Assembly (NCBI RefSeq): GCF_000383575.1
Contig: NZ_KB911579.1
Location: forward strand, 1,935,387 to 1,999,386
Origin: Salinispora oceanensis
Lineage (GTDB): Bacteria; Actinomycetota; Actinomycetes; Mycobacteriales; Micromonosporaceae
Length of the DNA stretch: 64,000 bases
Reading direction: 5' to 3'
Part shown: positions 1-64,000 of the stretch, piece after piece
Numbering within the stretch: position 1 is the first letter of the stretch
Layout of the letters: each line of letters starts with the position of its first letter
Translations under genes and position numbers: made by a program
The notes under the pieces: generated by a model
Seen by the model: the letters and a program-made list of their open reading frames with translations, nothing else
Databases searched by the model: none
What the model was told of the DNA's origin: nothing

Positions 1-1172
1 TATCCCCGGGCGACCCCGGCACCGCCGGTGTACAACTCACCGGGAACCCCGACGGGTACCTGCCGTCCCGCCGGATCGAGAACGTACACGGTGCTCCCGG
101 GCACCGGCCGGCCGATCGGCACCGGGTCCGGCACGGACTCCGCGTCCGTCATCGGGTGCACGCAGGTGAAGGTGGTGTTCTCCGTTGGCCCGTACCCGTT
201 GATCAGGACTGCCCCATCGCGCGCTCGCAGTGCCCGGCGGACCGCCTCCGGAGCGAGCACGTCCCCGCCCGCGAGGAGCTGCCCGACCCCGGCGAGGCAG
301 TCCGGATCAAACTCCACCAGTTGGTGAAAGAGACCGGCGGTCAGCCAAAGGACTGTGATCCGTTCCCGGCGCAGCAGCCGCGCCAGCTCGGTGAGCTCCA
401 GCGCACCGGGTGGGGCCAGCACGAGCCGGGCCCCGCTGGAGAGCGCACCCCAGATCTCCAGGGTCGCCGCGTCGAAGGCGACCGGGGCGAGTTGAAGGAC
501 TGCCTCGGTGGGCCCCAGGCGCAGGTAGCCAGGCTGGTGGACCAGGCGAACCACGGCGGAGTGGGTAACGGCGACACCCTTCGGCGTGCCGGTGGAGCCG
601 GAGGTGAAGTTAACGTAGGCGAGGCCAGCGGGGTGAAGTCGCCGCGGTGCGACGCCGGTTGACGCGGCCAAACTCGTCGACCCGGCCAAACTCGTCGACG
701 CGGCCAAACTGGTCGACCCGGCCGGGCCGGTTGAGGCGGCCACGCTGGGCTGGTCCAGGCGGAACAGCCGCCTGGCACCCGGCACCTCGGCGGTGGCCAG
801 CACCGGTGGGTCCCCGGCAACGGCGAGCAAGCGCCGGATCCGCGCCGGCGGGTCGATCGGGTCAAGCGGCAGATACCCACCGCCGGCCTTGAGGATGGCG
901 AGCAGGGTGACGACGAGCTCCACCGAGCGGGGGAGGAGCACCGCCACCGGCTCGTCCGGCCGGATACCCCCAGCGACGAGCCGATGGGCCAGGGTGTTGG
1001 ACCGCTCAGTCAGCTCACGGTAGGTAAGCATCTCCCCGTCCCCACCGACCACCGCGACCGCGTCCGGCTGCCGCCGCGCCACGGCGTCCACGAGGTCCGG
1101 CACGGTGCCACCGACTGTGGTGGTGGGCATCGGGTCCGGGTCGTTACGGGCGTCGAGGGGCCCTGCCCACAC
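1..1172 (-). CDS. NRPS adenylation domain, N-terminal part (runs off left edge)
   Basis: First ~390 residues of an amino-acid-activating adenylation domain, which makes an aminoacyl-AMP for a nonribosomal peptide synthetase. The frame stays open to base 1, so the C-terminus is missing. The phosphate-loop core motif FTSGSTGTPKG lies near residues 187-197 and the A5 motif NGYGPTE near 322-328. The protein starts directly in the A domain, with no condensation domain ahead, as in a loading module or a stand-alone A enzyme. I chose GTG at 1172 because GAAGGAG sits eight bases upstream; an in-frame ATG lies at 1130. The variable stretch just before the phosphate loop carries a six-residue repeat (see 661-732). 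Specificity cannot be read with confidence. Confidence 0.9.
   Translation of the reverse strand, partial: MWAGPLDARNDPDPMPTTTVGGTVPDLVDAVARRQPDAVAVVGGDGEMLTYRELTERSNTLAHRLVAGGIRPDEPVAVLLPRSVELVVTLLAILKAGGGYLPLDPIDPPARIRRLLAVAGDPPVLATAEVPGARRLFRLDQPSVAASTGPAGSTSLAASTSLAGSTSLAASTGVAPRRLHPAGLAYVNFTSGSTGTPKGVAVTHSAVVRLVHQPGYLRLGPTEAVLQLAPVAFDAATLEIWGALSSGARLVLAPPGALELTELARLLRRERITVLWLTAGLFHQLVEFDPDCLAGVGQLLAGGDVLAPEAVRRALRARDGAVLINGYGPTENTTFTCVHPMTDAESVPDPVPIGRPVPGSTVYVLDPAGRQVPVGVPGELYTGGAGVARG
661..732. repeat. 18-bp tandem repeat inside the A domain
   Basis: Four head-to-tail 18-base units, the first three differing at one or two bases and the fourth diverged. Read on the minus strand they encode a Ser-Thr-Ser-Leu-Ala-Ala/Gly hexapeptide array. 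They lie between the N-terminal subdomain and the FTSGSTG phosphate loop, in a region where A domains tolerate loops. Confidence 0.9.
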
Positions 1173-1285
1173 TGTGCACTCCTTCGCGTCGCAACACCGA
1201 AAGACAGCTACAGAACAGTGGAACGGAGAACCACAAATTCCGCCGGCCTCACGTTGAGCAACACTCATGGGCCGGAGATGAAAAG

Positions 1286-1315
1286 AAACTACGAGCAATA
1301 TTCAAGACCTGTCAA
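1286..1315 (-). promoter_or_regulatory. Likely sigma-70-type promoter for the NRPS gene
   Basis: On the minus strand TTGACA (1315-1310) is followed after 18 bases by TAGTTT (1291-1286). This lies about 110 bases upstream of the GTG at 1172, in an unusually A+T-rich stretch. It would transcribe the A-domain gene separately from mbtH. Confidence 0.5.
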
Positions 1316-1459
1316 CCAACCGACAAGCCTGACCTGAGCCGCTTAACGGTTAGCCGACAGCTGACGGGCGATCCGGCTATTTTCGGGACAATGTCAACCA
1401 TCTCCCGACGCGTAACTCGGGAGTAGCCGACGGCGAAGAAAGTGACCCGCGGGCCGAAC

Positions 1460-1500
1460 AAAATAGCCGCGGGCACCCCGGTTAACCGGAGCGCCCGCGG
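1460..1500 (-). terminator. Intrinsic terminator after the mbtH-like gene
   Basis: Eight-base stem CCGCGGGC (1467-1474) / GCCCGCGG (1493-1500) with an inner CCGGTTAACCGG dyad. On the minus strand it is followed by CTATTTTGTT. It starts 24 bases after the mbtH stop, so mbtH transcription probably ends before the NRPS gene. Confidence 0.7.
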
Positions 1501-1523
1501 CGGTAGGCGGGGTACGGCGTGGG

Positions 1524-1733
1524 TCAGCCCTGGGCCTCCAGCCACTCCCGTAGCCCACGCGGGCGCAGGTCGGTCCAGACCTCGTCGATGTGCGCCAGGC
1601 AGCTGGCACGATCGCCGCTGAAGCCCACCGTGCGCCAGCCGGCCGGAAGCTCCGACCCGTCCGGCCAGATCGAGTACTGCTCTTCGTCGTTCATCACGAC
1701 GTGGTAAGGGCGCGGATCCTCGGATTCTTCCAT
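1524..1733 (-). CDS. MbtH-like protein
   Basis: A 69-residue MbtH-family chaperone that binds and activates NRPS adenylation domains in the cytoplasm. The family signature is clear: NDEEQYSIWP near residues 15-24, a central PAGW, and the W-T-D-x-R-P-R-G-L end (53-61). Length matches the family. ATG at 1733 is preceded by GGAGA seven bases away; the frame is open further upstream, but that extension has no family features. The NRPS gene lies 351 bases downstream on the same strand, beyond a terminator and a probable promoter of its own, so the two are functionally linked but not obviously one transcript. Confidence 0.93.
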   Translation of the reverse strand: MEESEDPRPYHVVMNDEEQYSIWPDGSELPAGWRTVGFSGDRASCLAHIDEVWTDLRPRGLREWLEAQG

Positions 1734-2197
1734 CGACACTCTCCACGGGAGACAGCCACAAGTTAGCCGGAAACTATACCGCCCTATTCGGTTGGCCCGG
1801 GTTGACCGATCGTCGCCAATTTGGTCATCCGATCGCCCACGGAAATCAGGCCGAGAATGCGAACCCATCGGTTGAGCAGCAAGGCCCGGAAACATAACCA
1901 TGCGCCTACTTCAGGTAATTCGAACAATTTAGCAGTCAGTAGCTATTTTTCAGGCCAAGGGTGGCGCGCATGGAAGTGTCACCGCCGCCAGCTACACGGT
2001 TTCACTCTCCGTGACCGCGCCCCTGGGCGGCAGCGCCGCACGGCACCGACGACACCCGGACCGGCCCTTCTGGACCGGCGGCAGCGACGTTGTGGCCCGG
2101 GCTCACCACACCCAGCGCTAACCAACTATTGACGTACCTTTCGCATCGCTGCTCTGGTGAGTTCCCCAGCACTGGACAGCATGGAGGGATGGCAAAG
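1734..2197. other. Intergenic region between divergent mbtH and glycosidase genes
   Basis: No convincing gene. On the minus strand TATAGT (1778-1773) lies 40 bases before the mbtH start and could be a -10 box, but no good -35 is spaced from it. Bases 1895-1960 are A+T-rich for this genome and probably hold promoter elements. GGAGG at 2183-2187 is the ribosome binding site for the plus-strand gene. Confidence 0.5.
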
Positions 2198-3487
2198 ATG
2201 AGAAACAGGTTTCCGCACCCGCGCCGCAGCGCGGCCACGGTGGCGACAGCCCTGCTTGGAGCAGCCCTGCTTGGACTCACCACCACCCCCACGCCGGTTT
2301 CGGCGGACGAGGCCACCCTGCCCATCGGCGACTCCGACCTGGCCGAGAGCCGCAGCACCGAGACCCTCGCCCAGGGCGTAACGCTGACCCGGATCGTCCG
2401 AGGCACCGAACCGGCACCGATCGACCAGATCGGCGACACCCCCCGTGGCCCGTGGGTGGTCAATGTCCTGACCATCGACCCCAGGCAGAGCCGGGGGCAC
2501 CTCGCCGCGACCTACGGATCCGACCTGGCCGGAGTCGAAAAGACCACCGACCTCGTCCGCGAGTCTGACGCGCTGGCCGGGGTCAACGCCTCGTTCTTCA
2601 CCTTCACCGCCAGCGCCGAGTATCCCGGCGACCCCGTTGGCCTCGGGGTGTACGGCGGGCAGCTGCTCAGCGAGCCCACCGGTGACGCCGCGGAGGTGGC
2701 TCTGGTCCTCGACGCCAAGCACCACGAGGTGCTCATGGGCCAACTGCAGTGGACCGGTGACGTCCGCAACGCCCAGACCAAGGTCAGCCTTCCGCTGGAG
2801 TACCTCAACCACCCACCGGTTGTCCCGGACGCCTGCACTGAACTTCCAGACCCGACCCAGTGCGCCGACTCCGGCGACACGGTGCGATTCACGCCGGAGT
2901 TCGCCGCCAGCACGCCGTCCGGGCCGGGCGTTGAGGTCGTCCTCGACCGTAAGGGCTGTGTGGTCCGGACCACGACCACCCGCGGCACGACTCTCACCCC
3001 GGACCAGACCTCCCTCCAGGCGACCGGGCGGGAAACGACGGATCTGCTCGCCGTGGCGCAGGGCTGCGTGAAGTACTCCAGTTCCCTGCGGGACGAGGCG
3101 GGCAAGAAGGTTCCGCTGCGCCCCGGGACGTTCGCCGTGAACGGCCGCTACCGGCTGATTAAGGACGGGCAGGTCGTCGCACCCACCGACTCGGACGGCT
3201 TTTTCGCGCGCCACCCGCGCACCATCGCCGGAACCACCCTCGACGGCAAGATCATGCTCGTGACCATCGATGGTCGACAGACCACCAGCGTGGGCACCAC
3301 CATGACCGAGACCGCCACGGTCGCCGCCGCGCTCGGTATGCACAACGCGGTCAACCTGGATGGCGGTGGATCAACCACGATGTCTGTCGATGGCGCTTTG
3401 GTCAATCAGCCGAGCGGTAGCGACGAGCGCCCCGTCGGCGATGCCCTCATCTACATCGACCGTAAGTTCGCGACGGCTGACGGCTGA
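2198..3487 (+). CDS. Secreted phosphodiester glycosidase family protein (NAGPA-like)
   Basis: A 429-residue protein with an Arg-rich N-terminus, a hydrophobic stretch and a likely signal-peptidase site (VSA) near residue 36. The C-terminal third has the NAGPA/phosphodiester-glycosidase hallmark NLDGGGSTTM, preceded by a DGRQ strand and followed by a conserved R-P-V-G-D-A. Enzymes of this family cleave N-acetylglucosamine phosphodiesters; the substrate here is unknown, and an exported enzyme may act on cell-wall or polymer-linked sugars. ATG at 2198 has GGAGG ten bases upstream; the in-frame ATG at 2189 is too close to that site and the one at 2090 would bury the signal peptide. Confidence 0.88.
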   Translation: MRNRFPHPRRSAATVATALLGAALLGLTTTPTPVSADEATLPIGDSDLAESRSTETLAQGVTLTRIVRGTEPAPIDQIGDTPRGPWVVNVLTIDPRQSRGHLAATYGSDLAGVEKTTDLVRESDALAGVNASFFTFTASAEYPGDPVGLGVYGGQLLSEPTGDAAEVALVLDAKHHEVLMGQLQWTGDVRNAQTKVSLPLEYLNHPPVVPDACTELPDPTQCADSGDTVRFTPEFAASTPSGPGVEVVLDRKGCVVRTTTTRGTTLTPDQTSLQATGRETTDLLAVAQGCVKYSSSLRDEAGKKVPLRPGTFAVNGRYRLIKDGQVVAPTDSDGFFARHPRTIAGTTLDGKIMLVTIDGRQTTSVGTTMTETATVAAALGMHNAVNLDGGGSTTMSVDGALVNQPSGSDERPVGDALIYIDRKFATADG

Positions 3488-3504
3488 CGGCTGACGGCCA
3501 GGTA

Positions 3505-3546
3505 GTCCGGCTGACTGCAGCCGCAGTAACTTCGAGTCAGCCGGAC
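3505..3546. terminator. Hairpin between convergent genes
   Basis: Perfect 12-base stem GTCCGGCTGACT / AGTCAGCCGGAC with an 18-base loop, between the stops at 3487 (+) and 3578 (-). No strong T-tract on either side; probably a bidirectional terminator. A short ctgacgg triplication lies just before it at 3477-3497. Confidence 0.65.
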
Positions 3547-3577
3547 TCGGCCGCTCCAGCCCGTACCAGTGGCGGGG

Positions 3578-5110
3578 TCAGAGTGAACCAGCGGTGCGGG
3601 CGGAGAGCCGCACCAGCAGCGCGCACCCCAGCACCGAACTGACCGCCTGCGCGAGCAGCCACGGCCAGCCGAGCACCTCCGGCGCCGGCAGCAGCACCAG
3701 ACCGACCGAGACCGGCAGCGTCAGCACGGCCAGCACATCGACCCCATTGACCAGCCAGAGCAGCATCCCGGCCGGAAACGCCCCGAGCGGCGTGTCGACC
3801 AGGATGGTGCCGAGCGAGGCGGCACTCGCCTTCGCCCGCTGGTAGGCGCCCGCCGCCACGGCCGGCCCCGCCAGCAGACCGAGCACCCACCACGGCCCGG
3901 CGAGCGCCCCGAGGCCCTGCAACACGGCCAGGGTGATCGCGAGCCAACCACCAGCGATGACGGCGGGCACCACGAGTCGCGCGGCGGCCACTCGACGGCC
4001 CGTGAGACCGAGCAGGCGCAATATCGCCGGGTTCGCGGCGTCACTGTGCGTGGACTCCCCGGTAAAGCCGGCGGCGCCCAGCGCGCCGATCAGGACCACG
4101 CCGAGCAGCAGCCATACCGGCCCCTCGGCGAGGTAGACGGGGACGGCCACCGAGCCCACCGGCCACCAGAGCCGCGGCGCCTTCCGGCGCAGAATGATCA
4201 GATCCTGGGCGATGAGCGGAGAGAGCCAGCGGGTCGGCAACAGCCGCGTCGTCCGGACCCGGGTCCGGCTGCGCCAGAACCGGCGGGCACTCATCTCGGC
4301 GAGGTAGGAGGGTTCGACCGCGTACGCGACATCGGCGTACGCGCCCGCGTTGATCGACGCCTCCGCGATCGGCGCGGCCGGCCAACTCTCCACCGTCCGC
4401 AACGTCAACCCGACCAGGAACAGCCCCGTGACCAAGGCGGCGCCACCGGCGGTAAGCACCACCACGGGTGGTATCGGCAAGGTGGGCAGGCCCGGCCCGC
4501 CGGCCGCGCCGAGCGCGGCGGCGACGACGAGGCTGCCCGCGCCGACCGCGACGCCGCCGCCGTCCGCGAGGCGGGCCGCGGCGGGCCGGGGCTGGCCGGC
4601 GATGGCGAGCAACGCCACGAAGACCGCGCCAGCCGCGCCGGTGGTGCCGCCGGCCCACAGCGCCAGGAGCTCGGCCGGGCGGGCGACGATCCGCCCGGTC
4701 ACCGCGATCCCGATGGCAGCGCCGACGACGAGCGCGGCGACGGTGGTGAGGGCGAGCGCCGGCGCGAGCAGGGTACGCCGGGGTATCGGCGCGAGCAGCA
4801 GCCAGGTGGCGTCACTGCGGCTGACCGAGAGCGGGCCGAGCTGGCGCAGCACGACGAAGAAGGCGGCGAGGACCGCCACCCCTCCGACAAACGGGGTCAC
4901 CGCCGGCTCACCGGACGCCTCCGGCGGCCAGACCACCCGCGCCACCGGCTTCCCGACCAGCGCGGCGGCCATCAGCACCGTGAGGGCCACGACGTAGACA
5001 GCGCCGATGTCGACGCGGCCCTCGGCGGCGATCCGGCGGCGGCGTACCCAGCGGCGGGCATGAACCGTGGCCGGTGCCGCCGGCCGGACCGGGGCCGCGG
5101 TCGGGGTCAC
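3578..5110 (-). CDS. Multi-pass membrane protein, ABC-transporter permease component (DUF6297-like)
   Basis: A 510-residue protein with about 10-12 hydrophobic segments and long Ala/Gly/Leu/Val stretches. The Arg-rich N-terminus (WVRRRR near residues 21-26) precedes the first membrane span. It has no catalytic motif. Its ATG overlaps the stop of the ATP-binding protein gene by four bases (ATGA, 5107-5110), so the two are translationally coupled and form one exporter. This pairing resembles actinobacterial ABC-2-like exporters whose permease belongs to DUF6297; that family assignment comes from context and general composition. Substrate unknown. Confidence 0.75.
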   Translation of the reverse strand: MTPTAAPVRPAAPATVHARRWVRRRRIAAEGRVDIGAVYVVALTVLMAAALVGKPVARVVWPPEASGEPAVTPFVGGVAVLAAFFVVLRQLGPLSVSRSDATWLLLAPIPRRTLLAPALALTTVAALVVGAAIGIAVTGRIVARPAELLALWAGGTTGAAGAVFVALLAIAGQPRPAAARLADGGGVAVGAGSLVVAAALGAAGGPGLPTLPIPPVVVLTAGGAALVTGLFLVGLTLRTVESWPAAPIAEASINAGAYADVAYAVEPSYLAEMSARRFWRSRTRVRTTRLLPTRWLSPLIAQDLIILRRKAPRLWWPVGSVAVPVYLAEGPVWLLLGVVLIGALGAAGFTGESTHSDAANPAILRLLGLTGRRVAAARLVVPAVIAGGWLAITLAVLQGLGALAGPWWVLGLLAGPAVAAGAYQRAKASAASLGTILVDTPLGAFPAGMLLWLVNGVDVLAVLTLPVSVGLVLLPAPEVLGWPWLLAQAVSSVLGCALLVRLSARTAGSL

Positions 5111-5742
5111 TCCGCCTCCGGCCGGATGAGTGCGACCGCGCTGGCGCCGACGCCGACCCGGAACCCGTCGTCGTGGCTGGCCATCACGAGCGTGCCGCCG
5201 GCCGCCACGTACGAGCGCAGGTGCGCGGCGACCGCACCCTTGATCCGGGTGTCGAGGCGTTGCTCGGGCTCGTCTAGGACGAGGAGCCGGCTGGGCCGCA
5301 CGAGGGTCGCGGCGAGCAGGAAGCGCTGCCGCTGCCCCGAGGAGAGGGTGCTGGGCAGGCTGTCGGAGAGCCCGGCCAGGCCGAGGGTGACGCAGAGCTC
5401 GGCGATGTGCCCATCATCGGGGTCCCCGCCGTTGACCACCCGAACCAGGTCGAGATGTTCCCGCACGGTGAGGCCCTGGTACCAGCTCGGCGACTCTACT
5501 GTGGTGGCGACCTCTCGCCAGAAGTCCGCACCGCGACCCGGCACCGCCGTGAAGACGGAGATGTCACCGTCGGTTGGCTCCTGCAGGCCGGTGACGCACC
5601 GCAGCAAAGTTGACTTTCCGACCCCGTTCTCGCCGACCAGTGCGACGGCGCTGCCCTCGGGGACCTGGAGGTCGATCCGATCCAGCACCAACGTCGAGCC
5701 GTACCGGACCGTCACCTGCCGAACATCAACCACCACGGTCAT
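5107..5742 (-). CDS. ABC transporter ATP-binding protein
   Basis: A 211-residue single nucleotide-binding domain. Walker A is GENGVGKST (near residue 37-45), the signature is LSSGQRQR, and Walker B is LLVLDEPE, followed by a switch His in MASHDD. It hydrolyses ATP to drive the permease encoded immediately downstream. At 211 residues it is a compact form, typical of drug- or peptide-export ATPases. The ATG at 5742 lies 240 bases from the divergent cellulase gene. Confidence 0.93.
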   Translation of the reverse strand: MTVVVDVRQVTVRYGSTLVLDRIDLQVPEGSAVALVGENGVGKSTLLRCVTGLQEPTDGDISVFTAVPGRGADFWREVATTVESPSWYQGLTVREHLDLVRVVNGGDPDDGHIAELCVTLGLAGLSDSLPSTLSSGQRQRFLLAATLVRPSRLLVLDEPEQRLDTRIKGAVAAHLRSYVAAGGTLVMASHDDGFRVGVGASAVALIRPEAE

Positions 5743-5837
5743 CGGCGCGTTCCCACCGTCATACCTCTGCCCCCCGTCGCGCGAGTGCGCGCACTTTGCC
5801 GGACATCATGACAGAAGCCCGGTGACCGGAACAGATC

Positions 5838-5896
5838 AGAGTTGATGACGGCCGGACCTGCACGACACTTGCCTGAAACAAGTTTTCATCAACTCT
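5838..5896. promoter_or_regulatory. Spaced inverted repeat upstream of the cellulase gene
   Basis: AGAGTTGATG (5838-5847) and its exact complement CATCAACTCT (5887-5896) are separated by 39 bases. The pair lies between the ABC gene start and the cellulase operator. It could be a second regulator's site or part of the promoter region; function is inferred only from symmetry. Confidence 0.4.
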
Positions 5897-5940
5897 TCTC
5901 GATCTCGAAGCGCCATGGTTACATCGGTACGTGCCGTTGG

Positions 5941-5954
5941 TTGGAGCGCTCCCA
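5941..5954. promoter_or_regulatory. CebR/CelR-type operator
   Basis: TTGGAGCGCTCCCA matches the 14-base actinobacterial cellulose-regulon palindrome TGGGAGCGCTCCCA at 13 of 14 positions. It lies 28 bases before the cellulase start, where a repressor would block transcription. In Streptomyces and Thermobifida, LacI-family CebR/CelR leaves this site when cellobiose is present. The repressor gene is not in the window. Confidence 0.85.
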
Positions 5955-5982
5955 AAGGCACACCGAGACAAGGAGGTAAGGC

Positions 5983-8130
5983 ATGAGACGCCTGTTCCAG
6001 GCGCTGACCGTACTGGCGGTCGCTGCCACCACCGCGCTGGTCGCCGCAGCGCCGGCACAAGCCGCGACGATCTGCGAGCAGTACGGCACCACCACCATCC
6101 AGGACAAGTACATCGTCCAGAACAACCGTTGGGGCAGCGCCGCCGAGCAGTGCATCGAAACCACCAACAACGGGTTCCAGATCACCTCACAGCAGGGATC
6201 CACCTCCACCTCCGGGCCGCCGCTCTCCTACCCGTCGATGGTGCTCGGCTGTCACTACCAGAACTGCTCACCCGGGACCAACCTGCCGGCACAGCTCAGC
6301 CAGGTCAGCAGCGTTCCGTCCACGATCAGTTACGGGTACGCGGGCGGCACCTACAACGCCACCTACGACATCTGGATGGACCCGACTCCGAAGACTGACG
6401 GGGTGAGCCAGATGGAAATCATGATCTGGTTCCACCGTCAGGGCTCGATCCAACCGATCGGCGGTCCGGTCGGCAACACCACTGTGGGGGGTCGTAGCTG
6501 GGAGGTCTGGCAGGGTAACAACGGCGGCAACGACGTCGTCTCCTACCTCGCACCGGCGACCATCAACAGCTGGTCGTTCAACGTCAAGGACTTCATCGAC
6601 GATGTCGTCGCGCGGACCCAGGTCACCAACGACTGGTACCTGACCAGCCTGCAGGCGGGCTTCGAACCGTGGAACGGCGGCGTCGGGCTGGCCGTCAACA
6701 ACTTCTCCGCTGATGTGAACATCGGGACGAGCCCCCCGCCCCCACCCCCGCCGGGGGACGGCGGCACGATCGTCGGCCAGGCCAGCGGACGGTGCCTGGA
6801 CATCCTGGACCTCGGCACCGCCGACAGCACCCCGATCCAGCTCTGGGACTGCACCGCAAACTGGAACCAGCTCTGGAGCCGTACCGGCAACACCTTCGTC
6901 AACCCACAGACCGGTAAGTGCCTGGATGTCTCCGGCGGGTCCACCGCCAACGGCGCCCGGGTGCAGCTCTACACCTGCAACGGCACCGGAGCCCAGAGCT
7001 GGCAGGTCAACGGCGACGGCACCATCACCAACCCGCAGTCGGGCAAGTGCCTTGACGCGGTGGAGCAGGGCACCGGCAACGGCACCCGGCTCCAGATCTG
7101 GGACTGCTTCGGCGGTGGCGGCACCCAGCCCAACCAGGTCTGGACGGTCGGCGGCGGCAGCACGCCCCCACCCCCGCCTCCGGGCGACGACCAGACCCCG
7201 TTGGCGATCAACGGCCAGCTGTACGTCTGTGGCGTGAACCTGTGCAACCAGTACAACCAGCCGATCCAGCTCCGCGGCATGAGCACCCATGGCCTGCAGT
7301 GGTTCAACAACTGCTACAACGACGCCTCGCTGAACGTGCTGGCCGACGAGTGGCGGGCTGACCTGTTCCGGATCGCCATGTACGTGCAGGAGGGGGGCTA
7401 CGAGACCAACCCGCCGTGGTTCACCAACCGGGTCAACGAACTCGTGGACGAGGCCGAGGAGCGCGGCCTCTACGCGATAATCGATTTCCACACGCTGACG
7501 CCGGGCGACCCGATGTACAACCTCGACCGGGCGAAGACCTTCTTCGCCGCCGTCGCTTCTCGCAACGCCGACAAGAAGAACGTCATCTACGAGATCGCCA
7601 ACGAGCCCAATGGGGTCGGCTGGGGCACCATCAAAAGCTACGCCGAGCAGGTCATCCCGGTGATCCGGGCCAATGACCCGGACGCCGTGATCATCGTCGG
7701 CACCCGCGGCTGGTCCTCGCTCGGCGTCTCCGAGGGGTCCAACGCCGACGAGATCATCAACAATCCGGTCAACGCCAGCAACATCATGTACGCGTTCCAC
7801 TTCTACGCCGCGTCGCACAAGGACCTCTACCGCGCCGAGGTACAGCGTGCGGCGGCGACACTCCCGCTGTTCGTCACCGAGTTCGGCACCGTCGACTACA
7901 CCGGCGATGGTGGGGTCGACGTGGGCAGCACCAACGCCTGGATCAACCTGCTCGACCAGCTGAAGATCGGCTACGCGAACTGGACCTACTCCGACGCCAA
8001 CGAGGGCAGTGGAGCATTCACTCCCGGGACCTGCACCAGCGGCAACTTCTCCGGGACAGCTAACCTGACCGCCTCCGGCAATCTCCTTCGCAGCCGGATC
8101 AGCACCCCCGACAACTTCCCGACGAGCTGA
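5983..8130 (+). CDS. Secreted modular cellulase: GH12 - ricin-type CBM13 - GH5
   Basis: A 715-residue extracellular beta-1,4-glucanase with two catalytic modules. A signal peptide ends near APAQA (residue ~27). Residues ~28-250 are a GH12 domain, with nucleophile Glu145 in QMEIMIWFH and acid/base Glu228 in GFEPWNGG. A proline-rich linker leads to a ricin-B/CBM13 trefoil (about 262-389) with three repeats carrying Q-x-W-like motifs. A second proline linker leads to a GH5 domain (about 405-715), with acid/base Glu541 in IANEP and nucleophile Glu633 in VTEFGT. All four catalytic acids are present. AAGGAGG lies six bases before the ATG. Expression is probably controlled by the CebR-type operator at 5941. 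Confidence 0.93.
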   Translation: MRRLFQALTVLAVAATTALVAAAPAQAATICEQYGTTTIQDKYIVQNNRWGSAAEQCIETTNNGFQITSQQGSTSTSGPPLSYPSMVLGCHYQNCSPGTNLPAQLSQVSSVPSTISYGYAGGTYNATYDIWMDPTPKTDGVSQMEIMIWFHRQGSIQPIGGPVGNTTVGGRSWEVWQGNNGGNDVVSYLAPATINSWSFNVKDFIDDVVARTQVTNDWYLTSLQAGFEPWNGGVGLAVNNFSADVNIGTSPPPPPPPGDGGTIVGQASGRCLDILDLGTADSTPIQLWDCTANWNQLWSRTGNTFVNPQTGKCLDVSGGSTANGARVQLYTCNGTGAQSWQVNGDGTITNPQSGKCLDAVEQGTGNGTRLQIWDCFGGGGTQPNQVWTVGGGSTPPPPPPGDDQTPLAINGQLYVCGVNLCNQYNQPIQLRGMSTHGLQWFNNCYNDASLNVLADEWRADLFRIAMYVQEGGYETNPPWFTNRVNELVDEAEERGLYAIIDFHTLTPGDPMYNLDRAKTFFAAVASRNADKKNVIYEIANEPNGVGWGTIKSYAEQVIPVIRANDPDAVIIVGTRGWSSLGVSEGSNADEIINNPVNASNIMYAFHFYAASHKDLYRAEVQRAAATLPLFVTEFGTVDYTGDGGVDVGSTNAWINLLDQLKIGYANWTYSDANEGSGAFTPGTCTSGNFSGTANLTASGNLLRSRISTPDNFPTS

Positions 8131-8154
8131 CCCCGGCCTGACTCCGACCGGCCC

Positions 8155-8202
8155 GTGGCCGGCGGCGGGAAGCTCTCCTCAGCCTCACCCGCCGCCGGCC
8201 AC
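8155..8202. terminator. Strong hairpin after the cellulase gene
   Basis: Perfect 15-base stem GTGGCCGGCGGCGGG / CCCGCCGCCGGCCAC with an 18-base loop, 24 bases after the cellulase stop. No U-tract, as is common in high-GC actinobacteria. Confidence 0.75.
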
Positions 8203-8274
8203 GGCCACCGCCGCAGGGCGTGCCGGTGTCCGCAGGTGTACGGGCGCGACCTACCGCCCACCACGGCGGCCGGT

Positions 8275-8338
8275 TACCCGCGCACGGTGCGGCCTGCTAC
8301 CCGCGCACGGTGCGGCCTGCTACCCGCGCATGGTCCGG
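8275..8338. repeat. 23-bp tandem repeat overlapping the hydrolase stop codon
   Basis: Two perfect 23-base units (8275-8297, 8298-8320) and a partial, mutated third. The minus-strand hydrolase gene takes its stop codon and last residues from the second and third units. Confidence 0.85.
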
Positions 8339-9246
8339 TCCGGGCTGACTCTTCCTGAGCCGTGGTGGGGCGCGGCCAGCGTGGGCGTCAGCGCGGCGGC
8401 TACTTCTTCGGGGAACTCCTCGTGGACGAAGAGTTTGCCCCGCCGAACTTCGTGCAGGCGAACCTCACCCCGGAAACCGGACATCATCGCGCGCGTCCAG
8501 GCCACCGGGAAGTAGGGGTCGTCGGCACCCCAGACCAGCTGGACGGGGACGTTGATGCGGGAATGCAGGCCAGCGAGAGCGTCGAAAGCCGAGAAGTCGA
8601 AGTTCCGGGGAAACTGGCCGAAGGCCCAACGCAGATCAGCATTATCCTTGAGGGGCCGCAGAAAGAATTGCGCGAAGTCTCCGTCCAGCAGGTTTCGGTC
8701 ATGAAAGGCATCACCGAGAACGAATCGGTTTCGCCGCAGTAGTCTGATGTTCAACGCCGTCGTGAGCAGCCGCTCGAATCCGGGTAGGTGGCGGGTGGCG
8801 AACAGCAGCGAGAGGCGCCAGTGGGCCCCCTGCGGCTGCTCGGTGTCGATCAGACCCCAGGAGCGGACGCGAGGATCGCCCGCCAGGGCGCTTCGCGCGA
8901 TGAGCCCACCGCTGTCATGGCCGACAACCCCCACATCATCAAGGGCAAGGGTGTCTACGACGCGCCGTACCGCCGCCGCGTGCGTGGCGACATCGATGCG
9001 AGCGGTTTGGTCGAAGCGGCTGTCCCCTGCCCCGACGAGATCAATGATGTGACATCGAAAGTGCGGAACGAAAAACGGCAGCAGGCTCCGGAACGTTGCC
9101 CCACTAACTGGCCAACCATGCACGAAGAGCACGTCTGGCCCTTCGCCAATACTGCGAACCGCAACCTGACCTTCACCCACATCAATGAGGCGATCCGGCC
9201 GAGCGCGGAAGAAGTTGCCGGCCTGCACGACGGTAAAATCAGACAT
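8320..9246 (-). CDS. Alpha/beta-hydrolase with Asp nucleophile (epoxide hydrolase / haloalkane dehalogenase-like)
   Basis: A 308-residue cytoplasmic alpha/beta-hydrolase. HGWPVSG (residues 43-49) is the oxyanion-hole region. The nucleophile elbow is GHDSGG with Asp111, as in epoxide hydrolases and haloalkane dehalogenases rather than serine esterases. A D-D-P-Y strand and a C-terminal His in VHEEFPE can complete the triad. Substrate unknown. ATG at 9246 has AGGAG seven bases upstream; an 18-residue longer reading to 9300 lacks such a site. A dyad identical in its arms to the one before the MmyB-type regulator lies 125 bases upstream, so that regulator probably controls this gene. Confidence 0.88.
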   Translation of the reverse strand: MSDFTVVQAGNFFRARPDRLIDVGEGQVAVRSIGEGPDVLFVHGWPVSGATFRSLLPFFVPHFRCHIIDLVGAGDSRFDQTARIDVATHAAAVRRVVDTLALDDVGVVGHDSGGLIARSALAGDPRVRSWGLIDTEQPQGAHWRLSLLFATRHLPGFERLLTTALNIRLLRRNRFVLGDAFHDRNLLDGDFAQFFLRPLKDNADLRWAFGQFPRNFDFSAFDALAGLHSRINVPVQLVWGADDPYFPVAWTRAMMSGFRGEVRLHEVRRGKLFVHEEFPEEVAAALTPTLAAPHHGSGRVSPDRTMRG

Positions 9247-9370
9247 CGATTCACTCCTGTCGACATCATGTGGCTTGGCGAAGCCACCGGAGGAGAGCAC
9301 GTACCGCTACTCTCGCCGGCAGTACGCTCGTCATTACTCGACAGTGACAGCCCAATAACGCTCTGTCGAT

Positions 9371-9383
9371 TACCTGCAAGGTA
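9371..9383. promoter_or_regulatory. Putative MmyB-type regulator operator, copy 1
   Basis: TACCTGCAAGGTA, a dyad with perfect five-base arms around a three-base centre. It recurs with one centre change at 11080-11092. It lies upstream of the hydrolase gene on the minus strand. Confidence 0.6.
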
Positions 9384-10170
9384 GTGAACCCTTTTCAGCG
9401 GGAGAAGCCGTCGCGCGGGGAACAGCGTCGTCGCTCCTCATCTCACCCCCGCCCGCCTCGCCCCACCTCACCGCCGACGCCCATCACGAATCCGCTCGAG
9501 CGACTGCCGCGCCACTCACACCACGACCGCGCCCCGCCACGACCAACCGACACACGCCACGACCGACCCACGCCACGACCGACCGACCGACACACGCCAC
9601 GACCGACACACGCCACGACCGACCCACGCCACGACCGACACACACCACGACCGACCCACGCCACGACCGCGCCGCACCAGACCAACCGACCGCCACGACC
9701 AACCGACACCATTGCCGCGCCACACTGTCGAGCTGCCCCGCCCGTGCGACCGATGCCGGGGCAGCCCAAAGGTGCCCGCCATCAAGTTCCCATCAACGAC
9801 CAATCGGCCTAATCACCATCTCACCTCACCAACCCGACCGCGCCACCACAACAGAACCACAGGCACCGGCACCACCAGCACCGCCGGCAACACGGCACCA
9901 CGGCACCACCGGCCCGCACATTTCCACGCCCCATCCATGAGGGCAGCTCGACAGCACGCCGAACTCCACCTTGCCTGCGACGCACGGGGAAGGCGGCGGC
10001 CAGCTCCTCCACCATCACCTCACCCACGGAGCCGATGCAGCCGGACACCCGAGGCGCCGCGTAGAGCGACTGCCCCAGCCAGCGCGGATCGCGGCGATGT
10101 CGTAGGGAACCACTCGCTCGCCAGCAGTCCGCACCGGCGCCGACGAGCCGGAACCCACAGGGCCAGTCTG
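9384..10170. other. Long gene-poor stretch with low-complexity repeats
   Basis: No gene supported. All frames give low-complexity translations without a ribosome binding site or a recognisable domain. Bases 9510-9715 are a minisatellite (separate entry), and 9780-9950 is rich in short cac/acc runs. The region separates the hydrolase from the regulator that probably controls it. Confidence 0.6.
9510..9715. repeat. Degenerate 12-15-bp minisatellite (cacgccacgaccgac type)
   Basis: About fourteen imperfect copies of a unit like CCACGACCGACCCACG, with small insertions such as extra ccga tetramers. Base composition is almost purely A, C and G on the plus strand, with very few T. Confidence 0.85.
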
Positions 10171-10270
10171 CAGCCGGAGGCCGAGTGGCCCAGCCGGAGG
10201 CCGAGTGGTCCAGCCGGAGGCCGAGTGGTCCAGCCGGCAGCCGAGTGGTCAGCCGGAGGCCGAGCGCCGG
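10171..10270. repeat. 20-bp tandem repeat at the 3' end of the regulator gene
   Basis: Five adjacent 20-base units of the form CAGCCGGAGGCCGAGTGGTC; the fifth lacks its first base and is diverged at the end. The regulator gene (minus strand) ends inside this array: its stop codon and last residues come from the fourth-fifth units. Confidence 0.88.
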
Positions 10271-11079
10271 CTTCTCAGTTCTCGCCCGGTCTCCTCGTCG
10301 GCGGGATAGAACGACTCGATCGACAGCTCGGAGAGGGTTACGTCCAACGGCGTACCAAAGGTTGCCACCGTGGTGAAGAGGTTGAGCACTCGGCCGCCCC
10401 GTCGTAGCCGCACCGGCACCACGATGCCGTTGGGCTCCGGGCCACCCGCATAGGCTTCGCCGCCGGGGTAGCCACGCAGCTCCTCCTCAAGGTCAGCCAA
10501 CTCGGGGTCGCCACTGAACTCCACCTGCCGGCTCAGCCGATGCAGTAGGTGCCACCGCCACTCACCCAGGTTCACGATGTGTGGGGCCAGCCCTTCCGGA
10601 TGCAGACTCGCCCGAAGGACGTTCGCCGGTGGTACGAGCAACTCGGGTGCCACCAGCTCGGTAAGCACCGACAGGCTCTCGTTGGCCGCTACCAGGTTCC
10701 AGCCCCGGTCAACGACGACGGCGGGATACGGTTCGTGCCCATCGAGCACCTGCCGGATGGCGGAGCGGATGACACTCATGGGCGGAGCGTCCAGCGAGTT
10801 CTCCGAATAGACCGGCGCAAATCCGGCAGCCAGCAGTAACCGGTTCCGCTCCCGCAACGCCAGGTCCAGCCGGTCCGCCAGCTGCAAAACCATCTCCCGG
10901 CTCGGTGCGGAGCGGCCGGTCTCCAGGAAGCTGAGGTGCCGGGTGGAGATGTCGGCTCGGATGGAGAGCTCCAGCTGGCTGAGTCGGCGCCGACGACGCC
11001 AGTCCCGCAGCATCACCCCAACGGCCGGTCTCGTGACGGTCATCCAAGCATCGTCCGTCGCCGACTTCTCGCTGTCCAT
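10249..11079 (-). CDS. XRE-family regulator, MmyB type
   Basis: A 276-residue DNA-binding protein. An N-terminal helix-turn-helix (about residues 20-75) contains RRRLSQLELS and ISTRHLSFLETGRSAPS. The rest is the MmyB-like ligand-binding region, with PAVVVDRGWNLVAAN and a NLFTTVATFGTPLDVTLSELSIESFYPAD end typical of this family. ATG at 11079 directly abuts the dyad at 11080-11092, so the protein probably represses its own synthesis. An alternative ATG is 11043. It sits 41 bases downstream of the P450 gene on the same strand. The C-terminus runs into a tandem repeat and may have been replaced by it. Confidence 0.88.
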   Translation of the reverse strand: MDSEKSATDDAWMTVTRPAVGVMLRDWRRRRRLSQLELSIRADISTRHLSFLETGRSAPSREMVLQLADRLDLALRERNRLLLAAGFAPVYSENSLDAPPMSVIRSAIRQVLDGHEPYPAVVVDRGWNLVAANESLSVLTELVAPELLVPPANVLRASLHPEGLAPHIVNLGEWRWHLLHRLSRQVEFSGDPELADLEEELRGYPGGEAYAGGPEPNGIVVPVRLRRGGRVLNLFTTVATFGTPLDVTLSELSIESFYPADEETGRELRSRRSASG

Positions 11080-11092
11080 TACCTGCGAGGTA
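11080..11092. promoter_or_regulatory. Putative MmyB-type regulator operator, copy 2
   Basis: TACCTGCGAGGTA, matching 9371-9383 except for the centre base. It lies immediately before the regulator's ATG and overlaps its ribosome binding site, between the P450 stop and the regulator start. Confidence 0.6.
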
Positions 11093-11120
11093 GGGCCCGC
11101 ACGGGCCAACCCGGGCTCTA

Positions 11121-12269
11121 CTACCAGGTGACCAGGAGTTCGGCCGGGCCATGCGTGCGGAACGTCGGCCGCCACCGGACCGGCGCCCCGGGTGCGGCGA
11201 GTGCCAGGCTGGGCAGCCGCCGGGCCAGTACGGTGATCGCTTCCTCGGCCTCGACCCGGGCCAGGGCCGCACCGAGGCAAAAGTGGGGGCCGTTGCCGAA
11301 GGCGAGCCGCGCGGAGTTTCCATCCGTCCCCCGGGTGGCGGCGGCGATACTCAGCAGCACGGTGTCGCCGGCCGGAATCGTGGCGCCCCCGATGGTCATC
11401 TCCTCGATGGGGAAGCGACGGATGGCGGCGGGTGCGGGCGGTTCGAGGCGCAGCGTCTCCTCGATCGCCTCGGAAGCCCGCGCCCCACGGAGGCTGCCAT
11501 GGCCAAGTAGGCGCAGCACGGTCGAGGCGATCAGGTTGGCGGTGTTCTCGTACCCGGCGAACAGGATCAGGAAGGCCAGTGAGGTCAGTTCGTCCCGGGT
11601 TAACCGGTCCCCCTCCTGTTCGGTGGCGACCAAGGCGCTAAGCAGGTCGTCCCCGGGTCGCTGTCGCTTCGCCTCGATCAGGTTGACGACGTAGCCGTGC
11701 AGTTCGACGACCGCCTGCCGGATGGCGTCCCGGTCCGGTGGGTAGCTGGTGAGCATCGTGTCGGTCCAGGCCCGGAGATCGGTGCGCCTGGCTTCCGGTA
11801 CGCCCAGCAGGTCGGCGATGACCTGGACAGAGAGCGGCGTGCAGTAGCCGGTGACCAGGTCGACGGGGCTGCCCGTGGCGACCACCGTGTCCACGAGTTC
11901 TTCGGCGGTTCGTTCGATCCGGGGACGCAGTGCGGCGACCCGCTGTGGGCTGAAGGCCGGGCCGACCAGGCGGCGCAGTCGGGTGTGATCGGGTGCGTCC
12001 AGGTTGAGCAGGTTCGCGTCGAGGGCCGGCGGCAGCGCGAATCCGGACCAGCCGCCCCGGCTGTGCTTTCGGTTGAGGGCCAGGCGGGGGTCGGCCAGCG
12101 CCCGGGAGACCAGTTCCGGGCTGGTGACCAGCCAGGCCAATGAAGTATCCGGCAGCAGCACCTGATGCACGTCGCCGGTCTTTCGAAGCTGGTCGTACTC
12201 CTGCCCGAGTCGCGCGCCGGAACGGGGAATCGGGGCCGGTTCCGCCCGCATCGGTTGGTCTTGGGACAT
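11121..12269 (-). CDS. Cytochrome P450 with a shortened meander region
   Basis: A 382-residue class I bacterial P450, a heme monooxygenase needing ferredoxin partners not seen here. The I-helix motif is AGYENT, the K-helix ExxR is ETLRLEPP, and the heme loop is FGNGPHFCLG with ligand Cys331. Between VLLSIAAATRG and NSARLAFG the usual N-R-D-P...F-P-D-P-x-R-F stretch is almost absent; about 15 residues appear to have been lost in frame. Enzymes normally use this segment for folding and K-helix contacts, so activity is uncertain. I chose ATG 12269 because the upstream extension to 12332 is not P450-like; no strong Shine-Dalgarno is seen. Confidence 0.88.
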   Translation of the reverse strand: MSQDQPMRAEPAPIPRSGARLGQEYDQLRKTGDVHQVLLPDTSLAWLVTSPELVSRALADPRLALNRKHSRGGWSGFALPPALDANLLNLDAPDHTRLRRLVGPAFSPQRVAALRPRIERTAEELVDTVVATGSPVDLVTGYCTPLSVQVIADLLGVPEARRTDLRAWTDTMLTSYPPDRDAIRQAVVELHGYVVNLIEAKRQRPGDDLLSALVATEQEGDRLTRDELTSLAFLILFAGYENTANLIASTVLRLLGHGSLRGARASEAIEETLRLEPPAPAAIRRFPIEEMTIGGATIPAGDTVLLSIAAATRGTDGNSARLAFGNGPHFCLGAALARVEAEEAITVLARRLPSLALAAPGAPVRWRPTFRTHGPAELLVTW

Positions 12270-12343
12270 CACGCCAGAGTAGCGGCGATCCACTGACAGT
12301 CCGAAGTGGCATGAGGCCGGTCGGCGAGTCAACGTGGGTGGAA

Positions 12344-12382
12344 GCTCGGCGAGTTGAACTGGGTCAGCTCAGCTCGCCGAGC
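12344..12382 (-). terminator. Hairpin after the RNHCP genes
   Basis: Perfect ten-base stem GCTCGGCGAG / CTCGCCGAGC with a 19-base loop, 45 bases past the stop of the downstream RNHCP gene and before the P450 start. Confidence 0.6.
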
Positions 12383-12426
12383 CCACTCCGCCGGTAGACC
12401 TCAGCGGTCAGGTGCCGATCGGACGA

Positions 12427-12858
12427 TCACGGTACGAGAAACACGCGCCGGGCGATGCCGGGATCCCGCAACGGCTTCACCGCCAACCGTACGAGGATCA
12501 GTGCGTTGTCGTCGCCGGCGATCCGGTTGGCGCTGAGCTCACCGCAGGAGCGGCACTGGTGAATGATCATCCATTCGCCGTCGGGCCGCACCGACATGCT
12601 CAACGCTTCCATCCGACCACGGCAGCTCGCGGCTCGGTCGCCGGGTATTCGCCGGTCCACGTGCAGACTGGCCAGACAGTTCGGGCAGTGATTGCGGTGC
12701 GTGGTGCCGGGCGCGTCGGACGACACGTCCAGCCGGCAGCCCACGCATCGGAAGTCGTTCGCCCGATGCCCACCCTGACGGTGGAGAACGTCCTTGTGTC
12801 GCTGTGGCCGCCGGTTGGCCCGTGCCCGCTCGTGCGCGCTTCTGCTCCGCCTTGGCAT
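12427..12858 (-). CDS. RNHCP-domain zinc-binding protein (paralogue 1)
   Basis: A 143-residue protein with a basic N-terminus and an RNHCP domain: FRCVGCRLDV, RNHCPNCLASLHVD, a later CRGRM and HQCRSCGEL. The paired CxxC motifs should bind zinc. The biological role of RNHCP proteins is unknown to me. GGAGG lies eight bases before the ATG. It follows its paralogue by 20 bases on the same strand and the two are about the same length, so a tandem duplication in one operon is likely. The extra basic N-terminus (SRSAHERARANRRPQRHK) distinguishes it from the second copy. Confidence 0.85.
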   Translation of the reverse strand: MPRRSRSAHERARANRRPQRHKDVLHRQGGHRANDFRCVGCRLDVSSDAPGTTHRNHCPNCLASLHVDRRIPGDRAASCRGRMEALSMSVRPDGEWMIIHQCRSCGELSANRIAGDDNALILVRLAVKPLRDPGIARRVFLVP

Positions 12859-12878
12859 CGTCGATACCTCCAGTCGAT

Positions 12879-13262
12879 TCAGAGGTCGCCGAAGGTCTCG
12901 AGCGGGAACGAGGGCTGCGCCAGTGGTCGCACGGCGATACGCATCAGGATGAGCTGGTTGTCGTCGGCGCAGATGGGGCTGGAGGTCAGCTCATCGCAGC
13001 GTACGCAGCGGTGGATGACCATCCAGTCGCCGGTGCGGAGCACGGCGATGGCGATCGGCGACATCCTGCTCTGACAGTCACTGGGACCGCCCTCGACGTG
13101 ATCGTGAACGTGCTGGGAGTGCAGACAGGACGGGCAGTGATTGCGCCGGATGCCGTCTCCGGCGGCGGCGGACACGGTGAGGCCGCACCGAACGCAGGAG
13201 AACGTGTCGATCTTCAGGATGTTCTGCGACGTACGCGAGAGAGTCTTCTTGGTGTTGGACAC
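12879..13262 (-). CDS. RNHCP-domain zinc-binding protein (paralogue 2)
   Basis: A 127-residue RNHCP protein: FSCVRCGLTV, RRNHCPSCLHSQHVHDH, DCQSRM and HRCVRCDEL carry the four cysteine clusters expected of a compact zinc fold. GTG at 13262 is chosen because AAGGAG lies eight bases upstream; a longer reading adds only an improbable leader. First gene of a two-gene operon with the RNHCP paralogue downstream. Function unknown. Confidence 0.85.
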   Translation of the reverse strand: MSNTKKTLSRTSQNILKIDTFSCVRCGLTVSAAAGDGIRRNHCPSCLHSQHVHDHVEGGPSDCQSRMSPIAIAVLRTGDWMVIHRCVRCDELTSSPICADDNQLILMRIAVRPLAQPSFPLETFGDL

Positions 13263-13618
13263 CCGGGGTGCTCCTTGCTGAGATGTCGTTAGGGACAGCA
13301 AGAGCAGGCCGAGCAAGCCTCGCACCGACCCGTCGTGGCATACGCGGGCCGAGCATGGGTGGCTGAGTCAGGCACCGGAAGAGTCCGGTCACTTACCGCT
13401 CGGAAGGAGCGGTATCGGGAACTGCGGACTACTGGACGGTGCAGCGAGGCGCGCTCGGCGCGGGCTGGATCATAAAATCTCTCTCCCAGGGCAGCGGCCT
13501 AGAGCAGGGGAAACGGAACTTCGTCAGGGTAGGCAGCCCACACCGCCGCTGTCACCCGGATTATCGAGCACCCCAGCGCATCCCCACGATCTGGCCCCAC
13601 GGGAGACCGGCTCACAGA
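13263..13618. other. Intergenic region upstream of the RNHCP operon
   Basis: About 355 bases between the RNHCP start and the DeoR-type gene stop (both minus strand). It should contain the RNHCP promoter; no clear -35/-10 pair, small gene or hairpin was found. Confidence 0.45.
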
Positions 13619-14377
13619 TCACACCTGGCGTACGGCAACACCGAGGGCTTTCAGGGCGTCCACCTCCTCGTGGGGGGCGTCGTCGGTGGTCACGACGGCG
13701 TGCAGCGCAGCGGCGGGAGCGACCAGGGCGAGGGCGGTACGGGAGAGTTTGGCCGCCTCGGCTACCACGATGACGCGGTGGGCCGCGGCTATCGCGGCGC
13801 GCTTGATCGCGGCGTCAGCCAGGTCGTACGCGGTCAGCCCGTTGGCGGCGGTCAGGCCGCAGCAGCCGACGATCGCGGTGTCGAAGCGCAGCGCGGCGAG
13901 GGATGCCTCCGCCAGGGGGCCGGTCAGCGCCAACTCGCCGGGGCGGGGCTCCCCACCAGGCAGGAGCAGCCTCAGTTGGGGTGCACCGACGAGGGCGCTG
14001 GTCGCGTGCAAGGACAGCGGCATGACGGTCAGGCGGCGGCGGGCCAGTGCGCGGGCCACCGCGAGGCAGGTGGTGCCGGCGTCGATGACGACCGCCTCGC
14101 CGTCCGCGATCATCTCGGCTACCGCCGCGCCGATTCGTTGTTTGACCTCCACGCCGTCGCTCGCCCGAAGCGCGAACGGGGGTTCGTCGCCGCGCAGCAG
14201 CACGCTTCTGGCCCCGCCCCGGTAGCGCTCGAGCAGGCCCTGCTCGGCCAGGAGCTCCAGGTCCCGACGGACGGTCATCTCCGAGGTGCCGGTCTGCTCC
14301 GCCAGCTCCGCGACGCTGAGCTGGCCGGCCCGGCGTACGGCATCGGTGATCTGTCGGTGTCGGTCCACGCTCGCCAT
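13619..14377 (-). CDS. DeoR-family transcriptional regulator
   Basis: A 252-residue regulator. Residues ~5-55 form the DeoR helix-turn-helix (VAELAEQTGTSEMTVRRDL, LLERYRGGA). The C-terminal sugar-isomerase-like sensor has VIDAGTTCLAVA, LLPGGEPRPGELALTG and DTAIVGCCGL. Such proteins usually sense a phosphorylated sugar. The gene is divergent from an MFS transporter whose start lies 51 bases away, with an inverted repeat in between, so it probably controls both. ATG 14377 is preferred to GTG 14392, which would place the operator in the coding region; the Shine-Dalgarno (AGGGGG) is very close to the ATG. Confidence 0.9.
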   Translation of the reverse strand: MASVDRHRQITDAVRRAGQLSVAELAEQTGTSEMTVRRDLELLAEQGLLERYRGGARSVLLRGDEPPFALRASDGVEVKQRIGAAVAEMIADGEAVVIDAGTTCLAVARALARRRLTVMPLSLHATSALVGAPQLRLLLPGGEPRPGELALTGPLAEASLAALRFDTAIVGCCGLTAANGLTAYDLADAAIKRAAIAAAHRVIVVAEAAKLSRTALALVAPAAALHAVVTTDDAPHEEVDALKALGVAVRQV

Positions 14378-14384
14378 CCCCCTA

Positions 14385-14405
14385 TTGAACACCAGTTGCG
14401 TTCAA
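14385..14405. promoter_or_regulatory. Putative DeoR-family operator
   Basis: TTGAAC and GTTCAA form a perfect inverted repeat with a nine-base spacer in the short gap between the divergent regulator and transporter genes. Confidence 0.5.
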
Positions 14406-14428
14406 ATTTCGAGGTCCGAACAAAAAAG

Positions 14429-15688
14429 ATGTTTGCTATGTTCGCTCGCATGTTTGAATCGCTACGGGCGGCCCGGCTGGCCACCTTCGCCTACTTCACC
14501 CTCAACGGCTTCATCCTGGGGATCTGGGTCGTCCATATCCCGGTCATCGAGCACCGGGCCGGCGTCAGCCACGCCACACTCGGCTGGCTCCTGCTACTCC
14601 TCGGTGCCGGCGCCTTCGTCGGGATGCACGTCGTGGGACCCCTCACCGACCGCTTCGGCGCGCGTCGGATCGTCCCGCTGAGCGCGGCCCTGTGCAGCGC
14701 GACGCTGATCCCGCCCGCCTTCGCTGGGAACGCCGGGGCACTGGGCCTGGCACTACTGGTGCTGGGTATCGGCAACGGCTGCCTGGACGTCAGCATGAAC
14801 GCCCACGCGGTGCAGGTCGAGGCCGGCTACAAGCGCCCGATCATGTCCGCGTTCCACGCCATGTTCTCCGTCGGCGGCGTCCTCGCCGCGCTGGTCGGCG
14901 CACGGACCCTCAGCTGGGACTGGAGCCCAACCACCACGCTGGCCACGGTCAGCCTCCTCGGCCTGGCAGCCACCGCCGTCGCCGCACCCGCACTGCTGTC
15001 GTTGCCGACGAAGACCGGCGCACGGACCCCAGCTAGCGCCACCAGGAGCCGCCGGGCCAAAACTCCCCTGCGCATCTGGGCGCTCGCCGGGCTCGCACTG
15101 ATCCTGATGCTCACCGAAGGCGTCGCCAACGACTGGAGCACGTTGTCCCTGCGCGACGCGTTCGACGCCCCCGCCGCCACCGCCGCGCTCGCCTACGGCG
15201 CCTTCGCCGCCGCCATGACGATTGGACGCTTCCTCACCGACACCATCGCCGCCCGCTTCGGCCCGGTGGCCATCGTCCGGTACGGCTCTGCGCTGGCTGC
15301 GCTCGCCCTCACCACCATCGCGCTCGCGCCGTCGATCCCACTCGCTCTCGCCGGGTGGACGCTGCTCGGAATCGGCCTCTCCGGCGCCGTCCCGCAGCTC
15401 TTCAGCGCGGCCGGTCACACCGACCCGGATGCTGCCGGCACCAACGTCTCCCGCGTCGCGGGCCTCGGGTACCTCGGCATGCTCGGCGGACCCGCCGTCA
15501 TCGGGCCGCTCACCCAGCTGATGCCCCTGAACTACACGTTCGTCCTGCCCGCGGCCCTCTGCCTGGTCGCCGCGCTCGTGGCCCATGTCCTTCACCCCCG
15601 AGCGGGAGAGCCCCGGCTCGACATCGAGGTTCCGCAGCCGGCCACCGCCCGATCGATAGCGAACGGGCCCGGGGTGCAGCGAAGCTGA
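14429..15688 (+). CDS. MFS transporter
   Basis: A 419-residue major facilitator with about 12 hydrophobic segments. The loop 2-3 signature is GPLTDRFGARR near residue 70, and its second-half counterpart is FLTDTIAARFG. Overall pattern resembles the YbjJ-like sugar/drug efflux group; the substrate is unknown. Three in-frame ATGs (14429, 14438, 14450) are possible; the first was used although the Shine-Dalgarno (GAGG) is 14 bases away. The gene is divergent from the DeoR-type regulator, which suggests sugar-linked control. Confidence 0.88.
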   Translation: MFAMFARMFESLRAARLATFAYFTLNGFILGIWVVHIPVIEHRAGVSHATLGWLLLLLGAGAFVGMHVVGPLTDRFGARRIVPLSAALCSATLIPPAFAGNAGALGLALLVLGIGNGCLDVSMNAHAVQVEAGYKRPIMSAFHAMFSVGGVLAALVGARTLSWDWSPTTTLATVSLLGLAATAVAAPALLSLPTKTGARTPASATRSRRAKTPLRIWALAGLALILMLTEGVANDWSTLSLRDAFDAPAATAALAYGAFAAAMTIGRFLTDTIAARFGPVAIVRYGSALAALALTTIALAPSIPLALAGWTLLGIGLSGAVPQLFSAAGHTDPDAAGTNVSRVAGLGYLGMLGGPAVIGPLTQLMPLNYTFVLPAALCLVAALVAHVLHPRAGEPRLDIEVPQPATARSIANGPGVQRS

Positions 15689-15712
15689 GAGCTGTTTAGA
15701 TAATCCTCTAGG

Positions 15713-15768
15713 TTGACAGTCTTCAAATCAGAGAGCAGACTAGAGCTTGCTTCGAGAAGCATCTAGAC
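15713..15768 (+). promoter_or_regulatory. Promoter/operator of the ArsI/CadI-like gene
   Basis: TTGACA at 15713-15718 is a good -35 box. An imperfect dyad follows at 15740-15766, with outer arms CTAGA/TCTAG and inner GCTTCGAGAAGC. Position and symmetry fit an ArsR-type metal repressor site, but no such regulator is adjacent. The -10 box is unclear. Confidence 0.5.
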
Positions 15769-15831
15769 AGCCAAGCCGGCGTCGTACCACCACGCCGACA
15801 ACCAGATGATCGAACCCACAGGAGGAAAACC

Positions 15832-16329
15832 ATGTCCCGGGTACAGCTCGCGCTCCGCGTCTCCGACCTCGAAGGCTCGATCGCCTTCTACTCGAAGCTG
15901 TTCGACACCGAGCCGGCCAAGCGCCGCCCCGGCTACGCCAACTTCGCCGTGGCGAACCCGCCGCTGAAGCTCGTACTCCTGGAAGGTGAGCCGGACCAGG
16001 CCACCGCGCTGGACCACCTGGGGGTCGAGGTGCCCAGCACCGACGAGGTAGACGCCGCGACCCGGCGGCTCGCCGACTCCGGTCTAACCACGCTGGAGGA
16101 GCAGAACACCGAGTGCTGCTATGCGCTCCAGGACAAGGTCTGGGTGCACGGCCCCGGCAAGGAGCCGTGGGAGGTCTACACCGTCAAGGCCGACTCCGAC
16201 CAACTCCAGAAGGCGACCGAGAGCGATTGCTGCACCCCGGCCGGGGCGACGGCGACCGAGGGCGCGTGCTGCACCCCGACCGCGGCGAAGGAGACGGCGG
16301 GCAGCGGCACCCAGTCGAGCTGCTGCTGA
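15832..16329 (+). CDS. ArsI/CadI-family metal(loid) resistance dioxygenase-like protein with Cys-rich tail
   Basis: A 165-residue protein of the vicinal-oxygen-chelate fold. It matches the ArsI (organoarsenical C-As lyase) / CadI (cadmium-induced) group: SRVQLALRVSDL start, Gln5, His62 and Glu114 as probable iron ligands, and the adjacent thiol pair Cys95-Cys96 that binds trivalent arsenical in ArsI. After the fold (~residue 128) comes a tail with three more Cys-Cys pairs (133-134, 146-147, 164-165), two in CCTP repeats. AGGAGG lies before the ATG. No ars genes flank it, so it is a single-gene unit with its own promoter. Arsenic, antimony or cadmium response are all possible. Confidence 0.88.
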   Translation: MSRVQLALRVSDLEGSIAFYSKLFDTEPAKRRPGYANFAVANPPLKLVLLEGEPDQATALDHLGVEVPSTDEVDAATRRLADSGLTTLEEQNTECCYALQDKVWVHGPGKEPWEVYTVKADSDQLQKATESDCCTPAGATATEGACCTPTAAKETAGSGTQSSCC

Positions 16330-16353
16330 CTGCTACTACGCATCGAGGCGGTG

Positions 16354-16389
16354 ACCGCCGGCGCCTCGCTCAACGACCGCGCCGGCGGT
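16354..16389. terminator. Hairpin between the ArsI-like and GNAT genes
   Basis: Perfect 11-base stem ACCGCCGGCGC / GCGCCGGCGGT with a 14-base loop, between convergent stops at 16329 and 16441. Confidence 0.7.
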
Positions 16390-16440
16390 CCTGCCTCGCT
16401 CAATGCCGCCGGTCCTACCAAGGTGGTTGGGGCCGGTAGC

Positions 16441-17013
16441 TCAGTGCGTCGACTGCCGCATGATCCAGGTGGGCAGGGGCTCCTCGAAGGTGCTCGCCAC
16501 CTCCCAGCCGGCCCGCCGGTACATCTCGACGTTGTCGGGGTTGCTGGTTTCCAGGACCGCCGGAAGACCCGCCGCGGCGGCGTGCCGCAGCCCCATCGCC
16601 ATGACCGCGTGGCCCCATCGACGACCCATACTTTCGGGATGGGTGCCCAGGACACTGAGGTACCAGAACGGCTCTGTGGGCAGCGCCGCGTCCATCGCCC
16701 GATGGAAGGCATCGAAGCGGCTCAGCGCGTCGGCGGGGAGGTGAGTGGCGAGAACGCCGTCCAGCTCCTCGTCCCCCGCCCCCGGCGCCTGCCAGATCGC
16801 GACCGACGCTCCGCGCTCGATCGTCCAGATCGTTTGCTGATGCACCTGCTTGTCGAAGAGGTACCCGAAGAAGACAGTGGCGTACTCAGGGTAGGTCGCC
16901 TGGTCGGGAAAATAACATCGCAGAAGGGGGTCCTTCTCGAAGGCGGCGACAAGTGAGCCGACGACGCGCTCACGGTCTCCCGGGCTGGCAACGTTGATCT
17001 CAGGTGCTGTCAC
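16441..17013 (-). CDS. GNAT-family acetyltransferase
   Basis: About 190 residues with the GNAT fold. The acetyl-CoA pyrophosphate loop is RRWGHA, after the strand FWYLSVLGTHP, and the C-terminal strand has LETSNPDNVEMYRRAGWEV. The type resembles acetyltransferases of antibiotic self-resistance clusters, but no substrate can be assigned. The start is uncertain: GTG 17013 or TTG 17022, neither with a good Shine-Dalgarno. Confidence 0.85.
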   Translation of the reverse strand: MTAPEINVASPGDRERVVGSLVAAFEKDPLLRCYFPDQATYPEYATVFFGYLFDKQVHQQTIWTIERGASVAIWQAPGAGDEELDGVLATHLPADALSRFDAFHRAMDAALPTEPFWYLSVLGTHPESMGRRWGHAVMAMGLRHAAAAGLPAVLETSNPDNVEMYRRAGWEVASTFEEPLPTWIMRQSTH

Positions 17014-17092
17014 GGGATGCAAAGCTACCGCAGCTCAAGGCGACTACCCGGCGCATGTAAGCAGGCTCGCATCTCGTTTGGGGGTCTTTATT

Positions 17093-17113
17093 CGCATATC
17101 TACCCCTTAAGCG
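17093..17113 (+). promoter_or_regulatory. Upstream box shared by the two beta-helix genes, copy 1
   Basis: CGCATATCTACCCCTTAAGCG lies 116 bases before the first beta-helix gene. A similar CGCAT...CCTTTTAAGCG sequence lies before the second paralogue (20269-20291). Conserved outside the coding regions, so probably promoter or operator. Confidence 0.45.
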
Positions 17114-17229
17114 CCTTATGACGGATTTTACTCGGGTTGGTTGCCACCTACCGGGTAGCCCGAGGAGCGCCACACCGGACCGCACTGGGCGACTCCTCGT
17201 CCGTAAACGGGGAAGGACACCGGAGCGCG

Positions 17230-18609
17230 ATGAACCATCAGCACCACCAACACGAACCGAGCGGGCCACGTCAACGCCGCCCAAAGCCACGATGGTGGGC
17301 GCTCGGACTGGCCGGGATGACTGGCTTGGCCCTCACCACTGTCGGGGTTGCCGCCGCCCCCGCGGACGCCGCCCGACCTTTCCCGACCAGCGCCGAGGAC
17401 CGCCCCGGCAAGACCGCGGACCGCCCCGGGACGCCGGAGACGCCCACGACCGACGGGCACCGCGGCACATCCGACGAAAAGAGCAAGGGCAAGAAGGAAC
17501 CCAAGGGCATTCCCATCCCCTGCGACACCGACAAGCTGATCGCCGCGATCACCCTCGCCAACGCCCGCGGCGGCGCCACCCTCGACCTCGCCAGCAAGTG
17601 CACCTACCTACTCACCGCCATCATCGACGACGCCGGCCTCCCCGCCATCACCACCCCCATCACCCTCAACGGCGGCAAGCACACCATCATCGAACGCGCC
17701 GCCGCCGTCGAACAGTTCAGAATCCTCACCGTCGACACCGGCGGCGACCTCACCCTCAACCACCTCACCATCACCGGCGGGCAAACCGACAGCGACGGCG
17801 GCGGAATCCTCGTCAACACCGGCGGGGCGCTCACCACCAACCACAGCACCATCACCCGCAACATCTCCGGGGACAGCGGTGGCGGCATCCGCAACAACGG
17901 CGTGGCCACCCTCAACCACTCCACCGTCAGCCGCAACACTGCCGTGTTCGGCGGCGGGATCTTCAACTCCGGCCTGCTCACGTTGATCAAGTCTCAGGTC
18001 GAGTCGAACAACGGAAGTGAGGCGGGCGGCATCTTCAGCCTTGGCAACATGAGCGCCACGCACAGCGTCATCGCTCACAACCAGGCCAGCGACGCCGGCG
18101 GCGGGCTGCTGCTGGGTTCGGGAACGCACACCCTGACGCACACCCGAATCGTGAACAACGCCGCACCCCAGGGCGGCGGTTTCCTGCTCAACTCCCCCGG
18201 CCAGGTCACCCTCGAGAAGGTGCTCCTCGCGGACAACACCGCGACGAGCCAGTCTGGGGGCGGGGCGGTGGTCTCCACTGGCGCATTCCTCGTCGTCCGG
18301 GACAGCACCATCAAGAACAACACCGCCGCTACCGCCGACGGGGGTGGCATCGACAACGCCGGAGAGACCGTCCTCCAGCAGACGGAGGTCATCGGTAACC
18401 AGGCGGGCAACCAGGGCGGCGGCATCTACAACGAAGCCACCGGCACCCTCGACCTCATCGCGACAAAGATCATCAAGAATGTCGCCGTCGTTGACGGCGG
18501 GGGCATCTACAACGACAACGGCACGGTGAACCTGAACACCGCCACCGGCACGATCGTGATCAAGAACCGACCCAACAACTGCGTCAACGTCCCCGGCTGC
18601 GCCGGCTAG
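17230..18609 (+). CDS. Secreted right-handed beta-helix repeat protein, paralogue 1
   Basis: A 459-residue exported protein. The N-terminus is basic (RPKPRWWALG) with a hydrophobic core and an ADA cleavage site near residue 50. A charged, Lys/Gly-rich linker follows to about residue 97. The rest is a beta-helix built from ~21-25-residue coils with recurring GGGI-x-N motifs and Asn/Thr ladders. It ends in an INNxCxxVPGCxG-like motif. Such folds are found in polysaccharide lyases and surface adhesins; no catalytic residues are recognisable. GGAG lies four bases before the ATG. About half its sequence is nearly identical to the paralogue at 20434-21807. Confidence 0.85.
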   Translation: MNHQHHQHEPSGPRQRRPKPRWWALGLAGMTGLALTTVGVAAAPADAARPFPTSAEDRPGKTADRPGTPETPTTDGHRGTSDEKSKGKKEPKGIPIPCDTDKLIAAITLANARGGATLDLASKCTYLLTAIIDDAGLPAITTPITLNGGKHTIIERAAAVEQFRILTVDTGGDLTLNHLTITGGQTDSDGGGILVNTGGALTTNHSTITRNISGDSGGGIRNNGVATLNHSTVSRNTAVFGGGIFNSGLLTLIKSQVESNNGSEAGGIFSLGNMSATHSVIAHNQASDAGGGLLLGSGTHTLTHTRIVNNAAPQGGGFLLNSPGQVTLEKVLLADNTATSQSGGGAVVSTGAFLVVRDSTIKNNTAATADGGGIDNAGETVLQQTEVIGNQAGNQGGGIYNEATGTLDLIATKIIKNVAVVDGGGIYNDNGTVNLNTATGTIVIKNRPNNCVNVPGCAG

Positions 18610-18636
18610 CGAACCGAACGACATCGGCCCCACAGT

Positions 18637-18673
18637 GGCCCCGCTCCCGCCGCACTCCGGTAGGGGCGGGGCC
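18637..18673. terminator. Hairpin after beta-helix gene 1
   Basis: Stem GGCCCCGC-t-CCC / GGG-GCGGGGCC with a single bulge, between convergent stops at 18609 and 18760. Confidence 0.65.
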
Positions 18674-18759
18674 CGGTCTGTTCGACGCGGCTGGCGGGCC
18701 AGGGTGCCGGCCGCCGGCATCACGCCGGGGGTGCCCTCAACGCCCAGGGAGACGACGCG

Positions 18760-19533
18760 CTATCCGGGAAGGTCCTGGGGCAGAGTGTTGTACCGGTCCA
18801 GAGTGGCCTTGCTGGTCGAGTTGTCCTGGAACACCAGCTCCCATGGGCCAGTGTTGATATCCATGGCTTTACCGAAGCCGACCCACTTACCGGTCATACG
18901 TCTGCCGGTCGGTTCGACGAGTAGCTGAATCGCTCCGTGATAGCGGGCGCCTCGGTAGTAGCCCTCCTCGGCCGTCTGCTCGGTCCACGTCCCGGTGATG
19001 ACGCTGCCATCCACGGTGAGATCCAGCGCCAGCGACGACGAGGCGGAGTTCGGGAGGCTACGTACGGTCAGCCGGTCACTGTGCTGCAACAGCACCACGT
19101 AGTGCTGCCCGGCGTAAGACTCACCGCGGCCGCTCGAGTAGAACTGATAGCGACTGAGCCACACGCCCACGTAAGTGCCGTGCGGGGTGCCGGGGCGGGC
19201 CGCTGGCTCCGGCGTAGCCAGATCCGACATCGACGATGTCAGATCGTGGCCCCCCTCGCGATCAGCCTTGACCTGAGCGCCCGGCAACGCGGCGAAACCA
19301 AGCAGCTCGATAGGGAGGCCGGTAACCACCTCCAGCGCACGGAGGTAGACGGGCCTGGGAGCAGCGATCGCGCCGGACTCCCACCGCTGTACCAGCCGCT
19401 TGTTGGCGTCGTTCGGTTCTCCGGCCCGGTGGCCGGCTGCCTGCAGCGCGCGGGCGAAGTCGTCCTGGCTCATCCGCATCCCGGCACGGACAGCTCGAAG
19501 CGCGGTGTTGGGGGTAGTCATGGTCATCACCAT
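18760..19533 (-). CDS. XRE-family regulator with a beta-rich C-terminal sensor-like domain
   Basis: A 257-residue protein. The N-terminal helix-turn-helix (about residues 8-75) reads NTALRAVRAGMRMSQDDFARAL and NKRLVQRWESG. A Pro/Ala linker follows (about 95-115). The C-terminal ~140 residues alternate strands (GTYVGVWLSRYQFYSS, HYVVLLQ, GSVITGTWTEQT, RRMTGKWVGFG) like a small calycin-type barrel that could hold a ligand. Several in-frame starts exist (19533, 19527, 19521) without a clear Shine-Dalgarno; leaderless translation is possible. Divergent from the two small genes at 19667-20131, with 133 bases between, so it probably controls them. Confidence 0.8.
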   Translation of the reverse strand: MVMTMTTPNTALRAVRAGMRMSQDDFARALQAAGHRAGEPNDANKRLVQRWESGAIAAPRPVYLRALEVVTGLPIELLGFAALPGAQVKADREGGHDLTSSMSDLATPEPAARPGTPHGTYVGVWLSRYQFYSSGRGESYAGQHYVVLLQHSDRLTVRSLPNSASSSLALDLTVDGSVITGTWTEQTAEEGYYRGARYHGAIQLLVEPTGRRMTGKWVGFGKAMDINTGPWELVFQDNSTSKATLDRYNTLPQDLPG

Positions 19534-19666
19534 AGCTATCTGTCGCCTGAATGTCGCCGCCAATGTGGGTGGTTTGCCATGTGCTGTGCCGCCGTGCTCG
19601 GCGACACAGCAGCGACATCATGACGGGAGCCAACCGCTGTAGCAGTACCGAGGGAGGGCAATCCTC

Positions 19667-19900
19667 ATGCGAAACATCCGTAATGCCTGGCGGCGACTCA
19701 TCGACCAGTCCGCACCCATACGGACTGGCGCCAAGCACCGCTTCGGCCGTCAGCCCGCGCGTGTGGATACGACCGGACCGACGACTCGGTACGCGGCACG
19801 GGCGGGTGCCTACCACCCACTCCGCAACCAATCAACGGTGATCTTTGATACCCGGCCGTTGATGACCCCGCTGGCCCGGCAGCGGGCCGACTCCCGGTGA
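19667..19900 (+). CDS. Small basic protein, first gene of a two-gene module
   Basis: A 77-residue, Arg-rich protein beginning MRNIRNAWRRL, with no membrane span and no known domain. GGGAGGG lies about ten bases before the ATG. It is divergent from an XRE regulator and is followed after nine bases by a small CxxCG-WPC protein gene. The same layout (XRE regulator, basic first gene starting MRIRWFGWRRR, CxxCG-WPC second gene) recurs at 43504-45239. Function unknown; recognition rests on this repeated architecture. Confidence 0.65.
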   Translation: MRNIRNAWRRLIDQSAPIRTGAKHRFGRQPARVDTTGPTTRYAARAGAYHPLRNQSTVIFDTRPLMTPLARQRADSR

Positions 19901-19909
19901 CGGCCACCG

Positions 19910-20131
19910 ATGCCCGATCGCGCCCGTGGTCAGCTGTCGGCAGCCCAGTTGCGCAACCGGATGCTCCTGTCCGCTCGGCGAATCATCACCGAACACTGGC
20001 CACGCGTGGACCGGTGCTCGGTCTGTGGCTGCAGGTGGCCGTGCCCACCCACCGAAACCGCCTACGACTACCTCGCCTCGATGGGGCAGGGCTGCTGGGC
20101 GCCCCCGAAGGGTGTGCGGGGCTTGCGGTGA
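19910..20131 (+). CDS. Small CxxCGxxWPC protein, second gene of the module
   Basis: A 73-residue protein with the motif C-S-V-C-G-C-R-W-P-C (about residues 36-45), followed by PPTETAYDYLASMG. The N-terminal half is helical and basic (LSAAQLRNRMLLSARRIITEHW). The same cysteine motif occurs in the second gene of the other module (44898-45239). The cysteines could bind a metal or form a redox pair. An in-frame GTG is not available upstream; the ATG at 19910 has only a weak Shine-Dalgarno. Not a WhiB protein: the four-cysteine spacing does not fit. Confidence 0.65.
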   Translation: MPDRARGQLSAAQLRNRMLLSARRIITEHWPRVDRCSVCGCRWPCPPTETAYDYLASMGQGCWAPPKGVRGLR

Positions 20132-20433
20132 CACCAACCCCCGCAGATCCGTCCTGGCGGCTGGACCGGACTGCTCCGCTGTGACCTGATCCGAGCACCA
20201 CCAAGCGTTCGGGTTGGCCCTGTCCGCCCGGATCGGTCGGGAGGTCCGGCCGTTGGCCTGATTCGCGCCGCATCTATGTCCCTTTTAAGCGTGTTTCTCG
20301 TGTTCGTGTCGATGTGGGGCCAGTGTCGGGATTAGCTGAAGGTGGTCGCTATCGCCTGCCCGGTAGCCGGGGAACAGCCACCGCAGGGTGGTGCGTTGCT
20401 CGCCGTTCACGGAGAAAGGAGACCAAGACTGTG
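20132..20433. other. Leader region of beta-helix gene 2
   Basis: No gene seen. It contains the shared upstream box (20269-20291), a GGTAGCCGGGG stretch at 20360-20370 resembling one in the leader of paralogue 1, and AAAGGAG at 20415-20421. No match to a c-di-GMP riboswitch core (no ACGCAAAGCC) was found. Confidence 0.45.
20269..20291 (+). promoter_or_regulatory. Upstream box shared by the two beta-helix genes, copy 2
   Basis: CGCATCTATG followed by TCCCTTTTAAGCG, the counterpart of 17093-17113, here 142 bases before the coding region. Confidence 0.45.
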
Positions 20434-21807
20434 ATGGCCCAACCGCACCACGACCACGAACCAGACACGCCCCGGGCACGCCGAGCCAGAAACCGGTGGT
20501 GGGCCGTCGGGTTGGCCGGCATGACCGGCTTGACCCTCAGCACCGGCGGCGCGGTCGCCACCCCAGCCGCCAGCGCGATCAAACACGACGTCGCTGCCGC
20601 CGGCGACGCCCCCTCCGTTGACGAGCGCCGCGGTACCCGCGACGACGGCAGGGGCATGCACTACGGCAAGGGCACCGGGATGAAGGGCAAGCAGCCCAAG
20701 GGAACCCCAGTGCCCTGCGACGCCGAAGCCCTCATCGCCGCGATCACCCTCGCCAACGCCCGCGGCGGCGCCACCCTCGACCTCGCCAAAGACTGCACCT
20801 ACCTGCTCACCACCAACCTCGACGGCGCTGGCCTGCCCACCATCACCACCCCCATCACCCTCAACGGCGGCAAACACACCACCATCGAACGCGCCGCCAC
20901 CGCCGACCAGTTCCGCATCCTCACCATCAATATCGGCGGCGACCTCACCCTCAACGACCTCAAACTCACCGGCGGACACACCACCGGCGACGGCGGCGCA
21001 ATCCTTGTCAACCCCGGTGGCAGACTCACCACCAACGACAGCGCTATCACCCGAAACATCGCCGACGGTAACGGCGGGGGCATCACCAACAACGGCGTTA
21101 CCCACCTAAACCACTCGTCCGTTGATGACAATCGCTCCGCCGTTTTCGGTGGCGGGGTCCTCAGCTTTGGCGTACTCAAGATCCGCAAGACTCACGTACG
21201 CGCCAACACCGCTTTCATCGGAGCTGGGGTCTTCGGCGCGGTGGAAGTCCAGATCGACAGCAGTACCATCAACGCCAATCACTCCTCATTCGGCAGCGGC
21301 GGCCTTGTCATGTTTATCGGAATCGGCACCGTGACGGACACCGACATCACGAACAACACCGCGATGGAGGTCGGCGGCATCCTCGTTAACCTCGACACAC
21401 AACTCACCCTCAAATCGGTCACCGTTTCCGAAAATGTCGCCACCACCAGCCTCGTGGGCGGCCTCGGAATAAACCCGGGCTCCTCCGTTGTGGTCGAGAA
21501 CAGCAACATCAAAAACAACACGGCCGCCACCGATGCTGGCGGCATCTACAACACCGGCTCCCTGGTGTTACGGCGAACAAAGGTCACCGGAAACCAGGCG
21601 GGCGACGAGGGCGGCGGCATATTCAACACGTTCGGGGGCGCCGTCAGTCTCTTCGACACGAAGGTGGTCAAGAATATCGCCACCACCGACGGCGGGGGGA
21701 TCTTCAACGTAATCAATGGAACGGTCGAGTTGAACACCGCCACCGGCACCATCGTGGTCAAGAACCGGCCGAACAACTGCTTTGGCGTACCTGGTTGCGC
21801 CGGTTAG
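20434..21807 (+). CDS. Secreted right-handed beta-helix repeat protein, paralogue 2
   Basis: A 457-residue exported protein with the same plan as the paralogue at 17230-18609. It has a basic N-terminus (RRARNRWWAVG), a hydrophobic core and an ASA cleavage site near residue 49, then a Gly/Lys linker and a long beta-helix with GGGI-type coils. A conserved PCDAEALIAAITLANARGG stretch opens the helix and it ends NNCFGVPGCAG. The cap regions are almost identical to paralogue 1 while the middle coils differ, which suggests gene duplication with variation in the exposed ladder. AAAGGAG is 12 bases before the ATG and nine before an adjacent GTG at 20431, which may be the true start. Confidence 0.85.
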   Translation: MAQPHHDHEPDTPRARRARNRWWAVGLAGMTGLTLSTGGAVATPAASAIKHDVAAAGDAPSVDERRGTRDDGRGMHYGKGTGMKGKQPKGTPVPCDAEALIAAITLANARGGATLDLAKDCTYLLTTNLDGAGLPTITTPITLNGGKHTTIERAATADQFRILTINIGGDLTLNDLKLTGGHTTGDGGAILVNPGGRLTTNDSAITRNIADGNGGGITNNGVTHLNHSSVDDNRSAVFGGGVLSFGVLKIRKTHVRANTAFIGAGVFGAVEVQIDSSTINANHSSFGSGGLVMFIGIGTVTDTDITNNTAMEVGGILVNLDTQLTLKSVTVSENVATTSLVGGLGINPGSSVVVENSNIKNNTAATDAGGIYNTGSLVLRRTKVTGNQAGDEGGGIFNTFGGAVSLFDTKVVKNIATTDGGGIFNVINGTVELNTATGTIVVKNRPNNCFGVPGCAG

Positions 21808-21943
21808 CAATCCGTGCGGTTCGCGAGGGAGGCTGCCGGGCCGGGGACGGCGGTCTCCCTGCACGCGAGCCGGGGCGGAGACAACCGGCCCAGACACCTG
21901 GCCGGCCGAATGGCCGTCGACGCGCGGAGGCCACAAGCAAGAT

Positions 21944-21969
21944 CCCCACCGACGTTTCCGCTGGTGGGG
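21944..21969 (-). terminator. Terminator of the tRNA cluster
   Basis: Stem CCCCACC / GGTGGGG with a 12-base loop, 28 bases past tRNA-Phe; on the minus strand it is followed by ATCTTGCTTGT. Confidence 0.7.
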
Positions 21970-21996
21970 ACCGCAATAGCCCGGCGAAAGGCTATG

Positions 21997-22070
21997 TGGC
22001 CAGGGGCGGGGTCGAACCGCCGACCTTCCGATTTTCAGTCGGACGCTCGTACCAACTGAGCTACCTGGCC
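21997..22070 (-). tRNA. tRNA-Phe (GAA)
   Basis: A 74-base cloverleaf: acceptor GGCCAGG/CCTGGCC, D stem GCTC/GAGC, anticodon loop CTGAAAA with anticodon GAA, T loop TTCGACC. The 3' CCA is not encoded. Last of three tRNA genes read leftward. Confidence 0.97.
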
Positions 22071-22133
22071 GTGCTTCGGGTCATGGTACCTGGCCGTCGA
22101 GATCACCGACGGGCCGGGTCACCTGCCCGATAT

Positions 22134-22167
22134 GTCGAAGGCCGCGCGTACTGGCGCGGCCTTCGAC
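22134..22167 (-). terminator. Strong hairpin between tRNA-Asp and tRNA-Phe
   Basis: Perfect 13-base stem GTCGAAGGCCGCG / CGCGGCCTTCGAC with an eight-base loop, starting six bases past tRNA-Asp. It may terminate the Glu-Asp transcript or act as a processing signal. Confidence 0.6.
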
Positions 22168-22172
22168 GTTTG

Positions 22173-22246
22173 CGGTCCTGACGGGACTTGAACCCGCGAC
22201 CTCCGCCTTGACAGGGCGGCGAGCACTCCAACTGCTCCACAGGACC
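22173..22246 (-). tRNA. tRNA-Asp (GTC)
   Basis: A 74-base cloverleaf: acceptor GGTCCTG/CAGGACC, anticodon stem CCGCC/GGCGG with loop CTGTCAA and anticodon GTC, T loop TTCAAGT. CCA is not encoded. Confidence 0.97.
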
Positions 22247-22272
22247 TAGCTCATCCGACCGAGGTCGGACCG

Positions 22273-22345
22273 TGCCCCCAACGGGATTCGAACCCGTGCT
22301 ACCGCCTTGAAAGGGCGGCGTCCTGGGCCGCTAGACGATGAGGGC
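22273..22345 (-). tRNA. tRNA-Glu (TTC)
   Basis: A 73-base cloverleaf: acceptor GCCCTCA/TGGGGGC, anticodon stem CCGCC/GGCGG with loop CTTTCAA and anticodon TTC, T loop TTCGAAT. First in the Glu-Asp-Phe order. Confidence 0.97.
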
Positions 22346-22563
22346 GGCCCCGCCATCATTGCACACTCACAAGTTCTGGCGGTCTTGCTCCCATCCGGCC
22401 CCGCCGGAGGCTTCAAAAGCATACGTGATGGCGCGTCGCTCAGCCAAACCGACCCCGGGGCGTTCCCCGCAGGGACGGAACCCGCAGGTGAATCCGGTAC
22501 TCCGACCGTCTTGGTCCCGCCGCCGGCCCACCCCGCGCGCGGCCCACCCCGCGGGCGGGCCGC

Positions 22564-23508
22564 CTAGCCTGCGGCCGACTGGTCCAACGAATCGCGTACG
22601 GCGGCCGCGAGCGAGAGCGCCTCGGCGAGGTCCACCGGGCGCACCACCCCGGCGGGAAGGCTGCCGGCCCGCCACCCCGGTCCGGCCGCGAAGACCAGCA
22701 GCGGCCGTTGGGGGCCCGTGAGCAGGGCGGTGAGCTGTGCGGGATCCGCGGTGCTCCGAGTCTGCGACCAGAGCACGACCGCAGCCGGCCCGGTCCGGTT
22801 GACCGCCTCCAGTAGCGCCCGCACCGGCACTCGGGCCCCGAGCAGCCGGTGGGCGATCCCGGCTTCGGCCAGCGCCGCGCCAAGGGCTTCCAGCGGCAGA
22901 CTGTGCTGCTCCTCGTCGGCGCAGGAGAGCAGGAGGCGAGGGGGCCCATCGGGCGCGTGGGCGCGGACCACCGCGGCGAACGCCTCCGACACGCAGCGGG
23001 ACACCAGGTGTTCGACCTCGATCAGCGCCGCTGTGGCGACGTGCCGTTCACCGATCCCGGCGAGTACTGGTCGCAGCAGGGTGTCCCAGGTGGTGACCAC
23101 GCCGTCGGTGCGGATCGCCCGGTCGATCACCTCGTTGATGGCGTTCGAGTCAAGTCGCATGGCGGACCGAGCCAGGCCCCGAGCGGCCGGGCCGGACCGA
23201 CCCACCGGAATTGTCGCGCCGCCGCCGTCGCGGGCACTCCGCTTCCCGGCCCCGACACCGGCCCCGGGCGGCCCGGTGTCGGGAGCCTGAACGGCCCAGC
23301 GGGCGGCCTCGGCCGGCGCGACGCCGTTGGCGGTGAGCCGCCGCATGGTCTCGAGGCGGGCGAGGTCGGCCGGGGTGTAGCGGCGGTGGTGCCCGGGGAC
23401 GTGCTCGCTGGGCCCGAGCCCGTAGCGCTGATGCCAGGTGCGCAGGGTCGTCACCGCGACGCCCAGCCGGCGGGCGACGGCGCCAGCGCTCAGTGCCTCA
23501 TCCGCCAC
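22564..23508 (-). CDS. MerR-family regulator with B12-binding-like domain (LitR/CarH type)
   Basis: A 314-residue regulator. The MerR helix-turn-helix is at residues ~5-70 (AGAVARRLGVAVTTLRTWHQRYG, HRRYTPADLARLE). After a Gly-rich linker comes a four-helix segment (about 120-190) and a cobalamin-binding-like domain (about 190-310). The motif DEEQH at the start of that domain keeps the E-x-H of light-sensing LitR/CarH proteins; the Gly expected after it is replaced, so B12 binding is not certain. GTG 23508 overlaps the idi stop by 11 bases, making it the last gene of the crtE-crtI-idi operon. It probably controls the carotenoid genes, possibly in response to light. Confidence 0.85.
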   Translation of the reverse strand: MADEALSAGAVARRLGVAVTTLRTWHQRYGLGPSEHVPGHHRRYTPADLARLETMRRLTANGVAPAEAARWAVQAPDTGPPGAGVGAGKRSARDGGGATIPVGRSGPAARGLARSAMRLDSNAINEVIDRAIRTDGVVTTWDTLLRPVLAGIGERHVATAALIEVEHLVSRCVSEAFAAVVRAHAPDGPPRLLLSCADEEQHSLPLEALGAALAEAGIAHRLLGARVPVRALLEAVNRTGPAAVVLWSQTRSTADPAQLTALLTGPQRPLLVFAAGPGWRAGSLPAGVVRPVDLAEALSLAAAVRDSLDQSAAG

Positions 23509-24112
23509 CTGGCCGCTCCGGAGCCTCCTCGGCCGCCAGCGTGGGCTGACGCAGGTCTGGCTGACGCAGGGTGGGCTCGCCCGGGTGAAGTAACCGGTTG
23601 AGCACCCCAGCCAACCACGGGGCGTACGCGTGCGGGTCGGCGTCGAGCTCCGCTGCCAGCACGGCCGGGGGCACCCAGCGCAGCTCGGCGACCTCCTCCG
23701 GATCGGGGCGCAGCGGGGCGTGGGCCGGCAGGTCGCCCCGGAGGACGTGGTCGTACTCGAACTCGACCCTGCCGGTGGTCGGATCCTCGGCCCGGTAGAC
23801 GTAGCTGCCGACCTCGGTCAGCTCGACCGGGGCGGCGCCCAACTCCTCGCCGAGCCGGCGGTTGGCGGCGATCGTCAACGGCTCGCCGGGTAACGGGTGG
23901 CCGCAGCAGGCGTTGGCCCAGCGCAGCGGAAAGCGGGTCTTCACCGCGGCCCGGCGCTGGAGCAGGACCCGGCCGTCGGGGTCAACGAGCAGCACCGAGA
24001 AGGCGCGGTGCAACCGCCCCGGCGGTTGGTGCGCGGCCCGCACCGTGGTCTGACCGGTCACCACGCCGGCCTCGTCCACCAGCTCAACCAGGTGGGCTTC
24101 CCGGCCGGTCAT
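23498..24112 (-). CDS. idi: Isopentenyl-diphosphate delta-isomerase (type I)
   Basis: A 204-residue Nudix-fold enzyme that interconverts IPP and DMAPP. The active-site cysteine lies in NACCGHP (around residue 67) and the catalytic Glu region is VEFEYDHV. The HRAFSVLL strand and RRLGEELG are typical of bacterial IDI. The ATG overlaps the crtI stop by four bases (ATGA), which fixes the start at 24112 and shows translational coupling. It supplies DMAPP for CrtE. A short C-terminal tail with two near-identical LRQP repeats is not part of the fold. Confidence 0.93.
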   Translation of the reverse strand: MTGREAHLVELVDEAGVVTGQTTVRAAHQPPGRLHRAFSVLLVDPDGRVLLQRRAAVKTRFPLRWANACCGHPLPGEPLTIAANRRLGEELGAAPVELTEVGSYVYRAEDPTTGRVEFEYDHVLRGDLPAHAPLRPDPEEVAELRWVPPAVLAAELDADPHAYAPWLAGVLNRLLHPGEPTLRQPDLRQPTLAAEEAPERPGGG

Positions 24113-25587
24113 GAAGGGTCTCCGGTCACCCGCGCGGCGGCGAGCTTGCCGGAGATCAGCACCATCGGCACCCCGACTCCGGGCTGGGTGCCCGAGCCGA
24201 CGAAGACCACGTTCGCGAGTCCGCGGTGCAGGGTGGGCGGGCGGAACGGCCCGGTCTGGAAGAGGCTGTGCGCGGAGGCGAACGGCGTGCCGGCAGCCAT
24301 GCCCTGCTCCGCCCACTCGGCGGGGGTGACCGTCCGCAGCACCTCGATGCCGTCTCCGAAGCCCACGTAGCCCCGCTCCTCCAGCGTTCGCACCAGCCGG
24401 TCGGCGTAGCGGTCGGCCAGACCGCCCCGCCAGTCGAACGGGGCCCGGTCGAGGTTCGGCACCGGCGCCAGCACGTAGTAGGCGTGCCGGTCGGCGGGGG
24501 CCACCGACGGGTCGGTCCGACTCGGGTTGGTGACCAGCAGCGACGGGTCGCTCATCAGTTCGCCCCGACGGATGACCTCGTCAAAGGTGCCTCGCCACGC
24601 CCGCCCGAAGTGGATGTTGTGGTGAGCGATCTTCGCATAGCCCCGCGTCGACCCGACATGCAGGACCACGCAGGAGGGGGAGTAGGTCAAGCGGCGGTGC
24701 CGGGTCTGGAGCAGTTCCCGGTGTGCCACCGGCAGGTCCGGGTTGAGCACCACCACGTCGGCGGGGACGAACTCCCCACTGGCGGTGCGGACACCGGTCG
24801 CCCGGTCGGCGGCGGTCTCCACCTGGGTCACGGTGGTGTCGTACCGGAGTTGCACCCCGTGCTTCTCGGCGGCGCCGGCCATGGCCCGTGCGACGGCGTG
24901 GATCCCGCCGCGCGGAAAGTGCACCCCGGCGACGGAGTCGAGGTACGCGATAACCGCGTAGATGGCGAGCGCGTCGTGCGGCGCGAGCCCGGCATACATC
25001 GCCTGGAAGGAGAAGACGCGCTGGGTGCGCGGGTCTCGGAAGAACTGGTTGATCTTTGTTTGGAGCCGCCGGAAGGCACCGCCGGCGAGTAGCTTCAGCA
25101 GGTTCCCGGTGAGCAGGTCGGTGGGGGCGTCCAGGTTGCGTTCGATGAAGTCAGCCCGCTCGAGGCGCCACAGCTCACGGGCGTAGTCGACGAAGCGGAG
25201 GTAGCCGTCGGCCTCCCGCGGGCCGCAGACCTTCGCGATCTCGGCGGCCATCCGGGTCGTGTCGGTGATCACGTCCAGGGTGGAGCCGTCCGGATAGTAC
25301 GCCCGGTAGGCGGGGTCGAGTGGGCTCAGCTCGAGCCAGTCGTCGAGCTCCTCACCGACGGCGTGCAGCGCCTCGGCGATCAGATCCGGCATGGTCAGCA
25401 CCGTGGGACCGGTGTCAAAGTCGTACCCGTTGACGCTGAGTCGACCGGCCCGACCACCCGGCACCGGCTCGCGTTCCAGCACCGTCACCTGGCGACCGCT
25501 GCCGGCCAGGTGCAGCGCGCAGGCCAGCCCGCCGAGCCCGGCACCGACGATCACCACTCGGTCCGTACGCCCGCGTACCGTGCGCAC
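24109..25587 (-). CDS. crtI: Phytoene desaturase
   Basis: A 492-residue CrtI-type FAD enzyme that introduces double bonds into phytoene. N-terminal dinucleotide fold VVIVGAGLGGLACALHL and FAD contact GGRAG. The C-terminal CrtI signature is VGSGTQPGVGVPMVLISGK. GTG 25587 has GAGGAGG upstream at proper spacing; the further upstream reading to 25620 lacks one. Product (neurosporene, lycopene or more desaturated) cannot be told from sequence. Downstream gene idi overlaps by four bases and crtE is 29 bases upstream. Confidence 0.93.
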   Translation of the reverse strand: MRTVRGRTDRVVIVGAGLGGLACALHLAGSGRQVTVLEREPVPGGRAGRLSVNGYDFDTGPTVLTMPDLIAEALHAVGEELDDWLELSPLDPAYRAYYPDGSTLDVITDTTRMAAEIAKVCGPREADGYLRFVDYARELWRLERADFIERNLDAPTDLLTGNLLKLLAGGAFRRLQTKINQFFRDPRTQRVFSFQAMYAGLAPHDALAIYAVIAYLDSVAGVHFPRGGIHAVARAMAGAAEKHGVQLRYDTTVTQVETAADRATGVRTASGEFVPADVVVLNPDLPVAHRELLQTRHRRLTYSPSCVVLHVGSTRGYAKIAHHNIHFGRAWRGTFDEVIRRGELMSDPSLLVTNPSRTDPSVAPADRHAYYVLAPVPNLDRAPFDWRGGLADRYADRLVRTLEERGYVGFGDGIEVLRTVTPAEWAEQGMAAGTPFASAHSLFQTGPFRPPTLHRGLANVVFVGSGTQPGVGVPMVLISGKLAAARVTGDPS

Positions 25588-25616
25588 CTGACCACCTCCT
25601 CGGGAGAACGCGCCCA

Positions 25617-26783
25617 TCATGCTCGCCGGTGGGTGGCGACGGTCGCGAGACCGGCGAGCGCGGTCCGCGCGGTGTCGTCGATCGCTGGAGCAGCGAGGGC
25701 GTCGAGCGCCTCAGCAACCCGGTCGGAGATCATCTGCTCGACCTGGGCGACGGCGCCGGTCTCCGCGACCACCTCCGCCAGTCGGGTGACCTCCCGGTCG
25801 TCCGCGCCCACGCCGATCTGGTCGAGCGCCCGGCGCTGTGTGTGGTCGGCCCGGCTGCGGGCCAGCATGAGCAGTGCGGTCGGCTTGCCGGTACGCAGAT
25901 CGTCACCGGCGGGTTTTCCGGTGGTGGCCGGGTCGCCGTAGACGCCGAGCAGGTCGTCGCAGAGTTGGAACGCCTCGCCGACGGCCTGGCCGTAGCGGGT
26001 GTACGCCGCGATCAGCGGGGAGCCGGCGCCGACGCCGGCCAGGCGGGCACCGAAGAGCAGCGGCCACCGCACCGTGTAGCTGGCGGTCTTGTAGCGGGCG
26101 ACCTGCAGGGCCCGCTCCACCGACCAGTTCGTCGGGTCGCTCTCGCCGAGGACGTCGAGGTATTGCCCGGCGACGGTCTCCACCCGCATCTGGTCGTAGC
26201 ACCGCCGGACCTCCAGCAGCCGGGCCGGCGGCAGGACGGCCTGCGCGAGGAGCCGGTCGGCCCAGACCAGGCAGAGGTCACCGACGAGGATGGCGACGTT
26301 CTCGCCAAACTTGCCGGAGTCGCCGCGTCGCCCGGCCGCGGCGTGCTGGGCGGCGACCGCGACGTGTGCGGTGGGCCGGCCACGGCGGGTGGCGGAGGAG
26401 TCCATCACGTCGTCATGGGTGAGGGCGAAGGCGTGCAGCAGCTCCAGCGCGGCGAGCGCCGGCAGCACGGGGGGCAGCGGCTCAGCGCCGCCGACCACGC
26501 CCCGCCACCCCCAGTAGGCGAAGGTCGGGCGGAGCCGCTTCCCGCCGGCCAACACGCTGTCGCGGGCGATGGTGGCGAACTCGCCGGCGCTCGGGTCGAT
26601 CGTGGCCAGTGCGTCGATCTCGGTGTCGAGGAAGTCGACGAGGGTGTCGTCAACCGCGGCGACGACCTCTTCGGTGTAGGCGGCCAAGCGGGCGCGCACC
26701 GGGTCGGTTTCGCCACCACGGCGGGCCGGGATGGCCCGGGGGGCTTTACCCACAACTGCGTCGTTGGCCATGCGCGGGAGCAT
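25617..26783 (-). CDS. crtE: Geranylgeranyl diphosphate synthase (polyprenyl synthetase)
   Basis: A 388-residue trans-prenyltransferase that builds GGPP from IPP and allylic diphosphates. The first Asp-rich motif is DDVMD (residues 124-128) and the second is QLCDDLLGVYGD, with GGKRLRP for substrate binding. The first gene of the leftward crt operon. Neither ATG 26783 nor ATG 26771 has a good Shine-Dalgarno, so translation may be leaderless. Only 52 bases separate it from crtB on the other strand. Confidence 0.92.
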   Translation of the reverse strand: MLPRMANDAVVGKAPRAIPARRGGETDPVRARLAAYTEEVVAAVDDTLVDFLDTEIDALATIDPSAGEFATIARDSVLAGGKRLRPTFAYWGWRGVVGGAEPLPPVLPALAALELLHAFALTHDDVMDSSATRRGRPTAHVAVAAQHAAAGRRGDSGKFGENVAILVGDLCLVWADRLLAQAVLPPARLLEVRRCYDQMRVETVAGQYLDVLGESDPTNWSVERALQVARYKTASYTVRWPLLFGARLAGVGAGSPLIAAYTRYGQAVGEAFQLCDDLLGVYGDPATTGKPAGDDLRTGKPTALLMLARSRADHTQRRALDQIGVGADDREVTRLAEVVAETGAVAQVEQMISDRVAEALDALAAPAIDDTARTALAGLATVATHRRA

Positions 26784-26800
26784 ACCCTAGGGTTACGAGT

Positions 26801-26820
26801 TGCGTCGATTCATGCGTCGA
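26801..26820. promoter_or_regulatory. Direct repeat in the crtE-crtB gap
   Basis: TGCGTCGA occurs at 26801-26808 and 26813-26820, offset by 12 bases, about one helical turn, in the short divergent promoter region. A plausible operator for the crt regulator. Confidence 0.45.
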
Positions 26821-26835
26821 ATTGAGGGAGGGCCG

Positions 26836-27768
26836 GTGGATACGGATCTCACCGCCGCCTACGACCGATGCCGTGAGTTACACCGTCACCACGGCCGCAC
26901 CTACTATCTCGCCACCCGGCTGCTTCCCACCTGGAAACGGCGACATGTACATGCTTTGTACGGTTTCACCCGCTATGCGGATGAGATTGTTGACCGAACC
27001 GAGGAGTTGCCCACGGCGCAGCGGGCCGCTCAGCTGGACGACTGGGCCGCGCGGTTCCTCGCCGGCCTGCATGGTGAGTCGGTCACCGACCCGCTGCTCC
27101 CCGCCGTGCTGCACACCATCGCCGTCTTCAACCTGAACCGAGACGACTTCGCGTCGTTTCTACGCAGCATGGCGATGGACCTGACCGTCAGCTCCTACCC
27201 CACCTACGCCGACCTGCTCCACTACATGGAGGGCTCCGCCGCCGTCATCGGCACGATGATGCTGCCGATCCTCGGCAGCGCCGACCCGGTCGCCGCCCGT
27301 GAACCCGCCCGCCAGCTCGGCTTCGCCTTCCAACTGACGAACTTCATCCGGGACGTTGCCGAAGACCTCGACCGTGGCCGGACCTACCTACCGGACGCGG
27401 ACCTGGCCCGCTTCAGCGTCACCCGCGACGACCTCCTGGCCGCCCGCGCCGCCGGCCGGACCAGCGAACCGATTCGGGAACTGATCCGCTACGAGGTGGC
27501 CCGGGCCCAGGCGCACTACGCTGCCGCCGCGCCCGGTGTCACCCTGCTCGACCCCGCCTCGCAGGCCTGCATCCGCACCGCGTACACCCTCTACGGGGGC
27601 ATCCTCGACGAGGTCGCGGCGCAGGACTTCGATGTCTTCGCCCAACGGGCCCGGGTGCCGCAGCACCACCGGCTGGCGGAGACCGCCCGTGCCCTGCTCA
27701 CCCGAACCGGCACTCCCGTCCGGGTGCCCGGCCCACCATTGATGACACTCACCCGGCCCCTTGCCTAG
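26836..27768 (+). CDS. crtB: Phytoene synthase
   Basis: A 310-residue squalene/phytoene synthase that condenses two GGPP to phytoene. Substrate-binding Asp-rich motifs are YADEIVD (about residues 43-49) and NFIRDVAEDLDRGRTYLP. GTG 26836 is chosen because GAGGGAGG lies just upstream; the in-frame ATG at 26800 would push the protein back over the promoter. Divergent from crtE and followed ten bases later by a flavoprotein disulfide oxidoreductase. Confidence 0.94.
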   Translation: MDTDLTAAYDRCRELHRHHGRTYYLATRLLPTWKRRHVHALYGFTRYADEIVDRTEELPTAQRAAQLDDWAARFLAGLHGESVTDPLLPAVLHTIAVFNLNRDDFASFLRSMAMDLTVSSYPTYADLLHYMEGSAAVIGTMMLPILGSADPVAAREPARQLGFAFQLTNFIRDVAEDLDRGRTYLPDADLARFSVTRDDLLAARAAGRTSEPIRELIRYEVARAQAHYAAAAPGVTLLDPASQACIRTAYTLYGGILDEVAAQDFDVFAQRARVPQHHRLAETARALLTRTGTPVRVPGPPLMTLTRPLA

Positions 27769-27777
27769 GCTGACAGG

Positions 27778-29208
27778 ATGGAGCCGGAGCTGGTGGACGT
27801 GGTCGTCGTCGGGCTCGGGGTCGGCGGCGAGGAGGTGGCCGGCCGGCTCGCCGAGGCCGGGCTCAACGTCGTCGGCATCGAGCGGGGCCTGGTCGGTGGC
27901 GAGTGCCCGTACTGGGGATGCGTGCCGAGCAAAATGATGATCCGGGCGGCGAACACCCTCGCCGAGGCACACCGGGTGCACGAATTCGCCGGGTCGGCGC
28001 GGGTGTCGCCCGACTGGGCACCCGTGGCGGAACGGATCCGCGCGGAGGCCACCGACAACTGGGACGACCGGGTCGCGGTGGAACGGTTCGGCAACCAGGG
28101 TGGGCGCTTCATCCGGGGCAGCGGACGGCTCGACGGACCGGGTCGGGTCCGCGTCAACGACCAGGTCTTCCAGGCCCGACACGGAATCGTGCTGAGCACC
28201 GGTACTCGCCCCGCCGCGCCCCCCATCAACGGGCTGGCCGAGACTCCGTACTGGACGAACCACCAGGCGATCGAGGTAGCTCGGCTACCGGAATCGTTAC
28301 TGGTACTCGGCGGCGGCGCGATCGGGCTGGAGCTGACACAGGTCTTCGCGCGATTCGGCGTCCGGGTCACCGTGGTTGAGGCGCTGGACCGGGTGCTGGC
28401 GACCGAGGAGCCGGAGTCGTCCGAGGTGGTCGCCACCGCGCTCCGCGCCGACGGTGTCGATATCCACACCGGAGTGCTGGCGGACCGGGTCGACCACGAC
28501 GGGCAGAAATTCACCCTACGGGCGAATGACGTGCGGTACACCGCTGATCAGCTGCTGGTGGTGACCGGCCGCCGGGCGCACCTGGACGAACTGGGCCTGG
28601 ACACTGTCGGCGTCCGCGCCGACCAGCGCTTCCTACCGGTTGACGACCGACTGCGCGTCACCGAGGGAATCTGGGCGGTCGGCGACGTGACCGGCGCTGG
28701 TGCCTTCACCCACGTCGCGACCTACCAGGCGGGCATTGTCGTCGCCGACCTGCTCGACCGCGTCCGTCGATCCGATGGTGTCGAAGGCCTCGAGCGGGGA
28801 AGATCCGACGCGGGAGCGGGGGCGGACCCGAACGGCACGGCCGTCCCCCGAGCCGACTACCGGGCGCTGCCCCGGGTCACCTTCACCGACCCGGAGGTCG
28901 GGGCGGTCGGGCTCACCGAATCGCAGGCCCGCCAGCGGGGAATCAACGTCCAGGTCGGCTCCGTGTCACTGGGCTCCTCGGCCCGCGGTTGGATCCACCG
29001 CGCCGATGGCCTGATCAAACTCGTCGCGGACGCAGACCGGGGAGTGCTGGTCGGTGGAACGTCGGTCGGGCCAGCCGGCGGCGAGGTGCTCTCCGGGCTG
29101 GCGGTCGCCGTGCACGCGGCGGTGCCGCTGGCCGAACTCCGCAGCATGATCTACGCGTACCCGACCTTCTACCGGGCCATCTCCGACGCCCTGCGGGACC
29201 TGGGCTGA
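27778..29208 (+). CDS. FAD-dependent pyridine nucleotide-disulfide oxidoreductase lacking the C-terminal catalytic His
   Basis: A 476-residue class I flavoprotein disulfide reductase related to mercuric reductase and dihydrolipoamide dehydrogenase. FAD fold VVVVGLGVGGEEVA, redox pair CPYWGC (about residues 43-48), NAD(P) fold LLVLGGGAIGLELTQ, FAD loop IWAVGDVTG. The dimer-interface end has YAYPTFYRAI where His and Glu (HPHPTLSE type) are expected, so it lacks the usual proton relay. Substrate unknown. It starts ten bases after crtB, so it is probably cotranscribed with it; a role in carotenoid redox chemistry is only a guess. Confidence 0.9.
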   Translation: MEPELVDVVVVGLGVGGEEVAGRLAEAGLNVVGIERGLVGGECPYWGCVPSKMMIRAANTLAEAHRVHEFAGSARVSPDWAPVAERIRAEATDNWDDRVAVERFGNQGGRFIRGSGRLDGPGRVRVNDQVFQARHGIVLSTGTRPAAPPINGLAETPYWTNHQAIEVARLPESLLVLGGGAIGLELTQVFARFGVRVTVVEALDRVLATEEPESSEVVATALRADGVDIHTGVLADRVDHDGQKFTLRANDVRYTADQLLVVTGRRAHLDELGLDTVGVRADQRFLPVDDRLRVTEGIWAVGDVTGAGAFTHVATYQAGIVVADLLDRVRRSDGVEGLERGRSDAGAGADPNGTAVPRADYRALPRVTFTDPEVGAVGLTESQARQRGINVQVGSVSLGSSARGWIHRADGLIKLVADADRGVLVGGTSVGPAGGEVLSGLAVAVHAAVPLAELRSMIYAYPTFYRAISDALRDLG

Positions 29209-29236
29209 TCCGGCCGGGCGAGGAACGGAGACGACA

Positions 29237-30691
29237 ATGGCCGGTGCGACACCGACCGACCCGGACCGGCCGACCGACCCGGACCGGCCGACCGACCCGG
29301 ACGAGCCAACCGACCCGGACGGGCCAACGGGTCGGCTCGTCACCTGGCTCGCGGAGACCTCGATCGACGCCATCCCCACCGATGTCACCACCCGGGCCCG
29401 GCACCTGATCCTGGACGGCATCGGCTGCCTCCTGGTCGGCGCCCGGCTGCCCTGGTCCCAGATCGCCGTGCGGAGCCTGACCGTCGAACCCGGCTCCAGC
29501 CTGGTCGCCGGGTGGGACCGCACCACCGACGCGTCCACGGCGGCGCTGCTGAACAGCAGTTTCATCCAGGGCTTCGAGCTCGACGACGTGTCGTACCGGA
29601 TTCCCTGGCACGCCAACGCGGTGTTGCTGCCGGTGCTGCTGGCCGTGGCCGGCCGGCGGGCGACGGTCACCGGGGCCGACCTCCTCCGGGCCGAGGTGTT
29701 GGGCTTCGAGGCCGGCGTCCGAGTCGGCCGCGCGCTGGGCGGGCCAGCGTTGATAACCCGGGGCTGGCACTCCGGCGCGGTCTTCGGCGGGCTGGGGGCC
29801 GCAGCGGCCGGCGGGGTGCTGTACGACCTGACCCCCGCCCGGTTCGAAGACGCGCTGGGCATCGCCGCGACCCAGTCGGGCGGGTTGATGGCCGCGCAGT
29901 ACGAGTCGATGGTCAAACGCATGCAGCACGGCTTCGCGGCCCGCAACGGCCTGGTCGCGGCGACCCTGGCCGCCGGCGACTACATCGGGATCAAGCGGGT
30001 CTTCGAGCGCGGCTACGGCGGATACCTCGCGGTCTTCACCGCGCGGCACGACACCGATCCGTCGGCGATCGGCGATGCGCTGGGCGAACACTGGTATCTG
30101 CCGGAACAGACGATCAAACCGTACGCGGCGATGGCGTACACCCACCCGGCGATCGACGCGGCGCTGGCGCTGCGGGCGACAGACGCTTTCGACCCCACCG
30201 CCATCGAACGAATCGAGATCGAGGTCGCCGAGTCCGTCTTCGACCACGCAGTCTTCCCACTCCACCGGCCGATCGAGAGCGTCGCCGCGCAGATGTCCGT
30301 CTGCTACACGACGGCGGCGGCGCTCCTCAACGGCGCGGTCTCGGTGGAGCAGTTCCGACCGGACCGGCTGGACCAGGACGACGTGTGGCGGCTGATCGAC
30401 CGGACGACCGTCACCCGGGTGTCCGGACCGGCGTCCACCGGGCGGGTGCGCCTGACCACCGATGCTGGTCACACACACGAGCAGCGCACCGAGACGCCGC
30501 TCGGCTCGGTGCGGCGTCCACTCAGTAACGCCGATATCGTGGACAAGTATCGGGACCTGACCGGGCGGATCCTGGACCGGCACCGACAGCAGGCGATCGA
30601 GGACCTGGTGCTGCACCTGGACGAGCGCCGGGACGCCCCGGCGGCACTACTCGCGCTGCTCGCCCCGGCGGTCGGCGGCGCGCTGGACTGA
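29237..30691 (+). CDS. MmgE/PrpD family protein with N-terminal repeat
   Basis: A 484-residue protein of the 2-methylcitrate dehydratase (PrpD)/MmgE fold. Family features include LILDGIGCLLVGAR near residue 55, NSSFIQGFELDDVS, the H-S-G-A-VFGG stretch and KPYAAMAYTHPAIDA. These enzymes dehydrate citrate-like acids, but many members have no known role. The first ~30 residues are a PTDPDR-type repeat absent from the fold (see 29253-29324). GGAG lies upstream of the ATG. It follows the flavoprotein by 28 bases and may share its transcript. Confidence 0.88.
   Translation: MAGATPTDPDRPTDPDRPTDPDEPTDPDGPTGRLVTWLAETSIDAIPTDVTTRARHLILDGIGCLLVGARLPWSQIAVRSLTVEPGSSLVAGWDRTTDASTAALLNSSFIQGFELDDVSYRIPWHANAVLLPVLLAVAGRRATVTGADLLRAEVLGFEAGVRVGRALGGPALITRGWHSGAVFGGLGAAAAGGVLYDLTPARFEDALGIAATQSGGLMAAQYESMVKRMQHGFAARNGLVAATLAAGDYIGIKRVFERGYGGYLAVFTARHDTDPSAIGDALGEHWYLPEQTIKPYAAMAYTHPAIDAALALRATDAFDPTAIERIEIEVAESVFDHAVFPLHRPIESVAAQMSVCYTTAAALLNGAVSVEQFRPDRLDQDDVWRLIDRTTVTRVSGPASTGRVRLTTDAGHTHEQRTETPLGSVRRPLSNADIVDKYRDLTGRILDRHRQQAIEDLVLHLDERRDAPAALLALLAPAVGGALD
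29253..29324. repeat. 18-bp tandem repeat in the MmgE/PrpD N-terminus
   Basis: Four units of CGACCGACCCGGACCGGC type with growing divergence, encoding Pro-Thr-Asp-Pro-Asp-Arg/Glu/Gly repeats ahead of the folded domain. Confidence 0.9.
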
Positions 30692-30715
30692 CCCGTCCGG
30701 CCCCGGGCGGCCCCC

Positions 30716-31477
30716 TCAGGCACCGGCGCCGTGCCGGCCGGCACCAGCGGCGAACCGAGCCGCCCCCGCCACCGCGTCGGCGGCCAACGACTCCATCCCG
30801 TAGGTCAGCTCGGTCGCCAGCGCCGCCGGCTCCGGCAGCGCCGCCGTGGCCAGCACCGCGGCCCGATCGTTGCGCAGACAGGTCTGCGGGTGCCCGGCGA
30901 GCTCCGCGGCCAGCTGCTCGGCTGCGGCCCGAGCCGTACCGGGGGCGACCAGCCGGTTCACCAGACCCATCGCGTACGCCTCGGGCGCCGGCACCGGACG
31001 GCCGGTGAGGATCAGGTCCATCGCCCGGCTCTCGCCGATCAGTCGGGGCAGCCGGAACGTCCCACCGTCGATCAGCGGTACGCCCCAACGCCGGCAGAAG
31101 ACGCCGAGCACCGCGTCCTCCTCGGCGACCCGGAGGTCGCACCAGAGCGCCAGCTCCAGCCCGCCCGCCACCGCGTACCCGGAGATCGCCGCGATCACCG
31201 GCTTGGACAGCGTCATCCGGGTCGGACCCATCGGGCCGTCCCCATCCGGTGCGACCCGGTTGCCGGTGGGGGCGCCGATCGCCTTCAGGTCGGCACCAGA
31301 GCAGAACGTCCCGCCCGCACCGCAGAGCACCGCCACCGCCGCGTCCGGGTCGGCCTCGAAGGCGCGGAAGGCATCGGCCAGCGCCCGCGCGGTCGGACCG
31401 TCCACGGCGTTCCGCGCCTGCGGCCGATCCAGAATCACTGTGGTCACCGTCGCGGCCCGTTCGACCCGTACGCCCAT
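30716..31477 (-). CDS. Enoyl-CoA hydratase/isomerase family protein
   Basis: A 253-residue crotonase-fold protein. The CoA/oxyanion region is FCSGADLKAIG and the second oxyanion strand is GYAVAGGLELAL. At the two usual catalytic glutamate positions it has VFCRRWGVP and LIDGGT, so standard hydratase chemistry is doubtful; related crotonases act as isomerases, hydrolases or lyases. It is convergent with the MmgE/PrpD gene (stops 24 bases apart) and divergent from bluB. Confidence 0.9.
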   Translation of the reverse strand: MGVRVERAATVTTVILDRPQARNAVDGPTARALADAFRAFEADPDAAVAVLCGAGGTFCSGADLKAIGAPTGNRVAPDGDGPMGPTRMTLSKPVIAAISGYAVAGGLELALWCDLRVAEEDAVLGVFCRRWGVPLIDGGTFRLPRLIGESRAMDLILTGRPVPAPEAYAMGLVNRLVAPGTARAAAEQLAAELAGHPQTCLRNDRAAVLATAALPEPAALATELTYGMESLAADAVAGAARFAAGAGRHGAGA

Positions 31478-31602
31478 CGGGACAGCATGACCCCGGCGGT
31501 GTCCGGTACGCCAGAGCCGACGCCCGGCCTCGGCGCGCGATCTGGCATCGTCCCTGGTGTTCGATTTAGAGTGCTCGGCGATGTGATCATGTGAGGTGCC
31601 CG

Positions 31603-32232
31603 ATGGACCTGTACGACGTCATCCACCGCCGCCGGGACGTGCGGGCGCAGTTCACCGGGGCGCCGGTGTCCGCCGAGACCCTGAACCGGGTGCTCGCCGC
31701 CGCCCACGCGGCCCCGAGCGTCGGATACTCGCAGCCGTGGGACTTCATCCTGGTCCGCGACCCGGAGTTACGCCGCGCCTTTCATGAGCACGTCAGCGCC
31801 GAGCGGGAGGTCTTCGCCGCGACCCTGACCGGGGAGGCGGCCGAGCGGTTCGCCCGCATCAAGATCGATGGGGTGTTGGAGTCCAGCCTGTCGGTCGTCG
31901 TCACCTACGACCCGGCCCGGGGTGGCCCGGCGGTCCTCGGCCGGCACGCTATCGCCGACACCGGGCTCTACTCGGCCTGCCTGGCCATCCAGAACCTCTG
32001 GCTCGCCGCGACCGCCGAGCAGCTCGGCGTCGGCTGGGTGTCGTTCTACCGGGAGCAGTGGCTCGCCGAACTGCTCCGGATCCCGGCCGGGATCCGTCCG
32101 GTGGCCTGGCTCTGCCTCGGCCCGGTCACCCACTTCGAGGCGGTACCCGACCTGGCGCGGCACGGCTGGCGGAGCAAGCGCCCGTTGGCCGAGGCCGTGC
32201 ACACCGACTGTTGGGGCGAGACGCCGGCGTAG
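31603..32232 (+). CDS. bluB: 5,6-Dimethylbenzimidazole synthase
   Basis: A 209-residue flavin-destructase of the nitroreductase fold that makes the B12 lower ligand from FMN. Features: YDVIHRRRDVRAQF start, APSVGYSQPWDF, GLYSACLAIQNLWLAATAEQLGVGWVSFY and LCLGPVTHF. ATG 31603 is preceded by GAGGTG; an in-frame earlier start (31591) would overlap it. No other cobalamin gene is adjacent and no B12 riboswitch was recognised upstream. It lies 8 kb from the B12-like regulator of the crt genes. Confidence 0.9.
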   Translation: MDLYDVIHRRRDVRAQFTGAPVSAETLNRVLAAAHAAPSVGYSQPWDFILVRDPELRRAFHEHVSAEREVFAATLTGEAAERFARIKIDGVLESSLSVVVTYDPARGGPAVLGRHAIADTGLYSACLAIQNLWLAATAEQLGVGWVSFYREQWLAELLRIPAGIRPVAWLCLGPVTHFEAVPDLARHGWRSKRPLAEAVHTDCWGETPA

Positions 32233-32258
32233 CGGCCGGGGACAGTCGTCAGCCGGGT

Positions 32259-33410
32259 TCAATCCCGCCGGTGCCGGCCAGCCGGTAGTTCCCACTGCCG
32301 TTGACCGCTCGGCAGCGCCCGACGGTCGGTCCCGGCACGAACGGTAGCCGGGCGTCGGCGCAGGCCGAGCAGGGCGCCGATCTGCGCGCCGACGATACTC
32401 GACACGGCGAGGACCGCCGAGACGGCGAGCGGCCGATTCACCCGGTTCGGATCGGCGGGACCGGCTGCACCCACGGCCACAATCGGCACCTCCGCCGCCG
32501 GATCCGGAGCGGTCTGGTCCGAGGCTGCCGTATCCGTCTGGGACGCGTCCGAAACCGCCGTCCCCGAAACAGCCGACTCCGCAGGTGACGGCGGTGTTGC
32601 CGGCTCGGCCGGCGCCGGCGCGGGTGGCTGGGGCGGGGTCGGTCGGGCGACCAGCCGTCCGGTGGCGTGGGGGCCGGGGCCACGGTCGTGGGCCTCGGCG
32701 GGCAGCCGCAGGAGCTGACCCGGGTGGATGCGGTCGGGGTCGGCCAGCCGGTTCAGCGCGGCGAGGCTCCGGTAGTCCTCGAACCCGTCCAGGTACCGCG
32801 CGGCGATCGATCCGAGGTAGTCCCCCCTTGCCACCCGATAGACCGGTGCCCGCTCGGGCGCGGCGGTCGAGGCAATGGATGCGGCGGTCGGCGCGGCGGT
32901 CGAGGCAGCGGATGCGGCAGTCGGTGCGGCTGCGGCCCTGGGTGCTGTTGGGCCTGCCGCCACTTGGGCTGTTGGGTCCGCTGCCACCGCCGCCGTGGAT
33001 GCTGGCGGGCCTGCCGCCACCGCCGCCGCGCTGGCCGCCACGGGACTCGCCACCAAGATCAATGCGACTGAACCGACCAGTGCGGCGGCGGCCCGCTGTT
33101 GCCGGCCCATCCCCGGCAACCGGGGTGCGGGGCGACGGACGGCGAGGGCTCCCAACTCGACCAGCACCGAGAGGGCGAACGTGGCCCAGCCCACCCAGCC
33201 CGCCACCGCCAGCACCCGGATGAAGAGCTGGCCGTCGTCGCGGCTGGTCAATACCGTGCCGATCTCACCGAGGGTCGGCACCTGCGCCGGCAGAGGGTTA
33301 CCGGCGAACGCGAGCAGCGCCACCGGGGCGCCGACCAGCAGCACACCGAGCAGGGCGAGGGCACCGAACCCGGTGAGCACCCGGCCAAGGAGACGAGCCG
33401 ATGTGGACAT
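32259..33410 (-). CDS. LysM-domain membrane protein of the tad locus, probably shortened
   Basis: A 383-residue protein. Two N-terminal membrane spans (about residues 10-35 and 60-90) and a third near 110-130 precede an Ala/Thr-rich stretch. A LysM domain at about 195-250 (YRVARGDYLGSIAARYL, ADPDRIHPGQLLRLP) should bind peptidoglycan. A low-complexity Pro/Ala region and a final membrane span with LLGLRRRP follow. Related actinobacterial tad-locus proteins are usually much longer, with further regulatory domains after this last span; here the chain ends about 30 residues later, so it looks truncated. Last gene of the leftward tad locus. Confidence 0.78.
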   Translation of the reverse strand: MSTSARLLGRVLTGFGALALLGVLLVGAPVALLAFAGNPLPAQVPTLGEIGTVLTSRDDGQLFIRVLAVAGWVGWATFALSVLVELGALAVRRPAPRLPGMGRQQRAAAALVGSVALILVASPVAASAAAVAAGPPASTAAVAADPTAQVAAGPTAPRAAAAPTAASAASTAAPTAASIASTAAPERAPVYRVARGDYLGSIAARYLDGFEDYRSLAALNRLADPDRIHPGQLLRLPAEAHDRGPGPHATGRLVARPTPPQPPAPAPAEPATPPSPAESAVSGTAVSDASQTDTAASDQTAPDPAAEVPIVAVGAAGPADPNRVNRPLAVSAVLAVSSIVGAQIGALLGLRRRPATVRAGTDRRALPSGQRQWELPAGRHRRD

Positions 33411-33424
33411 GGCGGCCTTCCTTC

Positions 33425-33874
33425 CTACAGTCCACCGGTCAGCGCCCGAGCGGTCGCCTCCCCGGTGACGTTGACGGTGTCGTTGAAGCCGACGAGGCCG
33501 AGCAGCGACCTCTCGTAGGTGACGGTGACCCGCACCCGAACCACGGTCTCCCCATCAACCACCGGGAAGCTGACGGTGTGGGCGCTGGCACCGGCGGCGG
33601 CGAGATACTCGGCCACCGCCCGCCGCGCCTGCGGCTCGTCGATCCGCTTTGGCCCTCCCTCGATCGCGGTGGCCAGGTCGATCGACTGTCCCCCGGCGCG
33701 GGCGGCTTCGCTGGCGAGGTTGTCAGCTCGCTGCAGCGCGCGTAGCTGCCCAGCCCCGTCGAAGGCGAGCGCCACAACGGTGAGAATGCCCAGGGCGGCG
33801 ATGGCCAGGAAGACACTGACCCGGCCCGAATCGTCCCGGCCCGAGGCGGTGCGGCGCATCGGTACGGCGGTCAT
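33425..33874 (-). CDS. TadE/TadG-like pilus assembly protein
   Basis: A 149-residue pseudopilin-like protein. A short basic N-terminus (RRTASGRDDSGR) is followed by one hydrophobic helix (VSVFLAIAALGILTVVALAFDGAGQL) and a periplasm-side domain. The D-S-G-R-V-S-V-F start is the classic putative-Flp-pilus TadG-like signature. It is separated from the other tad genes by the opposite-strand MOSC gene. ATG 33874 has GGTGG upstream. Confidence 0.85.
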   Translation of the reverse strand: MTAVPMRRTASGRDDSGRVSVFLAIAALGILTVVALAFDGAGQLRALQRADNLASEAARAGGQSIDLATAIEGGPKRIDEPQARRAVAEYLAAAGASAHTVSFPVVDGETVVRVRVTVTYERSLLGLVGFNDTVNVTGEATARALTGGL

Positions 33875-33916
33875 TGGGGACACCACCGGTACGGCGTCCC
33901 CGCTAACGTGCCTTCG

Positions 33917-34633
33917 ATGAAGGTGGCTGAGATCCGTAGATACCCGATCAAGTCACTGCTCGGCGAGCGGCTCGACGACGTCGAGTTCGAGCAGCGAGGA
34001 CTCGTCGGCGACCGGCTCTGGGCGGTCCGCGACGTTGACGGCAAGATCGGCAGCGGCAAGAACACCCGCCGGTTCCGGCGCATGCCCGGCCTGCTCCACC
34101 TTCGTGGGCGCTTCGGCGAGCGCGTTCCCACTGTGGAGTTACCGAACGGAGAAGTGTTCGCCGCCGATGACCCGGCCGGACACGCCGCGGTCAGCCACAC
34201 CATCGGCAGGAACGTCACCATTGCCCGCGAGGCGGGGGTCCAGCACCACGACGAGGGACCCGTCAGCCTGATCACCACGGCTGGGCTGCGCCAACTCGCC
34301 GGGATAATCGGAGAACCCGTTGACCCGGTACGGTTCCGCGCCAACCTCGTCATCGACCTACCCGGCACCGGCTTCCCTGACGACAGCTGGCTCGGCCACG
34401 ACCTGCAGGTCGGGCCGACCGTCATCCTGCGGCCACAGGAGTTACAGACCCGCTGCATCATGATCGACATGGCGCAGGGTGACCTACCCGAGGATCGCCG
34501 GCTCCTCAAGGCCCTCGCCGAGCGGCCGGACCTGACCTTCGGCGTCTGGGGGACCGTCGTCCGCCCCGGCCGCCTCGCCGTGGGTGACACCGTGACCGTG
34601 ACGTCCCGCACGCTCGTCACCGCCCACTCGTAG
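33917..34633 (+). CDS. MOSC-domain protein inserted in the tad locus
   Basis: A 238-residue protein with the MOSC N-terminal beta-barrel (MKVAEIRRYPIKSLLGE, RGLVGDRLWAV) and a C-terminal MOSC domain containing the conserved Cys in ELQTRCIMIDM. MOSC proteins carry or deliver sulfur in molybdenum-cofactor-related reactions. It reads opposite to the tad genes; its 3' end overlaps the neighbouring TadE gene by 17 bases and its start is 42 bases from the next. No good Shine-Dalgarno precedes the ATG, so translation may be leaderless. Nothing links it to pili, so it looks like an insertion. Confidence 0.9.
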   Translation: MKVAEIRRYPIKSLLGERLDDVEFEQRGLVGDRLWAVRDVDGKIGSGKNTRRFRRMPGLLHLRGRFGERVPTVELPNGEVFAADDPAGHAAVSHTIGRNVTIAREAGVQHHDEGPVSLITTAGLRQLAGIIGEPVDPVRFRANLVIDLPGTGFPDDSWLGHDLQVGPTVILRPQELQTRCIMIDMAQGDLPEDRRLLKALAERPDLTFGVWGTVVRPGRLAVGDTVTVTSRTLVTAHS

Positions 34634-35195
34634 CCGGGTTCGACACCGGTACGGCGTCGACACTCGTGGACCCGAGCGCTCTGCTCCGGTAACGGTCCAG
34701 CGGCGAGGTGAAGCTGGCGGACACCCGGCGGCTGTTCGGCACCCCCGGAATGGTCTCCAGCCGCAGGTCGGACAGGTCGACGGTGCAGGAGAGGCGAACC
34801 GTCACCGCGGCCTGCTGGCCGATCGGGCTCCGGAACGCGGCGGCGAAGCTGGTCGCCTGCCCGTTGACGGTGCCACTGAGGTCGACCGTCGGCGTACTCG
34901 TGCAGTTCAGACCGCGCCAGTCGAGCTGTCGGACGGCCGCCTCCCGGGCCTGCTCGGCGGCGGTGCCCGCGTCGCGGGAGATGGAGGCGGCACGGGCGGC
35001 GTCGTGCGCCGCCGCCTCGACGGCCTCGGCCGCGACCGCGGTCCGCCCGGCGACCCCGGCGAGGACCATCAGCCCGATGAAGGCCGGCGCGAGGATCGCC
35101 GCCTCGACGGAGACCGACCCGCGGTCGCGCTGCCGGTCGCCGCGTCGGCCACGGTCGCGTTGCGGGTCGCGGCGTCGGCCACGGTCGCGGATCAC
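34617..35195 (-). CDS. TadE-family pilus assembly protein
   Basis: A 192-residue pseudopilin. A highly basic N-terminus (DRGRRRDPQRDRGRRGD) precedes G-S-V-S-V-E-A-A-I-L-A-P and a membrane helix, the TadE signature with a Glu at position +5 of the helix. A periplasmic domain with two cysteines follows (LNCTS, RLSCTVD). GTG 35195 overlaps the preceding gene's stop by four bases (GTGA), typical coupling. The N-terminal charged repeat comes from a 30-bp DNA repeat. Confidence 0.85.
   Translation of the reverse strand: MIRDRGRRRDPQRDRGRRGDRQRDRGSVSVEAAILAPAFIGLMVLAGVAGRTAVAAEAVEAAAHDAARAASISRDAGTAAEQAREAAVRQLDWRGLNCTSTPTVDLSGTVNGQATSFAAAFRSPIGQQAAVTVRLSCTVDLSDLRLETIPGVPNSRRVSASFTSPLDRYRSRALGSTSVDAVPVSNPATSGR
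35130..35189. repeat. 30-bp tandem repeat in the TadE N-terminus
   Basis: Two 30-base units with three mismatches, encoding the Arg/Asp-rich start of the TadE protein. Confidence 0.8.
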
Positions 35196-35611
35196 GGCTC
35201 CGTCCACCGTTCCACCGTCCCGTGTGCGCTCTCGCTGATCGGGAAGTCGACGCCGGGTACGACGGAGAGCGAACGGCCACGGACGGTGCAGGTCACGTCG
35301 GCCGCGTCGGTCTGGCAGCTCGGCCCCGGGGAGTCCCAGTCGACCAGCCAGCCGCCGGCTGCGGCGAGGAAGCGTCGCGCCCGGTCCGCGCCCGCGTCCG
35401 GCGGGGCGTTGAGCACCCGCTGTGCGTTGACCCCGCTCTGCGCCGCGTGCATCGCCGTGGATCGGGCGATGAAGACGGCGGCCACCTGAATCGCTCCGAA
35501 GAGCAGCACGAAGATCACCGGCATCACCACCGCCAGCTCCACCGGGTTGGCGCCCCGGTCCGTGCCGCCGAGCCGTCGGCGCAGGGCGAGGCAGGACCGT
35601 CGCACACGCAT
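35192..35611 (-). CDS. TadE-family pilus assembly protein (second)
   Basis: A 139-residue pseudopilin: basic N-terminus, then DRGANPVELAVVMPVIFVLLFGAIQVA, which carries the TadE Glu and membrane helix. A short soluble domain with two cysteines (SCQTDAADVTCTV) follows. ATG 35611 lies four bases after the Flp-like gene stop, and the downstream TadE gene overlaps its stop. Minor pilins of this kind are processed by the prepilin peptidase and prime pilus assembly. Confidence 0.87.
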   Translation of the reverse strand: MRVRRSCLALRRRLGGTDRGANPVELAVVMPVIFVLLFGAIQVAAVFIARSTAMHAAQSGVNAQRVLNAPPDAGADRARRFLAAAGGWLVDWDSPGPSCQTDAADVTCTVRGRSLSVVPGVDFPISESAHGTVERWTEP

Positions 35612-35615
35612 CGGA

Positions 35616-35810
35616 TCAGGGCGCGGTCGGAATGGCGTTCATCCAGCCCTCCGCCCGGGTGGCGACGAGCGTCGTGACGGTGATCGCGGCGGCCACCAGA
35701 CCAAAGATGATCACGGCGGTGGGGACGGGGCTGTCCCCCCGCTCGCGGTCGGAGCGCAGCTCGGCCAGGCGCGCGGCCAGCGCGACCTGTAGGTGAACGA
35801 AGAGGGACAT
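35616..35810 (-). CDS. Small Flp-pilin-like membrane protein
   Basis: A 64-residue protein with an amphipathic start, then ERGDSPVPTAVIIFGLVAAAITVTTLVA, a single membrane helix after a short cleavable-looking leader. Position in the tad locus, between tadC and the tadE genes, and size suit the major Flp pilin or a pilin-like subunit, although the usual G/A-x-E-Y processing site is not seen. Spacing of 24 bases from the tadC stop suggests one operon. Confidence 0.7.
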   Translation of the reverse strand: MSLFVHLQVALAARLAELRSDRERGDSPVPTAVIIFGLVAAAITVTTLVATRAEGWMNAIPTAP

Positions 35811-35834
35811 GGCGGGCTCCTTGTCGGACGGGCG

Positions 35835-36704
35835 TCAGAGACGGGCGAGGAACGGGTAGGTGGCGAAACCAAGCAGTACGAAGACGAGCAGGGCACCCGG
35901 GATGTCCAGTCGGCCGGTCACCCCCTCCGCCCGCGCCAGGTTGTCGGTGCGGATCTGGTCGCGCAGCGAGTCGGCCCGGCTGCGCAGGGTCTCGTGCACC
36001 TGCGCGCCCTCGCTACCTGAGGAGCGCATGATCGCGCCCACGTCGCCGAGCTCGGGAATGCCGATCCGGTCGGCGAGCTCCCGCAGCTCGTCCCAGGGCG
36101 AGTGCATCTGGAGCTGGGCGAGGCGCAGCGACTCCCGGATCCGGTCGAAGACCCAGCCGTCGCAGACCTCCGCCGCCCGCTCCAGCGACTGCACCGGCCC
36201 GTGCGCGGCGGAGAGCTGCAACGCCACCAGATCCAGGTAGGTGCAGACGGCGGCGCGGAACTCGCCGCGGGCCGCCTCCGCCTTGGTCAGCACCGCGCGG
36301 TGCGCGAGCCACGCGCAGATCAGCGCCAGGCCGATGCTGCCCAGCACCGGTACGGCTACCGGCAGCGCGACGCCCATGGCGGCGAAGGTGAAGCTGAGCA
36401 GGGTCGGCGAGGCGAGCCCGATCAACGCGGAGAGCAGCAACGACAGGGCGTACTGCTCGGGGGTACGGCCGAGCAGGGCGAGCTGTTGGTGCGGCGGACG
36501 CAGCCACCGGGCGATCCCGGTCAGCCACTCCAGCCGCTGGCCGGCGGGCCCGGCCGGGTGGGACGCCCCCGGCGGCTGGTGCAGCCGCCGCAGCGCGGGA
36601 CCGAGCGCCGGGGTCGCCGGAAGGAGCTCCTGGACCACCAGGAAAACCCCGAGCCCGACCAGCGCCCCGGCGGTCACCGCGATGGTCAACAACCAGTTCG
36701 TCAC
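35835..36704 (-). CDS. tadC: TadC-like type II secretion F-domain protein
   Basis: A 289-residue inner-membrane platform protein with an N-terminal span, a hydrophobic pair near residues 90-140 and a C-terminal pair. The T2SSF-type cytoplasmic domain contains ARGEFRAAVCTYLDLVALQLSAAHG and MRSSGSEGAQVHETLRSRA. ATG 36704 overlaps the tadB stop by four bases, so the two platform halves are translationally coupled. Confidence 0.88.
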   Translation of the reverse strand: MTNWLLTIAVTAGALVGLGVFLVVQELLPATPALGPALRRLHQPPGASHPAGPAGQRLEWLTGIARWLRPPHQQLALLGRTPEQYALSLLLSALIGLASPTLLSFTFAAMGVALPVAVPVLGSIGLALICAWLAHRAVLTKAEAARGEFRAAVCTYLDLVALQLSAAHGPVQSLERAAEVCDGWVFDRIRESLRLAQLQMHSPWDELRELADRIGIPELGDVGAIMRSSGSEGAQVHETLRSRADSLRDQIRTDNLARAEGVTGRLDIPGALLVFVLLGFATYPFLARL

Positions 36705-37603
36705 GTCAGCACCTCCTGCGGCTCGGGCGCCGACAGGAAGCGGGCCGGCCGCTGCGGCTGACTCATCGCCCGGACCCAGGCCAGCAGGACGATGAAGGAC
36801 ACCCCGAGCACCGCCATCACGAACTGCCCCGTCGGGGTGCCGTACGGGCGGATGTAGTCGGTGTTCAACAGCCCGTACGCGAGCACCGCCAGGGTCATAC
36901 CGGTGAGGAAGCGGACCGCGAACCGGGGCTGGGTACGTTTGGCCTCGATCTCCCGTCGGGTGGCGACCTCGGCGCTGGCGGCTGCGGCGATCGAGCCGAG
37001 TACGTCGCCGAGGCGCTCCCCCCGATCGGTCAGGTGCAGAATCAGCGCCGCCACCACCTGGTCGCAGACCGGATCGGCGATCTCGTCAGCGAAGGCCAGC
37101 AGGGCGGGCCGGGCCAGCCAGCCAGCCTGGAGGCGGGCGGCGAGCAGCCGTACCTCCTCCTGGATCTCCTCCGGTGCGGTGGCGACGGTGCCGGTGATCG
37201 CGGCCTGCAGGCCCTGCCCAGTGGCCGAGATGTCCTTAAGTCGTCGGGTCCACTCACCGACCGCCTCGATCCGGGCGATGGCCCGTTGCTCGGCCCGGCC
37301 CACCGAGAAGAGCCAGGGCGTGCCGGGAACCGCGACGGCGACCAGCAGGCCGACCACCGGAAGCCCGGTCAGCAGGAAGCCCAGCGCGCCGGCGAACACC
37401 GCGCCGACGAGGAGCAGCTGGTGGAAGCGGCGCTCCCGCGCCGTGGTGCCGAGGCCAAGCCGGCTGAGCCCGCGCCGGGCTCCGGGGCCCGGGCCGGGTG
37501 GACGGCGGGTGCCGACGATCGCGACGACGGCCAGCAGCAGCCCGGCCACGCAGGCGGCACCGGAGAGCACCGCGATGAGTTCGATGTCGACGGCGGCGTT
37601 CAT
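36701..37603 (-). CDS. tadB: TadB-like type II secretion F-domain protein
   Basis: A 300-residue inner-membrane platform protein with N-terminal spans, a cytoplasmic T2SSF domain (IEAVGEWTRRLKDISATGQGLQAAI, EIADPVCDQVVAALILHL) and two C-terminal spans. The true start is ATG 37603, overlapping the tadA stop (ATGA); the longer frame reading is spurious. Works with TadC and the TadA ATPase in pilus assembly. Confidence 0.9.
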   Translation of the reverse strand: MNAAVDIELIAVLSGAACVAGLLLAVVAIVGTRRPPGPGPGARRGLSRLGLGTTARERRFHQLLLVGAVFAGALGFLLTGLPVVGLLVAVAVPGTPWLFSVGRAEQRAIARIEAVGEWTRRLKDISATGQGLQAAITGTVATAPEEIQEEVRLLAARLQAGWLARPALLAFADEIADPVCDQVVAALILHLTDRGERLGDVLGSIAAAASAEVATRREIEAKRTQPRFAVRFLTGMTLAVLAYGLLNTDYIRPYGTPTGQFVMAVLGVSFIVLLAWVRAMSQPQRPARFLSAPEPQEVLT

Positions 37604-39114
37604 CGTTGGGCCAGCCGCGTCTGCCGGGGGCGCCGCCACGCGCCGCTGCCCGCCTCGACCCACCGGCTGAGCAGTCGGGTGTCGTAGCCGACCCGCAGGA
37701 GCTGCGCGCGGATCCGCTCCGGTAGGTGCCGGGGCACCGCCCGCCCGTCCGGGCCGGGCCCGAAGACCGTGGTGGTGGTGATCCGGTCGCTGTCGCCGAC
37801 GCCGATCACCTCCTCGATGTGGGAGACGAAGCGGTGCTTGCGACCGCCGATCGCGGTCTCGTCCTCGATGGTGACGTAGACGATCAGGTCGAGGGCGTTG
37901 CCGGCCATCCGGCGGGCCTGCTCCACGGTCATCTCCCGGCCGTGCGCCAGGGCCAGCTCGATGATCCGGTCGCCGACGCCGGCCGGGGTGCGGGCGTGGA
38001 TCGTGCACATCGAGCCGCGGCTGGTGGTCATCGCCTGGAGCATCGGCACGATCTCCCGGGAGCGAACCTCGCCGACGATGATCCGCAGGACGCCCATCCG
38101 CAGCGACACCGGGATGAGGTCGGCGATGCTGACCTCACCGGCCGGGCGGCCGTCCGGCCCGCGTTCGCCGTGCCCCTCGCGGGCTTCGAAGCTCATCACC
38201 GCCCGGTGCCGGTCGCCGCGGCGGGCCGGTAGCAGCTCCCGGCTCTCCTCCAGCAGCACGTACGGCTCATCGGCCGGGATCTCGTTCATCAGGGCCCGGA
38301 TGACAGTTGTCTTACCCGCCCCGGCCAGGCCGGCGACCATGATGTTCAGGCCGGCGCGCAGGGCGGCGCGAAGGAAGTCGCGCAGCAGCGGGTCGAGCAT
38401 CTCGTCCAGGTCGTTCCGGCCGCCGGCGAGGTCGTCCAGCCCCACGTCGAGCGTGTTGTGCTTGCGGATCACCGCGTAGGGGCGGTGGCTGACCAGGAAC
38501 ACCGCGGCGAGCCGGCTGCCGTCGGGCAGTTGCAGGTCGAGGGTGGGCTTGGAGGTGGAGAGCGAGCGTTCGGTGGCGCCCGCCCGCCGGGCCGCCGCCT
38601 GCAGGATCTCCACCAACTCCTCGTCGCTGTCGGCGATCGGCTCGATCCAGTCGACTCCGCCGCCGCGCCGGGTGACGCGCACCTGGTCGCAGCCGAGAAT
38701 GTGCACCTCTTCGATGCTCTCGTCCACCAGCAGGGTCTGGAGCCGGCCGAGCCCGGCCAGCTCGGCGGTCACCTGGTCGAGCAGGATCCGTTCCTCGTCG
38801 GCGGTGAGCGGGGTGCCGGCCCGACGGACCGCGTCGGCGTACGCGGAGACGACCGCGACCGCCAGCCGGGCGCGCTCGGTGTCCTCGGCGTCGGGGTCGA
38901 ACTCCCGGCCGCGCTGCCAGTGGGTGAGCCGTTCGCTGAGCTCTCGGCGCAGCTCCCGGACGACCTGGAAGTCGACCCGGGGGCGGGGCGGTGGCTCCGG
39001 CCGGGCAGCGGTGGACCCCGGCTGCCGGCCGTTCGGCGGGGCCAGCGGGGGCGCGGTCGAGGTGGCGGTCGGGGGGTGCCGCCGGGGGTCGGCGGAGACG
39101 GGTTCAAATCGCAT
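37600..39114 (-). CDS. tadA: TadA/CpaF pilus assembly ATPase
   Basis: A 504-residue secretion ATPase powering Flp pilus assembly. A Pro-rich N-terminus is followed by a helical domain and a RecA-like domain. Walker A is GLAGAGKTT with Lys268, the Walker B region is LRIIVGEVRS, and a CTIHARTPAG His-box is present. ATG 39114 overlaps the TadZ gene's stop by 11 bases. Length fits CpaF proteins of actinobacteria. Confidence 0.94.
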   Translation of the reverse strand: MRFEPVSADPRRHPPTATSTAPPLAPPNGRQPGSTAARPEPPPRPRVDFQVVRELRRELSERLTHWQRGREFDPDAEDTERARLAVAVVSAYADAVRRAGTPLTADEERILLDQVTAELAGLGRLQTLLVDESIEEVHILGCDQVRVTRRGGGVDWIEPIADSDEELVEILQAAARRAGATERSLSTSKPTLDLQLPDGSRLAAVFLVSHRPYAVIRKHNTLDVGLDDLAGGRNDLDEMLDPLLRDFLRAALRAGLNIMVAGLAGAGKTTVIRALMNEIPADEPYVLLEESRELLPARRGDRHRAVMSFEAREGHGERGPDGRPAGEVSIADLIPVSLRMGVLRIIVGEVRSREIVPMLQAMTTSRGSMCTIHARTPAGVGDRIIELALAHGREMTVEQARRMAGNALDLIVYVTIEDETAIGGRKHRFVSHIEEVIGVGDSDRITTTTVFGPGPDGRAVPRHLPERIRAQLLRVGYDTRLLSRWVEAGSGAWRRPRQTRLAQR

Positions 39115-39931
39115 TCGACGCCTCCTGCGTCACCGCGCCGGCGCCTTCGTGGCCCGCCGCCGGCCAGGCCAGGCGGGCCCGCCGCCGGTCCAGCAGCGTC
39201 CCGATCGGCACCTCCAGCTCGCTGGCGGCGCGCAGCAGTGGCCGGCCGACCCGCACGGTCCCACCGAGGGTCAACACCTCGGCGGTACGCGGGTCGTGCG
39301 GCAGCCGCGCGACGACCGGCACCTGCAACGCCTTGCTGATCTCGCCGCGCCCGTGCCCGTCACCGACCAGCAGCAGCCGCAGCGTGCCCGGGGCGACCCG
39401 GTGCTCGGTGAAGTCCCGCTGGATCGTCCGGACCAGCGCGCGGGTGGCCGAGACCTCGGGCAGCCGCGCCCGGGTGACCACCAGCACCACCGAGGCGGCG
39501 CGCAGGAGCGGCCAGGGCGGGCCGGGTACGTGCAGGCGGCCACAGTCGACGAGGACGTCGTACGGGGGGTCGCCGCGGTCGAGTTCGGTGAAGAAGTCGG
39601 CGAACCGTTGCCAGAGCGGGGTGACGCTGCCGGCCTGGGCGGGGTCGACCACGCCGGGCAGCAGCAGCCGTTCCCGTCTCGGCGCGTCCAGGTCGACCAG
39701 CTGCGACCAGAACGTCGCCTCCAGGTTGCCGTCCCGCAGCTCCCCGACGGCCAGCTCACCGATGCCCCGGGGCCCGTCGAGCGTGCCGCCGAGGTAGCCG
39801 GCGAGCAGGGATCCGCCCGCCGGGTCGCACTCGGCGAGCACCAGCCGCCGGTGCCAGGTCAGGGCGCAGGCCAGCGCCGAGGTGGTGACCCCCGGCGAGC
39901 CCTTCGCGGCGACCAGCGCGATGATCGCCAT
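39104..39931 (-). CDS. TadZ/CpaE-like ParA-family ATPase
   Basis: A 275-residue MinD/ParA-type protein that places the pilus apparatus. The N-terminal deviant Walker A is AAKGSPGVTTSA, and LAECDPAGGSL gives the Walker A' region. DVLVDCGRLH is the Walker B. The receiver domain present in some CpaE proteins is absent. It lies between the RcpC gene and tadA with short overlaps. Confidence 0.87.
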   Translation of the reverse strand: MAIIALVAAKGSPGVTTSALACALTWHRRLVLAECDPAGGSLLAGYLGGTLDGPRGIGELAVGELRDGNLEATFWSQLVDLDAPRRERLLLPGVVDPAQAGSVTPLWQRFADFFTELDRGDPPYDVLVDCGRLHVPGPPWPLLRAASVVLVVTRARLPEVSATRALVRTIQRDFTEHRVAPGTLRLLLVGDGHGRGEISKALQVPVVARLPHDPRTAEVLTLGGTVRVGRPLLRAASELEVPIGTLLDRRRARLAWPAAGHEGAGAVTQEASNAI

Positions 39932-39933
39932 GC

Positions 39934-40593
39934 TCAGGCCGCCTCGGTGAGCACGATGGCGATCCGGTCCTGGGCCACCAGCGCCGCCACCGCCGGCACG
40001 TCCCGTACGGCGAGCGCCAGGTAGACCACCATCTCGTCGTCGTTTCCGACGATGTTGGCATCGATCACGGTGGCCTCGAACCGGGTCGCCGTGGTGACTG
40101 ACCGGTCGTCGTTGCCGGCCGGGGTGCTGACCAGGGACACCTTGTCCCCGGGGTGCAGTTGCCGGGCCGGCGCCTGGGCCAGGTCCAGGCCCACCGAGAG
40201 CTGCTGCTGGCCGGCGGCGAGCAGCGGTTTGTCGGTGAGCTGTTCCATGGTGAGCAGCGTTCCGGGGACGAGCGACACCTTCGCCCGCTTCCCGACCACC
40301 TCGCCCTGCTGCCCGGCCGGCACCGGGGAGAGCCCCGCCCCACCGGCGACCTGCACGGTCACCAGGTCGTCGGCGCTGACCAGGCGGCCAACCTCGACCG
40401 GTCGGGCCACCGCCAGGTAGCTGCCGGTGGCGCGGACCGCGTTGACGGCGAAGGCCGAACCGAGTCCGCCGAGGGCGATCAGGAGGACGGCGAGGCCGAG
40501 CAGGCCGGGGCGCATCCGGCGCTGCCGGAGCACCTTGGGCGGGGTGATCGGGGCGTCGGCTGTCGCCGCTGCGTTGCTGGTCGCGAGGCTCAC
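39934..40593 (-). CDS. SAF-domain protein, RcpC/CpaB-like
   Basis: A 219-residue protein: one membrane span (about residues 30-52), then a SAF domain (YLAVARPVEVGRLVSADDLVTVQ; GKRAKVSLVPGTLLTMEQL) and an RcpC-like beta domain. RcpC/CpaB proteins help build the pilus conduit. The ATG overlaps the upstream secreted-protein gene's stop by four bases. Confidence 0.87.
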   Translation of the reverse strand: MSLATSNAAATADAPITPPKVLRQRRMRPGLLGLAVLLIALGGLGSAFAVNAVRATGSYLAVARPVEVGRLVSADDLVTVQVAGGAGLSPVPAGQQGEVVGKRAKVSLVPGTLLTMEQLTDKPLLAAGQQQLSVGLDLAQAPARQLHPGDKVSLVSTPAGNDDRSVTTATRFEATVIDANIVGNDDEMVVYLALAVRDVPAVAALVAQDRIAIVLTEAA

Positions 40594-41549
40594 TGGGTTA
40601 CCACCTGAAGCTCATCGATCTCGATCGTCACGGTGCCGCTGGTCCGGGTGACCTCGAAGCTGCCGCTCTCGCCGCCGCCGCTCCAGCTCACCGTCCAGTG
40701 CGTGGTCGCCTGGATCTGGTAGTTGCCGGGCTCCGGGTAGCCGCTGTGGTAGCCGCAGTCCGGGGAACGCTTTCCGGCCAGTGGGCTATCCGATTCGTAC
40801 GCCGTCCCGGCGCCGGAGCAGGTCACCTTGGTGCCGTTGCCCATGTCCCAGCGCACCCGGGTGACTTCCGCCGCGATCGAGACGGTCAGCCCCCGGTCGC
40901 TGGCGGCGGCCTGCTGCGGGCCGAAGTAGTGGCGGGGTTGGCCGGACCCGGCCGTGCTGGCCCACATCCACACCGGCAGGCCGACCAGCCCGGCGCCGAT
41001 GTGCCGGCGGGGGGCGACGGCCACCCGCGGCGGGAGCAGGTCGATGGAGGCGAGCGCTCGCCGGGCCAGTTCCGCCGGGTCGGGCGGGGTGCCGAAGCCG
41101 GGCGGCGGGGCGTCGAGCAGCTCCATTCGCTGCCAGCCGATACCGCCACTCCTACAGGTCACCAGATACCAGTCGAAGCCGTCCGGAGTGCCCTCGGGCT
41201 GGGGCTCGATCAGCTTGTAATAGCAGCCGTCACCGTTGTGGAACCAGCCGAGCACCTCGTCGTAGCAGGGGACGACCTCGCCGTCCCGCTGGCACGTCGC
41301 ACCGCCACCGTCGCCGCCGCCCCCGCCGTCACCGGGGCCACCACCTCCCGGGTCCCCGCCACTGCCGGGGTCGTCGTCCCAGACCTCACAGGTGTTCTGC
41401 CCGGGTGGGCAGATCACGTCCGGCGGGTCGGCGCGGCCGGCGGCGGGTGCGACTGCCGCCGCCAGCCCGAGGGTAAGGAGCGCTGCCAGCCCGCTGGCGA
41501 TCAGCGCCGCCAGCGGGGTGCGACGGGATCGGGCGGCCCGGGTCAGCAT
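40590..41549 (-). CDS. Secreted protein of the tad locus, function unknown
   Basis: A 319-residue protein with a signal peptide (cleavage near AGRA, residue ~40), then a Gly/Asp-rich linker with two clustered cysteines (CPPGQNTCEVW). A mature domain contains six or more further cysteines, likely as disulfides (CQRDGEVVPCYDEV, GDGCYYK, TCRSGG, VTCSGAG, PDCGYH). Strands near the end (HWTVSWSGG, TSGTVTIEI) suggest an immunoglobulin-like fold. Overlaps on both sides tie it to the pilus operon. It could be a surface or tip component. Confidence 0.75.
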   Translation of the reverse strand: MLTRAARSRRTPLAALIASGLAALLTLGLAAAVAPAAGRADPPDVICPPGQNTCEVWDDDPGSGGDPGGGGPGDGGGGGDGGGATCQRDGEVVPCYDEVLGWFHNGDGCYYKLIEPQPEGTPDGFDWYLVTCRSGGIGWQRMELLDAPPPGFGTPPDPAELARRALASIDLLPPRVAVAPRRHIGAGLVGLPVWMWASTAGSGQPRHYFGPQQAAASDRGLTVSIAAEVTRVRWDMGNGTKVTCSGAGTAYESDSPLAGKRSPDCGYHSGYPEPGNYQIQATTHWTVSWSGGGESGSFEVTRTSGTVTIEIDELQVVTQ

Positions 41550-42109
41550 GGCTGGTCCTCATGGGCGGCCCCGGTGTTGACCAGCCAGCGGCCGTCCGGG
41601 TATCGGGCCACGGTCACGGTGGCCAGATGCCGGGTGCTCTGGTTGCCGGGCACGACCCGCTCGTCTTCCGCGTAGACCAGCCACCAGTCGGTCGCGTCGA
41701 GGCAGTCCTGGATCTCGACGGTGGCCGGGACACCCACGAGGTCCACGGCGGTCACGACGGGGTCCGAACGGAGGGTGCCGATGCGGATGGCGCCGTGCTC
41801 TTTGGCGGTGCGGATGGTGAACCGAACCCGGGTCAACAACGGGTCGGCCAGGTAGGTGGTGAGTTCCGGGTGGTGTGGGTCGCTGTCGCCACTCGCTTCC
41901 TGCGTCACCGCGAGATATCCGGAATAGGCGGCGAGCGCGGCTTTCCGAGCATTTCGCTCATCCGCTTCCCCCGACGCCGGAGCAGGTTGATCAACCACGC
42001 TCACCGTCTCGACCGGCGCTTCCCGGTCGGTGCCGCAGCCGGCCACGGCACCCAACACCGCGCCCACCACCAGGTACGCCGACACGCCCCTGCGCTGCCT
42101 TCCTCGCAC
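41543..42109 (-). CDS. Putative lipoprotein opening the tad operon
   Basis: A 188-residue protein with a basic start, a hydrophobic helix and the lipobox AVAGC (Cys near residue 25), followed by a mature domain with one other cysteine pair (DCLDATDWW...QPC). GTG 42109 is chosen because GAGGAGG lies nine bases upstream; the longer reading would add an unlikely leader. It overlaps the secreted protein gene by seven bases, so it heads the leftward pilus operon. Confidence 0.75.
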   Translation of the reverse strand: MRGRQRRGVSAYLVVGAVLGAVAGCGTDREAPVETVSVVDQPAPASGEADERNARKAALAAYSGYLAVTQEASGDSDPHHPELTTYLADPLLTRVRFTIRTAKEHGAIRIGTLRSDPVVTAVDLVGVPATVEIQDCLDATDWWLVYAEDERVVPGNQSTRHLATVTVARYPDGRWLVNTGAAHEDQPC

Positions 42110-42466
42110 TGTCCCGACCCTCCTCGTCGACCTCCACCGGGCGGTCGCTACCCGGCGAATCCGGACATGCGGAAGCGCGGCCAGATGCTGCCATCCGGGC
42201 CCCATACAAGGCATCCGCATTTACCGTTACCGACTTGTAAGAAAGATGACTCCCACCCCGCCCACAGTTTCTTGATCGAATGATTGCAGGGTCACCTTGC
42301 ACTCAATGGGCGAGCATAGGCTGACGACAGCCGATACAACAGGGGCAATTCAGTTGAACACGCTCAGTAATGAAAGGTGGTGGGGCGTGGAGCCCTCAGG
42401 TCAGGTCAGTCGAGACCAAAGCGCCACCCAACAATTACTGTCTGTATTCAGTCGATGGAGTTCGAC
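42110..42466. other. Divergent promoter region of the tad locus
   Basis: 357 bases between the lipoprotein and prepilin-peptidase starts, A+T-richer than its surroundings near 42215-42300. Both promoters should lie here; no clear box pair or small gene was found. Confidence 0.5.
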
Positions 42467-43216
42467 ATGACGGTGACCGGTTCCCGCCGTACCGCACCCC
42501 GCTCGCTGCTGGCCGCGCTCACGATCACCCCGGTGCTCCGACTCGCCGCCGTACGGCACTCCGTACCGGTGGGGGTGGAGGCCCGGCTCGGCTGCGACGC
42601 CTGCGGCGCCCCGATCAGCCTGACCCGATCCGGGCCGGCGATCGGGCCGCGCGCCCGGTGCGGCGGGTGCGGCGCGCGGGTCGGCCCCCCACCTGGCACG
42701 GTGGAGGTCGCCGCGCTCGCCGCCGGCCTGATGCTGCTGCTGGCCGGCGGGCCCATCATCGAGCTGGCCGCGGTGGCCTGGTGGCTCGGCTGGGCGGTGC
42801 CGCTCGCTTTCGTTGACGCCGCGGTGCACCGGCTGCCGGACCGACTCACCGGCCCCGCGACGCTCGGCACCTGGCTGCTGCTCGGACTGGCCGCGACCCT
42901 CGACACCGGGTACGCCCCCTGGCTGCGCGCCACCGCCGCCGGGCTCGGCCTGGGCCTGCTCTTCGCCACCAGCACCCTCCTGCTCGGCCGGCGGGGCTTC
43001 GGACTCGGCGACGCGAAGCTCGCGGTCGGGGTGGGTCTGCTCCTGGGCTGGCACGGCTGGCCGGTTCTGGTGCTCGGGCTGCTACTCGCCTTCACCCTCG
43101 CCGCTGTGACCGCCCTGACGCTGCTCGCCACCGGGCGGGCCCGCTGGTCCAGTCACCTGCCCTTCGGCCCGTTCCTCCTGCTCGCCACCCCGGCCACGCT
43201 GCTGCTCACCGGGTGA
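42467..43216 (+). CDS. A24-family prepilin peptidase
   Basis: A 249-residue membrane aspartic protease that cuts Flp and TadE leaders. Zinc-type cysteines CDACGAPIS and RCGGCGARV precede about seven membrane spans. Catalytic aspartates are Asp117 (FVDAAVHRLPD) and Asp182 (GLGDAKL, the FGxGDxK box). ATG 42467 has GGAG six bases upstream. Divergent from, and probably coregulated with, the leftward tad genes. Confidence 0.92.
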   Translation: MTVTGSRRTAPRSLLAALTITPVLRLAAVRHSVPVGVEARLGCDACGAPISLTRSGPAIGPRARCGGCGARVGPPPGTVEVAALAAGLMLLLAGGPIIELAAVAWWLGWAVPLAFVDAAVHRLPDRLTGPATLGTWLLLGLAATLDTGYAPWLRATAAGLGLGLLFATSTLLLGRRGFGLGDAKLAVGVGLLLGWHGWPVLVLGLLLAFTLAAVTALTLLATGRARWSSHLPFGPFLLLATPATLLLTG

Positions 43217-43235
43217 CAGGAGAGTGGACGACGAA

Positions 43236-43276
43236 GCGCCCGTCCCCTGAAAATCTGCCAGGTGGGGGACGGGCGC
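43236..43276. terminator. Hairpin between prepilin peptidase and DUF397 genes
   Basis: Perfect 12-base stem GCGCCCGTCCCC / GGGGACGGGCGC with a 17-base loop between convergent stops at 43216 and 43326. Confidence 0.75.
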
Positions 43277-43325
43277 AGGTCGGGTCGACACCCGGATCGG
43301 GATGACCTCGCTGGTGCCGCGGTGG

Positions 43326-43517
43326 TCAGTCGCGGCCGGGCAACTGGGCGACGAACGCCCGCCACGCCCCCGGCCCGAACACCAGCGCCGGCCCGGTCGG
43401 GTCCTTGGAATCCCGCACCCCGACGATGCCCGGAAGGTTGCCGGCGACCTCGACGCAGTCGCCGCCGCTCGTGCCGCTGCGAGTGGACTTCTTCCAGCGA
43501 GCGTTACTGAGGTTCAT
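43326..43517 (-). CDS. DUF397-domain protein
   Basis: A 63-residue protein with the DUF397 pattern: WKKSTRSGTSGGDCVEVA, VGVRDSKDPTGPALVF and W-x-A-F at the end. Such proteins are often encoded beside XRE/DUF5753 regulators in actinomycetes, where they act as paired partners or antitoxin-like factors. The start overlaps the regulator's stop by 14 bases. Confidence 0.88.
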   Translation of the reverse strand: MNLSNARWKKSTRSGTSGGDCVEVAGNLPGIVGVRDSKDPTGPALVFGPGAWRAFVAQLPGRD

Positions 43518-44301
43518 GCAGGCACTCCGCTTCTTTGATCAGCGCGACCGATGAGGCTTGCGGGAGGGCGACGCCCCGCACAGTCTCCCACCTGGTCTGA
43601 AGGGTCGCCACCCCTTCCTCGGCGGTGACGACCTCGCCGGCAAGCTGGTCCTCCAGGTGCACGACCCAACCTCCATCCGGGAGCATTGCCAGGGCGAGCG
43701 GACCGGAGAGCCCGGCGTGCAGGCCCGCGGCCGTAGGAATCACGTGAATGTGGAGGTACGGCAGCTCCGCCATCCGGAGTAGATGCGCGAGTTGCTCGGC
43801 CATGATGGCGTCCCCGAGCCGCAGCGCTCCCTCGTTGATGACGGCCACGACCTGCGGCGGTCGGTCGCGGGTCAGGATCTTCTGCCGCTCCAGCCGAGCC
43901 GAGACCTGCTGCTCCACCTCGAACTCGGGCCGGGTGTCGTCAAACCGCAGGACCGTGCGGGCGTAGTTCTCGGTCTGGAGCAGGCCCGGAATCAGATTCG
44001 GGTGAAAGTAGCGGAGTTGCCGCGCGACCGCCTCGGCCTCCAGCCAGGGCTTGAACCAGGCGGGCTGCTCGTCCCGGTGCGCCAGCCGCAGCAGCGACTC
44101 GAAGAGGCCGCCGGTCTCCAGGATCTCGTCCGCCCGACACGCGTACGGCAGGTCAGTCATTCGGGTGCCGGTCTCCACCGCCGACACGGTCGACGCCGAG
44201 TAGTTCGTTCGACGCCCGAACTCCTCCTGACTCATGCCGGCGAGCGCCCGCTGTCGACGGAGCTGCACCCGGATGAGATCAGCGGCACGTTCAGATTCCA
44301 T
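43504..44301 (-). CDS. XRE-family regulator with DUF5753 domain
   Basis: A 265-residue protein. The N-terminal helix-turn-helix (about residues 8-60) contains RRQRALAGMSQEEFGRR and YSASTVSAVETGTR. The C-terminal part is a DUF5753-type ligand domain (IPGLLQTENYARTVLR, VVAVINEGALR, LPYLHIHVIP). GGAGG lies four bases before the ATG. Divergent from the small two-gene module at 44566-45239, echoing the other XRE/module arrangement at 18760-20131. Confidence 0.9.
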   Translation of the reverse strand: MESERAADLIRVQLRRQRALAGMSQEEFGRRTNYSASTVSAVETGTRMTDLPYACRADEILETGGLFESLLRLAHRDEQPAWFKPWLEAEAVARQLRYFHPNLIPGLLQTENYARTVLRFDDTRPEFEVEQQVSARLERQKILTRDRPPQVVAVINEGALRLGDAIMAEQLAHLLRMAELPYLHIHVIPTAAGLHAGLSGPLALAMLPDGGWVVHLEDQLAGEVVTAEEGVATLQTRWETVRGVALPQASSVALIKEAECLHEPQ

Positions 44302-44470
44302 CGGCCCTCCAGAGATTCTTCTAGATCGCCACACCACGCCAGCCCAACAAGCAAGATCGCCAAGCGCCGCCAGGAAAAGAGCACGATCGCCAGACCCTCG
44401 CCAGGATCAGCATGAAGCCCTTCCGCCGCCAGGTGGTTAACACAGAGAGTGAATTGAGACGGCGTGAGCC

Positions 44471-44561
44471 GGTGGAGGACTTTCCCGCCGGAGGCGCCTG
44501 TCGGACCGCCCCCACCCCCGCGCTGTCAGTGGGGGCGGTCCTCCACCAACATCAAGGAGGT
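44471..44561 (+). promoter_or_regulatory. Structured 5' leader with competing stems ending at the ribosome binding site
   Basis: GGTGGAGGAC (44471-44480) pairs perfectly with GTCCTCCACC (44538-44547). Inside, ACCGCCCCCAC (44505-44515) pairs perfectly with GTGGGGGCGGT (44529-44539). The CCTCC at 44540-44544 is also complementary to the Shine-Dalgarno AAGGAGGT at 44554-44561. The outer stem and Shine-Dalgarno sequestration therefore exclude each other, so this leader could regulate translation. Confidence 0.6.
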
Positions 44562-44565
44562 CCAG

Positions 44566-44901
44566 ATGCGAATTCGCTGGTTTGGTTGGCGTCGGAGGAA
44601 CACCGCGCCGCCCCGCCCGCACGAGACGAACGCGCCGTACCGCGCAGGCGGGGCGCACCGAGCGGGCGGAGCACACCGGGCAGGCAGATCACCCCGCAGC
44701 AACGCGCCGTACCGGGCAAGCGGACCACACCGGGGAAGTAGGCCGTACCGGGAAAACAGGCCGTACCGGGGAAGCGGGCCTGACCGCCCAGCGAGCCTGC
44801 CGGCATGGATGACCCAACCCACCCTCGCCGAACCCCAACCCGGACGCGTCGGCCGACTCACCCCCGCCCAACAATGGCGAGCCAACGGAGGCCACTGGTG
44901 A
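44566..44901 (+). CDS. Small Arg-rich repetitive protein, first gene of the second module
   Basis: A 111-residue, strongly basic protein beginning MRIRWFGWRRR, then GGAHRAGGAHRAG and repeated P-Y-R and P-H-R motifs, and a normal-looking C-terminal end (LTPAQQWRANGGHW). AAGGAGGT lies four bases before the ATG. The gene overlaps the next by four bases (GTGA). It has the same position and similar N-terminus as the 77-residue protein at 19667. No known domain; the repeats probably came from short tandem DNA repeats. Confidence 0.65.
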   Translation: MRIRWFGWRRRNTAPPRPHETNAPYRAGGAHRAGGAHRAGRSPRSNAPYRASGPHRGSRPYRENRPYRGSGPDRPASLPAWMTQPTLAEPQPGRVGRLTPAQQWRANGGHW

Positions 44902-45239
44902 ACCCCCGCCACAACCTCCCCACACCACGACTCGGCCCCCACCCCCAACACCCACGCCACCGCACCAGAAACCAACCACCCCACACACCCCTACGACCCA
45001 CCTGGACCTGCCGCGCCTGCGGCCACCCCTGGCCCTGCGCCGAAGCCCGCCTCCTCCTCACCGCCCAATACGACACCCGGCAATCGAGCCTATCGATCTA
45101 CCTCGCCGGACTCTGCTACGAAGCCATGCACGACCTCTACCACCTCAACCCCCACGACGCACCACACCCCCGCGAACTATTCGAACGCTTCGTCGCCTGG
45201 GGGCCGTTCCGGCGGTCGGCGCGGAAGCTCCCCGATTGA
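44898..45239 (+). CDS. Small CxxCGxxWPC protein, second gene of the second module
   Basis: A 113-residue protein. After a Pro/His/Arg-rich start it carries TCRACGHPWPCAEAR (about residues 36-50), then ARLLLTAQYD and a helical tail ending FRRSARKLPD. The cysteine motif C-x2-C-G-x2-W-P-C is shared with 19910-20131. GTG start overlaps the first gene's stop. Possible metal site. Function unknown. Confidence 0.65.
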   Translation: MNPRHNLPTPRLGPHPQHPRHRTRNQPPHTPLRPTWTCRACGHPWPCAEARLLLTAQYDTRQSSLSIYLAGLCYEAMHDLYHLNPHDAPHPRELFERFVAWGPFRRSARKLPD

Positions 45240-45280
45240 GGTTTCGATGCCGAGGCGAGGCGGGGACCGTGGTCGGCACC

Positions 45281-45767
45281 GCCAGCAGCAGCGATCAACC
45301 GGCCCGGACCAACTGGCGGTACTCCGCCGAGCCCAGAAAGCGCGGCACGATCTCCGCGTTAGCCCGCCCGAACTCCAGGGTGAGCACGTCAGCCCGGTCA
45401 ACGAATCGCATCGCCGCCCCCTCCCCACACACCACATCCGCATCGGTGGCGCTGGTCGACGCGTAGAAAATTGAAAATTCGCCGACCGTGCCGGGGAAGC
45501 TCCCCGCCGGAGCCAGGCCCCGCCAGAACAGGCGCAGCTCATCGACTCTGAGACCGGTCTCCTCATAGAGCTCTCGGTGGGCAGCCACCAACGGCTCCTC
45601 GCCCGGATCCAGGTGGCCACCAGGTAGCGACCATCGATGCGGATCCACTTCGGTGTTGCCGTCTCGAAGCTGCAACAACAACCGACCCCCAGGATCGACC
45701 AAAATCACACCCGCGATCCGTACATCCACTCGCGTCACCATGCGCGCAGCCTAATCCAGCTGGGCTA
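45281..45767. repeat. 487-bp direct repeat, copy 1 (contains NUDIX gene)
   Basis: Nearly identical to 46192-46678 at a constant offset of 911 bases. It includes the whole NUDIX gene plus 14 bases after its stop and 26 before its start. Only scattered substitutions separate the copies, so the duplication is recent. Confidence 0.92.
45295..45741 (-). CDS. NUDIX hydrolase, copy 1
   Basis: A 148-residue Nudix protein. The Nudix box is GGHLDPGEEPLVAAHRELYEETGL (about residues 41-64), preceded by the RWSLPGG strand. It should hydrolyse nucleoside-diphosphate-linked substrates; the specific one is unknown. Differs from the copy at 46206-46652 at only about seven residues, mainly AGSF against VGGV after the box, plus Gly/Arg, Asn/Asp and Pro/Arg changes. 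Confidence 0.9.
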   Translation of the reverse strand: MVTRVDVRIAGVILVDPGGRLLLQLRDGNTEVDPHRWSLPGGHLDPGEEPLVAAHRELYEETGLRVDELRLFWRGLAPAGSFPGTVGEFSIFYASTSATDADVVCGEGAAMRFVDRADVLTLEFGRANAEIVPRFLGSAEYRQLVRAG

Positions 45768-45819
45768 CGGGTATGGATTGAAAGTTCGGCTACCGTGCTT
45801 GGCTCCGGAAGTTCGAAAG

Positions 45820-46164
45820 TGACCTCCGCGTCCCGCACCACGCCTCCCCTTCCGTCCGCCGTGGATGCCGAGTGCCGCACCCTTACCCGCGACCTTCGTC
45901 GCCGAGGCGTACTGGCGCTCTCCGCCTTCGGTCTTGTCTGGGCCGTGGCAACGTGGGAATCGTGGGCCTGCACTTCTTCCCCCTCGCCCGGCTGTATGAC
46001 CAGTGGCAGTACCGGTGGACCGCGTCCCTGCTGACCGTCGTCGCGGTCGCCGGCTTCTCGCTCGTCGTGGCCGGCTTCGCGAAGGGACCGTACGGATCGT
46101 GGTCGGCCTGGGCTGCGCCGTGGTGCTGTGGACCTCGTCGTACCATCTGGCCCTGCGCGGCTGA
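45820..46164 (+). pseudogene. Broken membrane-protein gene between the NUDIX copies
   Basis: Pieces of a coherent membrane protein appear in three successive plus-strand frames. Frame 1: DAECRTLTRDLRRRGVLALS then AFGLVWAVAT (45862-45950). Frame 2: GNVGIVGLHFFPLARLYDQ then a hydrophobic stretch to VVAGF (45948-46080). Frame 3: GTVRIVVGLGCAVVLWTSS then YHLALRG and a stop (46085-46164). At least two frameshifts, and probably a central deletion, disable it. Likely a small DUF-type integral membrane protein in origin. Confidence 0.6.
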
Positions 46165-46191
46165 CGGCAGTCGCCAGCGCACGCTGCCTCC

Positions 46192-46678
46192 GCCAGCAGC
46201 AGCGATCAACCGGCCCGGACCAACTGGCGGTACTCCGCCGAGCCCAGGAAACGCCGCACGATCTCCGCGTCAGCCCGCCCGAACTCCAGGGTGAGCACGT
46301 CAGCCCGGTCAACGAATCGCATCGCCGCCCCCTCCCCACACACCACATCCGCATCGGTGGCGCTGGTCGACGCGTAGAAAATTGAAAACTCGCCGACCGT
46401 GCCGGGGACGCCCCCCACCGGAGCCAGGCCCCGCCAGAACAGGCGCAGCTCATCGACTCTGAGACCGGTCTCCTCATAGAGCTCTCGGTGGGCAGCCACC
46501 AACGGCTCCTCGCCCGGATCCAGGTGGCCACCAGGTAGCGACCATCGATGCGGATCCACTTCGGTGTTGCCGTCTCGAAGCTGCAACAACAACCGACCCC
46601 GGGGATCAACCAAGATCACACCGGCGATCCGTACGTCCACTCGCGTCACCATGCGCGCAGCCTAATCCAGCTGGGCTA
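46192..46678. repeat. 487-bp direct repeat, copy 2
   Basis: Second copy of 45281-45767. The boundaries are gccagcagca on the left and ctgggcta on the right; no insertion-sequence ends or target duplications were seen. Confidence 0.92.
46206..46652 (-). CDS. NUDIX hydrolase, copy 2
   Basis: A 148-residue Nudix protein with an intact box (GGHLDPGEEPLVAAHRELYEETGL), nearly identical to 45295-45741. Both copies are full length with no frameshift. Which is ancestral cannot be told. Confidence 0.9.
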   Translation of the reverse strand: MVTRVDVRIAGVILVDPRGRLLLQLRDGNTEVDPHRWSLPGGHLDPGEEPLVAAHRELYEETGLRVDELRLFWRGLAPVGGVPGTVGEFSIFYASTSATDADVVCGEGAAMRFVDRADVLTLEFGRADAEIVRRFLGSAEYRQLVRAG

Positions 46679-47005
46679 TCTGTAGAGCCACCATGATCAG
46701 CCTTCCGCCCTTACCTACCGGGATTAACCCTCGTCACACAGCGCGCCTACCGCGAGGCGCACCTCAACCTGTCTTCCCTCGGTCCAGATCATCAGCGGTA
46801 CGCACTCCGGACTCGCCACCCAGGTGCGGCCGGTGAACAAAGCTACCGAACCACCCTCTGAAACAAGCCTTGACGGGCATCGATCACGGTGTTGGCCCAG
46901 AAATGTGGCGGGTTCGGCGCAGGTTCGTGGCATCCGAGTCGGTCAGGGAAAAATAGGGGACAGTCCGGATGCTCTGGGTCGCGACGTGGCGAAAGATAAC
47001 TCGGC
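46653..47005. other. Intergenic region
   Basis: No supported gene. A 69-codon minus-strand frame (46724-46933) with VALFTGRTWVASPECVPLM reads like the tail of a small protein but lacks a Shine-Dalgarno and matches no family I know. Confidence 0.4.
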
Positions 47006-47722
47006 ATGCAGAACCGAGTGACAGCAGCGCTACTCCGCTACGTCGAGCAGACGTACGGGCCGGACATGTGGCGTCGGCTGGCCACGGCCACTACGACGGT
47101 GCCCTCAGCAATGAGATCGCTGAAGGGCCGCCGTTTCGTGGCCTCGATCCTTGCCCTACCTCTCGCGCTGGTGACCACCGCTCTCACCGTGGTGCTCGCC
47201 GGCATCATGCTGATCAATGTCGGTTACCCGCTGCGGCAGGTCCTCGGTCTGGGCGGTCACGAGGGCAACGTATGGGCCAGCACCTACTACGACGCTTGGG
47301 GCGGTCCTACCCTGTTGGTTGCCTGGGCGGTGCACGCAATGCTCGCGATCCTGGTCCTTTTCCCACTGCTGGGTTGGGCCATCCGCGGTCTCGTTCAGCT
47401 TCAGCTACGCCCCGCCCCGACCACGATCGCATCTCCGCGTGCGGTGGATGCGGTCGTAGCGTCCGGAAAACGTGGGCGGCCCCGAACTCGTAGACAAACC
47501 GGGACGCGCAGGCGGGATGCCCGGTGGCGGCGGGTCCGTATTGCTTCCGCGGCGTTCGGTTCGGTGTACATGTTGGCCCTGCTGGCGAACACGGCGGGAA
47601 TCGGTGACAACGTCATCTGGGTGCCGCGCGACGTGCTGAGTACATGTGCGCTGATCGTCGTCTTCAGCCCGCTGGTCGCCGCCGCGGTGCTGGTTTTCCG
47701 CACGGAGCCGCCCGAACGGTGA
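47006..47722 (+). CDS. Integral membrane protein, function unknown
   Basis: A 238-residue protein with a soluble N-terminus (about residues 1-45), two to three membrane spans (about 48-70, 105-130), a basic loop (GKRGRPRTRRQTGTRRRD) and two C-terminal spans (about 180-232). No family recognised. Weak Shine-Dalgarno. Flanked by non-coding sequence on both sides, in a region of accessory genes. Confidence 0.65.
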   Translation: MQNRVTAALLRYVEQTYGPDMWRRLATATTTVPSAMRSLKGRRFVASILALPLALVTTALTVVLAGIMLINVGYPLRQVLGLGGHEGNVWASTYYDAWGGPTLLVAWAVHAMLAILVLFPLLGWAIRGLVQLQLRPAPTTIASPRAVDAVVASGKRGRPRTRRQTGTRRRDARWRRVRIASAAFGSVYMLALLANTAGIGDNVIWVPRDVLSTCALIVVFSPLVAAAVLVFRTEPPER

Positions 47723-48344
47723 GCGGCCCAGTCGCGAAGTGTCGAAGGGTTGCGTGAACAAGGTCGACGCAGTCACATCCGCTAGCTATCTACTGGTGGC
47801 ACGACCGCTGCCCGGTCAGGCATGGTCGAGGTGACCGGTGGAGTCGCTCTCTTGTCAGCTGCCCACTGCACGGTCGCAGCAGCGGCCCGGTCGGGCCTGT
47901 CGTTACTGCGCCCCGCCTCATCACCCGCCAGATCCTCGCCGAACCCAAGGCCGGACTATTCACCCTGACCCCGCCGACGACGTCCACGTAACCCCACCCA
48001 CCCAGGTCGCTGACGAACCGCATCACACATCGGACGTCAGCTCCCGAACCGCTCTCAGCAGACAGGAGGCCACCGTGGCAAGTCCCAACCTCGGACATCG
48101 GCATACACTGCTTGACCCTTCCATACGACCACTGACAAACAACTTTCACCACAGTAAACGCGAAAGCTGTTATCCGAACACGACGCATATCTTGAAGAGA
48201 CACGAAGGATCGTCTACGTTTACACCCGCGCGCCGACCACGACGGTGACTGCCTCGAAAGCGCCACGCACGACAAGGCCGCCGCCGTCTCCATGACCGGT
48301 GGGGAGGCAAGGCACATGCGGAGGTCTACCTGGGCGGTGATGAG
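47723..48344. other. Gene-poor region, possibly a degraded element
   Basis: About 620 bases without a convincing gene. A GTG at 48075 has AGGAGG five bases upstream and opens a 57-codon frame ending at 48248, but its product has no recognisable features. Fragments such as TAPRLITRQILAEPKAGLF in another frame suggest decayed coding sequence. Confidence 0.35.
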
Positions 48345-48662
48345 GTGAGCCGCGTACTCCCGTTCATCGCGGGCGGCGCTCTCCTCGGTGCCGTCGCCGG
48401 CCTCTCCATCGGGCTGGGTAACTACACGGCCGCATGGATCGTCTGGCTCCTGTACTTCGGCGTGGTTGAAGTGACGGCGGTGCTCAACAGTCGCGACGGT
48501 GACACCCTGTCCGAGCACGTCTGGTTGTGGTTCGGCACGCAGCGCCGCAAGCCCGGCGAGCCGGTCCGGAAGGTCACGGGCTGGGTGTGGCTGCGGCGGT
48601 TCGCACTGCTGGCGTTCGTGACCTGGCTCGCCCTTCACTTCCTCACCGGGGGCCTCTTCTGA
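48345..48662 (+). CDS. Small membrane protein, function unknown
   Basis: A 105-residue protein with two adjacent membrane spans at the start (about residues 5-45), a polar loop (NSRDGDTLSEHVWLWFGTQRRKPGEPVRK) and a final span (about 82-102). Its GTG start overlaps a short upstream reading frame's stop (GGTGA). The plan resembles small membrane proteins encoded in integrative elements, but this is only an impression. Confidence 0.6.
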   Translation: MSRVLPFIAGGALLGAVAGLSIGLGNYTAAWIVWLLYFGVVEVTAVLNSRDGDTLSEHVWLWFGTQRRKPGEPVRKVTGWVWLRRFALLAFVTWLALHFLTGGLF

Positions 48663-48715
48663 TCGCCTGGCTCCACTGCCCCATCGCACACGTCACGGGT
48701 TCCGACCCCTGACAG

Positions 48716-49159
48716 CTAGTCCAAGATCCAAACCCGCATGTCCGAAAACGCCTCGGTGCTGCCGAGCACAGCGATGACAGCAGACACGCAGAGCGCCACG
48801 AAGACACGTGAATGCCTTGTTGAGTCCGCTCGCACTCGCCGACTCACCGCATAGCCGAGCAGAACCAAGGAGCCAAGCACAACCCCGGTGAAGGGACTCA
48901 TCACTGCCGCAGCCGTGCCGAGCCCGTGCAGAACCCTCGCAAGCAGGTTGCCGAGACCCGCCCCTAAATCCTTCGGATCATTGCCCTCGCCGGTTACGAA
49001 ATCGTGGCTCCCCAGCGCAAGTCGAGCGAAGCCATAAAGGAGGAGTACGGAAAGGTAGCTAATCCCGAATGCCAACTGAAGCCAGGTCGCACCCCGCACC
49101 ACCAAGGACCACGGGCGGGGAAATTCGTCCGCGTCAGCGACATTGACCGAACTACTCAT
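48716..49159 (-). CDS. Integral membrane protein, function unknown
   Basis: A 147-residue protein with about three membrane spans (near residues 23-45, 80-105 and 120-140) and a short polar N-terminus. ATG 49159 has GGAGG nine bases upstream. No domain recognised; convergent with the small membrane protein gene at 48345. Confidence 0.65.
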   Translation of the reverse strand: MSSSVNVADADEFPRPWSLVVRGATWLQLAFGISYLSVLLLYGFARLALGSHDFVTGEGNDPKDLGAGLGNLLARVLHGLGTAAAVMSPFTGVVLGSLVLLGYAVSRRVRADSTRHSRVFVALCVSAVIAVLGSTEAFSDMRVWILD

Positions 49160-49353
49160 CCCTAAATACCTCCGGCCGATGGATAGTTCTGAGCGACAGT
49201 ACGTCCCACTGCTCAGAACATCAAGCAAGCCTGACATTCGCGCTAGGAGCGGAAGAGGCCGGCGTACGGATCGCTGTCGTGCCAGGGGTAGTCGTGCCGC
49301 CGGAATGCGGCGGCGACCAGCCTCGGGGTGGCGGGGAGCTGCTGGCCGCCCGA

Positions 49354-50178
49354 TCAGCGCGGCGTCTTGTCTATGGGGAACTGTACTTCGGTGAGCAGCT
49401 CAGCGGGACTGACCGTTCGCGGGTCGTTGAGGTAGACCTCGCGCGGTGGGCCCGCTGGATGAATACCCTCCTGCTCGATCCACCCGGTGACGACGTGATA
49501 AGCGGGGCTGATCTCCTGGTATGGCCCTCGGTGGACGGTGGTGGCGACCGGGCCGCCGGGGAGCTCACGGTAGCGGACCGGGTCGCCGGATAGGACGGTG
49601 CCGGCCGGGACCGGGATGCAGATCTCGATGTCGCCGTTGGTCTGTTCGTCGATGACGTCGTGGTAGATGACGAACGGCTTCCCGTTGGACTCGGCGCCGG
49701 CGTTGCCGATGGCGTTGACGACCGTGCCGAAGCCACGGCCCATATCGGCACCGATCGCATTGAGGCTGGTGTGCAGGGTGAGGCTGGCCACCGGAATGGT
49801 GGCGGCTTCCTTCACGATGACGTCGTAGGGCATGACACGTCCTCCTCGATCGATGAGTGCTTGGAGGAAGCGCAGCATCTGCTCCTGCTCGGCGAGCCGG
49901 GCCCGCAACCGCTCCCGATGCGCGACGAGGCGTTTGCCGGTCAGTTCCGGGTCGTCGTCGGCGAGTAGGTCACGGATGTCCGCGATCGGCATGTCGATTG
50001 CGCGTAGCATCCGGATCGCCTCGGCCCGCTCGGCCTGGGCCCGCCGGTAGTAGCGGTAGCCCGAGGACGGGTCGACCCAGGCGGGTGCGAGCAGGCCCTG
50101 CTCGTTGTAGAAGCGCAGGGCCTTGACTGACAGCCGGCTCATCCGGGAGAAACGCCCAATCGGGATCAGGTCGTCCAT
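49354..50178 (-). CDS. MerR-family regulator with GyrI-like effector domain
   Basis: A 274-residue BmrR-type regulator. The N-terminal MerR helix-turn-helix reads PIGRFSRMSRLSVKALRFYNEQGLL (residues ~6-30), followed by a dimer helix rich in Arg/Leu/Gln. The C-terminal GyrI-like barrel (about 120-270) has PAGTVLSGDPVRYRELPGGPVATTVHRGPY and TGWIEQEGIHPAGPPREVYLND, the pocket that binds hydrophobic cations in BmrR. Target genes are not obvious here. Confidence 0.92.
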   Translation of the reverse strand: MDDLIPIGRFSRMSRLSVKALRFYNEQGLLAPAWVDPSSGYRYYRRAQAERAEAIRMLRAIDMPIADIRDLLADDDPELTGKRLVAHRERLRARLAEQEQMLRFLQALIDRGGRVMPYDVIVKEAATIPVASLTLHTSLNAIGADMGRGFGTVVNAIGNAGAESNGKPFVIYHDVIDEQTNGDIEICIPVPAGTVLSGDPVRYRELPGGPVATTVHRGPYQEISPAYHVVTGWIEQEGIHPAGPPREVYLNDPRTVSPAELLTEVQFPIDKTPR

Positions 50179-50458
50179 GCTCGGTTCCTCCGTTCCGCAC
50201 CGATGCTGGAGTCTCCCCTGGCGGGAGAGTCAAGCCTGGGACGGCGGTTCGGCGGGTCGCGGGCCAATTCCAGAACGGCCCGGCTGTACAGACGTCAACG
50301 GTCGGCCCGATCCGCTGCGACGGGACCTGGCGCAGGAGTTGGTCGACGTTGGCCAGGAGCCGCCCGCACTGGGCGCGGACCGAACATCAGGCCCGGCGCC
50401 GTTCTAGGCCCCGGCGGAAGCCCATACGCAATTATTTCGTAATCTGGCCGTTGAAGGG

Positions 50459-50797
50459 TCAGTCGTTGAGTCCGTTGCATCGCGCTTTCCACAGCTCTCG
50501 CCGTGCCTGTTTGGTGTTGAGGCGCTTCAGTCCAATGACAGCCCAAGACCGGAATGACTCGTCGTCGCTGTATAGTTGTTCGGTGAGTAATGGCAGCGCT
50601 TGGGATGAGCGGGCTTCGCCGATGAGTTCGAGCAGCCAGCAGCGCAAGCCGTGGCCGTTTCGTTCCTGAGCGAACTCAGCGATGAGTTCGTCAAGGTGGT
50701 CGGCGGCGTGAGGAAGTAGGAGGCCGAAGCCGTCTTCCATGGCTTGTGGATCATGACGGCGCATGAGCCACATGGCCCGCTCGAACCGCTTAGTCAT
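50459..50797 (-). CDS. Small HEAT-like repeat protein
   Basis: A 112-residue, all-helical protein. Pairs of helices such as LRCWLLELIGEARSSQALPLLTEQL and SFRSWAVIGLKRL follow the HEAT-repeat pattern (helix, turn, Asp/Arg, helix). Probably a protein-binding adaptor; partner unknown. Confidence 0.7.
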   Translation of the reverse strand: MTKRFERAMWLMRRHDPQAMEDGFGLLLPHAADHLDELIAEFAQERNGHGLRCWLLELIGEARSSQALPLLTEQLYSDDESFRSWAVIGLKRLNTKQARRELWKARCNGLND

Positions 50798-50918
50798 GGC
50801 GGTGAGGCTAGCTGACCAGTGGCATGCGGCAACCCCGAGCGAGACTGATTCGATTTTCCTAGCCTCGCCCCTAGCCGGCGTGCTCGCTGGCCAGGGGGCG
50901 TTTTGCTGCCCATCGACG

Positions 50919-51005
50919 CGGAGGGTGTGGGATTCGAACCCACGAAGACATCACTGCCTTACCGGTTTTCAAGACCAGCGCCATCGGCCACTAGGCGAAC
51001 CCTCC
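50919..51005 (-). tRNA. tRNA-Ser (TGA)
   Basis: An 87-base class II tRNA: acceptor GGAGGGT/ACCCTCC, anticodon loop CTTGAAA with anticodon TGA, a long variable arm and T loop TTCGAAT. CCA is not encoded. Confidence 0.95.
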
Positions 51006-51153
51006 CGGCGTACCACCCCGTGGGCGGCTACCGTGCCCTAGTCTGCCACGGCGACCCGGCCGACGGGCAGGCGCGCCCACCGACACGCCGTCCACAGTGG
51101 GTATGAACGGTATGGGCTCCCGGGTGGGTACCGGCGTCGGGTAGACAGGGACC

Positions 51154-52131
51154 ATGCAGGCGATCACGATCCAGGAGTTCGGCGGGCCCGAGATGTTGGT
51201 CTGGTCCGAGGTGCCCGATCCGGTGCCCGGCCCCGGCGAGGTGATCGTTGACGTACGGGCCAGCGCGGTCAACCGGGCCGATGTGCTGCAACGGCAGGGC
51301 CACTACCCGCCGCCCCCAGGTGCGCCCCCGTACCCGGGTCTGGAGTGCTCCGGGGTGATCAGCGCGGTCGCCGACGACGTCTCCGGTTGGGCGGTGGGTG
51401 AGCCGGTCTGTGCACTGCTGGCCGGCGGCGGGTACGCGGAGCGGGTGGCGGTCCCGACCGGTCAGCTGCTGCCGGTGCCCGACGGCATGGACCTGGTGGA
51501 GGCGGCGGCGCTACCGGAGGTGGCCTGCACGGTCTGGTCGAACGTCGTGCAGCGGGCGAAGCTGGCCGCCGGGGAGACGCTGCTGGTGCACGGCGGCGGC
51601 AGTGGGGTCGGCACGTTCGCGATCCAGCTCGGCGCAGCCCTCGGGGCGACGGTGCTGGTGACCGCGCGGTTGGCCAAGCACGACCGGCTGCGGGCCCTCG
51701 GCGCCGCCCACCCGATCGACTATCGGGAGCAGGACTTCGCCGCGGAGGTTCGCCAGCTCACCGGTGGCCGGGGCGCGGACGTGATCCTCGACATCATGGG
51801 CGCGGCCTACCTGAGGCAGAACGTGGCCGCGCTCGCCACCGGCGGCCGGCTGATGGTGATCGGCCTGCAGGGCGGCCGGAAGGGGGAGCTGGATCTCGGT
51901 GCGCTGCTGGTGAAACGGGCGACGGTGACCGCGACCGCCCTGCGTTCCCTCCCGCTGGGCCAGAAGGCGGAGATCGTCAAGGGGGTACGCGAGCAGGTGT
52001 GGCCGCTGATCGTGGCCGGCCAGGTCCACCCGGTCGTGGACCGCCGCCTGCCGATTACCGACGTGGCCGAGGCCCACCGCCTCGTCGAGTCGAACGAGCA
52101 CCTCGGCAAGGTGTTGTTGACCGTCGGCTAG
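51154..52131 (+). CDS. NAD(P)H-quinone oxidoreductase, zinc-independent MDR family
   Basis: A 325-residue medium-chain dehydrogenase/reductase. Start MQAITIQEFGGPEMLVWSEV and AVNRADVLQRQGHYPPP are typical of the PIG3/QOR group; there are no zinc-ligand cysteines. The NADPH fold is LLVHGGGSGVGTFAIQLG near residue 142. It reduces quinones by one electron and helps against oxidative stress. Encoded next to a convergent SoxR gene. Confidence 0.92.
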   Translation: MQAITIQEFGGPEMLVWSEVPDPVPGPGEVIVDVRASAVNRADVLQRQGHYPPPPGAPPYPGLECSGVISAVADDVSGWAVGEPVCALLAGGGYAERVAVPTGQLLPVPDGMDLVEAAALPEVACTVWSNVVQRAKLAAGETLLVHGGGSGVGTFAIQLGAALGATVLVTARLAKHDRLRALGAAHPIDYREQDFAAEVRQLTGGRGADVILDIMGAAYLRQNVAALATGGRLMVIGLQGGRKGELDLGALLVKRATVTATALRSLPLGQKAEIVKGVREQVWPLIVAGQVHPVVDRRLPITDVAEAHRLVESNEHLGKVLLTVG

Positions 52132-52162
52132 CGCGGCATCGCCGGGCCGGAACCCGGGTCGG

Positions 52163-52600
52163 CTAGCGCGGCATCGCCAGGCGTGCACCGGGCCCTTCGT
52201 CGGCGACCTGGTCGCCCGGGTTGCTGAGAATGCAGCGCCGCAGCGACAGGCACCCACAGCCGATGCACCCGTCGAGGTCGTCCCGGAGCCGGGTCAGGAG
52301 CGTGATCTTCTCGTCCAGCCGGTTCCGCCACAGTTGGGAGAGCTGGGTCCAGTCCTCCGGGGTCGGGGTCCGGGCAGCCGGCAGGGATTCGAGCGCCTCG
52401 CGGATCTCCTCCAGCGAGATGCCGACCTGTTGGGAGATCCGGATGAACGCCACTCGGCGCAGTTCACCGCGCGCGTACCGGCGTTGGTTGCCGCCGGTGC
52501 GGTCGGCGCGGAGCAGCCCCATCCGCTCGTAGTAGCGCAGCGCGGACGACGCCACCCCGCTGCGTGCGGAGAGCTGGCCGATGGTCAATGACTCCTGCAT
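52163..52600 (-). CDS. soxR: Redox-sensitive transcriptional activator SoxR
   Basis: A 145-residue MerR-family regulator with a [2Fe-2S] cluster. Helix-turn-helix TIGQLSARSGVASSALRYYERMGLL; cluster ligands Cys112, Cys115, Cys117 and Cys123 in C-x2-C-x-C-x5-C. It responds to redox-active metabolites. ATG 52600 has AAGGTG upstream. The gene is divergent from a split transketolase, with a SoxR-box-like dyad between, and convergent with the quinone oxidoreductase. Confidence 0.94.
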   Translation of the reverse strand: MQESLTIGQLSARSGVASSALRYYERMGLLRADRTGGNQRRYARGELRRVAFIRISQQVGISLEEIREALESLPAARTPTPEDWTQLSQLWRNRLDEKITLLTRLRDDLDGCIGCGCLSLRRCILSNPGDQVADEGPGARLAMPR

Positions 52601-52608
52601 CACGTCAC

Positions 52609-52631
52609 CTTGAGCTAAAGTTGGCTTCAAG
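52609..52631. promoter_or_regulatory. SoxR-box-like dyad in the soxR-transketolase gap
   Basis: CTTGAGC (52609-52615) and GCTTCAAG (52624-52631) form a near-perfect inverted repeat typical of long-spacer MerR/SoxR promoters. Its position suits control of both divergent genes. Confidence 0.6.
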
Positions 52632-52646
52632 TTGCAGGCTAGCCGC

Positions 52647-53375
52647 ATGACAGCCACTACGACCACCGCGGCGATCGCCGAGGCCGCCGCGCCGCTCGAC
52701 GGCCGACCGCCGGTCGCTCCCTTGCTGGAACGAGTCCGCGCCGGCCGGGAGTTCGGCACGAACGTCTACTCCACCATCGACGTGCTCCAGGTGCTCTACC
52801 ACCGCGTCCTGCGGGTCCACCCGACGGCCGTTGACGACCCGGACCGGGACCGGTTCCTGCTCTCCAAGGGGCACGCGGTCGCCGGCTACTACGCGGTGCT
52901 CGCCGCCGCGCAGTTCTTTCCCGCCGACTGGCTCGACGACCAGGGTGGGCCGGCGAGCCGGCTCGGCGACCACCCCGACCGGCTGCTCGTGCCCGGCGTG
53001 GAGATCGGCTCCGGCTCGCTCGGCCACGGCCTCGGCCTCGGCGTCGGAACCGCACTCGGGCTACGCGCCCAGGGCCGGCTCGAACCCCGGGTGTACGTGC
53101 TGCTCGGCGACGCCGAACTGGACGAGGGTTCCAACCATGAGGCGATCACCTACGCCGGGACGACCGGCCTGGCCAACCTCACCGCGATCGTGATCGACAA
53201 CTCCTCCGCCACCCACGGCTGGCCAGGCGGACCGGCAGCCCGGTTCACCGTGGACGGCTGGACCGCGGCGACCGTTGACGGACGCGACCACGACGCCCTG
53301 CACACCGCCCTGACCGGGCATGACGGCAACCGGCCCCACGTCGTCGTGGCGGTCGTCGAGCCCAAGGAGGGCTAG
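52647..53375 (+). CDS. Transketolase, N-terminal (thiamine diphosphate) subunit
   Basis: A 242-residue subunit. TPP/Mg motif GDAELDEGSNHEAITYAG with the later N of IDNSS; SKGHAVAGYY and GSLGHGLGLGVG are characteristic. It forms the cofactor half of a split transketolase with the next gene. ATG 52647 follows the SoxR-type dyad by 15 bases. Moves two-carbon units between sugar phosphates, or acts on related keto-acids. Confidence 0.9.
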   Translation: MTATTTTAAIAEAAAPLDGRPPVAPLLERVRAGREFGTNVYSTIDVLQVLYHRVLRVHPTAVDDPDRDRFLLSKGHAVAGYYAVLAAAQFFPADWLDDQGGPASRLGDHPDRLLVPGVEIGSGSLGHGLGLGVGTALGLRAQGRLEPRVYVLLGDAELDEGSNHEAITYAGTTGLANLTAIVIDNSSATHGWPGGPAARFTVDGWTAATVDGRDHDALHTALTGHDGNRPHVVVAVVEPKEG

Positions 53376-54265
53376 TGCGCGACACCTTCGTCGACACCAC
53401 CACCGCGCTGCTCGCCGACGACCCGCGTACCGCGCTGGTGCTGGCCGACATCTCCGCCGGCCTCTTCGCCCCGGCGGCGGGCCGGCACCCGGACCGGGTG
53501 CTGAACGTCGGAATCCGGGAACAGTTGATGGTCGGGGTGGCCGGCGGGCTGGCGTTGACCGGTCTGCGGCCGATCGTGCACACCTACGCGCCGTTCCTGG
53601 TCGAGCGGGCGTACGAGCAGCTCAAGCTCGACCTGGACCACCAGGACGCGAGCGCGGTGCTGGTCAGCGTGGGCGCCTCGTACGACCGGCCGGAGGCGGG
53701 CCGGACCCACCTGTCGCCGGCGGATGTCTCGCTGATCGACACCCTGCACGGCTGGACGGTGCACGTGCCCGGCCACCCCGGTGAGGTGGCGCCGCTGCTG
53801 CGGACGGCGGTAGCGGCGGAGACCTCGGCGTATCTGCGGCTGTCGGTGCTGAGCAACGACCGGCCGCTGGGCATCGACGGTGCGTTACAGGTGGTGCGGG
53901 ACGCCGGGCCAGGAGCACCCCTGGTGGTGGCCGTCGGACCGACCCTGGACGCGGCCACCGCGGCGCTGGCCGACCTGCCCGTCACGGTGGCGTACACCAA
54001 CCGACCGCGGCCGTTCGATATTGCCGGGCTCCGCGATCGGGGCGGGGCCGACGTGATCCTGGTCGAGCCCTACCTCGCCGGGACCTCCAGCCGGGTGGTC
54101 TCGGCGGCGCTGGCGGACCGTCCGCACCGGCTGCTGGCACTCGGCGTCGGGCGCAAAGAACTCCGGCGATACGGGTCGGCCGACGACCACGCCCACTGGC
54201 ACGGCCTGGACGCATCGGGGCTGCGGCGCTCAGTCGTGGACTTCGTCTCCCCGGCGCTGCACTGA
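53375..54265 (+). CDS. Transketolase, C-terminal (pyrimidine-binding) subunit
   Basis: A 296-residue subunit with the pyrimidine-binding region NVGIREQLMVGVAGGLALTG and the transketolase C-terminal domain. GTG 53375 shares a base with the upstream stop (TAGTG), and the Shine-Dalgarno AAGGAGG lies within the end of the previous gene, so the two are strictly coupled. The TPP Glu is in GIREQ. Confidence 0.9.
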   Translation: MRDTFVDTTTALLADDPRTALVLADISAGLFAPAAGRHPDRVLNVGIREQLMVGVAGGLALTGLRPIVHTYAPFLVERAYEQLKLDLDHQDASAVLVSVGASYDRPEAGRTHLSPADVSLIDTLHGWTVHVPGHPGEVAPLLRTAVAAETSAYLRLSVLSNDRPLGIDGALQVVRDAGPGAPLVVAVGPTLDAATAALADLPVTVAYTNRPRPFDIAGLRDRGGADVILVEPYLAGTSSRVVSAALADRPHRLLALGVGRKELRRYGSADDHAHWHGLDASGLRRSVVDFVSPALH

Positions 54266-54355
54266 CCTCCCCGGCACTGCACTGGCCTTCCGGCGCAGCG
54301 GTCAACGGGGGCGCTCGGCGGGCTGCGGGGCCTGGCGGAGGGTGGTCCCGGAGGA

Positions 54356-55063
54356 TCAGCGGGGGGCGGTGTCCGAAGGGCGCCGTCGGGCCCGCTCCCG
54401 GCCGAGAATCCAGACCGCCTCGACCCCGTCCTTCCAGGTGATCTTCTTGCCCTCCTCGCGGCCACGGGCCCGATAGCTGATCGGCACCTCGTACGGCCGG
54501 ATCCGACGGCGCAGCAGCTTGCCGGTCACCTCCGCCTCCATACCGAAGCCGCGAGAGTGAATGTCCAGGGAGCGGTACAACTCGATCGGCATCAGCTTGA
54601 AGCAGGTCTCCAGGTCGCCGATGTAAGAGTTGAACAGCACGTTGGCCACCATCGTGACGCCCCGGTTGCCCATCACATACCAGAAGCTGTAGGCGCTGTG
54701 GCTGCCGAAGGTGCGATTACCGTAGACGACGGTGGCCCGCCCATCGAGGACCGGCGCGAGCAGCTTGGCGATGTCCTGCGGGTCGTACTCCAGGTCGGCG
54801 TCGAGGATCACCATGTACTCACCCTCGGCGTTGTCGACCGCCGTCCGGATGGCCGCGCCCTTACCCGAGTTACGCGGATGGGTGATCACGCGGACCCGGG
54901 CGTCATCGGCCCGGTCCAGGATCTCGCCGGTGCCGTCCCGACTCCCGTCGTCCACCACGACGAGCTCGATCTCGCACGGATAGTCCACCGCGAGAGCCTG
55001 CTTCAAGGCGTCCGCGATGCGTTCTTCCTCGTTGTAGACCGGCATGAGGATCGAGAGCTTCAC
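54356..55063 (-). CDS. GT2-family glycosyltransferase (dolichyl-phosphate-sugar synthase-like)
   Basis: A 235-residue GT-A fold enzyme without membrane spans at the C-terminus. KLSILMPVYNEEERI start, VVDDGSRDGT for nucleotide binding, the metal-binding VILDADLEYDP, and GFGMEAEVTGKLL. It probably transfers a sugar to a polyprenyl-phosphate carrier. GTG 55063 has a purine-rich Shine-Dalgarno (GGGGGA) seven bases upstream; ATG 55090 would extend by nine residues. Confidence 0.88.
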   Translation of the reverse strand: MKLSILMPVYNEEERIADALKQALAVDYPCEIELVVVDDGSRDGTGEILDRADDARVRVITHPRNSGKGAAIRTAVDNAEGEYMVILDADLEYDPQDIAKLLAPVLDGRATVVYGNRTFGSHSAYSFWYVMGNRGVTMVANVLFNSYIGDLETCFKLMPIELYRSLDIHSRGFGMEAEVTGKLLRRRIRPYEVPISYRARGREEGKKITWKDGVEAVWILGRERARRRPSDTAPR

Positions 55064-55180
55064 GGACGTTTCCCCCGGTGGGCGCACCATTGGACGCCAT
55101 AGCGTACCTCGTCCGGCCGTGATCTTGATGTAGCAGCGGCGGTCCGGCGACCATCGTGCCGAACCGCCGCCAGGAGCGAC

Positions 55181-55756
55181 CTACTCGCTCTTGGGCAGCA
55201 CGATCAATCGGGCCTCGCCGTTCTCCCCGTCCTTCGTGCCGGCAACGCCGAGCACCCGGCCAACCTCGACCGCCTCCGGCTGGACCGTCTGGCGGCGCTC
55301 CACCACCCGAAGCTCCGGTGCGAAGGTCCAGGTCAGCTCAAAGCCGTCCGAGGATCGGACGGTCATCTGCTGGTCATCGATCGCGGTTACCTCACCGCGT
55401 TGGACCGCCACCGTCCTCGGACCGTCCTCTTTCGTCTGCACCACGACCTCGCCGTGCATGCTGTTCTTCCGCAGCAGCACCCGGGCCGGCCGCCGCTTGC
55501 GCCACTGTTCCGCCCGTTCCTTCCGGCCCGCCTCCGCGTCGGGGGCCGGTGACTCCGACGCGGCGACGGGCACCAGGTCCATTTCCACCGGATCCAGACC
55601 CAGCGCGGCCAGCGCCTGGCCCTCCACGCCCAACGCCGCGGCGACCTCAACGGCCTGCTCTCCGGCCGGCCCGACCACCTGGGCCGCGCCGCAACCGCTG
55701 AGCCCAAGCGCAACCGCCGCGAACAGCGTGGTGGCGGCGACTCCCCAACGTGCCAT
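55181..55756 (-). CDS. Putative lipoprotein
   Basis: A 191-residue protein with signal MARWGVAATTLFAAVAL and lipobox LSGC, Cys around residue 21. The mature part has a basic stretch (KERAEQWRKRRPARVLLRKN) and beta-strands (GEVVVQTKEDGPRTVAVQRGEVTAID; LTWTFAPELRVVE). The repeated strand pattern resembles a DUF5666-type OB fold, but this is tentative. GAGGGAG lies upstream of ATG 55756. Downstream of the sensor kinase gene, perhaps in its regulon. Confidence 0.75.
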   Translation of the reverse strand: MARWGVAATTLFAAVALGLSGCGAAQVVGPAGEQAVEVAAALGVEGQALAALGLDPVEMDLVPVAASESPAPDAEAGRKERAEQWRKRRPARVLLRKNSMHGEVVVQTKEDGPRTVAVQRGEVTAIDDQQMTVRSSDGFELTWTFAPELRVVERRQTVQPEAVEVGRVLGVAGTKDGENGEARLIVLPKSE

Positions 55757-55816
55757 GACTCTCCCTCTCATCCCTGTGGTGGGAGTCCAGCCTGGTCGAC
55801 CTGGGCGAGCAGGGCG

Positions 55817-57265
55817 TCAGGCCGAGGTTCGGGTCTGGTAAGGATCCGGCGGCAGCGAGACGACGAACGCGGCCCCGCCCTCGGCCGCATGACCCGCGCT
55901 GATCTCCCCACCGAGCCGCCGGACCAGGCCCGCGGCGAGGGCCAGGCCCAGCCCACTACCGACCTTGCGCACCCCCCGGTACCGCTGGTGCAGCGCGCCC
56001 CGCTGGAAGACCACCGCCAGGTCGTCGTCGGTCAGGCCGGGGCCGCCGTCCCGAACCTCGATCACCCCGCCGGCGGCCGCGTCCGCGCCGGCCCACCGGG
56101 TCGCCAGCACCACCGGCGCCCCCGGCGGCACCACCCGCAACGCGTTCTCCAGCAGCCCATCCACCACCTGCCGAATCCGCCCCGGATCGGTGTGCACCGG
56201 CACCGTCGGATCCGGCGCCTCGACCTGGAACACCACCGAGACGGCCGCGCACCGCGCCGCCCACGTCCGCTCCGCCTCCGCGGCCAGCCGAACCAGGTCG
56301 ACCCGTACCGGCTCCAGCGGGAAGTCCACGGCCTCTAGCCGGGCCAGGGCCAGCAGGTCGCGTACCAGCCGGTCCAGGTGCTCCGCCTCGACCAGCACCG
56401 TGCGCCCGGTTCCGGCCACCTCCGCCGGGTCGATCACCCCGTCCGCCAACGCCTCCGCGTACCCGCGGATGGCGGTCAGCGGGGTCCGCAGCTCATGCGA
56501 GACGGAGAGCAGGAACTCCCGCTGCCGCCCCTCGCTGGTGGTGAGCGCGGCGGCCAGGCCGTTGAGGGCCTCCGCCAGGTCCGCCACCTCGTGCGGGGGC
56601 TCCACCGGGACGCGGACCGCGCGCTCGCCCGCCCGCAGCCGCGCGGCAGCGTCCGCCGCCCGTCGGATCGGCCGGGCCAGGCGACGGGCGAGCAGCAGGC
56701 CGGCGACCACCCCGGCCGCCAGCCCGGCCAGCAGGGGCAGCCAGAGGCTCTGGGCGACCTGCCGCCACATGCCGCCGAGCGAGCCGGCCCGCGCGAGCAC
56801 CACCCCGTCGCCACCGGGCAACGCTCGCCCCTGCACCAGCGCCGGTCGTCCGGCGACCAGACGCCGGTCGGCGACGTGCCGCCCCTCGGCGATCCGCTCC
56901 ACCACCTGGGCCGGCAGTCCCGGCCGGTCCACCACCCCGTTTCGCACCAGGTACGCCTCGATGCCCTGCGCCCGCAGTTGGCGCAGCAACCGGTCCTCAT
57001 CCACGGTGCGCGGGGTGTCCAACCGACTGCGTAACGCCTCGGCGGCGAGTCGGGACTGGGCGGCCAGCGCCTGCTGCTCGCGGTGTTCCACTCCGCGGAC
57101 CGCGAGCGGCACCGCGACAATCGCGGTAACCAGGACCGAGACCAGGGCGACCGCGCAGGTGACCAGCACCGCCCGGACGGTCAGGGTCGGCCCGCGGCGG
57201 GTGCGGGTGGGCCGTCGGGCGCCGGCCGTCGCCCCGTTCAACGGGTCGATCCGATGCTCACGCAT
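55817..57265 (-). CDS. Two-component sensor histidine kinase
   Basis: A 482-residue membrane kinase. Two membrane spans (about residues 29-55 and 170-195) flank an extracellular sensor; HAMP follows. The H-box is SVSHELRTPL with His257; the N-box is LLENALR, and GSGLGLALAAGLV is the G2 box. Overlaps the response-regulator stop by eight bases. Signal unknown. Confidence 0.93.
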   Translation of the reverse strand: MREHRIDPLNGATAGARRPTRTRRGPTLTVRAVLVTCAVALVSVLVTAIVAVPLAVRGVEHREQQALAAQSRLAAEALRSRLDTPRTVDEDRLLRQLRAQGIEAYLVRNGVVDRPGLPAQVVERIAEGRHVADRRLVAGRPALVQGRALPGGDGVVLARAGSLGGMWRQVAQSLWLPLLAGLAAGVVAGLLLARRLARPIRRAADAAARLRAGERAVRVPVEPPHEVADLAEALNGLAAALTTSEGRQREFLLSVSHELRTPLTAIRGYAEALADGVIDPAEVAGTGRTVLVEAEHLDRLVRDLLALARLEAVDFPLEPVRVDLVRLAAEAERTWAARCAAVSVVFQVEAPDPTVPVHTDPGRIRQVVDGLLENALRVVPPGAPVVLATRWAGADAAAGGVIEVRDGGPGLTDDDLAVVFQRGALHQRYRGVRKVGSGLGLALAAGLVRRLGGEISAGHAAEGGAAFVVSLPPDPYQTRTSA

Positions 57266-57944
57266 CGACGGCGTACCCGACCCCCCGATGGGTACGGATC
57301 ACACTCGCCAAGCCGAGCTTCGCGCGGACCTGGGCTACGTGCACGTCAACGGTTCGGGTGCCCGCAGGCACCGCGTACCCCCACACCCCGGCGAGCAACT
57401 CCTCCCGGGTGAACACCCGCCCCGGGCGGGCCATCAGGTGGGCAAGCAGGTCAAACTCGGTGGAGGTCAACTGCACCGGGTCCCCCGCGGCGGTCACCGT
57501 ACGGCGGTCAGGGTCCAGCGTGACCGCGCCGACGATCCGCGGCTGGTCCGACGGCGGTCCGGCGACCCGGCGCAGCACCGCCCGCACCCGGGCCACCAGT
57601 TCACGTGGGCTGAACGGCTTGGTTACGTAGTCGTCGGCGCCGAGTTCGAGCCCGACGATGCGGTCCACCTCGTCGTCGCGCGCGGTGAGGAAGATGACCG
57701 GCGTCCAGTCTCCTGACTCGCGTAGCCGGCGACAGAGCTCGGTGCCGGGGAGACCGGGTAGCGCGATGTCGAGAACGCAGGCCACCGGCCGGAGCCGGCG
57801 GGCGGCGGCGAGGCCGGCGTCGCCGTCCCGCTCCAGATGCACGCCGAACCCGTCCCGGGCCAGATAGAGCCGGACCAGATCGGCGATGGCCGGTTCGTCC
57901 TCAACGAGGAGAACGAGCCCGCGATGCGGCGCGTCAACGGTCAC
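57258..57944 (-). CDS. OmpR/PhoB-type response regulator
   Basis: A 228-residue regulator. Receiver domain with acidic pair Glu15-Asp16, phosphoacceptor Asp59 (CVLDIALPG), Thr in FLTARDD and Lys in VTKPF. The winged-helix DNA-binding domain has TSTEFDLLAHLMARPGRVFTREELL and TRTVDVHVAQVRAKL. Encoded just upstream of its kinase. Confidence 0.95.
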   Translation of the reverse strand: MTVDAPHRGLVLLVEDEPAIADLVRLYLARDGFGVHLERDGDAGLAAARRLRPVACVLDIALPGLPGTELCRRLRESGDWTPVIFLTARDDEVDRIVGLELGADDYVTKPFSPRELVARVRAVLRRVAGPPSDQPRIVGAVTLDPDRRTVTAAGDPVQLTSTEFDLLAHLMARPGRVFTREELLAGVWGYAVPAGTRTVDVHVAQVRAKLGLASVIRTHRGVGYAVDA

Positions 57945-58013
57945 CGGCTCATGATGTCCGATCGGGGCGGCGCGACATTGCTCGGGCCGTGTTCGGGTTC
58001 GGTAAGGAAACGG

Positions 58014-58529
58014 TCAGCGGACGGTGGCCGGGCGGAAGGCAACCGGCCGGACCGGGGTCGGAGCGGGGTCGCCGATCGTGGCGACAAGCCGCTCACGTGC
58101 GATCCGTACGCGGGTGCGGAAAGCGTGGTTGAGCAGCTCGTCGAGCTGCCACACCTGCTTCGGGTGCCGAGTCCGGATGACGAACCGCTCCCGTACCCCG
58201 TCGATGGCGGTAGCGGCCAGCTCCAGGCAGTGCAGCCGCGGGTCCGGACCCCAGGTGACGTTGCTCAGCTCGCGCAGCTCGGTGTTGAGGTGCAGGCGGA
58301 GCCGGTGCAGCACCCGGGTCTGCCGCGTGACGACCAGTCGTCGGTGGGTTAGTAGCAGGAGGTACCCGCCGGGGGTGGACCGGTTCGGGCGGCTGCACCG
58401 GGTGACCAGGATGGGGGCGTCACCCGAGCCAACGCAGCGCCGGAAGACGGGCATGTGCCGGCTGGCGGTCTGGGTCGCGATACCAGCCTCGGCCGCAGCG
58501 GGAAGGAACGTTCGGGAGAAGACGTCCAT
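58014..58529 (-). CDS. Conserved-looking protein, function unknown (possible PH-like fold)
   Basis: About 171 residues. The middle has GGYLLLLTHRRLVVTRQTRV and LRELSNVTWGPDPRLHCLELAATAIDG, a strand pattern like bacterial PH-type domains. The end is helical (VWQLDELLNHAFRTRV). Basic. No signal peptide. The start is uncertain: ATG 58529 has AGGG nearby, while the frame is open to 58601. Confidence 0.6.
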   Translation of the reverse strand: MDVFSRTFLPAAAEAGIATQTASRHMPVFRRCVGSGDAPILVTRCSRPNRSTPGGYLLLLTHRRLVVTRQTRVLHRLRLHLNTELRELSNVTWGPDPRLHCLELAATAIDGVRERFVIRTRHPKQVWQLDELLNHAFRTRVRIARERLVATIGDPAPTPVRPVAFRPATVR

Positions 58530-58643
58530 GCCCTGCCCAACGACGCCCGGGCACGAGGTGATATGGGCGAGACGGTCGAACCTTGCATCTTCCATGCCCA
58601 CCGAGGGTCATGCCCACCGGGACGAGTCATGCCCGTCGGGTGT

Positions 58644-59816
58644 TCAGAGCAGCTCAACGATGGTCGCGTTGGCCATGCCGCCGCCCTCGCACATGGTTTG
58701 CAGGCCGTACCGGATGTTCTCGTCCCGCATGTGCGCCAACATGGTGGTCATGATCCGGGCCCCGGATCCGCCGAGCGGATGCCCGAGGGCGATGGCGCCG
58801 CCGCGCGGGTTCAGCCGTTGCGGGTCGGCCTCGGTCTCGGCGAGCCAGGCCAGCGGCACCGGGGCGAACGCCTCGTTGACCTCGTACACCCCGATCTCCT
58901 CGATGCCCAGCCCCGCCCGGCGCAGCGCCTTGGCGGTGGCCGGGATGGGCGCGGTCAACATGGCGACCGGGTCGTCGGCGCAGACCACCGCGGTGTGGAT
59001 GCGGGCGAGCGGGCGCAGGCCGTGCCGGCCGGCCCACTCGGCGGTGGTGACCGCGAGCGCCGCCGCGCCGTCGGAGATCTGGGAGGCGGAGCCGGCGGTC
59101 ACCACACCGTCGGCCCGGAACGGGGTGGCGAGCTCGGCCAGCTTCGCCAGGGACGTGTCCCGACGGATGCCCTCGTCGGCGGAGGCCGTGCCCCCGTCGG
59201 CGAGGGGGACCGGTGCCAGCTCGGCGTCGAAGGCGCCGGCGTCCTGCGCCGCGCCCGCCTTCTCATGACTGGCGAGGGCGAACTCGTCGAGCTGGCCGCG
59301 GGTCAGTCGCCACCGGCGGGCGATCAGCTCCGCGCCGACGCCCTGGCTGAACGGGAGCGGGTCGTCCGCCGCCACCCCCTCCACACCCCGGTAGCGGTCC
59401 AGGATCGCCGCGCTGAACGGCGCTCCCCCGACCACGCTGGAGCCCATCGGCACCCGGGTCATTGACTCGACCCCGCCCGCCACCACCAGGTCTGCCTGCC
59501 CGGAGAGCACCGTCGCGGCGGCGAAGTGCAGCGCCTGCTGGCTGGACCCGCACTGCCGGTCGAGGGTGGTGCCGGGAACGGTTTCGGGCCAACCGGCCGC
59601 GAGGACGGCGTTGCGGGCGACGTTCCACGACTGCTCGCCAACCTGGGAGACGCAGCCCCAGAACACGTCATCGACCTGACCCGGGTCGATGCCGGTCCGT
59701 TCGGTGAGGGCGCGTAGCACGTGCGCCGACAAGTCGACCGGGTGTACGTCGGCGAGGCTTCCCTTGCGTCGCCCGACGGGGGTGCGTACGGCACCGACGA
59801 TGACTGCGTCACTCAT
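58644..59816 (-). CDS. Acetyl-CoA acetyltransferase (thiolase)
   Basis: A 390-residue thiolase. Active-site Cys89 in DRQCGSSQQ; the second catalytic pair lies in NEAFAPVPLAW and GHPLGGSGAR, with CEGGGMANA near the end. Degrades or builds acetoacetyl-CoA and longer ketoacyl-CoAs. ATG 59816 is preceded by GGGGAG. Stands alone, with no other beta-oxidation gene adjacent. Confidence 0.94.
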   Translation of the reverse strand: MSDAVIVGAVRTPVGRRKGSLADVHPVDLSAHVLRALTERTGIDPGQVDDVFWGCVSQVGEQSWNVARNAVLAAGWPETVPGTTLDRQCGSSQQALHFAAATVLSGQADLVVAGGVESMTRVPMGSSVVGGAPFSAAILDRYRGVEGVAADDPLPFSQGVGAELIARRWRLTRGQLDEFALASHEKAGAAQDAGAFDAELAPVPLADGGTASADEGIRRDTSLAKLAELATPFRADGVVTAGSASQISDGAAALAVTTAEWAGRHGLRPLARIHTAVVCADDPVAMLTAPIPATAKALRRAGLGIEEIGVYEVNEAFAPVPLAWLAETEADPQRLNPRGGAIALGHPLGGSGARIMTTMLAHMRDENIRYGLQTMCEGGGMANATIVELL

Positions 59817-59896
59817 GACTACTCCCCGGTAACTTGGCTTGACGTCGATGCTACGCGGCCCGCCCGGCAATCCGCTGCCCTGGCATGCTGGGCAAT

Positions 59897-60325
59897 ATGG
59901 ATACGACATCGCCCGGGACCCGGCAGTGGCGGGTCCCGGCCGCCCTGCCGGCGATCAAGATTGCCGGGGCCGGGGCGCTGGTTGCGCTCGGTCTCCTGCT
60001 CGCCGACGGCGACCCGGTCCGGCTCACGCTGACCGGGCTGGCCGCCGCCGCGCTCCTGGTCTGGGCCGCCCGGGACCTGCTGGCACCGGTCCGCCTCGCG
60101 GTCGACCCGGAAGGGCTGACGGTGGTCAGCGGTTTCGCCGGCCGTCGACAGCTGCCGTGGTCGCAGGTGACGGAGATCCGGGTGGACCAGCGGGCCCGGC
60201 TCGGCCGGTCAAACGCGGCCCTGGAGGTGGATACCGGGGAGACACTGCACCTGTTCGGCCGGTTCGACCTGGACGCCGACCCGGTTGAGGTCGCGGCGCA
60301 GCTACGGGCGGCCCGCCCCGCGTGA
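59897..60325 (+). CDS. Membrane protein with bacterial PH-like domain
   Basis: A 142-residue protein with two membrane spans (about residues 15-35 and 45-65) followed by a PH-like domain (LAVDPEGLTVVSGFAGRRQLPWSQVTEIRVDQ; LEVDTGETLHLF). The end is DPVEVAAQLRAA. Convergent with the rhomboid gene (stops three bases apart). ATG 59897 has no clear Shine-Dalgarno; 59885 is an alternative. Confidence 0.82.
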   Translation: MDTTSPGTRQWRVPAALPAIKIAGAGALVALGLLLADGDPVRLTLTGLAAAALLVWAARDLLAPVRLAVDPEGLTVVSGFAGRRQLPWSQVTEIRVDQRARLGRSNAALEVDTGETLHLFGRFDLDADPVEVAAQLRAARPA

Positions 60326-60328
60326 CCG

Positions 60329-61240
60329 TCAGGCGAGCAGGGCCGCGGTCCGGAGCAGGGCCAGAACGAGCAGCACCACTACGAGCACCGACCCACCGCC
60401 CACCTGCACCAACGTGCGCCGCGACCGCGGAGCGTGGGCGAGGACGAAGGCCATCAGGCCGCCGACCACGAGACCGCCCAGGTGACCCGGGATCGAGATC
60501 CCCGGCACAGTTATCGTGAAGACCAGGTTGATCACCAGGATCGGGACCACCTGGGAGACGTCCCGCCCCAACCGCCGGCCGACGACGAAGAGGGCCGCGA
60601 AGAGCCCGAAGACGGCCGTTGACGCGCCCGCCGTGGCCGCGTTCGGCGCGCTGAACAGGTAGGCCGCGACGTTCCCGCCGAGGCCGGCGATCAGGTAGAG
60701 GGCCAGGAACCGGGCCGGGCCGAGACTCGCCTCCAGGGTTCGGCCGAGAATCCACAACGCGTACATGTTCAGCAGCAGGTGGATCACGCCGTAGTGCAGG
60801 AACATCGCGGTGACCAGGCGGTACCACTCGCCGTCGGCGACGCCACCCACGGTGCCGTTGGGAAAGACCGCGAGCCCGATCACGGCTCCCCACTCAGTCA
60901 ACGGGGTGCTGCCGCCGAGCAGGCCGCCGAAGCCGGAGCCCCCCACCACCGCGTCGCCACCCCGGTCGGTGCCGATGGAGAGCAGCATCACCAGGGCGTT
61001 GAACGCGATCAACGCCTTGGTGACATAGCCGTGTTGGCCGGCGAGACCACCACCGAAGGCGGTCCGCGCCGGCCGCACGCTGCGGCGCCCTTCATTGACG
61101 CACTCCGGGCACTGAAAGCCCACCGAGGCCTCGCGCATGCAGTCCGGGCAGATGACCCGGTCGCAGCGGTTGCACCGGATGTAGGCCTCCCGACCGGGGT
61201 GGCGGTAGCAGACCGGGGTGGTCGGTGGTGATTCACTCAC
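60329..61240 (-). CDS. Rhomboid-family intramembrane serine protease with N-terminal zinc finger
   Basis: A 303-residue membrane protease. An N-terminal zinc-binding segment (CNRCDRVICPDCMREASVGFQCPEC) is followed by about seven membrane spans. Catalytic Ser207 is in GAST, the His partner in GHLGGL, and HLLLNMYALW is a rhomboid family helix. GTG start is uncertain. The fusion of a zinc finger to a rhomboid is common in actinobacteria. Confidence 0.93.
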   Translation of the reverse strand: MSESPPTTPVCYRHPGREAYIRCNRCDRVICPDCMREASVGFQCPECVNEGRRSVRPARTAFGGGLAGQHGYVTKALIAFNALVMLLSIGTDRGGDAVVGGSGFGGLLGGSTPLTEWGAVIGLAVFPNGTVGGVADGEWYRLVTAMFLHYGVIHLLLNMYALWILGRTLEASLGPARFLALYLIAGLGGNVAAYLFSAPNAATAGASTAVFGLFAALFVVGRRLGRDVSQVVPILVINLVFTITVPGISIPGHLGGLVVGGLMAFVLAHAPRSRRTLVQVGGGSVLVVVLLVLALLRTAALLA

Positions 61241-61299
61241 CGGACAGCCCAGGTGCCCGAGCGCTCAGTCATGCGAGCAAAGGTACCTCGTCCGCGCCT

Positions 61300-61830
61300 T
61301 CAGGAACCGGTGCGCTCGATCTCGACCCGCTCGATGACGACGTCGCGCAGCGGGCGGTCGGCGGGGTTCGTCGGGGTGTTGGCGATGGCGTCAACGACCT
61401 TCACCGACTCCTCGTCGGCGACCTGCCCGAAGATGGTGTGCCGGTTGGTCAGGTGCGGGGTCGGCGCCACCGTGATGAAGAACTGCGAACCGTTGGTGCC
61501 CGGCCCGGCGTTCGCCATCGCCAGCAGGTACGGCCGGTCGAACCGCAGCTCGGGGTGGAACTCGTCGGCGAAGGTGTAACCCGGGCCGCCCCGGCCGGTG
61601 CCGGTCGGGTCACCCATCTGGATCATGAAACCGCTGATCACGCGGTGCGAGATCGTGCCGTCGAAGTACGGGCCGCTGCCCGGCTGGCCGGTCCGCGGGT
61701 CGGTGTACTGCTTGGTGCCGTCGGCCAACTCCACGAAGTTGCGAACGGTCTTCGGCGCGTGATTCGGAAAGAGCTGCAGCCGAATCGGGCCGGCGTTGGT
61801 GTGCAGGGTGGCGTAGAGATCCTCGGCCAC
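61300..61830 (-). CDS. Cyclophilin-type peptidyl-prolyl cis-trans isomerase
   Basis: A 176-residue cytoplasmic cyclophilin. Motifs: FVELADG, FHRVI-type GTISHRVISGFMIQMGDPTGTGRGG, MANAGPGTNGSQFFIT. GTG 61830 has GAGGAG upstream. Speeds prolyl isomerisation in folding. Confidence 0.94.
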   Translation of the reverse strand: MAEDLYATLHTNAGPIRLQLFPNHAPKTVRNFVELADGTKQYTDPRTGQPGSGPYFDGTISHRVISGFMIQMGDPTGTGRGGPGYTFADEFHPELRFDRPYLLAMANAGPGTNGSQFFITVAPTPHLTNRHTIFGQVADEESVKVVDAIANTPTNPADRPLRDVVIERVEIERTGS

Positions 61831-61947
61831 GGGTACTCCTCACTCGTTGTTCAGTTCCATGCGGATCCTCCCATGTGCCCGATCTGGCCATGCGGAGGCA
61901 TCCAAAGGTGGAGGATGACGAAGGGACAACTCTGAGGAGGTGGGACC

Positions 61948-62850
61948 GTGTTTGGAAACGGGCGGCGCAAGACCCAGAGCCAGCTTGCCAAGATCGAGCT
62001 TGGTCGAAGCTTGGGTCACCTGAAGCGGGCAGCGGGGCACGCAACGAACGGCACCGGCGCCACGGTCGGCCCACGGGTACGGGCGGCCCGCAGCGCGGTT
62101 ACCCCGACCGCGCTGGTCATGCGGGACCGGGCGGCGAGCGGCTACGTGTCGACCATGGCGGCCCTCGCGCCGCTGGCCATCGCCGTCCGCGAGGCCCAGG
62201 CGGAGGCGGCCGGCCGGGTTGCCGCCGAACGGCGAGCCGACGCGGGCAGGTCGACCACCGCCAGTAAGAAGGTGCAGGCGAAGAAGATGCGGGCGACACG
62301 CGCGAAGCAGCGGTCCGGTCGGGGCAGGACGGCCAGCCTGCTGGCGGCCAGCGCCGTGGTGGGCCTGATCGGCGCGATGGCGTTGCGACGCCGCTACGAA
62401 CGGCGAGAGTGGGTCGAGTACGACCCCGTCCCCAACCTGGAGCCGATGCAGGCCGAGACGGACATGATCGAGGTCACCACCCGGACCCCGGCCGAGCAAG
62501 CCGCGCCGACCACGACCGGAGGTGCCGCCAGACCAGCGGGCCCGGCGACCGGTGGCGCAGGCGGCAGGGCGGAGCGCGGTGCCACGGCGACGGGCGGCAC
62601 CAGCGGTGGAGCGGCCGGCAGCACCGCCAAGGCCAACTCGGGCCGGCGGTCCACCGCGACGCCGACCGAGAAGGTCCGCACACCGGGCGAGAAGGTCCCC
62701 GCGACACCGGCCGACAAGCTACCCGCGACACCGGCCGACAAGGTCCCCGCCACGCCGGCCGAGAAGGTCCCCGCGACGACCGAGGGCAAGAGCGCCACCG
62801 GCCGACCCAGCAACGACCTCTCCAAGGCCATGAAGAACGGCCGCCACTGA
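61948..62850 (+). CDS. Membrane-associated protein with a C-terminal repeat (DUF5324-like)
   Basis: A 300-residue protein. The N-terminal part is basic and helical, with one membrane span near residues 130-146 (ASLLAASAVVGLIGAMAL) and an Arg-rich patch. The C-terminal half is a Gly/Ala/Thr tail, then PATPADK-type repeats (see 62683-62778). GTG 61948 has GAGGAGG upstream. Divergent from the cyclophilin gene, as in many actinobacteria. The DUF5324 name is tentative. Confidence 0.75.
   Translation: MFGNGRRKTQSQLAKIELGRSLGHLKRAAGHATNGTGATVGPRVRAARSAVTPTALVMRDRAASGYVSTMAALAPLAIAVREAQAEAAGRVAAERRADAGRSTTASKKVQAKKMRATRAKQRSGRGRTASLLAASAVVGLIGAMALRRRYERREWVEYDPVPNLEPMQAETDMIEVTTRTPAEQAAPTTTGGAARPAGPATGGAGGRAERGATATGGTSGGAAGSTAKANSGRRSTATPTEKVRTPGEKVPATPADKLPATPADKVPATPAEKVPATTEGKSATGRPSNDLSKAMKNGRH
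62683..62778. repeat. 24-bp tandem repeat in the C-terminal tail
   Basis: Four units encoding Pro-Ala/Gly-Asp/Glu-Lys-Val/Leu-Pro-Ala-Thr repeats. In-frame throughout. Confidence 0.85.
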
Positions 62851-62856
62851 CCCAGG

Positions 62857-63954
62857 TCAGAGCCAGCCGTGCCGGCGGAACCAGCGGTACAGCGCCAAGC
62901 TGATCCCGAGCATCAGGGCCAGCACCGTGGGGTAGCCGTAGGTCCACCCCAGCTCCGGCATGAACTCGAAGTTCATCCCGTAGATCCCAGCGATGGCGGT
63001 CCAGACCGCCGCGACGGCCGCCCAGGCGGCGATCTTGCGCATATCGTTGTTCTGGTCAACGGTGACCTGGGCCAGCCGCGTCTGAAGGATTGAGTTGAGC
63101 AGGTCGTCGTAGGAGTTGACCTGCTCAACGGCACGGCTGAGGTGGTCCTGCACGTCCCCGAAGTACCGGCAGATCTCCATCGGCACCTCGCGGCTGCGCT
63201 CAGCGGTGATCCGCAGCAGCGGACGTTGGAGCGGCATCACCGCCCGCTTGAACTCGACCAACTCCCGCTTCACCTGATAGATCCGCTGGATCCGATCGCC
63301 GCCCTGCCGACGGTCGAAGACATCGGCCTCGAGCGTGTCCAGGTCGTCCTCCAGCCGGTCGGCGACCTCCAGGTACTGGTCAACCACCCGGTCGGTCACC
63401 GCGTACGCCACCGCCCACGGGCCGTGCGGCAGCAGCTCCCCCCTCGCCTCCAGGTCGGCGCGCACCGGCGCCAGCCGGCAGGCGTCCCCGTGCCGGACAC
63501 TGACCAGGAAATTCGGGCCGATGAAGAGCAGCACCTGGCCGGTCTCGACGACCTCGGAGTGCTCGGTCAACTCGGCCTGGTCGCGGTAGTGGGCGGTTCG
63601 TAGCACCAGGAAGCTCACCGCACCGAACTGCTCCAGCTTGGGCCGCTGCTGGGCTTTGACCGCATCCTCGACGGCCAGTTCGTGCAGGCCGTAGGTGACC
63701 GCGATCTCGGTCATCTGGGCCAGGTCGGGCTCGTGCAGGCCGAGCCAGACGAAGCCGTTGCCGGCCCGGCGAGCCGCCGCCAGCGCCTCGGCGTGGTGCT
63801 GGTGGCCGGGTTGCCGCTCGCCGTCCAGATAGAGCGCGCAGTCAACGACCGCATCGTGGGGCATGGCCGGCACCGGCGGCCCGGCGGCGCTGTCGGAGCT
63901 GAGCCGGCGGGTCATCGCCCGCACCGGGGCAGCCCAGTCACGCGGTCGGATCAC
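62857..63954 (-). CDS. corA: CorA-family magnesium/cobalt transporter
   Basis: At least 365 residues. A large N-terminal cytoplasmic domain, a long helix (KRELVEFKRAVMPLQRPLLRIT) and two C-terminal membrane spans, with the signature YGMNFEFMPEL at the pore mouth. GTG 63954 is the first usable start inside the window, but the frame stays open to 64000 and the upstream residues (GPRGTRAGGR) resemble a natural N-terminus, so the true start may lie beyond the right edge. Convergent with the repeat-tailed gene; stops are six bases apart. Confidence 0.92.
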   Translation of the reverse strand: MIRPRDWAAPVRAMTRRLSSDSAAGPPVPAMPHDAVVDCALYLDGERQPGHQHHAEALAAARRAGNGFVWLGLHEPDLAQMTEIAVTYGLHELAVEDAVKAQQRPKLEQFGAVSFLVLRTAHYRDQAELTEHSEVVETGQVLLFIGPNFLVSVRHGDACRLAPVRADLEARGELLPHGPWAVAYAVTDRVVDQYLEVADRLEDDLDTLEADVFDRRQGGDRIQRIYQVKRELVEFKRAVMPLQRPLLRITAERSREVPMEICRYFGDVQDHLSRAVEQVNSYDDLLNSILQTRLAQVTVDQNNDMRKIAAWAAVAAVWTAIAGIYGMNFEFMPELGWTYGYPTVLALMLGISLALYRWFRRHGWL

Positions 63955-64000
63955 CCGACCGCCCGCCCGGGTGCCCCTGGGCCCGCGCCGTGACCGGTCC

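Follow-up and report, generated by a model that had tools for sequence, protein, structure and literature searches.

WPC operons divergent from XRE regulators recur in Micromonosporaceae, with near-identical operons beside different regulators

Results

Two divergent loci in a 64-kb window of the Salinispora oceanensis genome

We analysed a 64,000-nucleotide stretch of the Salinispora oceanensis genome (hereafter, the window) in which an XRE regulator had been predicted, at two loci, to diverge from a short basic gene followed by a gene for a small CxxCGxxWPC protein. Coordinates and motif controls confirmed this layout at both loci, which carry the following features:

Locus 1 (18760–20131)
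18760–19533, minus strand: XRE-type regulator gene with an NsdA-like HTH, starting at ATG or at TTG 19563
19667–19900, plus strand: basic protein (77 aa), with relatives in L013, L364, L368 and L392
19910–20131, plus strand: motif protein (73 aa), WPC-B family
Locus 2 (43326–45239)
43326–43517, minus strand: DUF397 (BldB-type) gene, directly after the XRE gene
43504–44301, minus strand: XRE regulator gene, HTH_31 plus DUF5753
44324–44392, minus strand: three TGGCGATC direct repeats (44324–44331, 44355–44362 and 44385–44392) found by repeat search, candidate operator
44503–44541, plus strand: perfect 13-bp inverted repeat 5' of the basic gene, possible leader hairpin
44566–44901, plus strand: basic protein of the WRANGG type (111 aa), with internal repeats encoded by 18-bp tandem repeats
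44898–45239, plus strand: motif protein (113 aa from GTG), WPC-A family by domain alignment

The locus 2 regulator matches DUF5753 (PF19054, E 1.6e-48) and HTH_31 (PF13560, E 8.9e-11), and is directly followed by a DUF397 gene (PF04149, E 5.6e-23) that the original prediction did not include; a PADLOC search returned weak HTH matches to this regulator and nothing else. The locus 1 regulator matches the NsdA family (E 6e-10) and, when queried with one extra upstream residue, HTH_31 (about E 0.03; 0.034), both below the cut-off; a Pfam scan detected no DUF5753 in it, and we found no DUF397 gene beside it. The regulators thus belong to different XRE subtypes, as proposed. At locus 2 the best start of the motif ORF is the GTG at 44898, and the resulting GTGA (44898–44901) overlaps the stop codon of the basic gene, a coupling of the two small genes that had not been noted before. 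The inverted repeat ahead of the basic gene folds with a z-score of -2.23, and 4 of 200 shuffles folded equally well. The locus 1 basic and motif proteins match phrog_25407 (E 8.5e-23) and phrog_27556 (E 4e-38), respectively.

Both neighbourhoods contain repeated sequence. Locus 1 is flanked by genes for two related repeat-rich proteins (17137–18609 and 20314–21807, plus strand; DNA ~70% identical), and genes resembling these adjoin WPC-B on the viral contig L414 and on L383. A cluster of three tRNA genes (21997–22345, minus strand), a possible integration site, lies 1.9 kb from locus 1; an Rfam scan matched tRNAs alone. Beside locus 2 is a 489-bp direct duplication (45279–45767 and 46190–46678, minus strand; 97% identical) with a NUDIX-like ORF.

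The small frames of both loci look to be under purifying selection, as comparative coding statistics gave pS above pN in most comparisons. For the locus 2 motif protein, pS was 0.60–0.82 against a pN of 0.10–0.19 in four more distant comparisons, and 0.05–0.17 against 0.02–0.07 in three close ones; pS/pN for its basic ORF was 0.13/0.05, 0.41/0.21 and 0.34/0.15. L153 and L366 are not part of these counts, because their slices did not divide into complete codons; the basic frame of L153 also fails to align. At locus 1, the motif ORF gave 0.47/0.16 (L013), 0.47/0.19 (L392), 0.50/0.31 (L368) and 0.11/0.06 (L364), and the basic ORF gave 0.42/0.20 and 0.43/0.20. Support is weaker for the basic frames, because the locus 1 basic ORF gave 0.11/0.11 against its closest relative, L364.

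The motif marks two protein families that share a zinc-knuckle-like stretch

A chance origin of the motif was ruled out: CxxCGxxWPC has two matches in the window and none in 100 shuffles of it, and across the 5.45-Mb genome we found 11 matches, against one for the reversed pattern. In a sample of the genus, each of the 31 genomes has one or more matches. Of 40 strict matches from a further five genomes, two were false (L059 and L081, out of frame in a 979–980-aa gene). In an order sample outside the genus, the raw motif gave 13 matches in 12 of 55 genomes and was no commoner than the reversed control; hence, the raw motif is unfit for distribution counts.

The locus 2 family, WPC-A, is a domain of ~75 residues in which H7, C16, C19, G20, W23, P24, C25 and R75 are invariant among 49 aligned sequences, so that the putative metal ligands (H, C, C, C) are kept in 49/49. 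In WPC-B, the locus 1 family, H29, C36, C39 and C45 are kept in all eight aligned sequences. The small genes had been described as otherwise dissimilar, and for the motif proteins this held: outside the knuckle, a single family was rejected (hhalign aligned only 27 columns, with a probability of 88.9), and the alignments indicate two families that have only the zinc-knuckle-like stretch (H, C-x2-C, W, C) in common, with different flanks. It did not hold for the basic proteins, which a third protein encoded in this genome, L019, connects (E values of 1.5e-5 with one and 5e-17 with the other, from a small custom database whose size was fixed at 100,000); comparison of their profiles gave a probability of 87 with L019 and a non-significant 3.9 without it.

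Judged by the conserved putative ligands, WPC proteins probably bind zinc. The knuckle has a C-x2-C-G turn in common with rubredoxin-type zinc/iron knuckles, although profile matches to these were weak and not significant (best E 0.26), and WPC proteins differ in having three cysteines plus a histidine instead of four cysteines, and a helical C-terminal part. An AlphaFold2 model of WPC-A (pLDDT 88.7, pTM 0.75) has short strands followed by three helices. Foldseek found no match to this model in PDB or BFVD at E 0.001, and a second fold comparison over nine chains, which rules out no fold, gave a best Z of 2.8. The WPC-B model was poor (pLDDT 62.0, pTM 0.30). Pfam had no match for the WPC or basic proteins of either locus, and NCBIfam gave only a chance-level match for the window WPC-A protein. 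A WPC-A subtype, GSCGxxWPC, occurs once in each of four other genomes (L054, L067, L074 and L082); in three of the four a phosphopantetheinyl transferase (PPTase) gene is divergent and an XRE gene absent.

WPC-A operons are linked to divergent XRE and DUF397 genes

Searching the genome with a WPC-A profile gave 14 places with E values of 1e-11 or lower; two of these contain an internal stop. By curated models, nine of the 14 have a divergent HTH_31 gene within 2 kb and ten a divergent DUF397 gene within 3 kb; 11 have one or the other, against a mean of 0.19 and a maximum of 4 in 20,000 random placements. Conversely, a divergent WPC-A gene is found at 11 of the 31 DUF397 genes of the genome. 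For 19 DUF397 genes with no WPC gene, we inspected 17 regions and classified some of them; the partners seen were varied, including GPP34 (E 1.3e-43) and, with a sub-threshold match (E 1.8e-4), a DivIVA-like protein, and on this sample we rejected an AbaA-like rule for these loci. DivIVA-like small proteins (E ~1e-4, below cut-off) are also encoded in small operons beside XRE/WPC genes, at L396 5333–5653 (plus strand) and L064 4074–4475 (minus strand).

Scoring the neighbours of 211 WPC-A operons in the Micromonosporaceae with our own profiles gave a divergent XRE gene within 2 kb in 169, of which 145 are accompanied by DUF397, so that the notion of a selected, recurring unit is well supported. 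The remaining operons have a divergent DUF397 gene only (3), a co-directional XRE gene (15) or none of these (24); three of the last group have fewer than 200 bases of upstream sequence, and four more are of the GSCGxxWPC subtype. By set, a divergent XRE gene was found for the one operon in the window, 12 of 13 in its own genome (the thirteenth being co-directional), 27 of 38 in five genus genomes, 57 of 78 in six genomes of other genera (76 regions covered for 89 WPC-A matches tallied) and 72 of 81 in named genomes, a set made up of the best 80 among the matches listed. These sets overlap: the window operon is also counted in its own genome, and L221 and L085 are apparently one place. By Pfam, the nearest divergent gene carried HTH_31 in 26 and DUF5753 in 25 of 41 cases, drawn from 49 true matches in six genomes.

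As a description of this unit, the three-gene module originally proposed does occur and is too narrow. A WRANGG-type basic gene lies upstream in 45 of the 211 WPC-A operons, 41 of these being among the 169 that have an XRE gene in divergent orientation, and other first genes occur; hence, the basic gene is optional and the three-gene layout is one variant. Some alternative first genes before WPC-A encode cysteine pairs of their own, such as the CRCGAELPC and CxxCRAWW types (L056, L058, L325 and others). WPC-B loci are arranged differently again: among 30 loci from 56 places, an XRE gene is co-directional and upstream in 17 and divergent in three, one of which is locus 1 of the window, and none was seen within ~1.5 kb in ten. 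L368 has the same layout as locus 1. In L372, basic, WPC-A and WPC-B genes are consecutive, after a TPR-type gene (an HTH would lie outside the stretch examined), and this row ties the families together.

These counts bear on the possibility of toxin–antitoxin loci, in which the XRE protein (with DUF397) would be an antitoxin-like repressor and the basic peptide, the WPC protein or DUF397 the toxin. XRE–DUF397 has been predicted to be such a pair, expanded in Salinispora tropica, in the available text of PMC2701414, and the small genes are multicopy, patchy and in some cases on proviruses. However, the basic gene is absent from most WPC-A operons, and the accessible part of PMC10364602 reports that 0 of 14 S. 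coelicolor pairs acted as type II systems, the pairs being pleiotropic regulators instead. We therefore regard a toxin–antitoxin function as unlikely.

Distribution in the family and in phages

WPC-A was detected in 23 of 41 genomes of the family, representing 22 of 40 genera, with up to 21 copies. In a class sample, with 22 candidates scored per genome, it was found in 3 of 246 genomes, all from its own genus; DUF397 was found in 85 of the 246. Deeper scoring of 39 DUF397-rich genomes outside the Micromonosporaceae detected WPC-A in none. WPC-B had a match in 20 of 81 genus genomes.

Viral contigs (predicted proviruses) contributed seven WPC-B and four WPC-A loci. We called genes on six of the viral loci and inspected them by eye: basic genes precede WPC-B in L414, L416 and L417, integrase-like genes are present in L413 and L416, and both L413 and L417 have DUF397-like genes. 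Lysis- or tail-like genes lie near WPC genes on gene-called viral loci, for WPC-B in L413, L414, L416 and L417. In L419, the WPC-A gene overlaps the preceding gene by four bases; the basic–WPC pair is present in L419 and not in L420. The cassette might belong mainly to phages and integrative elements, serving them in lysogeny or as accessory genes, with chromosomal copies as remnants. The viral loci and their phage-like neighbours, the PHROG matches, the overlapping pair in L419 and the tRNA genes near locus 1 all point this way. Against it, the four WPC-A loci in the viral collection compare with 23 of 41 family genomes, neither WPC-A nor WPC-B had a match in named phage and plasmid records, and orthologous regulator–effector loci are present in four Salinispora species. 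We consider this explanation quite improbable.

Candidate operators upstream of XRE genes

At locus 2, TGGCGATC lies at -30, -61 and -91 from the XRE start; any 8-mer occurred three times in 45 of 3000 window shuffles. The orthologues L147, L149 and L153 carry five, six and seven copies, respectively, those of L153 forming an array, whereas four of the nine rows in the cluster to which the locus 2 regulator belongs carry a single copy (L313) or no copy (L199, L335 and L338). In another regulator cluster, 16 of 19 members contain two GTGCAG copies spaced 10 bp apart, and a GTGACAGT box, which we read as a putative XRE promoter, lies ahead of the GTGCAG repeats in 19 of 19. Across 67 weighted clusters, 6-mers repeated at spacings of 10 and 11 bp were found in 9.3 and 9.7, against 2.2 and 2.6 in single-nucleotide shuffles; smaller peaks lie at 21, 36 and 39 bp and, for the distal part, at 12 and 18 bp. 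At locus 1, the repeat search detected intergenic repeats of the inverted type only and no direct repeats. The direct repeats are candidate XRE operators.

Putative effector operons evolve in concert beside distinct regulators

The sequence from 44525 to 45234 (710 bases) shares 97.7% identity with L014, another locus in this genome, whereas the regulators of the two loci are 46.9% identical. This bears out the earlier suggestion of swapped regulators within one genome. The effector pairs are 97.2, 98.1, 96.6 and 95.1% identical within this genome, S. vitiensis, S. pacifica and S. fenicalii, respectively, and the effectors are at most 96.0, 96.0, 95.3 and 93.6% identical to same-locus orthologues in the other three species. 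By contrast, regulators in the four species are 87–99.6% identical between orthologues and 44–47% between loci, and those of locus a and locus b each form one clade (100/100). The effector tree rejects a single clade of locus-a effectors (p-AU 3e-10); only two of its nine inner branches carry a star, and it does not place the S. fenicalii copies as exact sisters. We conclude that, within a species, effector operons evolve in concert and the regulators remain distinct. The simplest explanation is gene conversion, with repeated duplication as an alternative; we found nothing relevant in a search for literature on gene conversion in Salinispora. Since near-identical effectors sit beside distinct regulators, the outputs look exchangeable under different inputs.

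This pattern also bears on the idea that the small proteins form a metal- or redox-sensing partner, in which the WPC protein would bind zinc, or sense redox through its cysteines, and modulate the adjacent XRE regulator. The invariant H, C, C and C of WPC-A make metal binding plausible, and the genes are linked to an XRE gene. The sensing part found no support. Near-identical effectors beside regulators of 44–47% identity are easier to reconcile with an output common to these regulators than with a partner specific to each, and sensing leaves the conserved helical part after the knuckle unexplained. The whiJ9–iosA case likewise suggests small proteins as regulated outputs rather than sensors, on the available text of PMC10294661. 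A sensing role for the WPC protein thus seems improbable.

Discussion

Loci that pair XRE and DUF397 genes are heavily multiplied in filamentous actinomycetes, and Scr1/Scr2 is reportedly an example of such a pair. To our knowledge, the outputs are known for few of them. The module had been thought undescribed. For its WPC part we found no description in the open-licence literature (the published "WPC domain" papers that we found are apicomplexan and not relevant), but the XRE–DUF397 half is already well described (PMC2701414, PMC10364602 and PMC4255298, each as far as its available text goes). Those pairs involve the same regulator families; the accessible part of PMC10364602 names no divergent small zinc-type operon.

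We propose, with a probability of roughly one half, that the module is a Micromonosporaceae counterpart of the Streptomyces whiJ/bldB/abaA–iosA loci, a switch plus an output. In that system, according to the available text of PMC10294661, the XRE protein WhiJ9 binds three direct repeats (consensus CGXXCTCAAC) between iosA and whiJ9, which we read from the layout given there as divergent, at a site downstream of its own promoter, and is needed for iosA activation in a bldB mutant. BldB is a DUF397 protein that did not bind DNA, and IosA is a 15-kDa protein with a pI of 10.3 and a fold with no known match, whose overexpression blocks sporulation. By analogy, the XRE protein, usually with DUF5753 and a DUF397 partner, would bind direct repeats in the shared promoter region, with DUF5753 as its presumed input domain, and would control both its own gene and the divergent operon. 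That operon would encode a WPC protein, small and probably zinc-binding, accompanied at some loci by a basic peptide. The small proteins would be regulated effectors with a role in development or secondary metabolism, as may be expected from whiJ9–bldB9–iosA and the abaA loci. The direction of control, the effector role and the target are inferred, as are zinc binding and operator function. Different regulators would supply different inputs, and the effector operons of one genome probably share one target, because they have been kept nearly identical.

Anatomy, linkage, selection, repeats and concerted evolution were observed directly here. In common with the Streptomyces loci, as described in the available texts of PMC10294661 and PMC4255298, the WPC loci have an XRE gene followed by a DUF397 gene, are multicopy, and have a small-protein gene across the intergenic region; as in whiJ loci, direct repeats lie near the XRE start, and the XRE protein of locus 2 is of the DUF5753 type. 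Several observations argue against the switch-plus-output model: 15 of the 211 WPC-A operons have a co-directional XRE gene and 24 have no XRE or DUF397 gene in reach; locus 1 departs from the whiJ/bldB type in lacking DUF5753, an adjacent DUF397 gene and direct repeats; and TGGCGATC is present at most once in 4 of 9 rows of the locus 2 cluster. In addition, Pfam detected no AbaA-like domain in the WPC and basic proteins. Unlike AbaA, WPC-A has no HATPase match. Since the WPC and basic proteins have no Pfam match, we have not filed the module as an abaA locus. In modules of polylysogen phages, an XRE factor is reportedly also coupled to a small protein, on prophages (PMC10432266).

The switch-plus-output model could be extended to a network with many inputs and one output. 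In each genome, about a dozen XRE(–DUF397) switches, every one having an operator and an input domain of its own, would drive WPC zinc-knuckle effector operons. Some of these operons would be homogenised by gene conversion, so that different inputs act on one target, and temperate phage copies could tap the same target. We offer this extension tentatively and think it somewhat unlikely to hold in full.

The WPC families, which have no Pfam or NCBIfam match, are ready for naming and annotation. Salinispora and Micromonospora are antibiotic producers, and WPC operons provide a large, defined set of candidate outputs of their XRE–DUF397 loci. The divergence of the regulators, set against the homogenised effectors, leads to a testable prediction, namely that the effectors share a target.
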